From positions 1 through 24,343 of the IMG/VR virus record IMGVR_UViG_3300042122_000006: a stretch of DNA of 24,343 bases; one strand, given 5' to 3'. The notes beneath the pieces were generated by a model. That model was not told where the DNA came from, ran no database searches, and saw only the letters and a program-made list of their open reading frames with translations. The position numbers and the translations under genes were made by a program. Position 1 is the stretch's first letter; each line of letters starts with the position of its first letter. Positions 1 through 24,343 of the stretch are shown one piece after another. The stretch is from a virus.

Positions 1-111
1 ATCCAAGTGGACCGGAAGCGAATCTACCTCGGCTACTTCAAAACCGCCGAAGCGGCGCACGAAACCTACCTAGCGGCTAAACGTGAACTTCATCCAGGTA
101 ACACGATATGA
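1..111 (+). CDS. AP2-domain protein, C-terminal fragment (probably HNH endonuclease)
   Basis: The first 36 codons of the window are the end of a gene that starts outside it. The peptide contains RKRIYLGYFKTAEAAHETYL and ends in AKRELHPGNTI. This is the typical second half of an AP2 DNA-binding domain (I/V-Y-L-G-x-F, then E-A-A-x-A-Y). In phages this domain usually sits at the C-terminus of free-standing HNH homing endonucleases, which cut double-stranded DNA and spread into phage genomes. The HNH part would lie to the left and cannot be seen, so the endonuclease call is inference and the AP2 call is direct. The stop codon overlaps the next start (ATGA), so the gene is coupled to the small genes behind it. 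Confidence 0.75.
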   Translation: MQVDRKRIYLGYFKTAEAAHETYLAAKRELHPGNTI

Positions 112-392
112 GCGAACAGAAAACCGGCGGCAGTGTCGACTACTACAAATGCCACGTAGCTGAGCCCATTGACCCTAACAACCCTCCGTACACCGCCGAG
201 AGCATCGACATTATCGAAGCGCTCGGTATGACATTTGCGGAAGGCGAAGCGTTTAAAGCGATCTGGCGTACCTGCACTGGTCGCATGGGCGGTGCGGTAA
301 AGGCCGACAACAAAGCGTTGTACAACGCTGAGAAAGTAGAATTCTTCGGCGCTCGCATGGTGCGGGCCGCGAAAAGGAGTGAAGCGGAATGA
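108..392 (+). CDS. DUF3310-like small phage protein
   Basis: This gene encodes 94 residues. The central part has DYYKCHV near residue 11, then SIDIIEALGMTFAEGEAFKA, a W-R pair, and a C-terminal stretch KALYNAEKVEFFGARMV. This order (D-x-Y, I-D-x-I-x-A, F-x-x-G-x-x-x-K-x-x-W-R, then K-A-x-W/F) matches the DUF3310 pattern known from many phage early regions, whose biochemical role is not settled. No membrane segment or signal peptide is visible. It starts inside the stop of the AP2 gene and its own stop overlaps the next start (ATGA at 389-392), so it belongs to a small plus-strand operon. The family assignment is made by eye and is moderately sure. Confidence 0.7.
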   Translation: MSEQKTGGSVDYYKCHVAEPIDPNNPPYTAESIDIIEALGMTFAEGEAFKAIWRTCTGRMGGAVKADNKALYNAEKVEFFGARMVRAAKRSEAE

Positions 393-604
393 CTGCTTTG
401 ATTACCCGTGGAACACATGGTCGATGGGGTACGGCGGTGCGCGCCTCAAGTCGTACCACTGATTATCTAGCGTGGGGCTGCATAGGGGAAACCGGAGGCA
501 ATGGCCCTTTGCAGGAAAAGTCAGAAGTATGGTTCCAGTTCGGCGCCACCGCAGAGGAAGCTCTGACCAAATTGCGCGCAGAACTGGACGGGTTACCTGA
601 ATGA
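389..604 (+). CDS. small phage protein of unknown function
   Basis: This is a 71-residue protein that I do not recognise as a named family. It is soluble in appearance, with an aromatic core around VWFQFGATAEEALTKLRAEL near the C-terminus. That segment (a strand followed by an A-x-x-x-A-L helix) recalls small alpha/beta proteins of the HicB-like type, but there is no partner toxin gene and I do not assign it. It lies between two genes joined to it by ATGA overlaps (389-392 and 601-604). This supports real translation, because three consecutive coupled junctions are unlikely by chance. Confidence 0.65.
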   Translation: MTALITRGTHGRWGTAVRASSRTTDYLAWGCIGETGGNGPLQEKSEVWFQFGATAEEALTKLRAELDGLPE

Positions 605-747
605 CAATCCTAGCCATGCTCTACATGCTAACTGCAAACGGCCCGGCGCCAGTGGCCGCGTACTTCACGCAGGACGCCCAGGTTATCTGCCAGGCGACAG
701 CCGCTGCGCAAAATGCAACTGAGGAAGAGGAGTATTACTGTGAGTGA
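601..747 (+). CDS. 48-residue protein with hydrophobic N-terminus
   Basis: This short ORF starts at an ATG overlapping the previous stop (ATGA, 601-604) and ends in TGA at 745-747. Its N-terminus, MTILAMLYMLTANGPAPVAA, is hydrophobic and could be an uncleaved signal or a short membrane anchor. The rest is polar and acidic, with two cysteines (in VICQA and YYCE) that could pair outside the cytoplasm. It is too short for a family call. Support for it comes from the coupled start and from the way it fills the gap between two neighbours exactly, with an 8-base overlap to the next gene. The function is unknown. Confidence 0.55.
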   Translation: MTILAMLYMLTANGPAPVAAYFTQDAQVICQATAAAQNATEEEEYYCE

Positions 748-994
748 AATTAAAATTACGGTGACAGAAATGCCGGCTAAGGATTTGCCGGAGTACATCA
801 ACGAGATGGATAAGGCCACGAGGGCTTGGACTGATCAAGCCGCACGAGGGGAGTGCGGCTGGGTATGCTCGGACTGCTGCTACACATTCAATGAAGGTAT
901 GCCAGATAAATGTGTGCATGGCGTCCAATGGTGCACCGACATCATTGGACGCGACAAGCACCACGCTATGCAAGAGGGAAACGAGGTTACTTAG
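740..994 (+). CDS. small Cys/His-rich protein, unknown function
   Basis: I place the start at GTG 740, not at the ATG at 713, because a purine-rich Shine-Dalgarno (gaggaagaggag, 721-732) sits 7 bases before it and because it then overlaps the previous gene by only 8 bases. The product has 84 residues. Its centre has CGWVCSDCCYTF followed by DKCVHGVQWC, five to six cysteines plus a histidine in 27 residues, which could bind one zinc ion as a small ribbon. No family is recognised. The 3' end overlaps the end of the oppositely oriented Rz gene by 8 bases, so the two transcripts converge with no space for a terminator between them. Confidence 0.65.
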   Translation: MSEIKITVTEMPAKDLPEYINEMDKATRAWTDQAARGECGWVCSDCCYTFNEGMPDKCVHGVQWCTDIIGRDKHHAMQEGNEVT

Positions 995-1442
995 CTGACC
1001 GCTTCCTCAACTCCGACCGGCAGAACTGCAACTCGGCATACTGCCGGTCGAGTCCTCTTCGCAGATCCCAATAAGCCTTTCCAGCGTCGGCTGTAAGTTC
1101 TGCGGTTCCGCTGACAGCTCCGCCGGGAACGGTTCCATCGGCGCGCACTGCTGGACAACGGGCTTTGACACGCAGCCGCTTAGTGCCATCAGCAACAGCC
1201 CGCTCAAGAGCACTCGTCTCATTTTCTTTACCTGCCGTGTACTCGATGAACGTCGCCCGAATGGCTTCCGTCTGTGCGCGTGACGCGATTAGCTGTTGGT
1301 TCACTGCGTCCACGTTCGCGCTAATCGCTGTAGCGGTTGCCAGGTCGCGTTCCTGTACGTCTTTATCCCAGCGCAACCCCTGGACGTACCACGAGCCGGC
1401 AGCTCCGATCAGGAACGCGGCGACGTAACCGTAGGCCGGCAT
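987..1442 (-). CDS. Rz: Rz-like inner-membrane spanin
   Basis: This 151-residue protein starts with a membrane segment (about residues 3-20, YGYVAAFLIGAAGSWYVQG) and continues as a long alanine/glutamate-rich helical region with a C-terminal globular end rich in Arg and Glu. This is the layout of i-spanins, which sit in the inner membrane, span the periplasm and bind the outer-membrane spanin to fuse the membranes in the last step of lysis. The ATG at 1442 overlaps the endolysin stop as TGATG. A GTG one codon upstream (1445) is an alternative start. Rz1 is nested in another frame of the same strand (1007-1222), a diagnostic arrangement. The identification is firm by architecture; sequence identity in this family is always low. 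Confidence 0.88.
   Translation of the reverse strand: MPAYGYVAAFLIGAAGSWYVQGLRWDKDVQERDLATATAISANVDAVNQQLIASRAQTEAIRATFIEYTAGKENETSALERAVADGTKRLRVKARCPAVRADGTVPGGAVSGTAELTADAGKAYWDLRRGLDRQYAELQFCRSELRKRSAK
1007..1222 (-). CDS. Rz1: Rz1-like outer-membrane lipoprotein spanin (nested in Rz)
   Basis: This 71-residue ORF lies entirely inside Rz in a different frame. It begins MRRVLLSGLLLMALSGC: two arginines, a hydrophobic core and a lipobox L-S-G-C with the modified cysteine at residue 17. The mature part is short and proline-containing (KPVVQQCAPMEPFPAEL), as in o-spanins. It would be lipidated, sorted to the outer membrane and joined to Rz across the periplasm. A good Shine-Dalgarno (caggtaaag) precedes the ATG. 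Signal peptide, lipobox and nested position together make the call strong. Confidence 0.88.
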   Translation of the reverse strand: MRRVLLSGLLLMALSGCVSKPVVQQCAPMEPFPAELSAEPQNLQPTLERLIGICEEDSTGSMPSCSSAGRS

Positions 1443-1972
1443 CACTTGAGCACCGTCAGCGCGTACTTATACCGTGCCTTCCTGTCTTCAAGCCCATTGG
1501 TTCCGCCGTTGATGGCCTTGGTGATGTCGGTAAACCGGTCGGCATCTGCCAACGCATTCAGGTTCCGCGTCGACCAGTACCAGACAGCGGACTTCGCCGC
1601 CCACTCCGGCTGTTCCAAAAGCTCGGGCGTCTTCAGCAGACGATCATCGCTAAACAGCGCTTGGCTAGCTCGGCCGTAGTTCGCCCGGCCGGTGACCTGG
1701 ATCAACCCTCGCCCGCAGAACTTTGCGCCGTCCCCCTGCTGCGTGTTGCCGAGATCTTTACGCCCGTCGTACTTGGCGAAGTAGCTCGGGCCGCCTAGTT
1801 CTTTTACGTAGAACAGAGACCCGCTCTCGTGGCCGATCTGAGCGAGGAAAGCGGCGATGCGCAATCTGGTATTGATCTTGCCGCCGACCATCGCTGCGGT
1901 GAGCGCGTCGGCCCACTTCTGAGCGCGTGCCGGGGGGATGTTCATCGCTTGAGCAAGTTCGGCAGCAGTCAC
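1442..1972 (-). CDS. GH19 (chitinase-like) endolysin
   Basis: This 176-residue protein cuts peptidoglycan glycan strands at the end of infection. It carries the single-domain GH19 pattern: QIGHESG (residues 46-51, catalytic Glu at 49), then a short segment ending KYDGRKDLGNTQQGDGAKF, GRGLIQVTGRANYG (87-100), a WYW triplet, and INGGTNG with DRKARYKYAL near the end. There is no signal peptide or SAR anchor, so it should depend on a holin for export. The start is GTG (1972), overlapping the previous stop as GTGA, with Shine-Dalgarno cgagga about 8 bases upstream. A later ATG at codon 10 has no such signal. The standard motif has Arg before GRG; here it reads F-C-G-R-G, a small deviation. Confidence 0.93.
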   Translation of the reverse strand: MTAAELAQAMNIPPARAQKWADALTAAMVGGKINTRLRIAAFLAQIGHESGSLFYVKELGGPSYFAKYDGRKDLGNTQQGDGAKFCGRGLIQVTGRANYGRASQALFSDDRLLKTPELLEQPEWAAKSAVWYWSTRNLNALADADRFTDITKAINGGTNGLEDRKARYKYALTVLK

Positions 1973-2274
1973 AGAAACATCCTCGTATTGAGCGGCGGTA
2001 TCATCTTCGCCACGTTGCCCTTCGCTCTAATCAGCAAACCTAACACGCAGCCGAAAGCCAGGATCATCAAGGCGTGAACCATGGCCGGACCGGGTTTTAC
2101 GATGTGGAAGAGGATAAGGGTAAAGAGTCCGACGTTCGCCGCGGCGAGCCCTACGGCTAGCATAGAGACGCCCCAGCGTTGTCGTGAGTGTGAACCGTTG
2201 TAAGCGAAGAGTATCAGGAAGGTTGCGAAGTGGATCACGCACTCTACCCAAAGCAGAATCACGTTAAGCTCCAT
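1969..2274 (-). CDS. three-helix membrane protein, probable holin
   Basis: This 101-residue protein has three clear membrane segments: about residues 5-26 (VILLWVECVIHFATFLILFA), 36-59 (SMLAVGLAAANVGLFTLILF) and 67-85 (MVHALMILAFGCVLGLLI). The C-terminus is short and basic (RAKGNVAKMIPPLNTRMFL). Size, topology and position immediately before the endolysin fit a putative 3TM holin of the DUF754/Phage_holin_3 type, which would open the inner membrane for the endolysin. I start it at 2274 (MELNVILL), where a ggggtgg stretch lies about 7 bases upstream. A longer frame to 2346 adds a polar extension that overlaps the previous gene. Its stop overlaps the endolysin start. Confidence 0.75.
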   Translation of the reverse strand: MELNVILLWVECVIHFATFLILFAYNGSHSRQRWGVSMLAVGLAAANVGLFTLILFHIVKPGPAMVHALMILAFGCVLGLLIRAKGNVAKMIPPLNTRMFL

Positions 2275-2647
2275 CGTTGCCACCCCGGCTTTTGAAAAAT
2301 GGAATGAGACCGATGATTGTCTTAATCCATTCTGGCACTGGGCCATCTTTCTCTACCATGTAGCCTAAAGCGGTGAACACGACAGCAATAAGCGCACCGA
2401 TAGCCCCGGATACGAATAACGCTTTCTCGTCGTATGGAGGACCGCCGCCGTAGAAGTACACGCCGCCGCCGTACGCCATACCCCATGAGAACAGAGTAAG
2501 CATGAATCGTTCCCTGAATGATGTGGCCTTGGGCGCGGCCAGGTAGAAACAACAACCTATCGCGGCGCCGGCGGCGGCGTAACCATTCATCCCGGCTAGC
2601 AAAGCACAGACCCAAAGGTATGCGTACGTCTCGCACTGATCCCGCAT
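2264..2647 (-). CDS. small membrane protein, second holin or antiholin candidate
   Basis: This 127-residue protein has several hydrophobic stretches: about residues 10-38 (WVCALLAGMNGYAAAGAAIG and FYLAA), 48-68 (FMLTLFSWGMAYGGGVYFYG) and 79-97 (SGAIGALIAVVFTALGYMV), then an amphipathic tail WIKTIIGLIPFFKSRGG. It resembles class I/III phage holins of Proteobacteria (LydA-like) in size and position, but I cannot name the family with certainty. It overlaps the next membrane protein by 11 bases, so the two are probably translated together as a holin pair. It starts 38 bases after the tail-tip gene, with an aggggt motif before the ATG. Confidence 0.7.
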   Translation of the reverse strand: MRDQCETYAYLWVCALLAGMNGYAAAGAAIGCCFYLAAPKATSFRERFMLTLFSWGMAYGGGVYFYGGGPPYDEKALFVSGAIGALIAVVFTALGYMVEKDGPVPEWIKTIIGLIPFFKSRGGNDGA

Positions 2648-2685
2648 GGTCTAACCCCTATGTGTTTCACCCATGATACCACCCT

Positions 2686-5394
2686 TCAGGATGGCGGGAA
2701 GTTGTCGTCGTCTGCGTACATCCGGGGATCGTAGTTCACCGCCGTAACGCTGCACGACCTCGTGCCGCTCGGCTTCACTTCAGTGATCAGCGCGGGGAAG
2801 CACCACGTCGATTCATGCCCGAACTGGATGATCGGCGGGGTATCGATTTGCCCTGACAAATCCGGTACGAAGTCCAGGGTTGGGATAGTAAACGTGTAAT
2901 CGTCTACGCGAGTCGCATTGTATGGCCCTGAAGCGCTACCGTCCAAACGGCGCACAACGACTTTGTAGATTCCAGGTACTGACCAGTCGAGTGGCTGCGA
3001 CGATTCCAGCGTGACCGGTGGACCCGCGGTGTACCCGACGACTTCCGCACTCTGCCCATACCCTGGCGTCGCAACGCCAAGCGCTACATAGTCGAAGTAA
3101 GCGCTGTTCAACGCGTCCAGTTCCGTTCTGAAGCTGTATTGGCGCTGCCGGTAGATATGACCGCGGCGGCGGCGCATACCCCACTGCCACGCTTTGGTGC
3201 GGTTGCCGACACCTTCCAGTTTCAGCTTCTCGACTCGCTCTCCGGCGTCGCCGGATAAACGGCATTCGACTGTCTCGTCTTGCTTCGTAACATGGTCGTA
3301 ATACTCCACGTCCACGCCGTCGAAGTCGTCCGGCTGATCCGGCATGGTGAACTCATAGGACAAGGGCTCTAACATGACGTGCGGGTTGTAGACGTGATCA
3401 AAGGAAGGTCCACGGGGTTCGTCGCGGACCGGGACGAGTAGGCCGCGATCGATCGTCAGTTCCGAGAAGCCGACACTCAGCGCGTCCAGGAGGTTCGACT
3501 TAACGGTCTTCGAATCCATGACGATGCGGTCGTAGGTGTCGCCGCGCGGCGTCCAGCGGGTCGACTCAAGCCGATCCAGCTCGACCAGGTCGATGTCAGC
3601 GGTGTCCGAGTACCCTACGTTACGGATGATGTGCCCTACCGCCGCGGAGATCTCACGGGTAGGTTCAGGGTCTTGCCATACGCCGCCACGGAGTACCGGC
3701 AGAATCCGGGTGCAGGCCAGGTTCACCAGGCTTTCGCTTTGCGACGAGATGCGGTCACCGCCACGGATGTCGCAGGTCATGACCGTCATACCGGGATAGC
3801 TACCCGGGGAAGATGTTTGAACGAGGCCTTTTAGTCGAAGCCACATTGTGACGTCATGGATCTCCTCCGGGCGCAGACTGCCCTGCGGGATATTCAGCTT
3901 CTTCATTCGGCATTCAGGCCGCATCGAGTAAGGCAAAGCTACTCGGTGGGACTTGCCGATGGCGTCAAGCGAGTTGTTGATCGTGAAAAACGTGGCCGCC
4001 GTCCACGCGCCGCCGATTGCCATGTCGCGATATTCAAAAGAGTAGTTCGCTTGGATGAAGATGTATTCGCCCTGCGACCCAAGACCGACGATGCCGCTCG
4101 GGAAGAACATGTCGAACTCGATATCGGTAACGACTTCACCTTCAGGACACGCCGGGAACGGGCCGCGATAACCACCCTGCAGGTTAGAGCTGTCCAGTCG
4201 GACTTGCGCTACGTTGGACGAAAGGCTATCCCACCCTGGCCAGTCGTCGTCATCTGCACCACCGGCGGTAAGCCGCTTAACTTGAAGCGCTTGAGCCGCG
4301 TAGCTCAGGATGCGGAACCGGAAGCCGCGATAAGACATGCCCATAACCACCGGCCCGATGACCAGGCCGACGCCTGGCGCGCCACCTTCATAGTCCAGTT
4401 CCAGCGTCGTCGCCGTCACGTCGCTTACGACATAAAATCCTTCGTTGTCACCGATGATCTGGATCTCGTCACCGATCACGAAGTTGAACTGGGCGATAGG
4501 CCCGTTGATTACGTCGCGACCCCCCGTACCAGTGCCATCGTCAATGGTGAAGCTGTAAGGCGCTACTGGGTTGATTAGCGTTCCTGCTACCCAGTCAGCA
4601 GGGAACGTGCCGGCGCCTACGGGGATACCTACCACGTCGCCGTTAAACGTGAAGACAGACGCTGAGGCCGATGCGGTCAAGGTAGTTTCTACCGTCAGTT
4701 CCAATCCGGCAGCCCCGGTGTTACTGGCCCCCACTTCAGGCGCCGTGTACCAGAAAAAGTGCGCCGGTTCGGAGGAGATATCTGCCCCCGGCGCGTGGAT
4801 CGTGAATGAAGCATCCGCGCCGAGGGATAGAAGCGGCGTCTGTCCGGTCTTTACGTCTTCAAGGTCGATCTGGTACGAACCCTGGCCGACACCCAAGCAC
4901 ATCTCAGTGCGGGGCTCGCGAAGGCTAGCAAAGTACGCCCGGGGCGGTATCAGGTAATCCGGGAAGCGCTGTGGGTTGTAGCCGAAAAGCTCTGGCCGCA
5001 CGTCGTTAATCTTGACCTTGTTGCCCTTACTGCTCCCCTGATCCAGCGGGTTGCCGCCAGTAGAGCGCGACGCGCTGATGCCGGGGATTTTAGGCGTAAG
5101 CAAGGCGATAGCGGCAGTGGCCGCGAAGATCAGCGCGAAGGTAATCGTGAAAGGGTCCGTGCCTTTCGGCTCCCGGTAGATTTCGACTTTATCTTCGGCT
5201 GAGATTCGGGTTGTCTTCCACTGGCGCGGCAAAAGGCGTTCGCCGTTCACGTAGAGGCTGATCGCCAGCTTACCCAAATCTATATCGCGGGAAATACCAT
5301 GGCGGTACAGCCACTCGGCCATCGTCTGCGGCTTACGGATTTTGTAGGTCTCTTTGCCTTCGTCCGACAAGCGACTGGCGTAAATCTCGATCAT
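2686..5394 (-). CDS. J: J-like tail tip / host-specificity protein with N-terminal beta-grasp segment
   Basis: This 902-residue protein is the last and largest gene of the tail tip module. Residues 1-78 (MIEIYASRLS ... AISLYVNGERLLPRQWKTTR, then EDKVEIYREPKG) look like the ubiquitin/ThiS-like fold of lambda gpI-type assembly proteins. A hydrophobic stretch follows (81-105, FTITFALIFAATAAIALLTP), common in this group. Residues around 130-155 (INDVRPELFGYNPQRFPDYL) match the start of the J-type hub. The rest is beta-rich, as in baseplate hub and receptor-contacting regions. The protein closes the tail tube and touches the cell surface. The start at 5394 overlaps the NlpC/P60 stop (ATGA); upstream in-frame codons lie inside that gene and are not used. 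Confidence 0.87.
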   Translation of the reverse strand: MIEIYASRLSDEGKETYKIRKPQTMAEWLYRHGISRDIDLGKLAISLYVNGERLLPRQWKTTRISAEDKVEIYREPKGTDPFTITFALIFAATAAIALLTPKIPGISASRSTGGNPLDQGSSKGNKVKINDVRPELFGYNPQRFPDYLIPPRAYFASLREPRTEMCLGVGQGSYQIDLEDVKTGQTPLLSLGADASFTIHAPGADISSEPAHFFWYTAPEVGASNTGAAGLELTVETTLTASASASVFTFNGDVVGIPVGAGTFPADWVAGTLINPVAPYSFTIDDGTGTGGRDVINGPIAQFNFVIGDEIQIIGDNEGFYVVSDVTATTLELDYEGGAPGVGLVIGPVVMGMSYRGFRFRILSYAAQALQVKRLTAGGADDDDWPGWDSLSSNVAQVRLDSSNLQGGYRGPFPACPEGEVVTDIEFDMFFPSGIVGLGSQGEYIFIQANYSFEYRDMAIGGAWTAATFFTINNSLDAIGKSHRVALPYSMRPECRMKKLNIPQGSLRPEEIHDVTMWLRLKGLVQTSSPGSYPGMTVMTCDIRGGDRISSQSESLVNLACTRILPVLRGGVWQDPEPTREISAAVGHIIRNVGYSDTADIDLVELDRLESTRWTPRGDTYDRIVMDSKTVKSNLLDALSVGFSELTIDRGLLVPVRDEPRGPSFDHVYNPHVMLEPLSYEFTMPDQPDDFDGVDVEYYDHVTKQDETVECRLSGDAGERVEKLKLEGVGNRTKAWQWGMRRRRGHIYRQRQYSFRTELDALNSAYFDYVALGVATPGYGQSAEVVGYTAGPPVTLESSQPLDWSVPGIYKVVVRRLDGSASGPYNATRVDDYTFTIPTLDFVPDLSGQIDTPPIIQFGHESTWCFPALITEVKPSGTRSCSVTAVNYDPRMYADDDNFPPS

Positions 5395-5786
5395 GGTTTG
5401 TCCCGGTGAAAAGTAACCGTTGAGTGATCCCGCAGCCAGCGGTGCAGGGGGAGACAGCGCGGCCCCCTGGCCGGATTGATCTCCAGAATCCGCAGGCCAT
5501 CCGGCGACTCTACCACTAGTGCAACGTGTGTGCAGATGCGTCCGATCATTACCGAAGCGATGGCGCCCGGCTCCGGATCGCACAACTCCATCTGAGAGGA
5601 TTCGGCTTCGTAGGCACGGGTGAACTCTCGCGGATCTGTGTTGCGCAAGCTTCCGTATTCGGCCAGGAGCCGCTTTCCTAGTTCCGCGTGCCGGACGTGC
5701 CGGACGAGGCCCCAGCAATCGTAAAGGTGCGGTCCCCTGGCACCGTCCTCGTACGCGCATGAGAGGTACTTATTCACGAAGTCCAT
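5391..5786 (-). CDS. NlpC/P60-family tail protein (lambda K-like)
   Basis: This 131-residue protein is a cysteine peptidase of the NlpC/P60 type. The nucleophile is Cys24 in LYDCWGLVRHV, the histidine is H87 in RICTHVALVV, and the third polar residue is probably N104 in LEINPARGP. In siphoviruses this protein is part of the tail tip and is thought to open peptidoglycan during DNA entry or to help tip assembly. The context fits: DUF1833 before it and the J-like protein after it. The start at ATG 5786 overlaps the previous stop as TGATG, with a weak agg motif upstream. An upstream ATG at 5840 would run deep into the neighbour and is less likely. Confidence 0.9.
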   Translation of the reverse strand: MDFVNKYLSCAYEDGARGPHLYDCWGLVRHVRHAELGKRLLAEYGSLRNTDPREFTRAYEAESSQMELCDPEPGAIASVMIGRICTHVALVVESPDGLRILEINPARGPRCLPLHRWLRDHSTVTFHRDKP

Positions 5787-6280
5787 CACAGATACCTGAG
5801 TGCCGGTGCGAAGGTCGTAGTGTACAACGCTCGCGGCCAAGCGACACCGATCATGTTGTAATACCCGGTTTGCAACTGCGCCTCTTGCCCCTGGATGGAA
5901 CCGGACAGCAACGTCAGGAAGTAAGGCCTTTCCGCCGGGGCGGATAGGTTGGTGTTCAGATACGTCCGGTAAACGGCGGTGACCCGGGCATTCGCGGAGA
6001 TGGCCGCGTCGATTAGGCGTGACGCTTCGCCGGTCGTGTTGTCTACCGCGAAGGCCAGGGTTTGGTTCCCCTTGTTGTTCTTAGCGGCCAGGGCGATGTC
6101 AATGTTAGCCCCGATGAACGTAACGGTGCGCGCGTCTTCCGTGACTGCCATTACGTCCTCGAAACCGTTGCAGATGAACACAGGTTCGGCCCATGCGTCG
6201 CAGTTAAGCTCAAGCGTCCTGATGATCGCATCAAGACGCCCGTTTGCCCCTGCGTTTACCTCAGCGAGGATTTGGCTCAT
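5786..6280 (-). CDS. DUF1833-family tail protein
   Basis: This 164-residue protein has the DUF1833 layout: an early segment RLDAIIRTLELNCDAWAEPV, a central strand-rich part (VTFIGANIDIALA, then LAFAVDNTTGEA), VTAVYRTYLNTNLSAPAERP, and a C-terminal stretch ending in an aromatic turn. Members stand just before the NlpC/P60 protein in many siphophage tail modules, which is the case here, and are thought to belong to the tail tip. No catalytic motif is visible. Both ends are coupled: it starts within the tailspike stop (TGATG) and ends within the NlpC/P60 start (TGATG). Confidence 0.82.
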   Translation of the reverse strand: MSQILAEVNAGANGRLDAIIRTLELNCDAWAEPVFICNGFEDVMAVTEDARTVTFIGANIDIALAAKNNKGNQTLAFAVDNTTGEASRLIDAAISANARVTAVYRTYLNTNLSAPAERPYFLTLLSGSIQGQEAQLQTGYYNMIGVAWPRALYTTTFAPALRYL

Positions 6281-8319
6281 CAGATGATCATATCCAACGG
6301 GGTCATGATTACGCGGCAGCTCAGCAGGTTTCGGTTCGTTGTCCCGTTATGCTTGATGTTGAGCTGCCAGTAGGAATCTGGCACCCCGTAAACGTCTGCG
6401 GTGAAGTGGATGCTGTCACCGAACGGGTTCGCCTTCCCATCATAGCCGTAAATGGCACTCACGCCTTTCCAGCGAGTGCCTCCAGAGTCCTGAAGCTGGA
6501 CGGTGATCGCCTTGGCGAGGCTATCGCCGGCGTCGAGTACTGCTTCGACTTCGATCCGCATCTTGGAACAGCCGTTCGGCATGATCAGACGGCTCGGCGT
6601 GGCGGCCACGAAGGCGCCCAGTACCGCGTCATACTCCGGCGTTGTGCCGAAAGAAATGATGTTGTTCGCCGAACCGTTAACCATGGCTGGTGTGCCGAGC
6701 GTTGCGACTCGGGTGTTCCGGCCTTGAATCAAGTATTTGTACATCTCATTCGGCAGCATCGGACGCGTAGGCGAGAACGCCCGAACGTTGGTGATGATGT
6801 CGCTGATGTCATATTTGAAGTACTCCGTAGCCGACCGACCGGTAGCCGTTTCGAAGGCCGCGTAGTACGCCGGCAGATCTAGGGAAGACAGGTTGCGGAC
6901 GATGGGGCTGCTGACCGTACCGCTGAACCCACCGATGTTCATCCGCTGCGGCGCCTGGCCCTGAAGGCCGACGATGCAGGCCGTGGTGTCCGCGTCTGGG
7001 CCGCAGAAAACCAGTCCGCCGCGAATGGTGACTTCGGTCGTGTTCCATGGCAGCGCTGTATCCAACACGGCCAGGTGGTCCACGATCCTCATACCCGCAA
7101 ACTCGCCGCCGTAACGGACGTCATGCGAGATAAAGGAGCCCCAATTGTCGACCCAACGAATGTTAGCTGGGCGGTCTACGCCGAAGGTACCGACATCCGG
7201 GATAAAGAACCCTCGGTTGAAGAACAAGCGGGTCTGCGCGTCTAGGTCCGTAGCCGAAGCGCCTTTATTGTTGAATTGCGCGGTGCTGGCAGTCAGGTTG
7301 GTTACGCTCGGCTGCACCCAAGCATCGTTGACGACCATGGAGTCGCAGCAGTTGTCCATAACCTTGTTATTCGATACCCAACGACAGTGGTTGAGCACCG
7401 CATTGCAGGACATGTGGGTGAAGGTGCCACCAGTGGCGAACGTCTTGATCGAGTAGCTGCGCGAAAGGAAAAACTGACAGTAGTCGACCTTGATCATTGA
7501 AGAGTTGATGTTCGCGTTCGAGAATACCAGATGGTGCCGGCCGCCGACGAACTGAACGCCGGTCATCTCGAACTGGTACTGATCGACAACGAAGCCGTCG
7601 GTATCGTTGTCGATCTCTTTGATGATCGCATTATCGCCAACGATTTTGGTATATGGCCCCCAGGGGATCGCGCCGTTTTTCAGGTACGTGCCCGGCGGGA
7701 TGTATGCAGTCGGGAAGGTACCGGTATAAGACGAAGTCAGCGGTCCCGAAGCGGTAGGCCCCGACTGGCGTACAGAGTCCAGATAGGCCGCAAAGGCAAT
7801 CAAGCCGGCGGTATCGTCTGCCACGCCGTCGCCCACGCAGTTAAACGGGGCGTCCTTGCAGCTGACGTGTTCGCCCAGTTTATCGAACAGCGTCCGGTTA
7901 CCGAAACCGATTATGGTAGTGCCGTTGGAAGCCGCCAGGGCTGCACGCAATGAAGCATCACCGGTCGATACGAACTTCGGCTGATCGATTACCCAGTTGT
8001 CAACGGTCGTGTACGGGAGCGCTAGTTCAGGCCCTGGGCGCCAGTATTCGCCATCCTTAGACATGATCTGGTTAGGGCGCGTAAAGGTCAGCTCGCCCAC
8101 GTCGTCATAGTCGCCGATGAATTCGTACCCGCTCGCCAACAGGAAGTTTTCAAAGTCGAGCTCGATCCCCGCCCACGACTTACGGACGTTGCCGAATCGG
8201 TCGACCCAAGTTACTGGCGTGCCGTTTACCGCGTCGTCCAGGTTGGAGGCGTTGTTGTACAACACCTTGACTTCGGTCGACCCGAGCGGGAACTGTGTGG
8301 TTGGGTACGTGTTCGCCAT
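6280..8319 (-). CDS. tailspike with pectate-lyase-like beta-helix (putative depolymerase)
   Basis: This 679-residue protein has an N-terminal virion-binding domain of the type TQFPLGSTEVKVLYNNASNL ... VTWVDRFGNVRKSWAGIE (residues 8-52), seen on many tailspikes, including those of podoviruses. A pectate-lyase-superfamily start follows (CVGDGVADDTAGLIAFAAYL, 161-180). About 300 residues of repeating short strands with Asn/Val/Ile ladders then suggest a right-handed beta-helix. The C-terminal ~150 residues look like a trimerising or sugar-binding beta domain. Such spikes bind and cut capsule or O-antigen polysaccharide. I cannot see the substrate or confirm active-site residues. It starts inside the stop of the small gene before it (TAATG). 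Its position within a siphovirus tail module suggests acquisition. Confidence 0.87.
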   Translation of the reverse strand: MANTYPTTQFPLGSTEVKVLYNNASNLDDAVNGTPVTWVDRFGNVRKSWAGIELDFENFLLASGYEFIGDYDDVGELTFTRPNQIMSKDGEYWRPGPELALPYTTVDNWVIDQPKFVSTGDASLRAALAASNGTTIIGFGNRTLFDKLGEHVSCKDAPFNCVGDGVADDTAGLIAFAAYLDSVRQSGPTASGPLTSSYTGTFPTAYIPPGTYLKNGAIPWGPYTKIVGDNAIIKEIDNDTDGFVVDQYQFEMTGVQFVGGRHHLVFSNANINSSMIKVDYCQFFLSRSYSIKTFATGGTFTHMSCNAVLNHCRWVSNNKVMDNCCDSMVVNDAWVQPSVTNLTASTAQFNNKGASATDLDAQTRLFFNRGFFIPDVGTFGVDRPANIRWVDNWGSFISHDVRYGGEFAGMRIVDHLAVLDTALPWNTTEVTIRGGLVFCGPDADTTACIVGLQGQAPQRMNIGGFSGTVSSPIVRNLSSLDLPAYYAAFETATGRSATEYFKYDISDIITNVRAFSPTRPMLPNEMYKYLIQGRNTRVATLGTPAMVNGSANNIISFGTTPEYDAVLGAFVAATPSRLIMPNGCSKMRIEVEAVLDAGDSLAKAITVQLQDSGGTRWKGVSAIYGYDGKANPFGDSIHFTADVYGVPDSYWQLNIKHNGTTNRNLLSCRVIMTPLDMII

Positions 8320-8603
8320 TACGCGGCCCCTTCAGTGAATCGGCTTTTCAGCAGAGCATGACATTCCTTGATGAAGTCGATTTCTTCCTGCGGCAATGCA
8401 GGCATCGGCGGTTCCATCACGGCCAAGTGGGCGTTAACGGCGGCCATCTGCTGCTGTACATCGCCGGTAAGCTCGACGGCTGTGCGGTGCCACTGGCAGG
8501 ACAATTCTACATCGTCCTCTACCAACAGGAGTCCGAGTCTAATCTGGAGAAGACCCGAGCGATGCAGTTCGGGTTGGTCCAATACTGTTTTTCTGTAAAT
8601 CAT
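8319..8603 (-). CDS. small tail-fibre-associated protein
   Basis: This is a 94-residue soluble protein between the fibre and tailspike genes. It begins MIYRKTVLDQPELHRSGLLQ and continues with LGLLLVEDDVELSCQWHRTA and VQQQMAAVNAHLAVM. Small proteins of this shape (an I-Y-R-K-x-V start, an R/H-T motif in the middle, and M-A-A-V-N-x-H-L) occur beside receptor-binding genes of several phages, but I know of no established function. A role in fibre/spike assembly or attachment is inference from position. It has a Shine-Dalgarno aagggg before its ATG and overlaps the tailspike start (TAATG), which points to coupled production. Confidence 0.65.
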   Translation of the reverse strand: MIYRKTVLDQPELHRSGLLQIRLGLLLVEDDVELSCQWHRTAVELTGDVQQQMAAVNAHLAVMEPPMPALPQEEIDFIKECHALLKSRFTEGAA

Positions 8604-8613
8604 TGGTAGCCCC

Positions 8614-9519
8614 TTATGCGGACGGGAAGTGACCAGTTAGGAAAATGCTTTTCTGCACGCCACTCGCGGCATTAGCCTGCGTTAGCGACGCCGCAGTGCC
8701 TGCAGCAACGTTCATCACTTCAAGCAAAATGTTGGACGAACTTACCATCGCAACGATCTGCGGGGTAGCGACAGCCGATACTACGCCTGTCCATCGCGAG
8801 AGGGCGACCGCAGGTATACCGCTAGCGGGCGCGAGTGGCAGACCGCTAATACGAAGCGAACCTGTCGCTGTCGTGAAAGTAAATGTCGAAGTAGTGACGG
8901 TTGCGTCGAACATGTACGCACGCCCGATCTTCGTGTAGCGGCCACTTTGGGTGCTGTAAACAACACTGAGATCCCCCGGTGTGGCGAAACTAATCGTCGG
9001 TGTCCAGGTCCCTTCCTCGTAATCGTCCAGGGTGTTGGGGTCCGCCGAAGGGATTTGCGTAGCAGGGAACGCTGCCTGCCCTCCGGTAAGACTCAGCAGG
9101 CCGGATACCGTCGGGGTGACCAGAGTCAGTGCGTCCGGCAGGGTCAGCGTCGGGTTCCCGGAAACGCCGTCACCGTTAGATACGGTGACCTTGTTGGTCG
9201 TGCCGGTAAGCGTTCGAGCGGCAGCAGTGCCTGCGCCCGTGCGAGCCAACAGGCCCGCGGTGCCGATCCCCGCCAGGGCGGCTAGATCGGTATCATAAGC
9301 TTGGACATCTGTGCCGATCGTAACGCCAAGCGCGGTGCGCGCATTCGCTGGCGTGGAGGACGCAAGGAAGGTACGGATAAACGTTTGCCACGCGCTGAGA
9401 ATCGCCGTGCGAAGCTGGGCGCGGGTTTGCTTACGGCTCTGGACGGCTTGAACGACTAGATAGAGATCGTCCTCTGTGCCTGCGCCGGCAACTGGCTGCT
9501 CTGTTAGTTTTCCAGCCAT
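8614..9519 (-). CDS. tail fibre-like protein
   Basis: This 301-residue protein has an N-terminal segment AGKLTEQPVAGAGTEDDLYL (a virion-attachment type start). A low-complexity shaft follows, rich in Ala, Thr, Gly and Ser, with LGVTIGTDVQAYDTDLAALA and TNKVTVSNGDGVSGNPTLTL, both common in fibre shafts. The C-terminal tip has DDYEEGTWTPTISF and YTKIGRAYMFDATV, a beta domain that recurs at the end of many phage fibres. It probably forms a trimer and contacts the cell surface. It follows the distal tail gene with a TAATG overlap and precedes the spike module by 10 bases. It is short for a whole side fibre and may work together with the tailspike. Confidence 0.8.
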   Translation of the reverse strand: MAGKLTEQPVAGAGTEDDLYLVVQAVQSRKQTRAQLRTAILSAWQTFIRTFLASSTPANARTALGVTIGTDVQAYDTDLAALAGIGTAGLLARTGAGTAAARTLTGTTNKVTVSNGDGVSGNPTLTLPDALTLVTPTVSGLLSLTGGQAAFPATQIPSADPNTLDDYEEGTWTPTISFATPGDLSVVYSTQSGRYTKIGRAYMFDATVTTSTFTFTTATGSLRISGLPLAPASGIPAVALSRWTGVVSAVATPQIVAMVSSSNILLEVMNVAAGTAASLTQANAASGVQKSIFLTGHFPSA

Positions 9520-10061
9520 TAGGAGTTCTCCAGATAAAAAGGTGAGCCGTCTTCGAGAAGCATTGGTGTGCCGTCCTCAAGCAACATTTGAACAACAGAG
9601 CCTTGATCGAACAAAGGCCATTCGCGGTTCATCGCGTAGTCAAAAATCTCCGGGTTCAGCACAAACGATGGTAGCAATTCGGCCCACCCTGGCGGCAATA
9701 ATGGTCTGTTACGCAATTCGCACGTAGTTCGGTAGCGCCAAAGGAATTTCCCGGTTAGCTCACCGCCCACGGGCACTTCGGTAAACCGGATCTCGTGTTC
9801 GTTATACCCCATCGGGCTGAGAAGCGTCATCATGAACCAGCCGGCGCCTACGACCTGTGCGGCCCACGCTTCAAACAACATGGCCTGGGGTCCCGTCATG
9901 ACCCAGCTAAGCGACACCATGGCCGGAGCGTTAGGAAACTCTATCCGCTGCCGGGCGCGGCCGCTATCCATCGGCGTACGCCGGATATTATTGACCGGCG
10001 TAAACCCGTAGTTCTCCCTCAGCGGGCAGGGCAGCCCTTCCGGGTAGACTGGAATCGCCAT
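9519..10061 (-). CDS. minor/distal tail protein
   Basis: This 180-residue protein belongs to a conserved but poorly named group found directly after the tape measure in siphophages. The visible features are YPEGLPCPLRENYGF at the start, the S-G-R-A-R-Q-R element (GRARQRIEFPNAPAMVSLSW), then LFEAWAAQV, a FLWRYRTTCELRNRPLLPPG segment, and DYAMNREWPLF. Its position argues for a distal tail role near the tip. The C-terminus holds a short tandem repeat, MLLEDGTP then MLLEDGSP. It begins in the tape measure stop (TAATG) and ends in the fibre start (TAATG). Confidence 0.7.
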   Translation of the reverse strand: MAIPVYPEGLPCPLRENYGFTPVNNIRRTPMDSGRARQRIEFPNAPAMVSLSWVMTGPQAMLFEAWAAQVVGAGWFMMTLLSPMGYNEHEIRFTEVPVGGELTGKFLWRYRTTCELRNRPLLPPGWAELLPSFVLNPEIFDYAMNREWPLFDQGSVVQMLLEDGTPMLLEDGSPFYLENS

Positions 10062-12841
10062 TAACGCCCCACGCCTTGCAAGCCGGTTTTGCGGTTGAGT
10101 GCTTCCATCACATCGTCATCCGAATAGAGTTTGGCGATCCACAGGTCGATAAATTTCTGACCGTCCTCTTCGCGCGTCTCTTGCTGCCCGGCGCGCGATG
10201 CGTCTTCGATCAAGTTTACCGTAGTGTTGCCCGTCCCGGTTGGGGTTTTCATATCGTTTAGCGTTTTGTCCAGCTTAGCGCTGGTCTGCGCTGTGGTCAC
10301 GCGTTCGCCTTTCTGAAGCAGCCATGTGCCAGTTTGCGGTACAGAATCGATGCCGTCGTGAGCCATACCGGCGAGCCCCGCGATCTGCGAGGACAGTCCG
10401 CCGGCGAAGGCCAGGGCAGAGGCAGCGGCTGCCGGCGCGGCGAGCGGCCCGACAACGGGGATCGCAGCAGTGGACGAGAACGCGTTAAGGCCGGCGGAGA
10501 TTGCTTGCGCCGCAGCGTACTGGATAAGCATTTTCAAAGCAGTTTGCGCGAAGCTGGCGGCCAGGTCTTGGAACGACAATTTGCCGGTGGTCACAAAGTT
10601 GTACAGCGCGTCCGTCAAGCCGCTGAAAGCACCATCGAAAAGCGTTTGGGTTTGCGCGGCTACGTCCGTCGCTTCCGTCAGGTAATTGTTCCACGATTCA
10701 GAAGCGCCGAGGAAGAACGAACCGGACGCTTCGTCGACCTGATTGTAATAGTCCTGCTGCAGCACCAAACGGGCGGCCAGTGCTTCCTCTAAGATGTCGG
10801 TCTCTTGTTGATACAGGTCTTCGCTGATCTGCCCTTTGTTAAGCTGAGCGTTCAGCTTGTCGAGCTCGGACTGATACTCCTTGCGGATCGCCAAGTCTTC
10901 TTTCAACCGTTCGCGCAGCTTCTCGCCGGAGCCAAGTCCGGCCAGTTGCGAGTCAAGACCCTCCTGCGCACTCTGCAGCTTCGACGCTTGGTTCTCTTGG
11001 AACGCAGCCAGCTTGCCGGCTTCCTCCGTCGCCTGCTTACGCGCAGCGACTTCCTGCTCTAGTGCCACGTTGCGCTTTAGCTGGGCAGTGATCAGCGCTT
11101 CGCTCGCAAGGAGCGACTTCTGGTCAGCGGTTTGGATGTCCTTCGATTTGATGTCGGCGATCTGTTGTTCAAAGCGCGCCAAGGCTTGCGCCTGGGTGCC
11201 GAGCTTTTCGCTGGTCTCCGACTGGAGTTGAAGCGCGGCGGCCTGCTGACGCAAGCTGTCGAGCATCTTCTGGCCGGCGTCTTCACGAACGGCTTTAACC
11301 TTCGGCGCAGCGGCGGCTTTGTACTGCTCTTCAGCGGCCTTACGCAACTGGGCGATCTGCGCTTCGCTGTACTGCACTCCCCGGGCGGCTGCCGCGGCGA
11401 CCTGCTTATCGATCTCTGCGAAACGCTTGGCGAGCTTGTCAGTCTTCGGTGCCGTTTCGTCCAGGGACTTGTTCAACGCTTCAACAGCGGCAATGCCGCG
11501 TTTGTCCTGCGCAACAACGTTCGCCTGAACGGCGGCGCGCTTTCGGCTCTCTTCCTGCTGCACGAGCAAGTCGGTGATCTGCCTTTCCGTGGCTTCGCGT
11601 CGGAAGTCGTCGTTTGGGGTGGCGCCAAATCCGCTGCCCGGGGCGTTGTTGATCGCGTCCGCGTTGGCGATGTCCTGCAGCCGGTCGTTCAGCACTTTGA
11701 GTTTCTGCTCGAGCGTAGACTCACGCCCGATGTCGAGGAACGCGTCCCACGCGTCCTTAGCCGCGTTCTTCACAGCCGTCCAGGCAGATTCGACGTATCC
11801 GAGGTTATCGCGTACACGGTCGGCACGGGTAGTCAGCGCCTCAGCGTAGGCCTGTTCGGCCAGGTTGGCGGCGCCCTGCGCATCGCCTTGGCGTTGCAGC
11901 GCTTCGATCTGCGCGTAGGTCGAAGCGGTCAAATAGTTCAGGGAGTCGTTCAACTCTTTTGAGAACTTGACCGGATCTTTCGCCAGTTTCTCGAAGTCCT
12001 TGACGGTTTCAGACGCAGCTTTGCCGGTGGCTTCCTGCATCTTCAACGCGGCGATAGCGATGCTGTCGAACGAGGATGCAGGGATCTTCCCGGAGGCTGC
12101 CAGTTGCGCCAAGACAGCGGCGGCCGCGCCGATAGTCCCTACGGACTGGCTGACCGCTTGCGCTTGACTGGCGAGCGCATCAGCGTTGGTGCCGGCGGCG
12201 TTGCCGCTAAGGATCAGCGCTTTGGTGAATGCAGTCGCTTCGTCGCTACCCTGCTTATAGGCCAGGGCGAGTACAGCAGCGGCAGCGGCAGCTACGGTGA
12301 AAGGGTTGACGAGGCCGAGGACGTAACCGCCGAGAGCTTTCGCCGCAGGGCCGATGCCGCCGAACATGTCCTTGAGCTGGCCGCCCTGTTGGAGCAGAAC
12401 GGTAAGTGGGGCTTGCCCGGATTGGAGCGAGACGGCGATGTCAGTGAACTGTGCCGGCACGCCGCGCAAGTTGGCGGCGAGCTGCTTGGCCGACAGGCCG
12501 TTTGCATCCAGTTGCTTGGCGTTCTTACCGATCGCGGTACCGGTCTGCTCTACGGCCTTGCGGGTTTCGTTGAGCTTGGCGAGGTACGCATTGTAGTCGT
12601 CGACAGGAAGGCGCCCCGCATCGCGGTGCGCTTTGAGCTGCTGCTCCATCTTGTCGAGGCGGGAATAAGCGGCGATGGTCGGGTCGATCTGCCCGACCAG
12701 TTTGTCCAGGGCGTTGCCTTGGCGCTGCGCTTCCTTGGTCGCAGAAGCCAAAGCGCGTTCGGCCTGATTCATACCGCGCTCGAAGCCTGCGGTATTAGCC
12801 ACGAGATCAACAGTTAATTGCCCGAGGCTGCCTACCGCCAT
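10061..12841 (-). CDS. tail length tape measure protein
   Basis: This 926-residue protein is by far the longest helical protein in the tail block. It opens MAVGSLGQLTVDLVANTAGF, the start typical of lambda H-type tape measures. It has a hydrophobic helix around residues 175-200 (VLGLVNPFTVAAAAAAVLAL) and long Ala/Gln/Glu/Lys coiled-coil stretches in the middle. The C-terminal segment has FSGLTDALYNFVTTGKLSFQ followed by LAASFAQTALKMLIQY, the H-type C-terminal domain. It sets tail length, occupies the tube lumen and leaves with the DNA. At roughly 0.15 nm per residue a tail of about 130-140 nm would be expected (inference). It follows the chaperone extension by two bases. Confidence 0.95.
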   Translation of the reverse strand: MAVGSLGQLTVDLVANTAGFERGMNQAERALASATKEAQRQGNALDKLVGQIDPTIAAYSRLDKMEQQLKAHRDAGRLPVDDYNAYLAKLNETRKAVEQTGTAIGKNAKQLDANGLSAKQLAANLRGVPAQFTDIAVSLQSGQAPLTVLLQQGGQLKDMFGGIGPAAKALGGYVLGLVNPFTVAAAAAAVLALAYKQGSDEATAFTKALILSGNAAGTNADALASQAQAVSQSVGTIGAAAAVLAQLAASGKIPASSFDSIAIAALKMQEATGKAASETVKDFEKLAKDPVKFSKELNDSLNYLTASTYAQIEALQRQGDAQGAANLAEQAYAEALTTRADRVRDNLGYVESAWTAVKNAAKDAWDAFLDIGRESTLEQKLKVLNDRLQDIANADAINNAPGSGFGATPNDDFRREATERQITDLLVQQEESRKRAAVQANVVAQDKRGIAAVEALNKSLDETAPKTDKLAKRFAEIDKQVAAAAARGVQYSEAQIAQLRKAAEEQYKAAAAPKVKAVREDAGQKMLDSLRQQAAALQLQSETSEKLGTQAQALARFEQQIADIKSKDIQTADQKSLLASEALITAQLKRNVALEQEVAARKQATEEAGKLAAFQENQASKLQSAQEGLDSQLAGLGSGEKLRERLKEDLAIRKEYQSELDKLNAQLNKGQISEDLYQQETDILEEALAARLVLQQDYYNQVDEASGSFFLGASESWNNYLTEATDVAAQTQTLFDGAFSGLTDALYNFVTTGKLSFQDLAASFAQTALKMLIQYAAAQAISAGLNAFSSTAAIPVVGPLAAPAAAASALAFAGGLSSQIAGLAGMAHDGIDSVPQTGTWLLQKGERVTTAQTSAKLDKTLNDMKTPTGTGNTTVNLIEDASRAGQQETREEDGQKFIDLWIAKLYSDDDVMEALNRKTGLQGVGR

Positions 12842-12843
12842 AG

Positions 12844-13505
12844 CTATTGTTTCCTTGAGGCTTGCAGAATTTTCATGAAGTCTTGCGGCGTAGCATAACG
12901 CAGTTCGTCGTCAGATTCCCTGTTAGGGATAAAGTCAGCGACCTTTACGTTTTTGTTGCCCATTAGTTGCGCGCCAGTGCTGCAGATCAATGCGGCGGCT
13001 TGCTCTACGCGTTCAGCGATGTTCAGGCCCCCATGGCGCTTGATGTACTGAGCCCATTGTCGCGCTTCGACCAGTGACAGGTTCTGTTGGGCTTCGGCGA
13101 TCGTTCGACCGCCTACGCCATTCAGAACTAGTTCGAACCAGAGGTCTTCGGGGGCTTCGTCTTTGCAGATTGCGCTTCGTTAACCGCGGTGATCAGTGCG
13201 AGGAACAGCGTGTCACACATCGCGCCGCGACCTTCGATCCCTGTCGTACCGAGGATGTCAGCCGTGGAGAAGATCGGGCCGCCCTCTTCGTCACACACCA
13301 TGGTCGCGATCCGTGCGGCCAAGTGCTCCTGGTTACCCTCGGCAGCTTTCCACGTGTTGGTGATCGTGTGGTAAGACGCCAGGCGCACGCAGATGTCTGC
13401 TTCCAGCTCTTCGCCTTCCGTGTTGTGCCATTTGATCTGGCGCTTTACGAAAGGCTCTTTGACGAACGCGCCTTGAGCAACGAGGTCTTTAAGGTTCAGG
13501 GACAT
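12844..13505 (-). CDS. tail assembly chaperone, -1 frameshift product (lambda GT-like)
   Basis: In the -1 frame the strand is open from 13179 to a TAG at 12844, with no ATG near its start. Shifting near 13149-13155 would join the first ~119 residues of the chaperone to 101 more (start EDLWFELVLNGVGGRTIAEA, end FMKILQASRKQ), giving about 220 residues. The added part has GRTIAEAQ ... LSLVEARQWAQYI, the pattern of the DUF4035/lambda T domain that recruits the tail tube. The stretch between the chaperone stop and the tape measure is otherwise empty, and the extension ends two bases before the tape measure start. The existence of the fusion is strongly inferred; the exact slip site is less sure. 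Confidence 0.8.
13128..13505 (-). CDS. tail assembly chaperone, unshifted product (lambda G-like)
   Basis: This 125-residue acidic protein lies between the tail tube and the tape measure, where all lambda-type phages carry tail assembly chaperones. It begins MSLNLKDLVAQGAFVKEPFV and contains a conserved core DICVRLASYHTITN followed by a helical C-terminal half. It would coat the tape measure before tube polymerisation and is not expected in the virion. It ends at TAG 13128, but a second frame without its own good start continues to 12844. The same gene therefore probably gives a longer product by frameshift (listed separately). It follows the tail tube gene after three bases. Confidence 0.85.
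   Translation of the reverse strand: MSLNLKDLVAQGAFVKEPFVKRQIKWHNTEGEELEADICVRLASYHTITNTWKAAEGNQEHLAARIATMVCDEEGGPIFSTADILGTTGIEGRGAMCDTLFLALITAVNEAQSAKTKPPKTSGSN
13149..13155 (-). promoter_or_regulatory. probable -1 ribosomal frameshift site
   Basis: On the minus strand the codons AAG CCC CCG AAG place a run of five C's (13150-13154) at the only clearly slippery spot in the window where both frames are open (between the -1 frame TAA at 13182-13180 and the 0 frame TAG at 13130-13128). A proline tRNA on CCG can re-pair with CCC one base back. It is not a perfect X-XXY-YYZ heptamer (gcccccg). An AAG preceded by A at 13164-13161 is a weaker alternative. Confidence 0.5.
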
Positions 13506-13508
13506 TGG

Positions 13509-13991
13509 TTAGCTCGACGACTTAGGGACGAGGACAGGATCGCCCGATACTTGAATGCCGACGGTCGATGTGACCATGGTGTTCAGCGCGAAGGTGAACG
13601 GGAAGCTGTTCATGTAACCTTCGAAGGTGATCCAGCTACGGGTTGGTGGCAGAACGAATTCATCGTCGCCCGAACTGTCGAGGCCGGTGGTCGGGTTTTC
13701 GGTGCCGTCAGACAAACCGATAGCCCATTGCAGGGTGACGCCAGCGGACTTCAGTTGGTGCAGACGGATGTGGTTCACGTCGGACGGATCGAACATCAGT
13801 CCGAAAGTCGCCGCGCCTGGAGTGGCGAGGCCGGCTTCGTACGTGCGCGCCAGGTCGTTCAGACAGGTCGTTTCGATCTGGTCGATCGCGGTGTCAATAC
13901 CGTCGATAGAGGTGATGCAGCCCACGTCAAGCAGGGCGCCAGTGTCTGGGTCGATCGTAAACAGATCGCTCCCCTGTGATTTTAGGGTCAT
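13509..13991 (-). CDS. major tail tube protein (lambda V-like)
   Basis: This 160-residue beta-rich protein begins MTLKSQGSDLFTIDPDTGAL and has CITSIDGIDTAIDQIETTCL, then FGLMFDPSDVNHIRLHQL, WAIGLSDGT, and FEGYMNSFPFTFALNTMVTS. The combination of an early I-x-G-I/T-x-x-x-D-x-I-E-T-T strand pair, a central FDP segment and the F-x-G-Y-x-x-x-F-P-F strand is typical of tail tube proteins of the Phage_tail_3/gpV type. It forms the stacked hexamer rings of the tube and should be one of the most abundant virion proteins. It sits between the tail terminator and the chaperones as expected, and a promoter-like sequence lies 37-64 bases upstream of its start. Confidence 0.87.
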   Translation of the reverse strand: MTLKSQGSDLFTIDPDTGALLDVGCITSIDGIDTAIDQIETTCLNDLARTYEAGLATPGAATFGLMFDPSDVNHIRLHQLKSAGVTLQWAIGLSDGTENPTTGLDSSGDDEFVLPPTRSWITFEGYMNSFPFTFALNTMVTSTVGIQVSGDPVLVPKSSS

Positions 13992-14027
13992 GGGTGCAGC
14001 CTCGTTGAGTTATGAACGTTCGCCCGA

Positions 14028-14055
14028 AGCATATCACGCGCCGGGGGTTTCGCAA
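14028..14055 (-). promoter_or_regulatory. candidate sigma-70 promoter for the tail tube gene
   Basis: On the minus strand TTGCGA (14055-14050) and TATGCT (14033-14028) are separated by 16 bases, and the -10 is preceded by TGA (extended -10, TGN). Each hexamer matches four of six consensus bases. It lies at the end of the tail terminator gene and in the 65-base gap before the tail tube, the only real gap in this part of the tail operon. A booster promoter for an abundant protein would make sense. Confidence 0.4.
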
Positions 14056-14056
14056 A

Positions 14057-14425
14057 TCAGGTCCGTTCGACCAGCCAATCCAGGTCGAAGCTGGTTCGGT
14101 ACAGCTTCGTTTCCTCGTCGCGCATATCGCCGCGGTAACCGGTCACGTAGGATTGTTCCTCTATCGCGTATCGGATCGCTTTAGCGACGGCGGTTGTCGA
14201 TTGGGTTGTCAGGCCGTACACGTCCACCTGAAGGCTGGCGCGGTCGGCATCAGGCCGACAGTTCAGCATGTTAAAAGGCGAACCGCCGACCCACTGGTAG
14301 ACGACGTAGGGCTTCAGACCGTCTTGCGGACTTTGGCCGAACGGATAGATGCGCGGCGACGTTCCACCGAGCAGTGCCTGGACGGCCGTATCAGCTTTGC
14401 ACACCGAGTAGAAGGGTACGTCCAT
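14057..14425 (-). CDS. tail terminator / completion protein (DUF3168-like, gpU-like)
   Basis: This 122-residue protein has the DUF3168-type order: an N-terminal helix with DTAVQALLGG, then PRIYPFGQSPQDGLKPYVVY, a strand with R-A-S-L-Q-V-D-V-Y-G, a helix AVAKAIRYAIEE, and a C-terminal strand TSFDLDWLVE. Proteins of this family cap the tail tube and join it to the head. The gene lies between the HK97 gp10-like protein and the tail tube, the usual place. It starts within the stop of the gene before it (TGATG). Confidence 0.82.
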   Translation of the reverse strand: MDVPFYSVCKADTAVQALLGGTSPRIYPFGQSPQDGLKPYVVYQWVGGSPFNMLNCRPDADRASLQVDVYGLTTQSTTAVAKAIRYAIEEQSYVTGYRGDMRDEETKLYRTSFDLDWLVERT

Positions 14426-14868
14426 CAGTTGAGCCCCAATTTGACGAGCTGGAATTTTGCGCTAGAAAGAAATTCTTGAAACACGGCTTGCTGGTTTTGG
14501 CCGAGAGCATTCCGCATGAAGGGTTGCGCGCGATTCTTCGATGTACCCAGTTCGACCCACCACCAGTAATACGTATTGCCGCCTCGCTGCCCGCGTTTCG
14601 TCTTGCGTACGCCGACCGATATTTTGGTGCTACCGGTCTCGTTGAAGAATTTCGTGTCTTCGACTAGAGCGATGTTTTTCGAGATATCCGGCGCAGTGGT
14701 CGGATCATCAATCGCGCCGGCACGCTGGATGGCGTCCTTCAAAACGATGTCCATGGCGTCTTTCGCCGCTGGCACGACAACCTGGCGCTGCAGCTCTTGT
14801 GGCAGCGTGCGAAAAACACGGCTTAGCTCGTCAGCGCCTTTTAGCTTGTAGGTGATGTAGTCGGCCAT
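14425..14868 (-). CDS. HK97 gp10-like neck/tail completion protein
   Basis: This 147-residue protein starts MADYITYKLKGADELSRVF and carries LPQELQRQVVVPAAKDAMDI, a central loop TKISVGVRKTKRGQRGGNTY and YWWWVELGTSKNRAQPFMRNAL. The W-x-x-x-E-x-G-T-x-x-x-x-A-x-P-F-x-R motif is the hallmark of the HK97 gp10 family, which acts at the head-tail joint. I place the start at 14868 because gaggg lies about 8 bases upstream and because a longer reading frame to 14949 would run back through a terminator hairpin. The family normally lies directly after the head-closure gene; here the accessory island separates the two. Confidence 0.88.
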   Translation of the reverse strand: MADYITYKLKGADELSRVFRTLPQELQRQVVVPAAKDAMDIVLKDAIQRAGAIDDPTTAPDISKNIALVEDTKFFNETGSTKISVGVRKTKRGQRGGNTYYWWWVELGTSKNRAQPFMRNALGQNQQAVFQEFLSSAKFQLVKLGLN

Positions 14869-14909
14869 GTCGTCGCCCTCAGTTTGCCGGGAGTTTATCA
14901 CAGGCAAGA

Positions 14910-14940
14910 AAAAGCCCTGAGTTTTTAGGTCAGGGCTTTT
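14910..14940. terminator. bidirectional intrinsic terminator closing the accessory island
   Basis: The sequence aaaagccctga and its complement tcagggctttt form a perfect 11-base-pair stem with a 9-base loop (14921-14929). Reading leftwards on the minus strand the stem is followed by a T-rich run (ttttctt), and on the plus strand the T's of the stem end serve the same role. It lies between the small exported protein and the gp10-like gene, so it should stop transcription from the island before the tail genes. Confidence 0.85.
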
Positions 14941-14960
14941 ATCGTGCATCCAGGCGTTGG

Positions 14961-15263
14961 TTATGCGGCGGAGCCGCTATCCCAGTCCGGGACGCCGAAC
15001 GGTGCAGCGCTGGTCAGACCGAAGTGGTTGCTCAAAGCGATCAGGTTGGAAGCGACAGGGCTTTCTTCTTCGCCACTACCCGTTCGCCATTGCGTCAAGG
15101 TGAGTTCATGCTTGATGTGCTCACCTCCGTATGGCTGGGCGTAAGCCACCGCGCGGCAAATGCTCTCTCCGAAACCGACACGCTCGTAAGCGTAGGCGCC
15201 GAAGGAAGCGAAGCACATCGCCAGGGCGAGACCGATAAAACTCAGACAGCGTTTGATCATCAT
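14961..15263 (-). CDS. small exported protein of unknown function
   Basis: This 100-residue protein begins MMIKRCLSFIGLALAMCFAS and then FGAYAYERVGF: a basic start, a hydrophobic core and an A-Y-A site, a convincing cleavable signal peptide (about 25 residues). The mature ~75 residues have one cysteine and no recognisable domain (SICRAVAYAQPYGGEHIKHE, then NLIALSNHFGLTSAAPFGVP). It would act in the periplasm or outside. It is the last gene of the accessory island, between the methyltransferase and a strong terminator, a typical moron position. ggag lies 7 bases before the first of two ATG codons. Superinfection exclusion or host-envelope change are possible roles, but nothing in the sequence proves them. 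Confidence 0.75.
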   Translation of the reverse strand: MMIKRCLSFIGLALAMCFASFGAYAYERVGFGESICRAVAYAQPYGGEHIKHELTLTQWRTGSGEEESPVASNLIALSNHFGLTSAAPFGVPDWDSGSAA

Positions 15264-15309
15264 TCTGAAACTCCATTGCAATGGTATGTATTCCGGAAAG
15301 TGCAAGTTA

Positions 15310-15930
15310 CTACGCCAAGCGCTTGAACGCAAACGACGCGATGCCTTCTCGGCCGAGTTCGGTTTCCGCCCAGTTCACTTCCATGCACTCGAAGCCGTGT
15401 TCGCCGCACCAACGCACGAATCCTTCAAGCGAGAAATAATGGATGTGTTCGCCTGGCTTCATGTGTTTGGACTGCGCCCATTCAGTAGCCGTTTCGCAAA
15501 TAGGGATCGAGACGAACAGCCATTCCTTCACGCGCTCCAGAAGCTTTTCGGGTTCCGGGATGTGCTCCAGGCTATCCCAACAGGTGATCGCTCGAACCTC
15601 TTCGCCGCCGTACGGATCGCGGTAAGCGTAGATGCTCCGCAGCCAGGAGATCGCGTCGGGGCAAACGTCGAAGCCCATGCCCTGCGACTCCTGGACGAAG
15701 CGCCCGCCGCCGATGCCGATGTCCACGACTTCAGCGGGGCTGGTGTATTTCTGCACCAGTTCGACCCGCGCTTTGGTCAGCAGGCCGCCCATTTTCGTGG
15801 CGTCAAGCTTTTGATAGTTGGCGAAATACTCGCCGCCGTAGAGCATGGCCGGGCGGGTATGAAACCCCTGCCCCCTCTCAGGACTCCACAAAAAACAGTC
15901 CGTCAAACCAGTTGGTAAGTTTTGAGTCAT
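15310..15930 (-). CDS. SAM-dependent methyltransferase (class I, Methyltransf_23-like)
   Basis: This 206-residue protein has the SAM-binding glycine loop VVDIGIGGGRFVQ (68-80), an acidic strand end GFDVCPDA (86-93), the motif CWDSLEHIPEPEKLLERV (117-134) and the late segment EHIHYFSLEGFVRWCGEHGF (161-180). D-x-L-E-H-I-P and H-x-x-Y-F-S together are characteristic of the Methyltransf_23-type small-molecule or sugar methyltransferases, not of DNA methylases; no DPPY/NPPY motif is present. Its N-terminal 53 bases overlap the glycosyltransferase, so the two are likely made together and could act on the same glycan. The start is 15930, with agagga about 9 bases upstream. The substrate is unknown. 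Confidence 0.85.
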   Translation of the reverse strand: MTQNLPTGLTDCFLWSPERGQGFHTRPAMLYGGEYFANYQKLDATKMGGLLTKARVELVQKYTSPAEVVDIGIGGGRFVQESQGMGFDVCPDAISWLRSIYAYRDPYGGEEVRAITCWDSLEHIPEPEKLLERVKEWLFVSIPICETATEWAQSKHMKPGEHIHYFSLEGFVRWCGEHGFECMEVNWAETELGREGIASFAFKRLA

Positions 15931-16711
15931 AATCGGAAATCCTCTTGTCGCAGCTGTGGTCACGAAGACGGCAACGGCAGAAATTATGGGGTACAGCGAA
16001 AGTTATCATATCGTTTGGTGGTGAGATTAATTCTGGCGCATTAAAGCCCCCCTGGCCGCCGCACACAACCCAAGCTTTGGTCTTTAATGCCAAGGCTGCC
16101 GGTACTATCCACCCGATACCTCCTATCAAAGCGCTGGCGCCCTCCGCAGCGCCTAGCAGTTCAGTTACGCTAAGTTCCCCTGATAGGTAATTAATATCGG
16201 CTTTCGGCAATTCCCCTACAGCCCACTCCTTCCCATCCTCAAGGTCCGCTACCAAGATCGTGAGATACCCCCTTCGTTTTGCCTCCTCGCACGCGGCGGA
16301 TAGGTAAGAAGGATCGGGGTTTCTAGCGTCTGCTCTCCATTCCGCACGAACGGTAGCTGGCCGGATTAAGACGTAAGGCTTGTCAGTCGGGCGCCAGGGG
16401 AAACTAGGGACTTTAAAGGCTCCGAAAGGTTTTCCGAATCTCCGTCCCATCCCTTGGAGGATTCCTTCCCCGGAATAAGCTATTTGCAGGATTGGGAGGC
16501 CCCGGGGTTGTGTTTCCCAGCTGCTCAGGCGGTCAACATTTTTCTTCTGCGTCCGTAGCCGAGTATCAGGGCGAACGAAATGGATGCCTTCTACAGCGGA
16601 GTAAAGTTGCGGCCATGGAGTGTTGATGTAAATGGGCCGTTCCAATTGGTCTACGAAGGCTAATTGATAAAGATTATCACCTAACCCCGCCATCGAACTA
16701 ACTATTGGCAT
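15878..16711 (-). CDS. glycosyltransferase family 9-like protein
   Basis: This 277-residue protein resembles GT9 (heptosyltransferase-type, GT-B fold) enzymes. It begins MPIVSSMAGLGDNLYQLAFV, with G-L-G-D-N where the family has its first nucleotide-sugar loop region. It continues with YINTPWPQLYSAVEGIHFVR, a central strand PYVLIRPATVRAEWR, and the C-terminal half AEGASALIGGIGWIVPAALA followed by KTKAWVVCGGQGG, equivalent to the donor-binding domain. The end has a Cys cluster FCRCRLRDHSCDK. It is shorter than bacterial heptosyltransferases (about 330-350 residues). Donor and acceptor are unknown; virion proteins, phage DNA or host LPS are all possible. It overlaps the HNH gene by 14 bases and the methyltransferase by 53 bases. 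Confidence 0.75.
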   Translation of the reverse strand: MPIVSSMAGLGDNLYQLAFVDQLERPIYINTPWPQLYSAVEGIHFVRPDTRLRTQKKNVDRLSSWETQPRGLPILQIAYSGEGILQGMGRRFGKPFGAFKVPSFPWRPTDKPYVLIRPATVRAEWRADARNPDPSYLSAACEEAKRRGYLTILVADLEDGKEWAVGELPKADINYLSGELSVTELLGAAEGASALIGGIGWIVPAALALKTKAWVVCGGQGGFNAPELISPPNDMITFAVPHNFCRCRLRDHSCDKRISDYDSKLTNWFDGLFFVES

Positions 16712-17408
16712 TTTGCCCGTCCCATCGATTATTTTTGCGGATGTTATCCAAGGCCCATAGCGGCTGCAAATTCGAGAGCGCCCAGCATTGTTTTATCACG
16801 GAATCCGTATCGACCGTAAAATCGAATGACGACACAGGGCGCACGTGGTCTATGTGCCATTCGCCGTAGTTGTCCCACGTCATGCCTTCAGTGAACTGCG
16901 AAGCTAGATGCGCCTTGAGATCGTCAACTGAGTAGTCTACGAACTGCTGCCAGGTGCGGTTGTTCTTATAACGCTTAACCGCCGCGTATAAGCGATTGCC
17001 CATATTGCAGCGGATCTTGAAATTTACATCTGTTTTTCGTTTCTCTTTCAACTGAACCTTTATCGCTTCCCTACTTCTCTCAAAGTCTCTCCGACGCTCC
17101 GCTTTTAGGACTTCAGGTTCAGTTACCTTCCTGCGCTCCCTGCGGGCCTTCGCCGTAGCTAAATTCTTGAGACGGCCTACTTCCATCTGCTCCCCGAAAA
17201 TTTCCGGATTCGCTAGCTTGAAATCCCGCCTTGCTTTTTGCCTAGCGTTAATCCTCGCTTTATTTTCTAGGGCCCACGCTTTGCTTCTATTCGAGTTACA
17301 GAGCTTGCACTGCGAGCTAAATCCGTAAGAAGTGTATTTGCTTTTTGAAAATTCACTGAGCGCCTTGGAAGTTTGGCACCTGTTGCAGAATCTCGTTTCA
17401 CTTGGCAT
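16698..17408 (-). CDS. HNH homing-type endonuclease
   Basis: This 236-residue protein has a Cys4 zinc ribbon at the N-terminus (C8, C11, C34, C37), a long basic helical linker (residues 40-125) and a C-terminal HNH nuclease: EWHIDHVRPVSSFDF (H185, D187, H188), LSNLQPLWALDN (213-222) and a final R-K-N-N-R. This is a free-standing homing endonuclease of the kind common in phages; it cuts DNA of related phages lacking the gene. The gene looks more AT-rich than its neighbours. It has its own promoter-like sequence, a structured leader and a terminator just upstream, yet its end overlaps the glycosyltransferase by 14 bases. ggag lies about 8 bases before the ATG. Confidence 0.88.
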   Translation of the reverse strand: MPSETRFCNRCQTSKALSEFSKSKYTSYGFSSQCKLCNSNRSKAWALENKARINARQKARRDFKLANPEIFGEQMEVGRLKNLATAKARRERRKVTEPEVLKAERRRDFERSREAIKVQLKEKRKTDVNFKIRCNMGNRLYAAVKRYKNNRTWQQFVDYSVDDLKAHLASQFTEGMTWDNYGEWHIDHVRPVSSFDFTVDTDSVIKQCWALSNLQPLWALDNIRKNNRWDGQNANS

Positions 17409-17441
17409 TGAAGCGCTCCAGTCTAGAGGCAGTCGAAAGGT

Positions 17442-17491
17442 GTTGCGGCAAGCAGTGACTAACTGCCTTTCAGGTGCCCCCTAGCCGCAAC
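17442..17491 (-). other. inverted repeat in the leader of the HNH gene
   Basis: GTTGCGGC (17442-17449) and GCCGCAAC (17484-17491) are perfect 8-base complements. Between them gcagt-gacta-actgc can form an inner hairpin. Alternative pairings exist: ggcagt near 17428 with actgcc, and gaaagg near 17435 with cctttc. The RNA leader of the HNH gene can thus fold in at least two ways. Whether this regulates translation is unknown. Confidence 0.55.
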
Positions 17492-17494
17492 GTG

Positions 17495-17503
17495 ATTCTA
17501 GCA
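17495..17503 (-). promoter_or_regulatory. extended -10 promoter for the HNH gene
   Basis: The minus strand reads TGCTAGAAT: a TGN extension followed by TAGAAT (five of six bases of the sigma-70 -10 consensus). No good -35 box is present at 16-18 bases, as is usual for extended -10 promoters. It lies directly behind the terminator at 17515-17540 and about 90 bases before the HNH start. Confidence 0.5.
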
Positions 17504-17514
17504 AACATTTACGC

Positions 17515-17540
17515 AAAAAGAACCCTTCCGAAGAAGGGTT
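17515..17540 (-). terminator. intrinsic terminator with TTCG loop
   Basis: On the minus strand AACCCTTC, loop TTCG, GAAGGGTT form a perfect 8-base-pair stem with a very stable tetraloop, followed by CTTTTTG. It ends transcription that comes from the MptE-like gene and thereby separates the HNH, glycosyltransferase and methyltransferase genes from the head operon. Confidence 0.88.
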
Positions 17541-17638
17541 AATGAGGGTCGCACGGAGAATTCTTGTGATGCGCTTTTTAACGAGTGCGCACCGCGGTTC
17601 ATCTCGGAGGAGTCGTTGACCCTCGGCAGGACTTAAAT
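17541..17638. other. untranslated stretch after the MptE-like gene
   Basis: Together with the terminator, promoter and leader just to its left, this forms a 230-base gap (17409-17638), the longest non-coding stretch in the window. In this part I see no gene, no tRNA (no TTCRA loop) and no repeat. A 34-codon minus-strand frame crosses it but runs through the terminator and has no proper ribosome binding site. Confidence 0.6.
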
Positions 17639-18196
17639 TTATCTCTGCACATCACAAGTGTCAACAACCTTTTGCAACTCTTTTTCGAGATGCCCGAACC
17701 GGTAGCATTCCAGCGCCGTTTCACGCGAGCAGTTGACGACCTTATCGCGCTGCGGCAGCCGGGCGTGTTGTTGCGCCCATTTGCGACACCGGAGTTCGTC
17801 AGGGTTCTTCGTGGTTGGATGGTCGCCGTGCCAGTGCGTACCTCCTTGCACCGTGCAGTCGTACCCAAGAAGCAGGACGCGTTCAGCACCCAGCTGAAAG
17901 GCCAGTTCGATCGCACGAAGGCCACTATTATATTCACCGTATACAGTGTGCAGGTTGAGACCGTGCTTCGCGGACGCCTGGCGGGTACATGTCCAGCGTT
18001 TCGGGCCGTCAGGTACTTGGCTAACGTTAGCATCCCACCACGCGAGATCACCTGCGTAAAGGTGATCGCACCACGGGGCTAGCTGCCAGGAGTTGTTCAC
18101 GGCGATTGTGGGGAGCCCGGCCTGCTTAACGAGTTCGCAGTCGTGCGCGTTGAGGCTCGGGCCGGAGGCGATGCAGACGAAGGTGTTAGCCTTCAT
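17639..18196 (-). CDS. MptE-like / DUF115-like protein
   Basis: This 185-residue protein has the N-terminal loop CIASGPSLNAHDC (8-20, G-P-S-L), then TIAVNNSWQLAPW, LYAGDLAWWD, a central NSGLRAIELAFQLGAERVLL followed by LGYDC, the motif HWHGDHP (121-127) and NCSRETALECY near the end. The GPSL loop and this order of motifs are found in MptE-like (6-hydroxymethylpterin diphosphokinase-like, DUF115) Rossmann proteins. In bacteria these often stand near sugar-modification genes, and in phages they are usually annotated as hypothetical. Its true substrate is unknown. It starts within the end of the head-closure gene (11-base overlap), so it is co-transcribed with the head operon and is the first gene of the accessory island. 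Confidence 0.72.
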   Translation of the reverse strand: MKANTFVCIASGPSLNAHDCELVKQAGLPTIAVNNSWQLAPWCDHLYAGDLAWWDANVSQVPDGPKRWTCTRQASAKHGLNLHTVYGEYNSGLRAIELAFQLGAERVLLLGYDCTVQGGTHWHGDHPTTKNPDELRCRKWAQQHARLPQRDKVVNCSRETALECYRFGHLEKELQKVVDTCDVQR

Positions 18197-18524
18197 TTAC
18201 GCCGGCCGAGCAAGGTGCACTCACATAGTCTCGCCCGCTTTCCTGATCCGGCAGCCATGCGTGGACGTTGTAGATATCCCCGTTGTGCAAAATGCGTTGC
18301 TTGGCATTCAGGCCGGGGCGCTGGCGAATCACGATGCGCGCGATAATCTCGGACTGAATCGCCGCAGCGGCCAGGAATTCCCGACCGCTGGCCGGAGCAA
18401 TGCGCGCCGGGACGTTCGCGAAGACCGTTACCCAAGCCTCAGTAAAGCCTCCCGTGTCAGGATCGCGAACCTCTGTCCAGTCTTGGATGTCCACCCGATG
18501 GCGGTACTGGCCGGCGCGGCTCAT
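18186..18524 (-). CDS. head closure / head-tail joining protein (SPP1 gp16-like)
   Basis: This 112-residue protein starts MSRAGQYRHRVDIQDWTEVR followed by DPDTGGFTEAWVTVFANVPA and RIAPASGREFLAA. The order (R-H-R-V-x-I-Q, then D-x-x-G-G-x-x-x-x-W, then v-x-A-x-i-x-x-x-x-g-x-E) is the standard signature of the Phage_H_T_join family, which closes the portal vertex after DNA packaging. The C-terminal half (IVIRQRPGLNAKQRILHNGD) also fits. The start at 18524 has a strong ggagg 7-8 bases upstream and overlaps the previous stop (ATGA). A frame extending to 18548 lacks this signal. Confidence 0.9.
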   Translation of the reverse strand: MSRAGQYRHRVDIQDWTEVRDPDTGGFTEAWVTVFANVPARIAPASGREFLAAAAIQSEIIARIVIRQRPGLNAKQRILHNGDIYNVHAWLPDQESGRDYVSAPCSAGVNEG

Positions 18525-19156
18525 GGGCGTTCCTCCCAAATGAACCACAGCGTTCCGGTGGCTGCGCCGCTGCCGAAGTTCTCATATCGCACGTAATAAT
18601 TGCCTGCCGCTACGCCGCGTTCGTCGCCGACGACATTGCCCACGGTGGATTGCTGCGCCGTGGCCGTAGCGGCGACTACCCGGTGAACGTCGAACACGAA
18701 ACCGTCGGTGTGAGTGCCTCCTGCGGTAAAACTGATCTGCGGTACGTACAGCGGTGTGGGGCGCTCCGTCATGTTGTTCTTGCCGATCACGGGGAGCGTC
18801 TCGGAAAAAGTTCCGCCTGGCGTGCCTCCGGAGGTATTGGTGATCCTCAGACTGCCCGAGTCCAGTTCAACGGCCTGCTCCGCGAGGATCGCGTTAATCG
18901 GCACTACGACCCTGATAACTAGGGTTTGCCCGGCGGCGATGTTGAATTCTCGGAAGGTTCTGAACTCCCTTCCCGCAAAGAATCCGGTCTGCCCTACATC
19001 CACGCGCAGGCGCCGATTCGGGCCGTCGCCGCCGTCGGTGTATAGGTCAAACGGCGAGTGTGCGATAACGCGCTCCGCGTGAGTCCCGTCGCCCATGTCG
19101 GTTTCTTTGCGGTACGGGCCGCCGAACAGCTTCCGTATGTAGTCTCCTACTGGCAT
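18521..19156 (-). CDS. beta-rich structural protein, unknown
   Basis: This 211-residue protein begins MPVGDYIRKLFGGPYRKETD and continues as a Gly/Thr/Val-rich chain with alternating strands (FREFNIAAGQTLVIRVVVPI, LELDSGSLRIT-like segments, YYVRYENFGSGAATGTLWFI). There is no signal peptide, membrane helix or known catalytic motif. Its place between the gp6-like connector and head-closure genes, and the jelly-roll-like strand pattern, suggest a virion part such as a head decoration or neck protein. That is inference; I do not recognise the family. It overlaps both neighbours (10 bases with the connector, ATGA with head closure). Confidence 0.65.
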   Translation of the reverse strand: MPVGDYIRKLFGGPYRKETDMGDGTHAERVIAHSPFDLYTDGGDGPNRRLRVDVGQTGFFAGREFRTFREFNIAAGQTLVIRVVVPINAILAEQAVELDSGSLRITNTSGGTPGGTFSETLPVIGKNNMTERPTPLYVPQISFTAGGTHTDGFVFDVHRVVAATATAQQSTVGNVVGDERGVAAGNYYVRYENFGSGAATGTLWFIWEERP

Positions 19157-19521
19157 GCTGGGTCCCTCAAGCTGTATAGCAGTGCGGTGACAGGTTTCGG
19201 CAGATAGCCCATTTCGTAGGCGCCCTCCCTATTCTCGTCCCGGTCCCTGTAAAAGAAGCCTATCTGCAGGAGCGTGGCGGCCTGCACGGCGTATTTCACC
19301 TGCTTATCGCCGGAGCTGTCGACAACGTAAACCGGATCGCCGGAGCTATCAAGGATCGGGTCGTCGTTGCTGTCACGCTCAACCTCGTAGGGGCTTGCGG
19401 ACTTGAGGTAGTTCTTCACCGCTTCCGACGCCGCGCCAATGTACGCCTCGATCAATACATCATCTTCGTCGTGATCCATGGCCAGGTGACGCTTAGCGCG
19501 GTCAAGCGTGACGTACATCAT
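19147..19521 (-). CDS. head-tail connector (HK97 gp6-like)
   Basis: This 124-residue protein begins MMYVTLDRAKRHLAMDHDED followed by DVLIEAYIGAASEAVKNYL. The family signature is seen here: an early L-x-x-a-K-x-H-L, the D-x-x-D-x-l-I-x-x-Y-I-x-A-A motif, and a C-terminal helix pair with VKYAVQAATLLQIGFFYRDR and a final P-x-x-v-x-A-L-L-x-x-x-R. A ring of this protein binds under the portal. The middle insertion with repeated S-S-G-D (DPILDSSGDPVYVVDSSGDK) is a short internal repeat. The start at 19521 overlaps the previous stop (ATGATG), and a second ATG follows directly. Confidence 0.9.
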   Translation of the reverse strand: MMYVTLDRAKRHLAMDHDEDDVLIEAYIGAASEAVKNYLKSASPYEVERDSNDDPILDSSGDPVYVVDSSGDKQVKYAVQAATLLQIGFFYRDRDENREGAYEMGYLPKPVTALLYSLRDPACQ

Positions 19522-20423
19522 AGCTTCACGCCTTTAGCCGGGTCGAAGGTGCTCGCGTTCTCGCGAAGGTCTTTACCATTACGTCCGGCTTTTACTGTGA
19601 GCTGCCACGCGTCGCTAGACCCCGGCTTATCGGTGTTCTCCGATTTAGTCGAAGTCCACTGGCTGCCCGCCCAAGTTACGTTGTCGTGAGCGTCGTATGC
19701 TTGTTCCTCTCGGAACACACCTTTGTAAATCTGGATCGGTAGCGCGAACTTCTGCGCGACTTCTTGACCGCTGGACTTCATAAGCTTCACTGAGAACTCC
19801 CTGTCGCCGTCCTGCGTGATGCTCACGCCGTCTATGCCGTCCACGATGCATTCCCAGCCGCGCATCCCATGAGTGCGCTCGTAGGACTTCCATAAGCCGC
19901 CACGGTGCGCAGCGTAAGTGCCGCGCGGATACTGTTTCGCTTCCTCGATCGCCGGCAGGATCTCTACATCGATCGCATCGCGGCCGTCTTCAGCCTGGCG
20001 CACTTCAGGAACGACGATAAGCTCAGCGGCTGAACGGGCCAAAGCTTGGAGGTCTACCGGATCCGCATTCTTGCCGGGGATCGGTTCAGGAACGTCGACA
20101 AGCTTCGCGGCTTCAGCAGCGAGCAGAGCGATGTCGATAGTAGGCAACTGGACGAACTCCGCAGCAGCCTTAGCCAAAGCTTCCAGGTCTACGGCTGGCG
20201 CGTCTTTGCCGTCCTTCACTTCCGGCAGCACGACGAGCGCTGCGGCGGCCTGCGCGATAGCGCCTACGTCAACCTTTTCAGGTTCCACGGGCATCGGCCG
20301 ATCGGCAAGGCACTTTCGCAGGTCGGCCAGTTCGAGATTCAGCGGTGCAACAGCCTTCGCCACCGCTGCGGCGATAACCGGCGCGAGGAATTCGGCTTGC
20401 GCTTCAAGTTCACGCAGGTTCAT
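19518..20423 (-). CDS. head-operon protein with N-terminal repeats and carbohydrate-binding-like C-terminus
   Basis: In this 301-residue protein residues 1-40 are helical. Residues 51-151 hold four repeats starting at 51, 78, 96 and 123, each beginning V/I-D-x-x-x-L/I-A and rich in Ala, with L-P-E and G-K-D/N-A links. The C-terminal half contains two related segments, YPRGTYAAHRGGLWKSYERT (165-184) and DAHDNVTWAGSQWTSTKSEN (244-263), followed by WQLTVKAGRNGKDL. This G-x-Y-x-x-x-x-x-V-x-x-x-G-S-x-W pattern is that of small chitin/cellulose-binding type modules (CBM5/12-like) known at the ends of phage structural proteins. It may be a head fibre or decoration that binds glycans. It overlaps the portal end by 14 bases and the connector start. 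Confidence 0.7.
   Translation of the reverse strand: MNLRELEAQAEFLAPVIAAAVAKAVAPLNLELADLRKCLADRPMPVEPEKVDVGAIAQAAAALVVLPEVKDGKDAPAVDLEALAKAAAEFVQLPTIDIALLAAEAAKLVDVPEPIPGKNADPVDLQALARSAAELIVVPEVRQAEDGRDAIDVEILPAIEEAKQYPRGTYAAHRGGLWKSYERTHGMRGWECIVDGIDGVSITQDGDREFSVKLMKSSGQEVAQKFALPIQIYKGVFREEQAYDAHDNVTWAGSQWTSTKSENTDKPGSSDAWQLTVKAGRNGKDLRENASTFDPAKGVKL
19971..20273 (-). repeat. four degenerate protein repeats
   Basis: These are codons 51-151 of the carbohydrate-binding-like protein. The units begin VDVGAIAQAAAALVVLPEV, VDLEALAKAAAEFVQLPT, IDIALLAAEAAKLVDVPEP and VDLQALARSAAELIVVPEV. Units one, three and four carry a G/D-K/R-D/N-A linker and unit two is shorter. The spacing alternates between 27 and 18 residues. 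Confidence 0.75.
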
Positions 20424-21780
20424 TAGCGAGCCTCTTTTCGATCAGCAGAGCGAGCATTTTCGCGCTGTCTTGGATTTGTTCGTCGGTTGGTTCTGCCGGT
20501 GCGGCCGGCTCGGTAGCTGCAGGCTGCGCCGTACCAAACGGATCACCCGAAGCGCTCCGTACAGCGAGATCCTCAAGGCTGAAATTTTGCATTTGCAGAT
20601 ATGGCTGAGCGCCACCTGTGACGGGGCCTAGGCTCATCCGATATCGCGCTTCGTTCGGAGCCATGATGCCCGCTCCCACTGCGGTTTTCAGAGTATCCAC
20701 GAGTTTCCCCATGTCCATACGCAACAAACCATCCAGGTCCAGTTCTACGCCGTAGCGGTCCGGCAGCGCCAAACCATCGTCCATGCAAGCTTCGTATTCC
20801 TCTACCAGAACTTGGATGCAATCGGAGTAGTACTTCTGGTTTTCCTGCTCCGCGGTTACTCCGTTCGCTGCCGTCGTTACGCCAACCTTGGAAGCCGGTA
20901 CGTGAAACGCAGTGCAGACCATTTCGGCAGTCAACTTGAACTGCTCGATCAACTGCGAATCGGTGGCCGACATTTTCATCTGCTGGAACTTCAGGTCGTC
21001 ACCGACGACGGCCACGCGGCCGGCATTTTCGCCCGTGTAGTTCGTGTCCCAATGCGCTTTCAATCGCGCCGCCGTCTCATCGCTGATAGCGCCGGGGGCA
21101 CTCAAGATGCCGCCGGGGCGTGCGCCATTGGTAAAGAAGGTGGAGCTATCGTGTTGCATCTTCAACGACTGGCACGCAGCTTGCGCGGCAGCGTAGAGAG
21201 GGGACACACCGACTAAGGGGTGGAACAAGCAGTTCATCCGGTCGTGAATAATTTCTGACGCCGGAACAGTGACGCCGTCTCCGACGCGATTCAAATTGTC
21301 GTTGCTGAGTTGGTAATAAATCGAGCCGTCTTCAGCGACCAGGGGGAGCACGCGGCACGGGTCAAGCAGATAGATCGACGTTACTACGCCACGCTGATCG
21401 CGTTGCTTCAACCCGTAAGAGTTGCCGCTGATCAGTTTGGAGGTCTGCCACCATTGTTTGAACTGGATGTGGTTCTGGTAGTTATTCGGCTTTTTGAGGA
21501 CCGGAGAGAACGCAGGACTAGTCGTTTCTTTCCAAATGCCGTTCGGGTCCAGAAGCATCAAGCGCTGGCGCAACTTGCCGATATCATTCGCGATAAGCGT
21601 GATGCAGGCGTAGACCGCGTAATGTGCCAGGACCGTTTCGTTAGTCCATGTATCGTTCTTTTGCCATGCGCCGGAATACGGTTCTTTGATCATCGGCCAC
21701 CAACCGCCCATGCCCGTACCGGGCGGCGACATAGGCGCACGCTTGAAGCTTAGGGACAGTTCTCGGCCGAATAGACGCAT
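20410..21780 (-). CDS. portal protein (HK97 family)
   Basis: This 456-residue protein shows the HK97-type portal signature: AVYACITLIANDIGKLRQRL (55-74), PNNYQNHIQFKQWWQTSKLI followed by GNSYGLKQRD, YLLDPCRVLPLV, FHPLVGVSPLYAAAQA, FFTNGARPGGIL, and VCTAFHVPASKVG with a following EQENQKYY helix. Twelve copies form the ring through which DNA enters and leaves. The C-terminus is a Pro/Ala/Glu-rich tail. It lies after, not before, the capsid gene, separated from it by the small E3-binding-like gene, and its ATG is two bases from that gene's stop. The identity is secure. Confidence 0.96.
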   Translation of the reverse strand: MRLFGRELSLSFKRAPMSPPGTGMGGWWPMIKEPYSGAWQKNDTWTNETVLAHYAVYACITLIANDIGKLRQRLMLLDPNGIWKETTSPAFSPVLKKPNNYQNHIQFKQWWQTSKLISGNSYGLKQRDQRGVVTSIYLLDPCRVLPLVAEDGSIYYQLSNDNLNRVGDGVTVPASEIIHDRMNCLFHPLVGVSPLYAAAQAACQSLKMQHDSSTFFTNGARPGGILSAPGAISDETAARLKAHWDTNYTGENAGRVAVVGDDLKFQQMKMSATDSQLIEQFKLTAEMVCTAFHVPASKVGVTTAANGVTAEQENQKYYSDCIQVLVEEYEACMDDGLALPDRYGVELDLDGLLRMDMGKLVDTLKTAVGAGIMAPNEARYRMSLGPVTGGAQPYLQMQNFSLEDLAVRSASGDPFGTAQPAATEPAAPAEPTDEQIQDSAKMLALLIEKRLANEPA

Positions 21781-21782
21781 CG

Positions 21783-22085
21783 TTACACCTGCACGGCAAT
21801 AAAGGCTTCAACATCGGACTTCTTGATCCGACCGTCCTTACCCGTGCCAATTACTTTAGAAAGATCCACGTTGTTCTCCGTGGCGAATGCAGCGATAGCT
21901 TCTGAGATCAAAGGCTCTTCCGGGGCAGAAGGCGGTGCAGCGGTGAGCATCCGGGTTTTATAGCCCGCTTCGACAGCCGCATCAGCGTAAGTCCCAAGCC
22001 CAAGTTTGCGCAGAGTCTCGGCGTACCGGCGCGCCATCATGGTTTTTCTGCCGCCTCGACTGTAAACGAATTCTACTTTGCTCAT
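21783..22085 (-). CDS. small protein with E3-binding (PSBD)-like domain
   Basis: This 100-residue protein has a C-terminal segment PLISEAIAAFATENNVDLSK followed by VIGTGKDGRIKKSDVEAFIA (about 59-97). It matches the peripheral subunit-binding domain of 2-oxo acid dehydrogenase E2 subunits: a-x-x-x-A-x-e-x-x-V-D-L-s-x-V-x-G-T-G-x-x-G-R-I-x-x-x-D-V. The N-terminal half is basic (FVYSRGGRKTMMARRYAETL). There is no lipoyl domain or enzyme part. Small proteins with PSBD, SAP or LEM-like folds occur beside capsid genes in other phages, with unknown roles (nucleic acid or capsid binding). It has gaggg before the ATG and its own promoter just upstream. Confidence 0.75.
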   Translation of the reverse strand: MSKVEFVYSRGGRKTMMARRYAETLRKLGLGTYADAAVEAGYKTRMLTAAPPSAPEEPLISEAIAAFATENNVDLSKVIGTGKDGRIKKSDVEAFIAVQV

Positions 22086-22109
22086 GACGCAACCCTCAAA
22101 TTTAAACTG

Positions 22110-22137
22110 AGTATACGGGTTTCCGAAAATTACTCAA
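22110..22137 (-). promoter_or_regulatory. sigma-70-like promoter for portal and downstream head genes
   Basis: The minus strand has TTGAGT (22137-22132), a 16-base spacer and TATACT (22115-22110), matching four of six and five of six consensus bases. It begins directly behind the capsid terminator and about 25 bases before the start of the E3-binding-like gene, so it would restart transcription for the portal operon. Confidence 0.65.
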
Positions 22138-22160
22138 AGAAAAGGCCCCGAAGGGCCTTT
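22138..22160 (-). terminator. intrinsic terminator after the capsid gene
   Basis: On the minus strand AAAGGCCC, loop TTCG, GGGCCTTT form a perfect 8-base-pair stem with a TTCG loop, followed by TCTTTGAG. It starts about 20 bases after the capsid stop. It would end the capsid transcript or reduce reading into the portal operon. Confidence 0.88.
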
Positions 22161-22181
22161 CAGTTTAGCTCAGCCTATGAA

Positions 22182-23582
22182 TCAGCTGCCCCAGTTCACA
22201 TTGTCCAGCCATGCGACGGCACTGGCCCGGCGACGCTGCCAGTTAATAAAGCGCTCGGCCAGGAAGGCCGTGCTGTTAGTTTGGAACATCGACACCATGG
22301 TGGTAGGAGTACCGGTGGCGCTGTTGTTGGTTGGGTTGTCCAGCATCTGCAGGGAAGCTTCGCGAGAAGCATCGATGGTCACTTGACCGTCGTCCGCCAA
22401 CCAGATGTCGGAGGCGTTCAGCAGAATCACCATGCCGCCACCGGAGTCTACCGGCAGATAATCCGAAACGATTACCGGAACACCCATGAACGTACCGCCG
22501 TTCATAGTCACGCCTGGGAACTCGGTCTGCCCCAGTGGGTTCAGCATCATGCTCAAGGCGAGCGCGGTGGTCGAATCCATCAGGTACACGGCGTTGCGGG
22601 GAGCGTTACGTGCGGCGATGAAGGGTGCCCACAGTGCAGCGATGTCGGCGCGGATGTCGTCAGCAGTATTGCCGCTGGAAGTGATGCCGGCGATACCGTT
22701 GGTGATCGAAGCAGGCGACACGTTAGCGACCGCTGCTTTAGCCGGGTCCACGAAATCGATATCCGCACGCTCGATTACCGCTGCGGCCAGGCCGTCACGC
22801 ACGAGGCGTTCTGCCGAAGGATCGCTGAAGCGGATCAGTTCGTTGGTCAGAACCGCGATGGTCGCGATTTTGTTCCAGCGCAGTTCGGTGTCGTTGAAGT
22901 CGAACGCGGTCAGAGGCTTCGGTGCGCCTTCACCTACCCAGTACGCCTGGCCGCCGGAGGTCTGACCCGCGATACGGACATTGAACGGAATGCGGTTCAG
23001 CGACGGGATGCCGTTGGTGCCGAACTGGCCGAGGATGGTGCGCGGGCGCAGGTACTCGACGAAATCGCCAGCGAAGTTCTGGTACTGAACCAAGGGGGCC
23101 GCCCAAGTGGTATCGAGGGTGGTGCCGGCTTCGACGGTGGCTTTCATCAAGCCTTGCATTTTCTGGCCGCGGGCTTCCAGCTCCAGGGTTTTTACCATGC
23201 CTTCGTGCTGTGGGTACTGAGACTTCGCGATCTCAACCGCCATTGCTGGGTTGTTCTGCGAAGCCATTTTGCACATCGCATAACGGGCGAACAGAATGCC
23301 GGGTTCCAGCTTCTCGGTGTTTTTGGCAACGAGTGGTGCGCGGTTGGTCTGTTTGGTCACGTCGGTGACTGGAGCGGCGGAGGCTACGTTAGCTTTTTCC
23401 ATCACTTCCAGGCGCTTGATATGTACTTCAGCGGCTTTCAGTTCGTCGGTGATGGTGTCGAACTCTTCCGATTCGGCTTCGTCCAGGGTGCGGCCTTCAG
23501 CGGCTTCCATGAGTTCTTTTTGGCGCGCGGACTTCTGCACCATGGTGTCCTTGAAGGACTTGATTTGTTCTGCGAAATTCAT
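22182..23582 (-). CDS. major capsid protein from internal start (delta domain plus HK97 fold)
   Basis: In the same frame as the fusion, codon 197 is an ATG (23582-23580) preceded by GAGGAGG with 8 bases between, a better ribosome binding site than that of the full-length start. The product is 466 residues: MNFAEQIKSFKDTMVQKSAR, the coiled-coil scaffold domain, then the HK97 capsid fold. This is the size and start expected of an ordinary HK97-like capsid precursor. It would give many capsid subunits for few protease copies, as nested Nu3 does for lambda C. The signal is seen directly; its use is inferred. Confidence 0.75.
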   Translation of the reverse strand: MNFAEQIKSFKDTMVQKSARQKELMEAAEGRTLDEAESEEFDTITDELKAAEVHIKRLEVMEKANVASAAPVTDVTKQTNRAPLVAKNTEKLEPGILFARYAMCKMASQNNPAMAVEIAKSQYPQHEGMVKTLELEARGQKMQGLMKATVEAGTTLDTTWAAPLVQYQNFAGDFVEYLRPRTILGQFGTNGIPSLNRIPFNVRIAGQTSGGQAYWVGEGAPKPLTAFDFNDTELRWNKIATIAVLTNELIRFSDPSAERLVRDGLAAAVIERADIDFVDPAKAAVANVSPASITNGIAGITSSGNTADDIRADIAALWAPFIAARNAPRNAVYLMDSTTALALSMMLNPLGQTEFPGVTMNGGTFMGVPVIVSDYLPVDSGGGMVILLNASDIWLADDGQVTIDASREASLQMLDNPTNNSATGTPTTMVSMFQTNSTAFLAERFINWQRRRASAVAWLDNVNWGS

Positions 23583-24170
23583 GTCTTGGCCCTCCTCGGG
23601 CTTCGGAGTAACGGGTAGTTTTTTCGTAACGGTTGCCGAAGCGCCGGCGGGTTTTTCAAGGCGTACAACAGTGAATTCCTTTTTGCCGGACGCGGCAGGT
23701 GCTCCAATGTCGAACGCTTTGATACTGGTAATCGTCGCCTCCGCGTTTGCGGGAATGGTGACGAGTGACAATTCATAAACTTCAGTTTTCAGGAAGCGAG
23801 TACCCCAACTTCCTTTGATAGGCTCCGAACCCATGTCACGAAAGCCGATCGACACCGCGCGAACCAGGCCGGCTTTAACCGACTGCCATGCCTCTTCGAT
23901 CCGGTTGAACAAGCCTACCGGTTCGGTCACTTCAGCGAAAGTCGCAGTGAACGGGACGCCTTTAGCGGTCGGCTTGCCGAATTCGACCAGGCCGACAGGT
24001 TGCTGGTGGTCATGTTGCCACAGGAGAGGGAGCGGGTTTTTGTATTGGACGCCGAGCGGTTCCACAATGTCGCCCACGCGATCGACGCCAGGGGTTGTCG
24101 CCCATCCGGTAATGGTCCGCGTTTCAGCGTTAACCGCTTTTACGTCAAGAACGCTATAGGCTCTGTTCAT
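22182..24170 (-). CDS. fused HK97-type prohead protease and major capsid protein
   Basis: This 662-residue polyprotein carries an HK97-type prohead protease at residues 1-155: GWATTPGVDRVGDIVEP, LLWQHDHQQPVG (His53), GLVRAVSIGF (Ser107) and YELSLVTIPANAEA, the last around the third triad residue. A linker leads into the capsid half: a coiled-coil delta/scaffold domain (197-265), then the HK97 fold with YWVGEGAPKPLTAFDFNDTE, IAVLTNELIRFSDPSAE and GVPVIVSDYLP. The protease would cut the delta domain away and free itself after shell assembly. ggag lies about 8 bases before the ATG. Separate genes are the common state. An internal start for the capsid part alone is listed below. Confidence 0.95.
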   Translation of the reverse strand: MNRAYSVLDVKAVNAETRTITGWATTPGVDRVGDIVEPLGVQYKNPLPLLWQHDHQQPVGLVEFGKPTAKGVPFTATFAEVTEPVGLFNRIEEAWQSVKAGLVRAVSIGFRDMGSEPIKGSWGTRFLKTEVYELSLVTIPANAEATITSIKAFDIGAPAASGKKEFTVVRLEKPAGASATVTKKLPVTPKPEEGQDMNFAEQIKSFKDTMVQKSARQKELMEAAEGRTLDEAESEEFDTITDELKAAEVHIKRLEVMEKANVASAAPVTDVTKQTNRAPLVAKNTEKLEPGILFARYAMCKMASQNNPAMAVEIAKSQYPQHEGMVKTLELEARGQKMQGLMKATVEAGTTLDTTWAAPLVQYQNFAGDFVEYLRPRTILGQFGTNGIPSLNRIPFNVRIAGQTSGGQAYWVGEGAPKPLTAFDFNDTELRWNKIATIAVLTNELIRFSDPSAERLVRDGLAAAVIERADIDFVDPAKAAVANVSPASITNGIAGITSSGNTADDIRADIAALWAPFIAARNAPRNAVYLMDSTTALALSMMLNPLGQTEFPGVTMNGGTFMGVPVIVSDYLPVDSGGGMVILLNASDIWLADDGQVTIDASREASLQMLDNPTNNSATGTPTTMVSMFQTNSTAFLAERFINWQRRRASAVAWLDNVNWGS
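23591..23597 (-). promoter_or_regulatory. internal ribosome binding site for the capsid product
   Basis: The minus strand reads GAGGAGG, a near-complete match to the anti-Shine-Dalgarno complement, 8 bases before an in-frame ATG at the protease/capsid border. The codons here (Pro-Glu-Glu-Gly-Gln) form a linker, so the site is free to be kept for its RNA role. Confidence 0.75.
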
Positions 24171-24204
24171 GTATACAGCTCCGGTAAATTACGCGCACTG
24201 TAAC

Positions 24205-24343
24205 TCATAAAAACAGCATTTGAAACTTTTTGTGCGCGGCCGGCGGGTTGAGTGCCATCAGCGACACCGCGTTGAACAACGCCATCACCGGGTCGATCTT
24301 GGCCGAGCCGGAAGCCTGCTTAGTGATCAGGATCGAGTTTGCC
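24205..24343 (-). CDS. terminase large subunit, C-terminal end (partial)
   Basis: The frame enters from the right edge and gives 45 residues before TGA at 24207-24205: ANSILITKQASGSAKIDPVM, then ALFNAVSLMALNPPAAHKK. The K-I-D-P-V-M-A-L-F-N-A-V motif is the well-known end of HK97-type large terminases (ATPase/nuclease that packages DNA). Only this tail is in the window, so ATPase and nuclease motifs cannot be checked. The gene is followed after 34 bases by the protease/capsid fusion, which means that no portal gene lies between them. Confidence 0.85.
   Translation of the reverse strand, partial: ANSILITKQASGSAKIDPVMALFNAVSLMALNPPAAHKKFQMLFL

What the first reader, a model, noticed from the sequence alone, without database searches (positions are those of the whole stretch)
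14961..18196. Accessory island between head closure and tail genes: candidate phage glycan-modification system
An MptE-like protein, a GT9-like glycosyltransferase, a sugar-type methyltransferase and a secreted protein are inserted between two genes (head closure and gp10-like) that are normally adjacent. Terminators lie inside and at the end. The glycosyltransferase and methyltransferase overlap by 53 bases, so they are probably made together. Sited inside the virion operon, they could glycosylate and O-methylate a virion protein (tail tube, fibre or CBM-like protein), or change host LPS late in infection. No DNA-modification genes such as hydroxymethylase are visible here, which makes DNA a less likely target.
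Basis: partly seen in the sequence, partly recalled or inferred. Interest (0 to 1): 0.75.

Follow-up and report, generated by a model that had tools for sequence, protein, structure and literature searches.

The report
Phage cassette for sugar-coating its tail
A bacterial virus carries, inside its particle-building genes, two sugar-adding enzymes and a methyl-adding enzyme that most likely decorate its own tail, and the probable attachment site on the tail protein can be read from the sequence and tested directly.

Summary
The island is real. It is a conserved MptE-like/GT/MT trio with an HNH endonuclease and a small secreted gene added in this lineage. In 99 loci found through the GT, MptE lies upstream in 74 of 74 testable and MT adjacent in 90 of 93. 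Pseudomonas phages D3 and PAJU2 carry it. Relatives without it have Hc1 directly beside gp10.

By predicted fold both transferases resemble protein O-glycosyltransferases: MptE resembles flagellin transferase Maf (Z 14.1), GT resembles TibC (Z 17.9).

New lead: a loop of the major tail protein carries [D/N]-S-x-[G/N/D] in 64 of 70 phages with an MptE cassette and 3 of 60 without. The contrast holds in 7 of 7 phylogenetically independent pairs and also in cassettes with other partner genes. The head-tail adaptor carries up to three copies, with weaker statistics.

Best reading: MptE attaches a first sugar to that serine, GT extends it, MT methylates it. Fold, conservation and covariation are computed; the sugar, the enzyme activity and the modification itself are inferred. 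Variant of known virion glycosylation.

The parts
17639..18196 (-). MptE-like / Maf-like glycosyltransferase (185 aa), proposed initiating enzyme; phrog_4603 ('alpha-2,3-sialyltransferase')
   Evidence: AlphaFold2 pLDDT 89.1; best solved fold Maf 5mu5 Z 14.1 over 167 residues
15878..16711 (-). GT-B glycosyltransferase, TibC/GT9-like fold (277 aa), proposed extender; phrog_6804 (unknown function)
   Evidence: AlphaFold2 pLDDT 92.8; TibC 4rb4/4rap Z 17.9, Foldseek E 6e-10; invariant D12, W201, C245-C247-H252-C254
15310..15930 (-). SAM-dependent methyltransferase (Methyltransf_23, phrog_6564), proposed O-methyl cap; start ATG 15930, overlaps GT by 53 bp
   Evidence: overlap conserved in 90 of 96 loci
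13509..13991 (-). major tail (tube) protein, proposed acceptor protein
   Evidence: relatives annotated major tail protein
13668..13679 (-). D-S-S-G (residues 105-108) in a tail-protein loop; Ser106 = proposed glycosylation site
19147..19521 (-). head-tail adaptor Ad1, proposed second acceptor
   Evidence: homology to PAJU2 Ad1
19363..19374 (-). D-S-N-D copy of the motif in Ad1 (Ser51)
19339..19350 (-). D-S-S-G copy of the motif in Ad1 (Ser59)
19309..19320 (-). D-S-S-G copy of the motif in Ad1 (Ser69)
16698..17408 (-). HNH/endonuclease VII-like gene, probably a mobile (homing-type) insertion, not part of the pathway
   Evidence: phrog_1035; found at several different junctions in relatives
14961..15263 (-). 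small signal-peptide-like ORF, lineage-specific neighbour
   Evidence: relative in 6 of 99 loci
17521..17540 (-). terminator-like hairpin after the MptE-like gene
14908..14938 (-). strong terminator-like hairpin before gp10

Best explanation
The trio is a virion O-glycosylation cassette. The MptE-like protein, a minimal Maf/CstII-fold transferase, attaches a first sugar (probably a CMP-activated keto-sugar acid available in the host, such as Kdo) to a serine in a D-S-x-G loop of the major tail protein, and probably to similar serines of the head-tail adaptor. The TibC/GT9-fold enzyme adds a second sugar, and the methyltransferase, made with it from overlapping genes, methylates the glycan. Shown here by computation: trio conservation, folds, insertion at one junction, and covariation of the serine motif with MptE. 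Inferred: catalysis, order of steps, the sugars, and that the glycan is on the particle. The HNH gene and the secreted ORF are not part of the mechanism.
For: Folds: MptE best Maf 5mu5 Z 14.1/167 residues, then CstII 1ro7 Z 10.8, SteA 10.8, archaeal MptE/HPPK 8sd5 10.5; GT best TibC Z 17.9, above GT9 structures Z 15.2-16.8. Trio: MptE upstream 74 of 74 testable, MT adjacent 90 of 93, the three exceptions being L041-L043; L041 joins MptE and GT in one 887-aa ORF. Site: always in the connector/tail region, three main orders; cassette-less relatives have Hc1 next to gp10. Acceptor: [DN]S.[GND] in the tail-protein loop in 64 of 70 with MptE vs 3 of 60 without; 7 of 7 independent pairs on a tree built with the loop masked. 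On sequences new since the motif was noticed, 14 of 17 vs 3 of 56; column scan Ser 67 of 70 (S/T 70 of 70) vs about 2 of 60, pairs 8:0. It follows MptE, not the partners: 11 of 13 cassettes with other partners have it and the other two have Thr. Ad1 carries the same motif, often three copies. DS[SN]G in virion ORFs: window 3 vs 0.2 expected, PAJU2 3 vs 0.2, D3 2 vs 0.2. Maf enzymes O-glycosylate surface Ser/Thr and one accepts CMP-Kdo (PMC11339370, passages).
Against: No modification has been observed; I found no mass data. The motif was noticed after the fact and then tested. TibC's sugar-binding Arg286 aligns with Leu185, and its metal-finger spacing differs, so the GT donor is uncertain. 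Half of cassette-less tail proteins have a Ser/Thr in a similar turn (30 of 60, relaxed motif). Bare tail proteins without any cassette exist, so the glycan is not needed for tail assembly as such. D3- and Psp6-type adaptors lack D-S-x-G (19 of 66 cassette Ad1s lack it), and only 8 cassette-less adaptors could be compared, 3 of them with one copy of the motif. The unrelated Mulvp2 tube has none. PAJU2 ORF010 (MptE) is annotated 'structural protein', which a pure enzyme model does not explain. Foldseek alone ranked archaeal HPPK above Maf for MptE, with weak E-values.
Confidence: 0.62

Rival explanations
1. The cassette glycosylates and methylates a different virion protein (capsid, fibre, p13935-like protein); the tail-loop serine only travels with the cassette as a linked mosaic block or a structural turn.
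For: Cassette, Ad1 and tail protein lie within a few kb and can recombine as a block; MptE-like genes also occur in phages with unrelated tail proteins (Mulvp2, Eowyn, P7, CcrSC); the Mulvp2 tube lacks the motif.
Against: Seven to eight independent contrasts give the same residue while no other scanned column in MTP, tail terminator, gp10, Hc1 or TAC comes close; p13935 occurs widely without the trio.
Confidence: 0.2
2. The enzymes change host LPS core late in infection (heptose or Kdo transfer plus methylation), for example to stop released phage binding debris or to exclude other phages.
For: GT fold is also close to LPS heptosyltransferases WaaC/WaaF (Z 15.2-16); CstII acts on lipooligosaccharide (recalled).
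Against: Best folds are protein transferases; D3 and PAJU2 have separate O-antigen genes outside the virion operon; placement inside virion operons is constant; the tail-motif covariation is unexplained.
Confidence: 0.08
3. The trio modifies phage DNA by glycosylation and methylation.
For: Some phages do glycosylate DNA (recalled).
Against: No hydroxymethylase or other hypermodification gene is annotated in D3; folds match protein transferases.
Confidence: 0.02
4. The MptE-like protein acts on the serine as a phospho-, diphospho- or nucleotidyl-transferase (as in MptE/HPPK), and GT/MT act elsewhere.
For: MptE/HPPK and thiamine pyrophosphokinases share the fold (8sd5 Z 10.5; ranked first by Foldseek); the P7 operon also holds a protein phosphatase.
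Against: Maf is the best match by more than 3 Z units; MptE is joined to GT domains in L041; other cassettes also pair it with glycosyltransferase-like and methyltransferase genes.
Confidence: 0.05

Closest known systems
Maf flagellin glycosyltransferases (5mu5; C. botulinum Maf)
   Same: Best solved fold for the MptE-like protein (Z 14.1); O-glycosylation of surface Ser/Thr of a self-assembling filament protein; one Maf accepts CMP-Kdo (PMC11339370, passages).
   Different: 185 aa against a 632-residue chain: only the central domain; phage-encoded; the acceptor here would be a tail protein and there is a candidate sequon, whereas none is known for Maf (same paper).
TibC / BAHT autotransporter protein heptosyltransferases (4rap, 4rb4)
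   Same: Best solved fold for GT (Z 17.9); N-terminal invariant Asp; W201 aligns with TibC Trp305; a metal-finger-like Cys/His motif in the C-terminal part.
   Different: No N-terminal beta-barrel, Arg286 not conserved, motif C-x-C-x4-H-x-C instead of Cys 339/342/358/370; donor unknown.
Mycobacteriophage virion glycosylation (Che8, Rita; Freeman et al. 2023)
   Same: Phage-encoded glycosyltransferases that decorate the particle; cited for major capsid proteins (PMC11256854, passages).
   Different: Other phages and hosts, other placement (near the 3' end of the genome in Maravista), capsid target; I could not read the original paper.
P1/P7 pmgO-pmgP-ppp-pmgQ (hdmB-C-ppp-D) operon
   Same: PmgO/HdmB is a homologue of the MptE-like protein (41-42% identity) near a phrog_1962 glycosyltransferase.
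   Different: Myovirus, other partners, no GT/MT of these families detected; labelled head morphogenesis but nonessential in P1 (PMC10695390, passages).

Membership tests
Maf flagellin glycosyltransferase | Maf central catalytic-domain fold | tested here: met
   5mu5 Z 14.1, rmsd 3.1, 167 aligned
Maf flagellin glycosyltransferase | Full-length multidomain protein (about 630 residues) | tested here: not met
   185 aa; aligned to chain residues 270-517 only
Maf flagellin glycosyltransferase | Pfam MptE-like (PF01973) above cut-off | tested here: not met
   23 vs 34.6 bits
Maf flagellin glycosyltransferase | Transfer of a CMP-nonulosonic acid to Ser/Thr of a protein | not testable with these tools
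   needs enzyme assay or mass spectrometry
GT42 sialyltransferase (PHROG label) | CstII-like fold | tested here: met
   1ro7 Z 10.8, 156 aligned; phrog_4603 3e-54
GT42 sialyltransferase (PHROG label) | Sialic acid transfer | not testable with these tools
   label only
BAHT (TibC/AAH) protein heptosyltransferase | GT-B catalytic fold of TibC | tested here: met
   4rb4 Z 17.9, rmsd 3.0, 246 aligned
BAHT (TibC/AAH) protein heptosyltransferase | Catalytic Asp (D110) at the start of the catalytic domain | tested here: inconclusive
   D12 invariant in 30 of 30 at the matching position of the domain (TibC domain starts at 98), but no residue-level structural alignment was printed
BAHT (TibC/AAH) protein heptosyltransferase | Sugar-binding Trp305 and Arg286 | tested here: not met
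   W201 aligns with Trp305 but L185 with Arg286 (alignment, E 0.39, counted by hand; residues from PMC4358343)
BAHT (TibC/AAH) protein heptosyltransferase | Four-cysteine iron finger (339, 342, 358, 370) | tested here: not met
   invariant C245, C247, H252, C254 instead; a metal site is possible but different
BAHT (TibC/AAH) protein heptosyltransferase | N-terminal beta-barrel | tested here: not met
   model residue 1 aligns with TibC residue 98
GT9 (Pfam/CAZy heptosyltransferase) | Sequence membership by Pfam | tested here: not met
   no Pfam family at E<=1
Phage virion glycosylation systems | Phage-encoded transferases in a virion operon | tested here: met
Phage virion glycosylation systems | Covalent glycan on a virion protein | not testable with these tools
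   needs mass spectrometry of particles

The most novel reading that the evidence does not exclude
A sequon-directed phage O-glycosylation system: an MptE/Maf-like enzyme reads D-S-x-G in the exposed loop of every tail-tube subunit and of the adaptor ring, initiates with host CMP-Kdo, and interchangeable partner cassettes at one genomic junction (TibC-like GT plus MT, or others) decide the outer, methylated sugars. The tail shaft would wear a strain-specific, LPS-core-like coat in place of the extra protein domain that some relatives insert in the same loop.
Probability: 0.25. Interest if true: 0.87.

Novelty: new variant of a known kind. Interest (0 to 1): 0.72.

Why it matters
Phage particle glycosylation is known from only a few phages. 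Here genes long labelled hypothetical in classic phages (D3 orf7/12/13, PAJU2, P1 pmgO) gain a likely mechanism, a target and a residue that one mass-spectrometry run can test. A defined acceptor motif would be new for Maf-type enzymes, for which no sequon is known (PMC11339370, passages). Swappable glycan cassettes on tail shafts would bear on how Pseudomonas phages are seen by antibodies and how phages diversify their surface.

Tried and rejected
Sequence searches of the PDB with single proteins or profiles gave no significant match for MptE, GT or MT. No defence-system family in PADLOC and no useful NCBIfam hit. No tRNA or Rfam RNA in the window island. p13935 (18521-19156) was considered as acceptor and set aside because it occurs in many phages without the trio. 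'Glycan replaces an inserted tail domain' was proposed (16 of 16 trio-less loci there have an insertion in the loop) and weakened: bare tail proteins without any cassette exist; only the one-way rule remains, no trio phage with the insertion. I first recalled TibC's iron ligands as three Cys and one His; the paper says four Cys, so the metal-finger argument was lowered. Megablast of the window's virion half against the phage collection found nothing.

Rows dropped: one search kept 267 tail-protein loci with at least 4.5 kb upstream, at least 140 aa and no X, merged to 144 distinct tail-protein/cassette pairs; those of 200 aa or more (the insertion carriers) were set aside, leaving 130. Cassette status means a tblastn MptE match within 6.6 kb upstream; a cassette elsewhere in a genome would be missed. 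The GT-anchored and MTP-anchored samples contain close relatives and more than one locus of the same contig.
Full report
What is there. The window is a 24,343-base IMG/VR virus record with siphovirus virion genes on the minus strand. Between head closure Hc1 (18186-18548, Phage_HCP) and the gp10/Neck1 gene (14425-14868, phrog_5) lie, in reading order, an MptE-like gene (17639-18196), an HNH/endonuclease VII-like gene (16698-17408), a glycosyltransferase GT (15878-16711), a methyltransferase MT (15310-15930) and a small signal-peptide-like ORF (14961-15263). GT and MT overlap by 53 bases; 90 of 96 loci overlap, by 41-101 bases, mostly 50-56. Terminator-like hairpins after MptE and before gp10 fold better than most or all shuffles (z -2.1 and -4.2).

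It is a conserved trio. tblastn against 50,697 phage records finds MptE in 74, GT in 29 and MT in 32. Phage D3 has orf7, orf12 and orf13; PAJU2 has gp10-gp11-gp12 in a row between Hc1 and gp13; Psp6, Mulvp2 and the 265-kb Klebsiella phage Eowyn also hold all three. Synechococcus phage BUCT-ZZ01 holds GT and MT, and no MptE was detected in its stretch. Of 99 loci found through GT in IMG/VR and bacterial genomes, MptE lies upstream in 74 of 74 testable and MT adjacent in 90 of 93; among the 69 loci that show all five genes the orders are Ad1-Hc1-MptE-GT-MT-gp10 (37), MptE-Ad1-Hc1-GT-MT-gp10 (22), MptE-GT-MT-Ad1-Hc1-gp10 (6) and Hc1-MptE-GT-MT-gp10 (4, possibly cut contigs). L041 carries MptE and GT in one 887-residue ORF, followed by dehydrogenase-like ORFs (the naming of the latter is by eye).

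The junction. Loci found through Hc1 all have the trio (36 of 36 testable, of 54 found). Loci found through the tail protein split: 33 of 52 testable have the trio, 16 have nothing and Hc1 abuts gp10, and 3 have MptE with other genes (80 found). In L285 and L281 the MptE-like gene (phrog_4603, 6e-26 and 1e-29) is followed by a methyltransferase and other, mostly unassigned genes, one weakly like capsule-synthesis enzymes. Elsewhere MptE is paired with phrog_1962 glycosyltransferases (P7, phiNP, EP_H11) or with a Methyltransf_23 methyltransferase (CcrSC). MptE is the constant member; partners change.

Folds. AlphaFold2 models of GT (pLDDT 92.8) and MptE (89.1) were compared with the PDB. GT: best is TibC, the protein O-heptosyltransferase of autotransporters (Foldseek E 6e-10; Z 17.9 over 246 residues), then GT9 enzymes (Z 15.2-16.8). 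MptE: best is the flagellin transferase Maf (Z 14.1 over 167), then CstII, SteA and archaeal MptE/HPPK (Z 10.5-10.8). Foldseek alone ranked HPPK first with weak E-values (2.4e-3), so the Maf match rests on the second aligner. Neither is a family member by the tests listed: MptE is only the central domain, and GT lacks TibC's barrel, Arg286 and four-cysteine finger (TibC paper PMC4358343 read as passages). They work like these enzymes; donors are open. A Maf that accepts CMP-Kdo (PMC11339370, passages) makes host Kdo a reasonable guess.

The acceptor. In the tail protein, a loop that in some cassette-less relatives holds an inserted domain of about 85 residues carries D-S-S-G in the window. I noticed this after the fact, then fetched more tail proteins. 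Of 130 distinct tail proteins without the insertion, 70 have an MptE-like gene nearby and 60 do not. The motif [DN]S.[GND] is in 64 of 70 against 3 of 60; a relaxed motif in 69 of 70 against 30 of 60. On a tree built with the loop masked the cassette changes state 8 times (100 shuffles: mean 43, lowest 35), and in 7 of 7 independent nearest pairs only the cassette member has the motif. On sequences not seen when the motif was noticed the counts are 14 of 17 and 3 of 56; a scan of columns in six virion proteins shows this column (Ser 67 of 70, Ser or Thr 70 of 70, against about 2 of 60 and 29 of 60; pairs 8:0) with no rival in MTP, tail terminator, gp10, Hc1 or TAC. The motif follows MptE rather than GT/MT: 53 of 57 with the trio and 11 of 13 with other partners, the other two reading DTAG and DTSG. 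That the loop is on the outside of the tail is inferred from the insertion, not mapped on a structure.

The second outlier of the scan is the adaptor Ad1 (Ser 64 of 66 against 0 of 8 at one column; 3 pairs). The window Ad1 has D-S-N-D and two D-S-S-G within about 20 residues; 47 of 66 cassette Ad1s have at least one [DN]S.[GND] (35 have three), against 3 of 8 without a cassette (one each); the 19 lacking it include D3- and Psp6-type adaptors, many of which have S-S-[E/D] runs instead. In virion ORFs DS[SN]G occurs 3 times in the window (expected 0.2), only in Ad1 and the tail protein; PAJU2 3, D3 2 (both in the tail-protein ORF), Psp6 1; among cassette-less phages H20 1 (tail fibre), HK022, SOVA965 and PseuP_224 none. 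The looser DSx[GND] is not enriched overall (for example D3 3 against 4.0 expected, window 9 against 4.9).

Reading. The simplest account is cytoplasmic O-glycosylation of tail-tube and adaptor subunits before assembly: MptE initiates, GT extends, MT methylates. P1 tolerates loss of the MptE homologue pmgO, and of pmgP, ppp and pmgQ (PMC10695390, passages), which fits decoration rather than assembly. Against an LPS role, D3 carries iap, O-antigen acetylase and wzy-beta elsewhere and PAJU2 an acetylase. Unexplained: PAJU2 ORF010 is deposited as 'structural protein', so the enzyme may stay on the particle.

Novelty. Virion glycosylation by phage enzymes is known in mycobacteriophages (cited in PMC11256854, passages). 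Searches of the open library for DUF115 with phage and glycosyltransferase (0 papers), tail tube with O-glycosylation (2 papers, unrelated by title and abstract start), major tail protein with glycosylated and heptosyltransferase with virion and glycosylated gave no description of this system; subscription papers are not covered.

Noticed in passing
window 16698-17408; L010-L015, L053-L055, L057, L061, L069-L072, L094: HNH/endonuclease VII-like genes of one family sit at different junctions of the same operon in relatives (MptE|GT 7, MT|gp10 4, gp10|tail terminator 3), as expected of a homing-type mobile gene.
   Followed up: partly
L016:4495-4565, L017:5234-5311, L045:5813-5888, L046:4342-4499, L072:4311-4968 and others: tRNA genes (Trp, Gln, Gly, Met, Ser, Asp) lie in the MptE-GT gap of relatives, inside the late operon; the window has none.
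   Followed up: partly
L041:5173-10692: An 887-aa ORF joins MptE-like and GT-like parts and a further C-terminal part, followed by alcohol dehydrogenase-, TPP-enzyme- and short-chain dehydrogenase-like ORFs near capsid and connector genes (names of the last three by eye): a possible sugar-making cassette.
   Followed up: partly
L286-L305 tail proteins: Trio-less relatives carry a Gly/Thr-rich, repeat-like insertion of about 85 aa in the same tail-protein loop.
   Followed up: partly
L003:6974-7543 (PAJU2 ORF010): The MptE-like protein of PAJU2 is deposited as 'structural protein', like the capsid and major tail proteins and unlike most neighbours; it may stay bound to the particle.
   Followed up: no
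window 18521-19156: 211-aa protein of phrog_13935 (unknown function) between Ad1 and Hc1, found in phages of Pseudomonas, Vibrio and cyanobacteria, sometimes next to GT.
   Followed up: partly
L007:6941-7540 and L187:4001-4552: MptE-like genes left unannotated or annotated with a late start in Mulvp2 and Citrobacter phage phiNP.
   Followed up: no
window 14868-14949: The gp10 ORF opens at ATG 14949 by the terminator hairpin, but relatives suggest the real start is ATG 14868.
   Followed up: partly

Follow-up and report, generated by a model that had tools for sequence, protein, structure and literature searches.

A protease-capsid fusion gene with a probable second in-frame start

The window, by which we mean the whole stretch of DNA analyzed, is a viral contig of 24,343 bases, and its last complete minus-strand gene is an open reading frame (ORF) of 662 amino acids at 22182-24170 (-). 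Within the encoded protein, Pfam PF04586 (Peptidase_S78) matches residues 45 to 148 and PF05065 (Phage_capsid) matches residues 365 to 654, and the ORF meets the criterion that we used for a protease-capsid fusion, namely, an S78 protease and an HK97-fold capsid in one uninterrupted frame. Its relatives include the PAJU2 "prohead protease fused capsid protein." The main start codon is the ATG at 24168-24170 (-), which opens the ORF and is the aligned start of the relatives; it is preceded, with a spacing of 8 nt, by the comparatively weak Shine-Dalgarno (SD) sequence CGGAG at 24179-24183 (-).

A second potential start lies inside the frame. The CAT at 23580-23582 is an ATG on the minus strand, in frame with the ORF, and encodes residue 197 of 662 (Met197). 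Upstream of it is the SD sequence GAGGAGGG at 23590-23597 (-), which contains GAGGAGG at 23591-23597, and 8 bases separate the end of this motif from the ATG (minus-strand context of SD and ATG, AAGCCCGAGGAGGGCCAAGACATGAATTTC). The anti-SD duplex energy was -11.8 kcal/mol at the internal ATG; the main start reached only -6.6, and none of the 19 other in-frame ATGs was stronger than -6.4. The nested in-frame product predicted from this start, at 22182-23582 (-), has 466 amino acids and comprises a scaffold-like domain and the capsid.

We modeled the fusion with AlphaFold2, using 37 sequences from the window and the loci (mean pLDDT, 70.5; pTM, 0.45). In the model, an ordered HK97-type prohead protease domain (residues about 8 to 137; 23760-24149 [-]) is followed by a disordered, variable linker with low column conservation (residues about 138 to 196; 23583-23759 [-]; pLDDT of <50 at residues 140 to 196). 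Helices at residues 199 to 223 and 231 to 264 then belong to a predicted helical, delta-like scaffold domain (residues 197 to about 345; 23136-23582 [-]), which leads into the HK97-fold capsid domain (residues about 346 to 662; 22185-23135 [-]), matched by Foldseek to the capsids of Bxb1, R4C, and HK97. Together, the model and the Foldseek matches satisfy the criterion of a helical domain followed by a C-terminal domain with the HK97 fold. Because the first helix past the linker begins at residue 199, the internal ATG falls at the junction of linker and helical domain. That this helical domain is a scaffold, or delta, domain is inferred from the predicted model and by analogy with HK97, the scaffold of which has been described as two coiled-coil helices and then a third (PMC10275583).

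A first-pass annotation of the window, made from the sequence alone, had placed an in-frame ATG with GAGGAGG 8 bases upstream at the exact domain border and had predicted a 662-residue polyprotein and a 466-residue capsid precursor. The ATG, the motif, and the spacing held when the minus-strand sequence was reread, the border position was supported by the model (where the disordered linker ends and the helical domain begins), and both sizes held; production of the two proteins in vivo is inferred, without protein or ribosome-profiling data. The further claim that the internal signal is better than that of the main start held for the window and for 29 of 42 representative relatives (see below) and not for all.

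The border start is conserved in fusions of the same type

Scans of viral contigs and genomes, together with phage records, yielded 121 fused loci of the window's type (type A), encoding 81 distinct proteins. Every one of the 81 has a start codon at the border (79 ATG and 2 GTG). At three loci (L061, L063, and L166), the ATG lies 2 to 3 codons upstream of the aligned border position, where K or Q stands in place of Met. In contrast to the linker columns, which are otherwise poorly conserved, Met197 reaches 88% conservation.

SD energies were calculated for 42 type A representatives sharing <80% identity. The anti-SD energy at the internal start averaged -8.5, versus -2.7 at 631 other in-frame ATGs (P = 2e-21), and it was -4 or lower in 42/42 representatives versus 25% of the other in-frame ATGs. 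It should be kept in mind that these P values assume independent representatives, though the sequences are related; the representatives being kin, the argument rests on the size of the contrast and not on the exact P value. The distance from SD to ATG was SD compatible across the relatives, most often 8 nt, and mean RNA structure was weak immediately downstream of the internal ATG. Some members have weak SD motifs, among them L065, where the spacing is long, and L166.

The SD sequence is read in differing codon phases (aaaggag in TIRKESR of L003, gggagg in SNVREDK of L050, and aaagga in TISQRNP of L100) and is thus kept as nucleotide sequence. When the codons of type A genes were redrawn synonymously with the amino acids fixed, on average 28% of the draws gave an equally strong SD (Fisher P = 0.003); this test is only moderate because the encoded E-E-G/K-E-G residues already favor SD-like DNA. 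By the criterion of a lambda C/Nu3-type arrangement that the internal start be conserved beyond the encoded peptide, the family qualifies, the synonymous-codon part moderately so. The first-pass annotation had held that its reading would be refuted by relatives that keep the protein sequence and lose the ribosome binding site or the ATG. No such relatives were seen, either for the start codon among the 81 distinct proteins or for the SD-like motif among the 42 representatives. It had also proposed a comparison with synonymous drift, which came out as an SD favored beyond the encoded residues to a moderate degree (mean fraction, 0.28).

Relatives with separate protease and capsid genes

Protease and capsid lie in separate frames at 40 loci. 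Where the junction is readable, the capsid gene of these split relatives opens at the counterpart of Met197 and in most cases has an SD; by position, the internal start of the fusions thus corresponds to the start of a gene. The two genes overlap by 4 nt in the Moraxella phages Mcat1, Mcat7, and Mcat9, and many others have +9 to about +106 nt between them. The split relatives, the Moraxella phages included, thus resemble the window in having a homologous protease and a capsid that begins at the homologous residue with an SD but differ in having two genes.

In a tree of the capsid domain, fused and split states interleave, with 7 changes by parsimony, of which at least 5 are forced by well-supported branches. 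This is a quick tree with long branches, and the direction of change between the fused and split states was not determined. As a separate observation, an otherwise homologous fusion in Stenotrophomonas phage SOVA965 (L004:2501-4586) is spread over three frames, one for the protease and two for parts of the capsid; this may reflect a sequencing error or a real frameshift.

Other types of protease-capsid fusion

Two further fusion types were examined in number. Type B (Persinger, Mano, phiHAP-1, VP882, RcCronus, and R4C) has a Phage_capsid domain and is about 25% identical to the window protein, and type C (Stenotrophomonas S1, Bordetella PY223, and RcOceanus) has a Mu-gpT-like capsid and corresponds to NF045541. 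The window protein scored 41.8 bits against NF045541, for which the cutoff is 525, and does not qualify as a member; the window belongs to another fusion lineage, the PAJU2/JLK-2012 type. For types B and C, we applied a rule that leaves no choice of site, comparing the first in-frame ATG past the protease with later in-frame ATGs. The mean SD energy was -4.95 at the first ATG versus -2.20 at later ATGs in 44 type B genes (P = 5e-13) and -5.55 versus -2.63 in 49 type C genes (P = 4e-12). Fused loci far outnumbered split loci in both types (82 versus 2 in type B and 96 versus 1 in type C). There are exceptions to the pattern, such as Synechococcus phage S-CBS1, in which the internal ATG is present and the SD is absent. 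In the type B phages Persinger and Mano, the main SD is stronger than the internal one. A divergent type B locus, L194, has no ATG early in the linker; it has aggag followed by an in-frame GTG at residue 202 (0-based), possibly a further swap of start codon at the border.

The arrangement of SD and ATG was seen in four fusion types besides the window's, the other two being read by eye in small numbers. The actinophage fusions RRH1, GMA5, Coeur, and Saphira (n = 4) have an ATG with an SD at the same place (e.g., GMA5, aatcaggaggacaccacaATG); a scan of viral contigs based on RRH1 found nothing but RRH1 itself, and this type rests on four phages. Fusions with a ClpP-like protease (NF045540; n = 3) likewise have an internal start with an SD (e.g., cacaaggagtaccccaATG). 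Gifsy-2 also has a protease-capsid fusion protein, which we take to be of the NF045540 kind. Unrelated fusion types share the SD and ATG and not the peptide. A start at the border is conserved in hundreds of related and unrelated protease-capsid fusion genes, with the exceptions given above, and it spans two unrelated protease folds (S78 and ClpP-like), both Phage_capsid and Mu-gpT-like capsids, and both Gram-negative and actinobacterial hosts.

Chance, composition, and search bias

A chance combination of SD and ATG was ruled out by the SD-energy contrasts, the first-ATG rule, codon shuffles, and junction-free loci. Composition of an E/K/G-rich linker was rejected by shuffling the linker's own codons (Fisher P = 3e-17 for type A, 2e-7 for type C, and, more weakly, 2e-4 for type B). 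Part of the loci had been gathered with search patterns that contained the junction peptide, and bias from this source was rejected in turn, as the signal persists with only those loci that came from scans or tblastn without the junction peptide (P = 4e-7 for type A, 1e-10 for type B, and 3e-11 for type C).

In types A, B, and C, mean anti-SD affinity peaks sharply, and solely, just upstream of the internal ATG. In a frame control, pairs of ATG and SD after the protease were commonest in the capsid frame (genes by frame, 17/7/0 in type A, 18/9/0 in type B, and 31/8/1 in type C). Because the +1 frame also holds some such pairs, an ATG with an SD in a single gene is unconvincing alone, and it is conservation that carries the case.

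A two-start model and its alternatives

The site, its position, and its conservation are established by these comparisons. We consider it likely that the fusion gene has two functional starts, giving the full-length fusion and a protease-free scaffold-capsid precursor; translation in vivo, the ratio of the products, their coassembly, and their processing are inferred. In this model, initiation at 24170 would produce the 662-residue protease-scaffold-capsid polyprotein, and initiation at the internal SD and ATG (23597-23580) would produce the 466-residue precursor. Having the scaffold and capsid domains in common, the two products could coassemble: most shell subunits would be of the nested form, and the full-length form, probably in the minority, would bring a built-in protease into the prohead. 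Once the shell is assembled, this protease would cut away both itself and the scaffold, and mature capsid would be left. The open frame through the linker is kept, and so, therefore, is the fusion; the conserved start at the end of the linker is kept, and so, therefore, is a protease-free product.

Removal of the scaffold during maturation is an inference, consistent with the type B phage R4C, where residue 362 of 629 is the first in the solved shell protein. For the same reason, mature virions cannot tell the two precursors apart, and in the literature on R4C and on Vibrio campbellii prophages, we found no data on the N terminus of the precursor. In 13 of the 42 type A representatives, the main SD is at least as strong as the internal SD, and SD strength alone is therefore no proof that the short form is in excess. 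The proposal of the first-pass annotation that two starts set the stoichiometry of protease and capsid is thus supported by the comparison as an interpretation, and the actual ratio is inferred.

Several other explanations can be offered for the conserved site. The stretch could be a protein motif, for instance, a linker site cleaved by the protease itself, with a structural Met and with SD-like DNA as a by-product of E-E-G/K-E-G codons. In its favor, (E/Q/K)-E-G or K-G is encoded before the Met in most type A members, and the synonymous-codon test is only moderate. However, the residues before the Met vary widely (TIRKESR, FHKEKTI, SNVREDK, and TISQRNP) while the SD persists, sometimes in another codon phase, the Met is only ever swapped for a GTG-encoded Val or displaced by another ATG, and unrelated fusion types have the SD and ATG without the peptide; we regard this explanation as very improbable. 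We think it still less probable that the site is a vestige of once-separate genes that recently lost a stop codon, the old capsid start being now unused or unneeded. Split relatives do have a gene start at the site, and fused and split genes interleave in type A, yet types B and C are nearly all fused and are divergent, and the SD and ATG persist there in a variable linker, where decay would be expected of a site without use.

A programmed ribosome pause between domains, aiding cotranslational folding and not serving as a start, would suit a site located in a linker between two domains. A pause needs no start codon, yet ATG or GTG is kept at a distance that suits the SD, and in split relatives a gene starts at this site; we regard this explanation as the least probable. 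A variant of the two-start reading, differing only in the ratio, is that both products are made in comparable amounts and that the full-length form is not a minority. The mixed strengths of main and internal SDs across the family, including Persinger and Mano, speak for it; in the window and its close relatives, however, the main SD is by far the weaker of the two, and we consider this variant unlikely.

Two functional starts thus remain our preferred reading. A bolder version, toward which we lean with reservations, is that tailed-phage protease-capsid fusions follow a general design rule, with a second in-frame start placed where protease meets scaffold, and that such fusions persist only with a protease-free second product. 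The border start would recur, on this reading, because a strict 1:1 ratio of protease to capsid is harmful.

Relation to known systems

In phage lambda, the scaffold Nu3, which lacks the protease, is made from an in-frame start within gene C at the protease/scaffold border, and full-length C carries the protease into the prohead. These nested genes were described by Shaw and Murialdo (1980, Nature 283:30, cited in PMC8508860). The window gene shares with C/Nu3 a protease gene with an internal in-frame start and SD at the protease/scaffold border. In lambda, however, nothing but scaffold comes from the nested start, and the capsid protein E has a gene of its own, whereas the nested product of the window gene is a scaffold-like domain plus capsid. 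By analogy, the window gene would work like C/Nu3 without being a strict member of that class, since its nested frame runs through the capsid domain; the likening to C/Nu3 in the first-pass annotation, with the capsid as the nested product, is apt, with the amendment that the product is scaffold plus capsid. HK97 gp4/gp5 are similar in the S78 protease domain and in an HK97-fold capsid that carries a helical scaffold at its N terminus (PMC10275583), but there the protease and capsid are separate genes, in contrast to the single frame with a nested start in the window.

Protease-capsid fusions are already known and named (NF045541, NF045540, PAJU2, and those of Arthrobacter clusters AM, AU, and AN). 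They too are single genes, and nearly all of those sampled carry the internal start, mostly with an SD, but they have been described as fusions only. The study of the Arthrobacter clusters (PMC5513430) describes such fusions as unusual, drawing a comparison with HK97 and lambda fusions; the word "internal" is absent from its text. In the open-access literature searched, we found no report of an internal start in protease-capsid fusions, and a mention in the Gifsy-2 or PAJU2 papers is not excluded. The internal start in these genes thus seems to be undescribed, strongly supported by comparison, and unproven at the bench.

Annotated as one protein, a fusion alone would imply hundreds of protease copies per head. 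If the conserved second start is real, it would resolve this stoichiometry problem, alter the annotation of the main structural protein in many phages, and make the HK97 (scaffold-capsid) and lambda (nested protease/scaffold) strategies variants of one scheme. Fusions of protease and capsid are common among phages and prophages: DNA like the fusion junction of JLK-2012, an Escherichia phage of the window's type, was found in 1,246 of 5,426 complete Escherichia coli genomes. This junction DNA (L006:2900-3300) occurs at up to 7 places per E. coli genome, annotated simply as phage major capsid protein.

Other genes in the window

Between the capsid and portal genes, a 100-residue protein is encoded at 21783-22085 (-). 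It carries near its C terminus an E3_binding domain, the peripheral subunit-binding domain of 2-oxoacid dehydrogenase complexes, found here in a protein of the head operon. Farther along, at 15310-17408 (-), ORFs seemingly unrelated to virion structure lie among the head-tail genes; judged from their translations only, they include an HNH-like protein at 16698-17408 and a methyltransferase-like protein at 15310-15963 (-).
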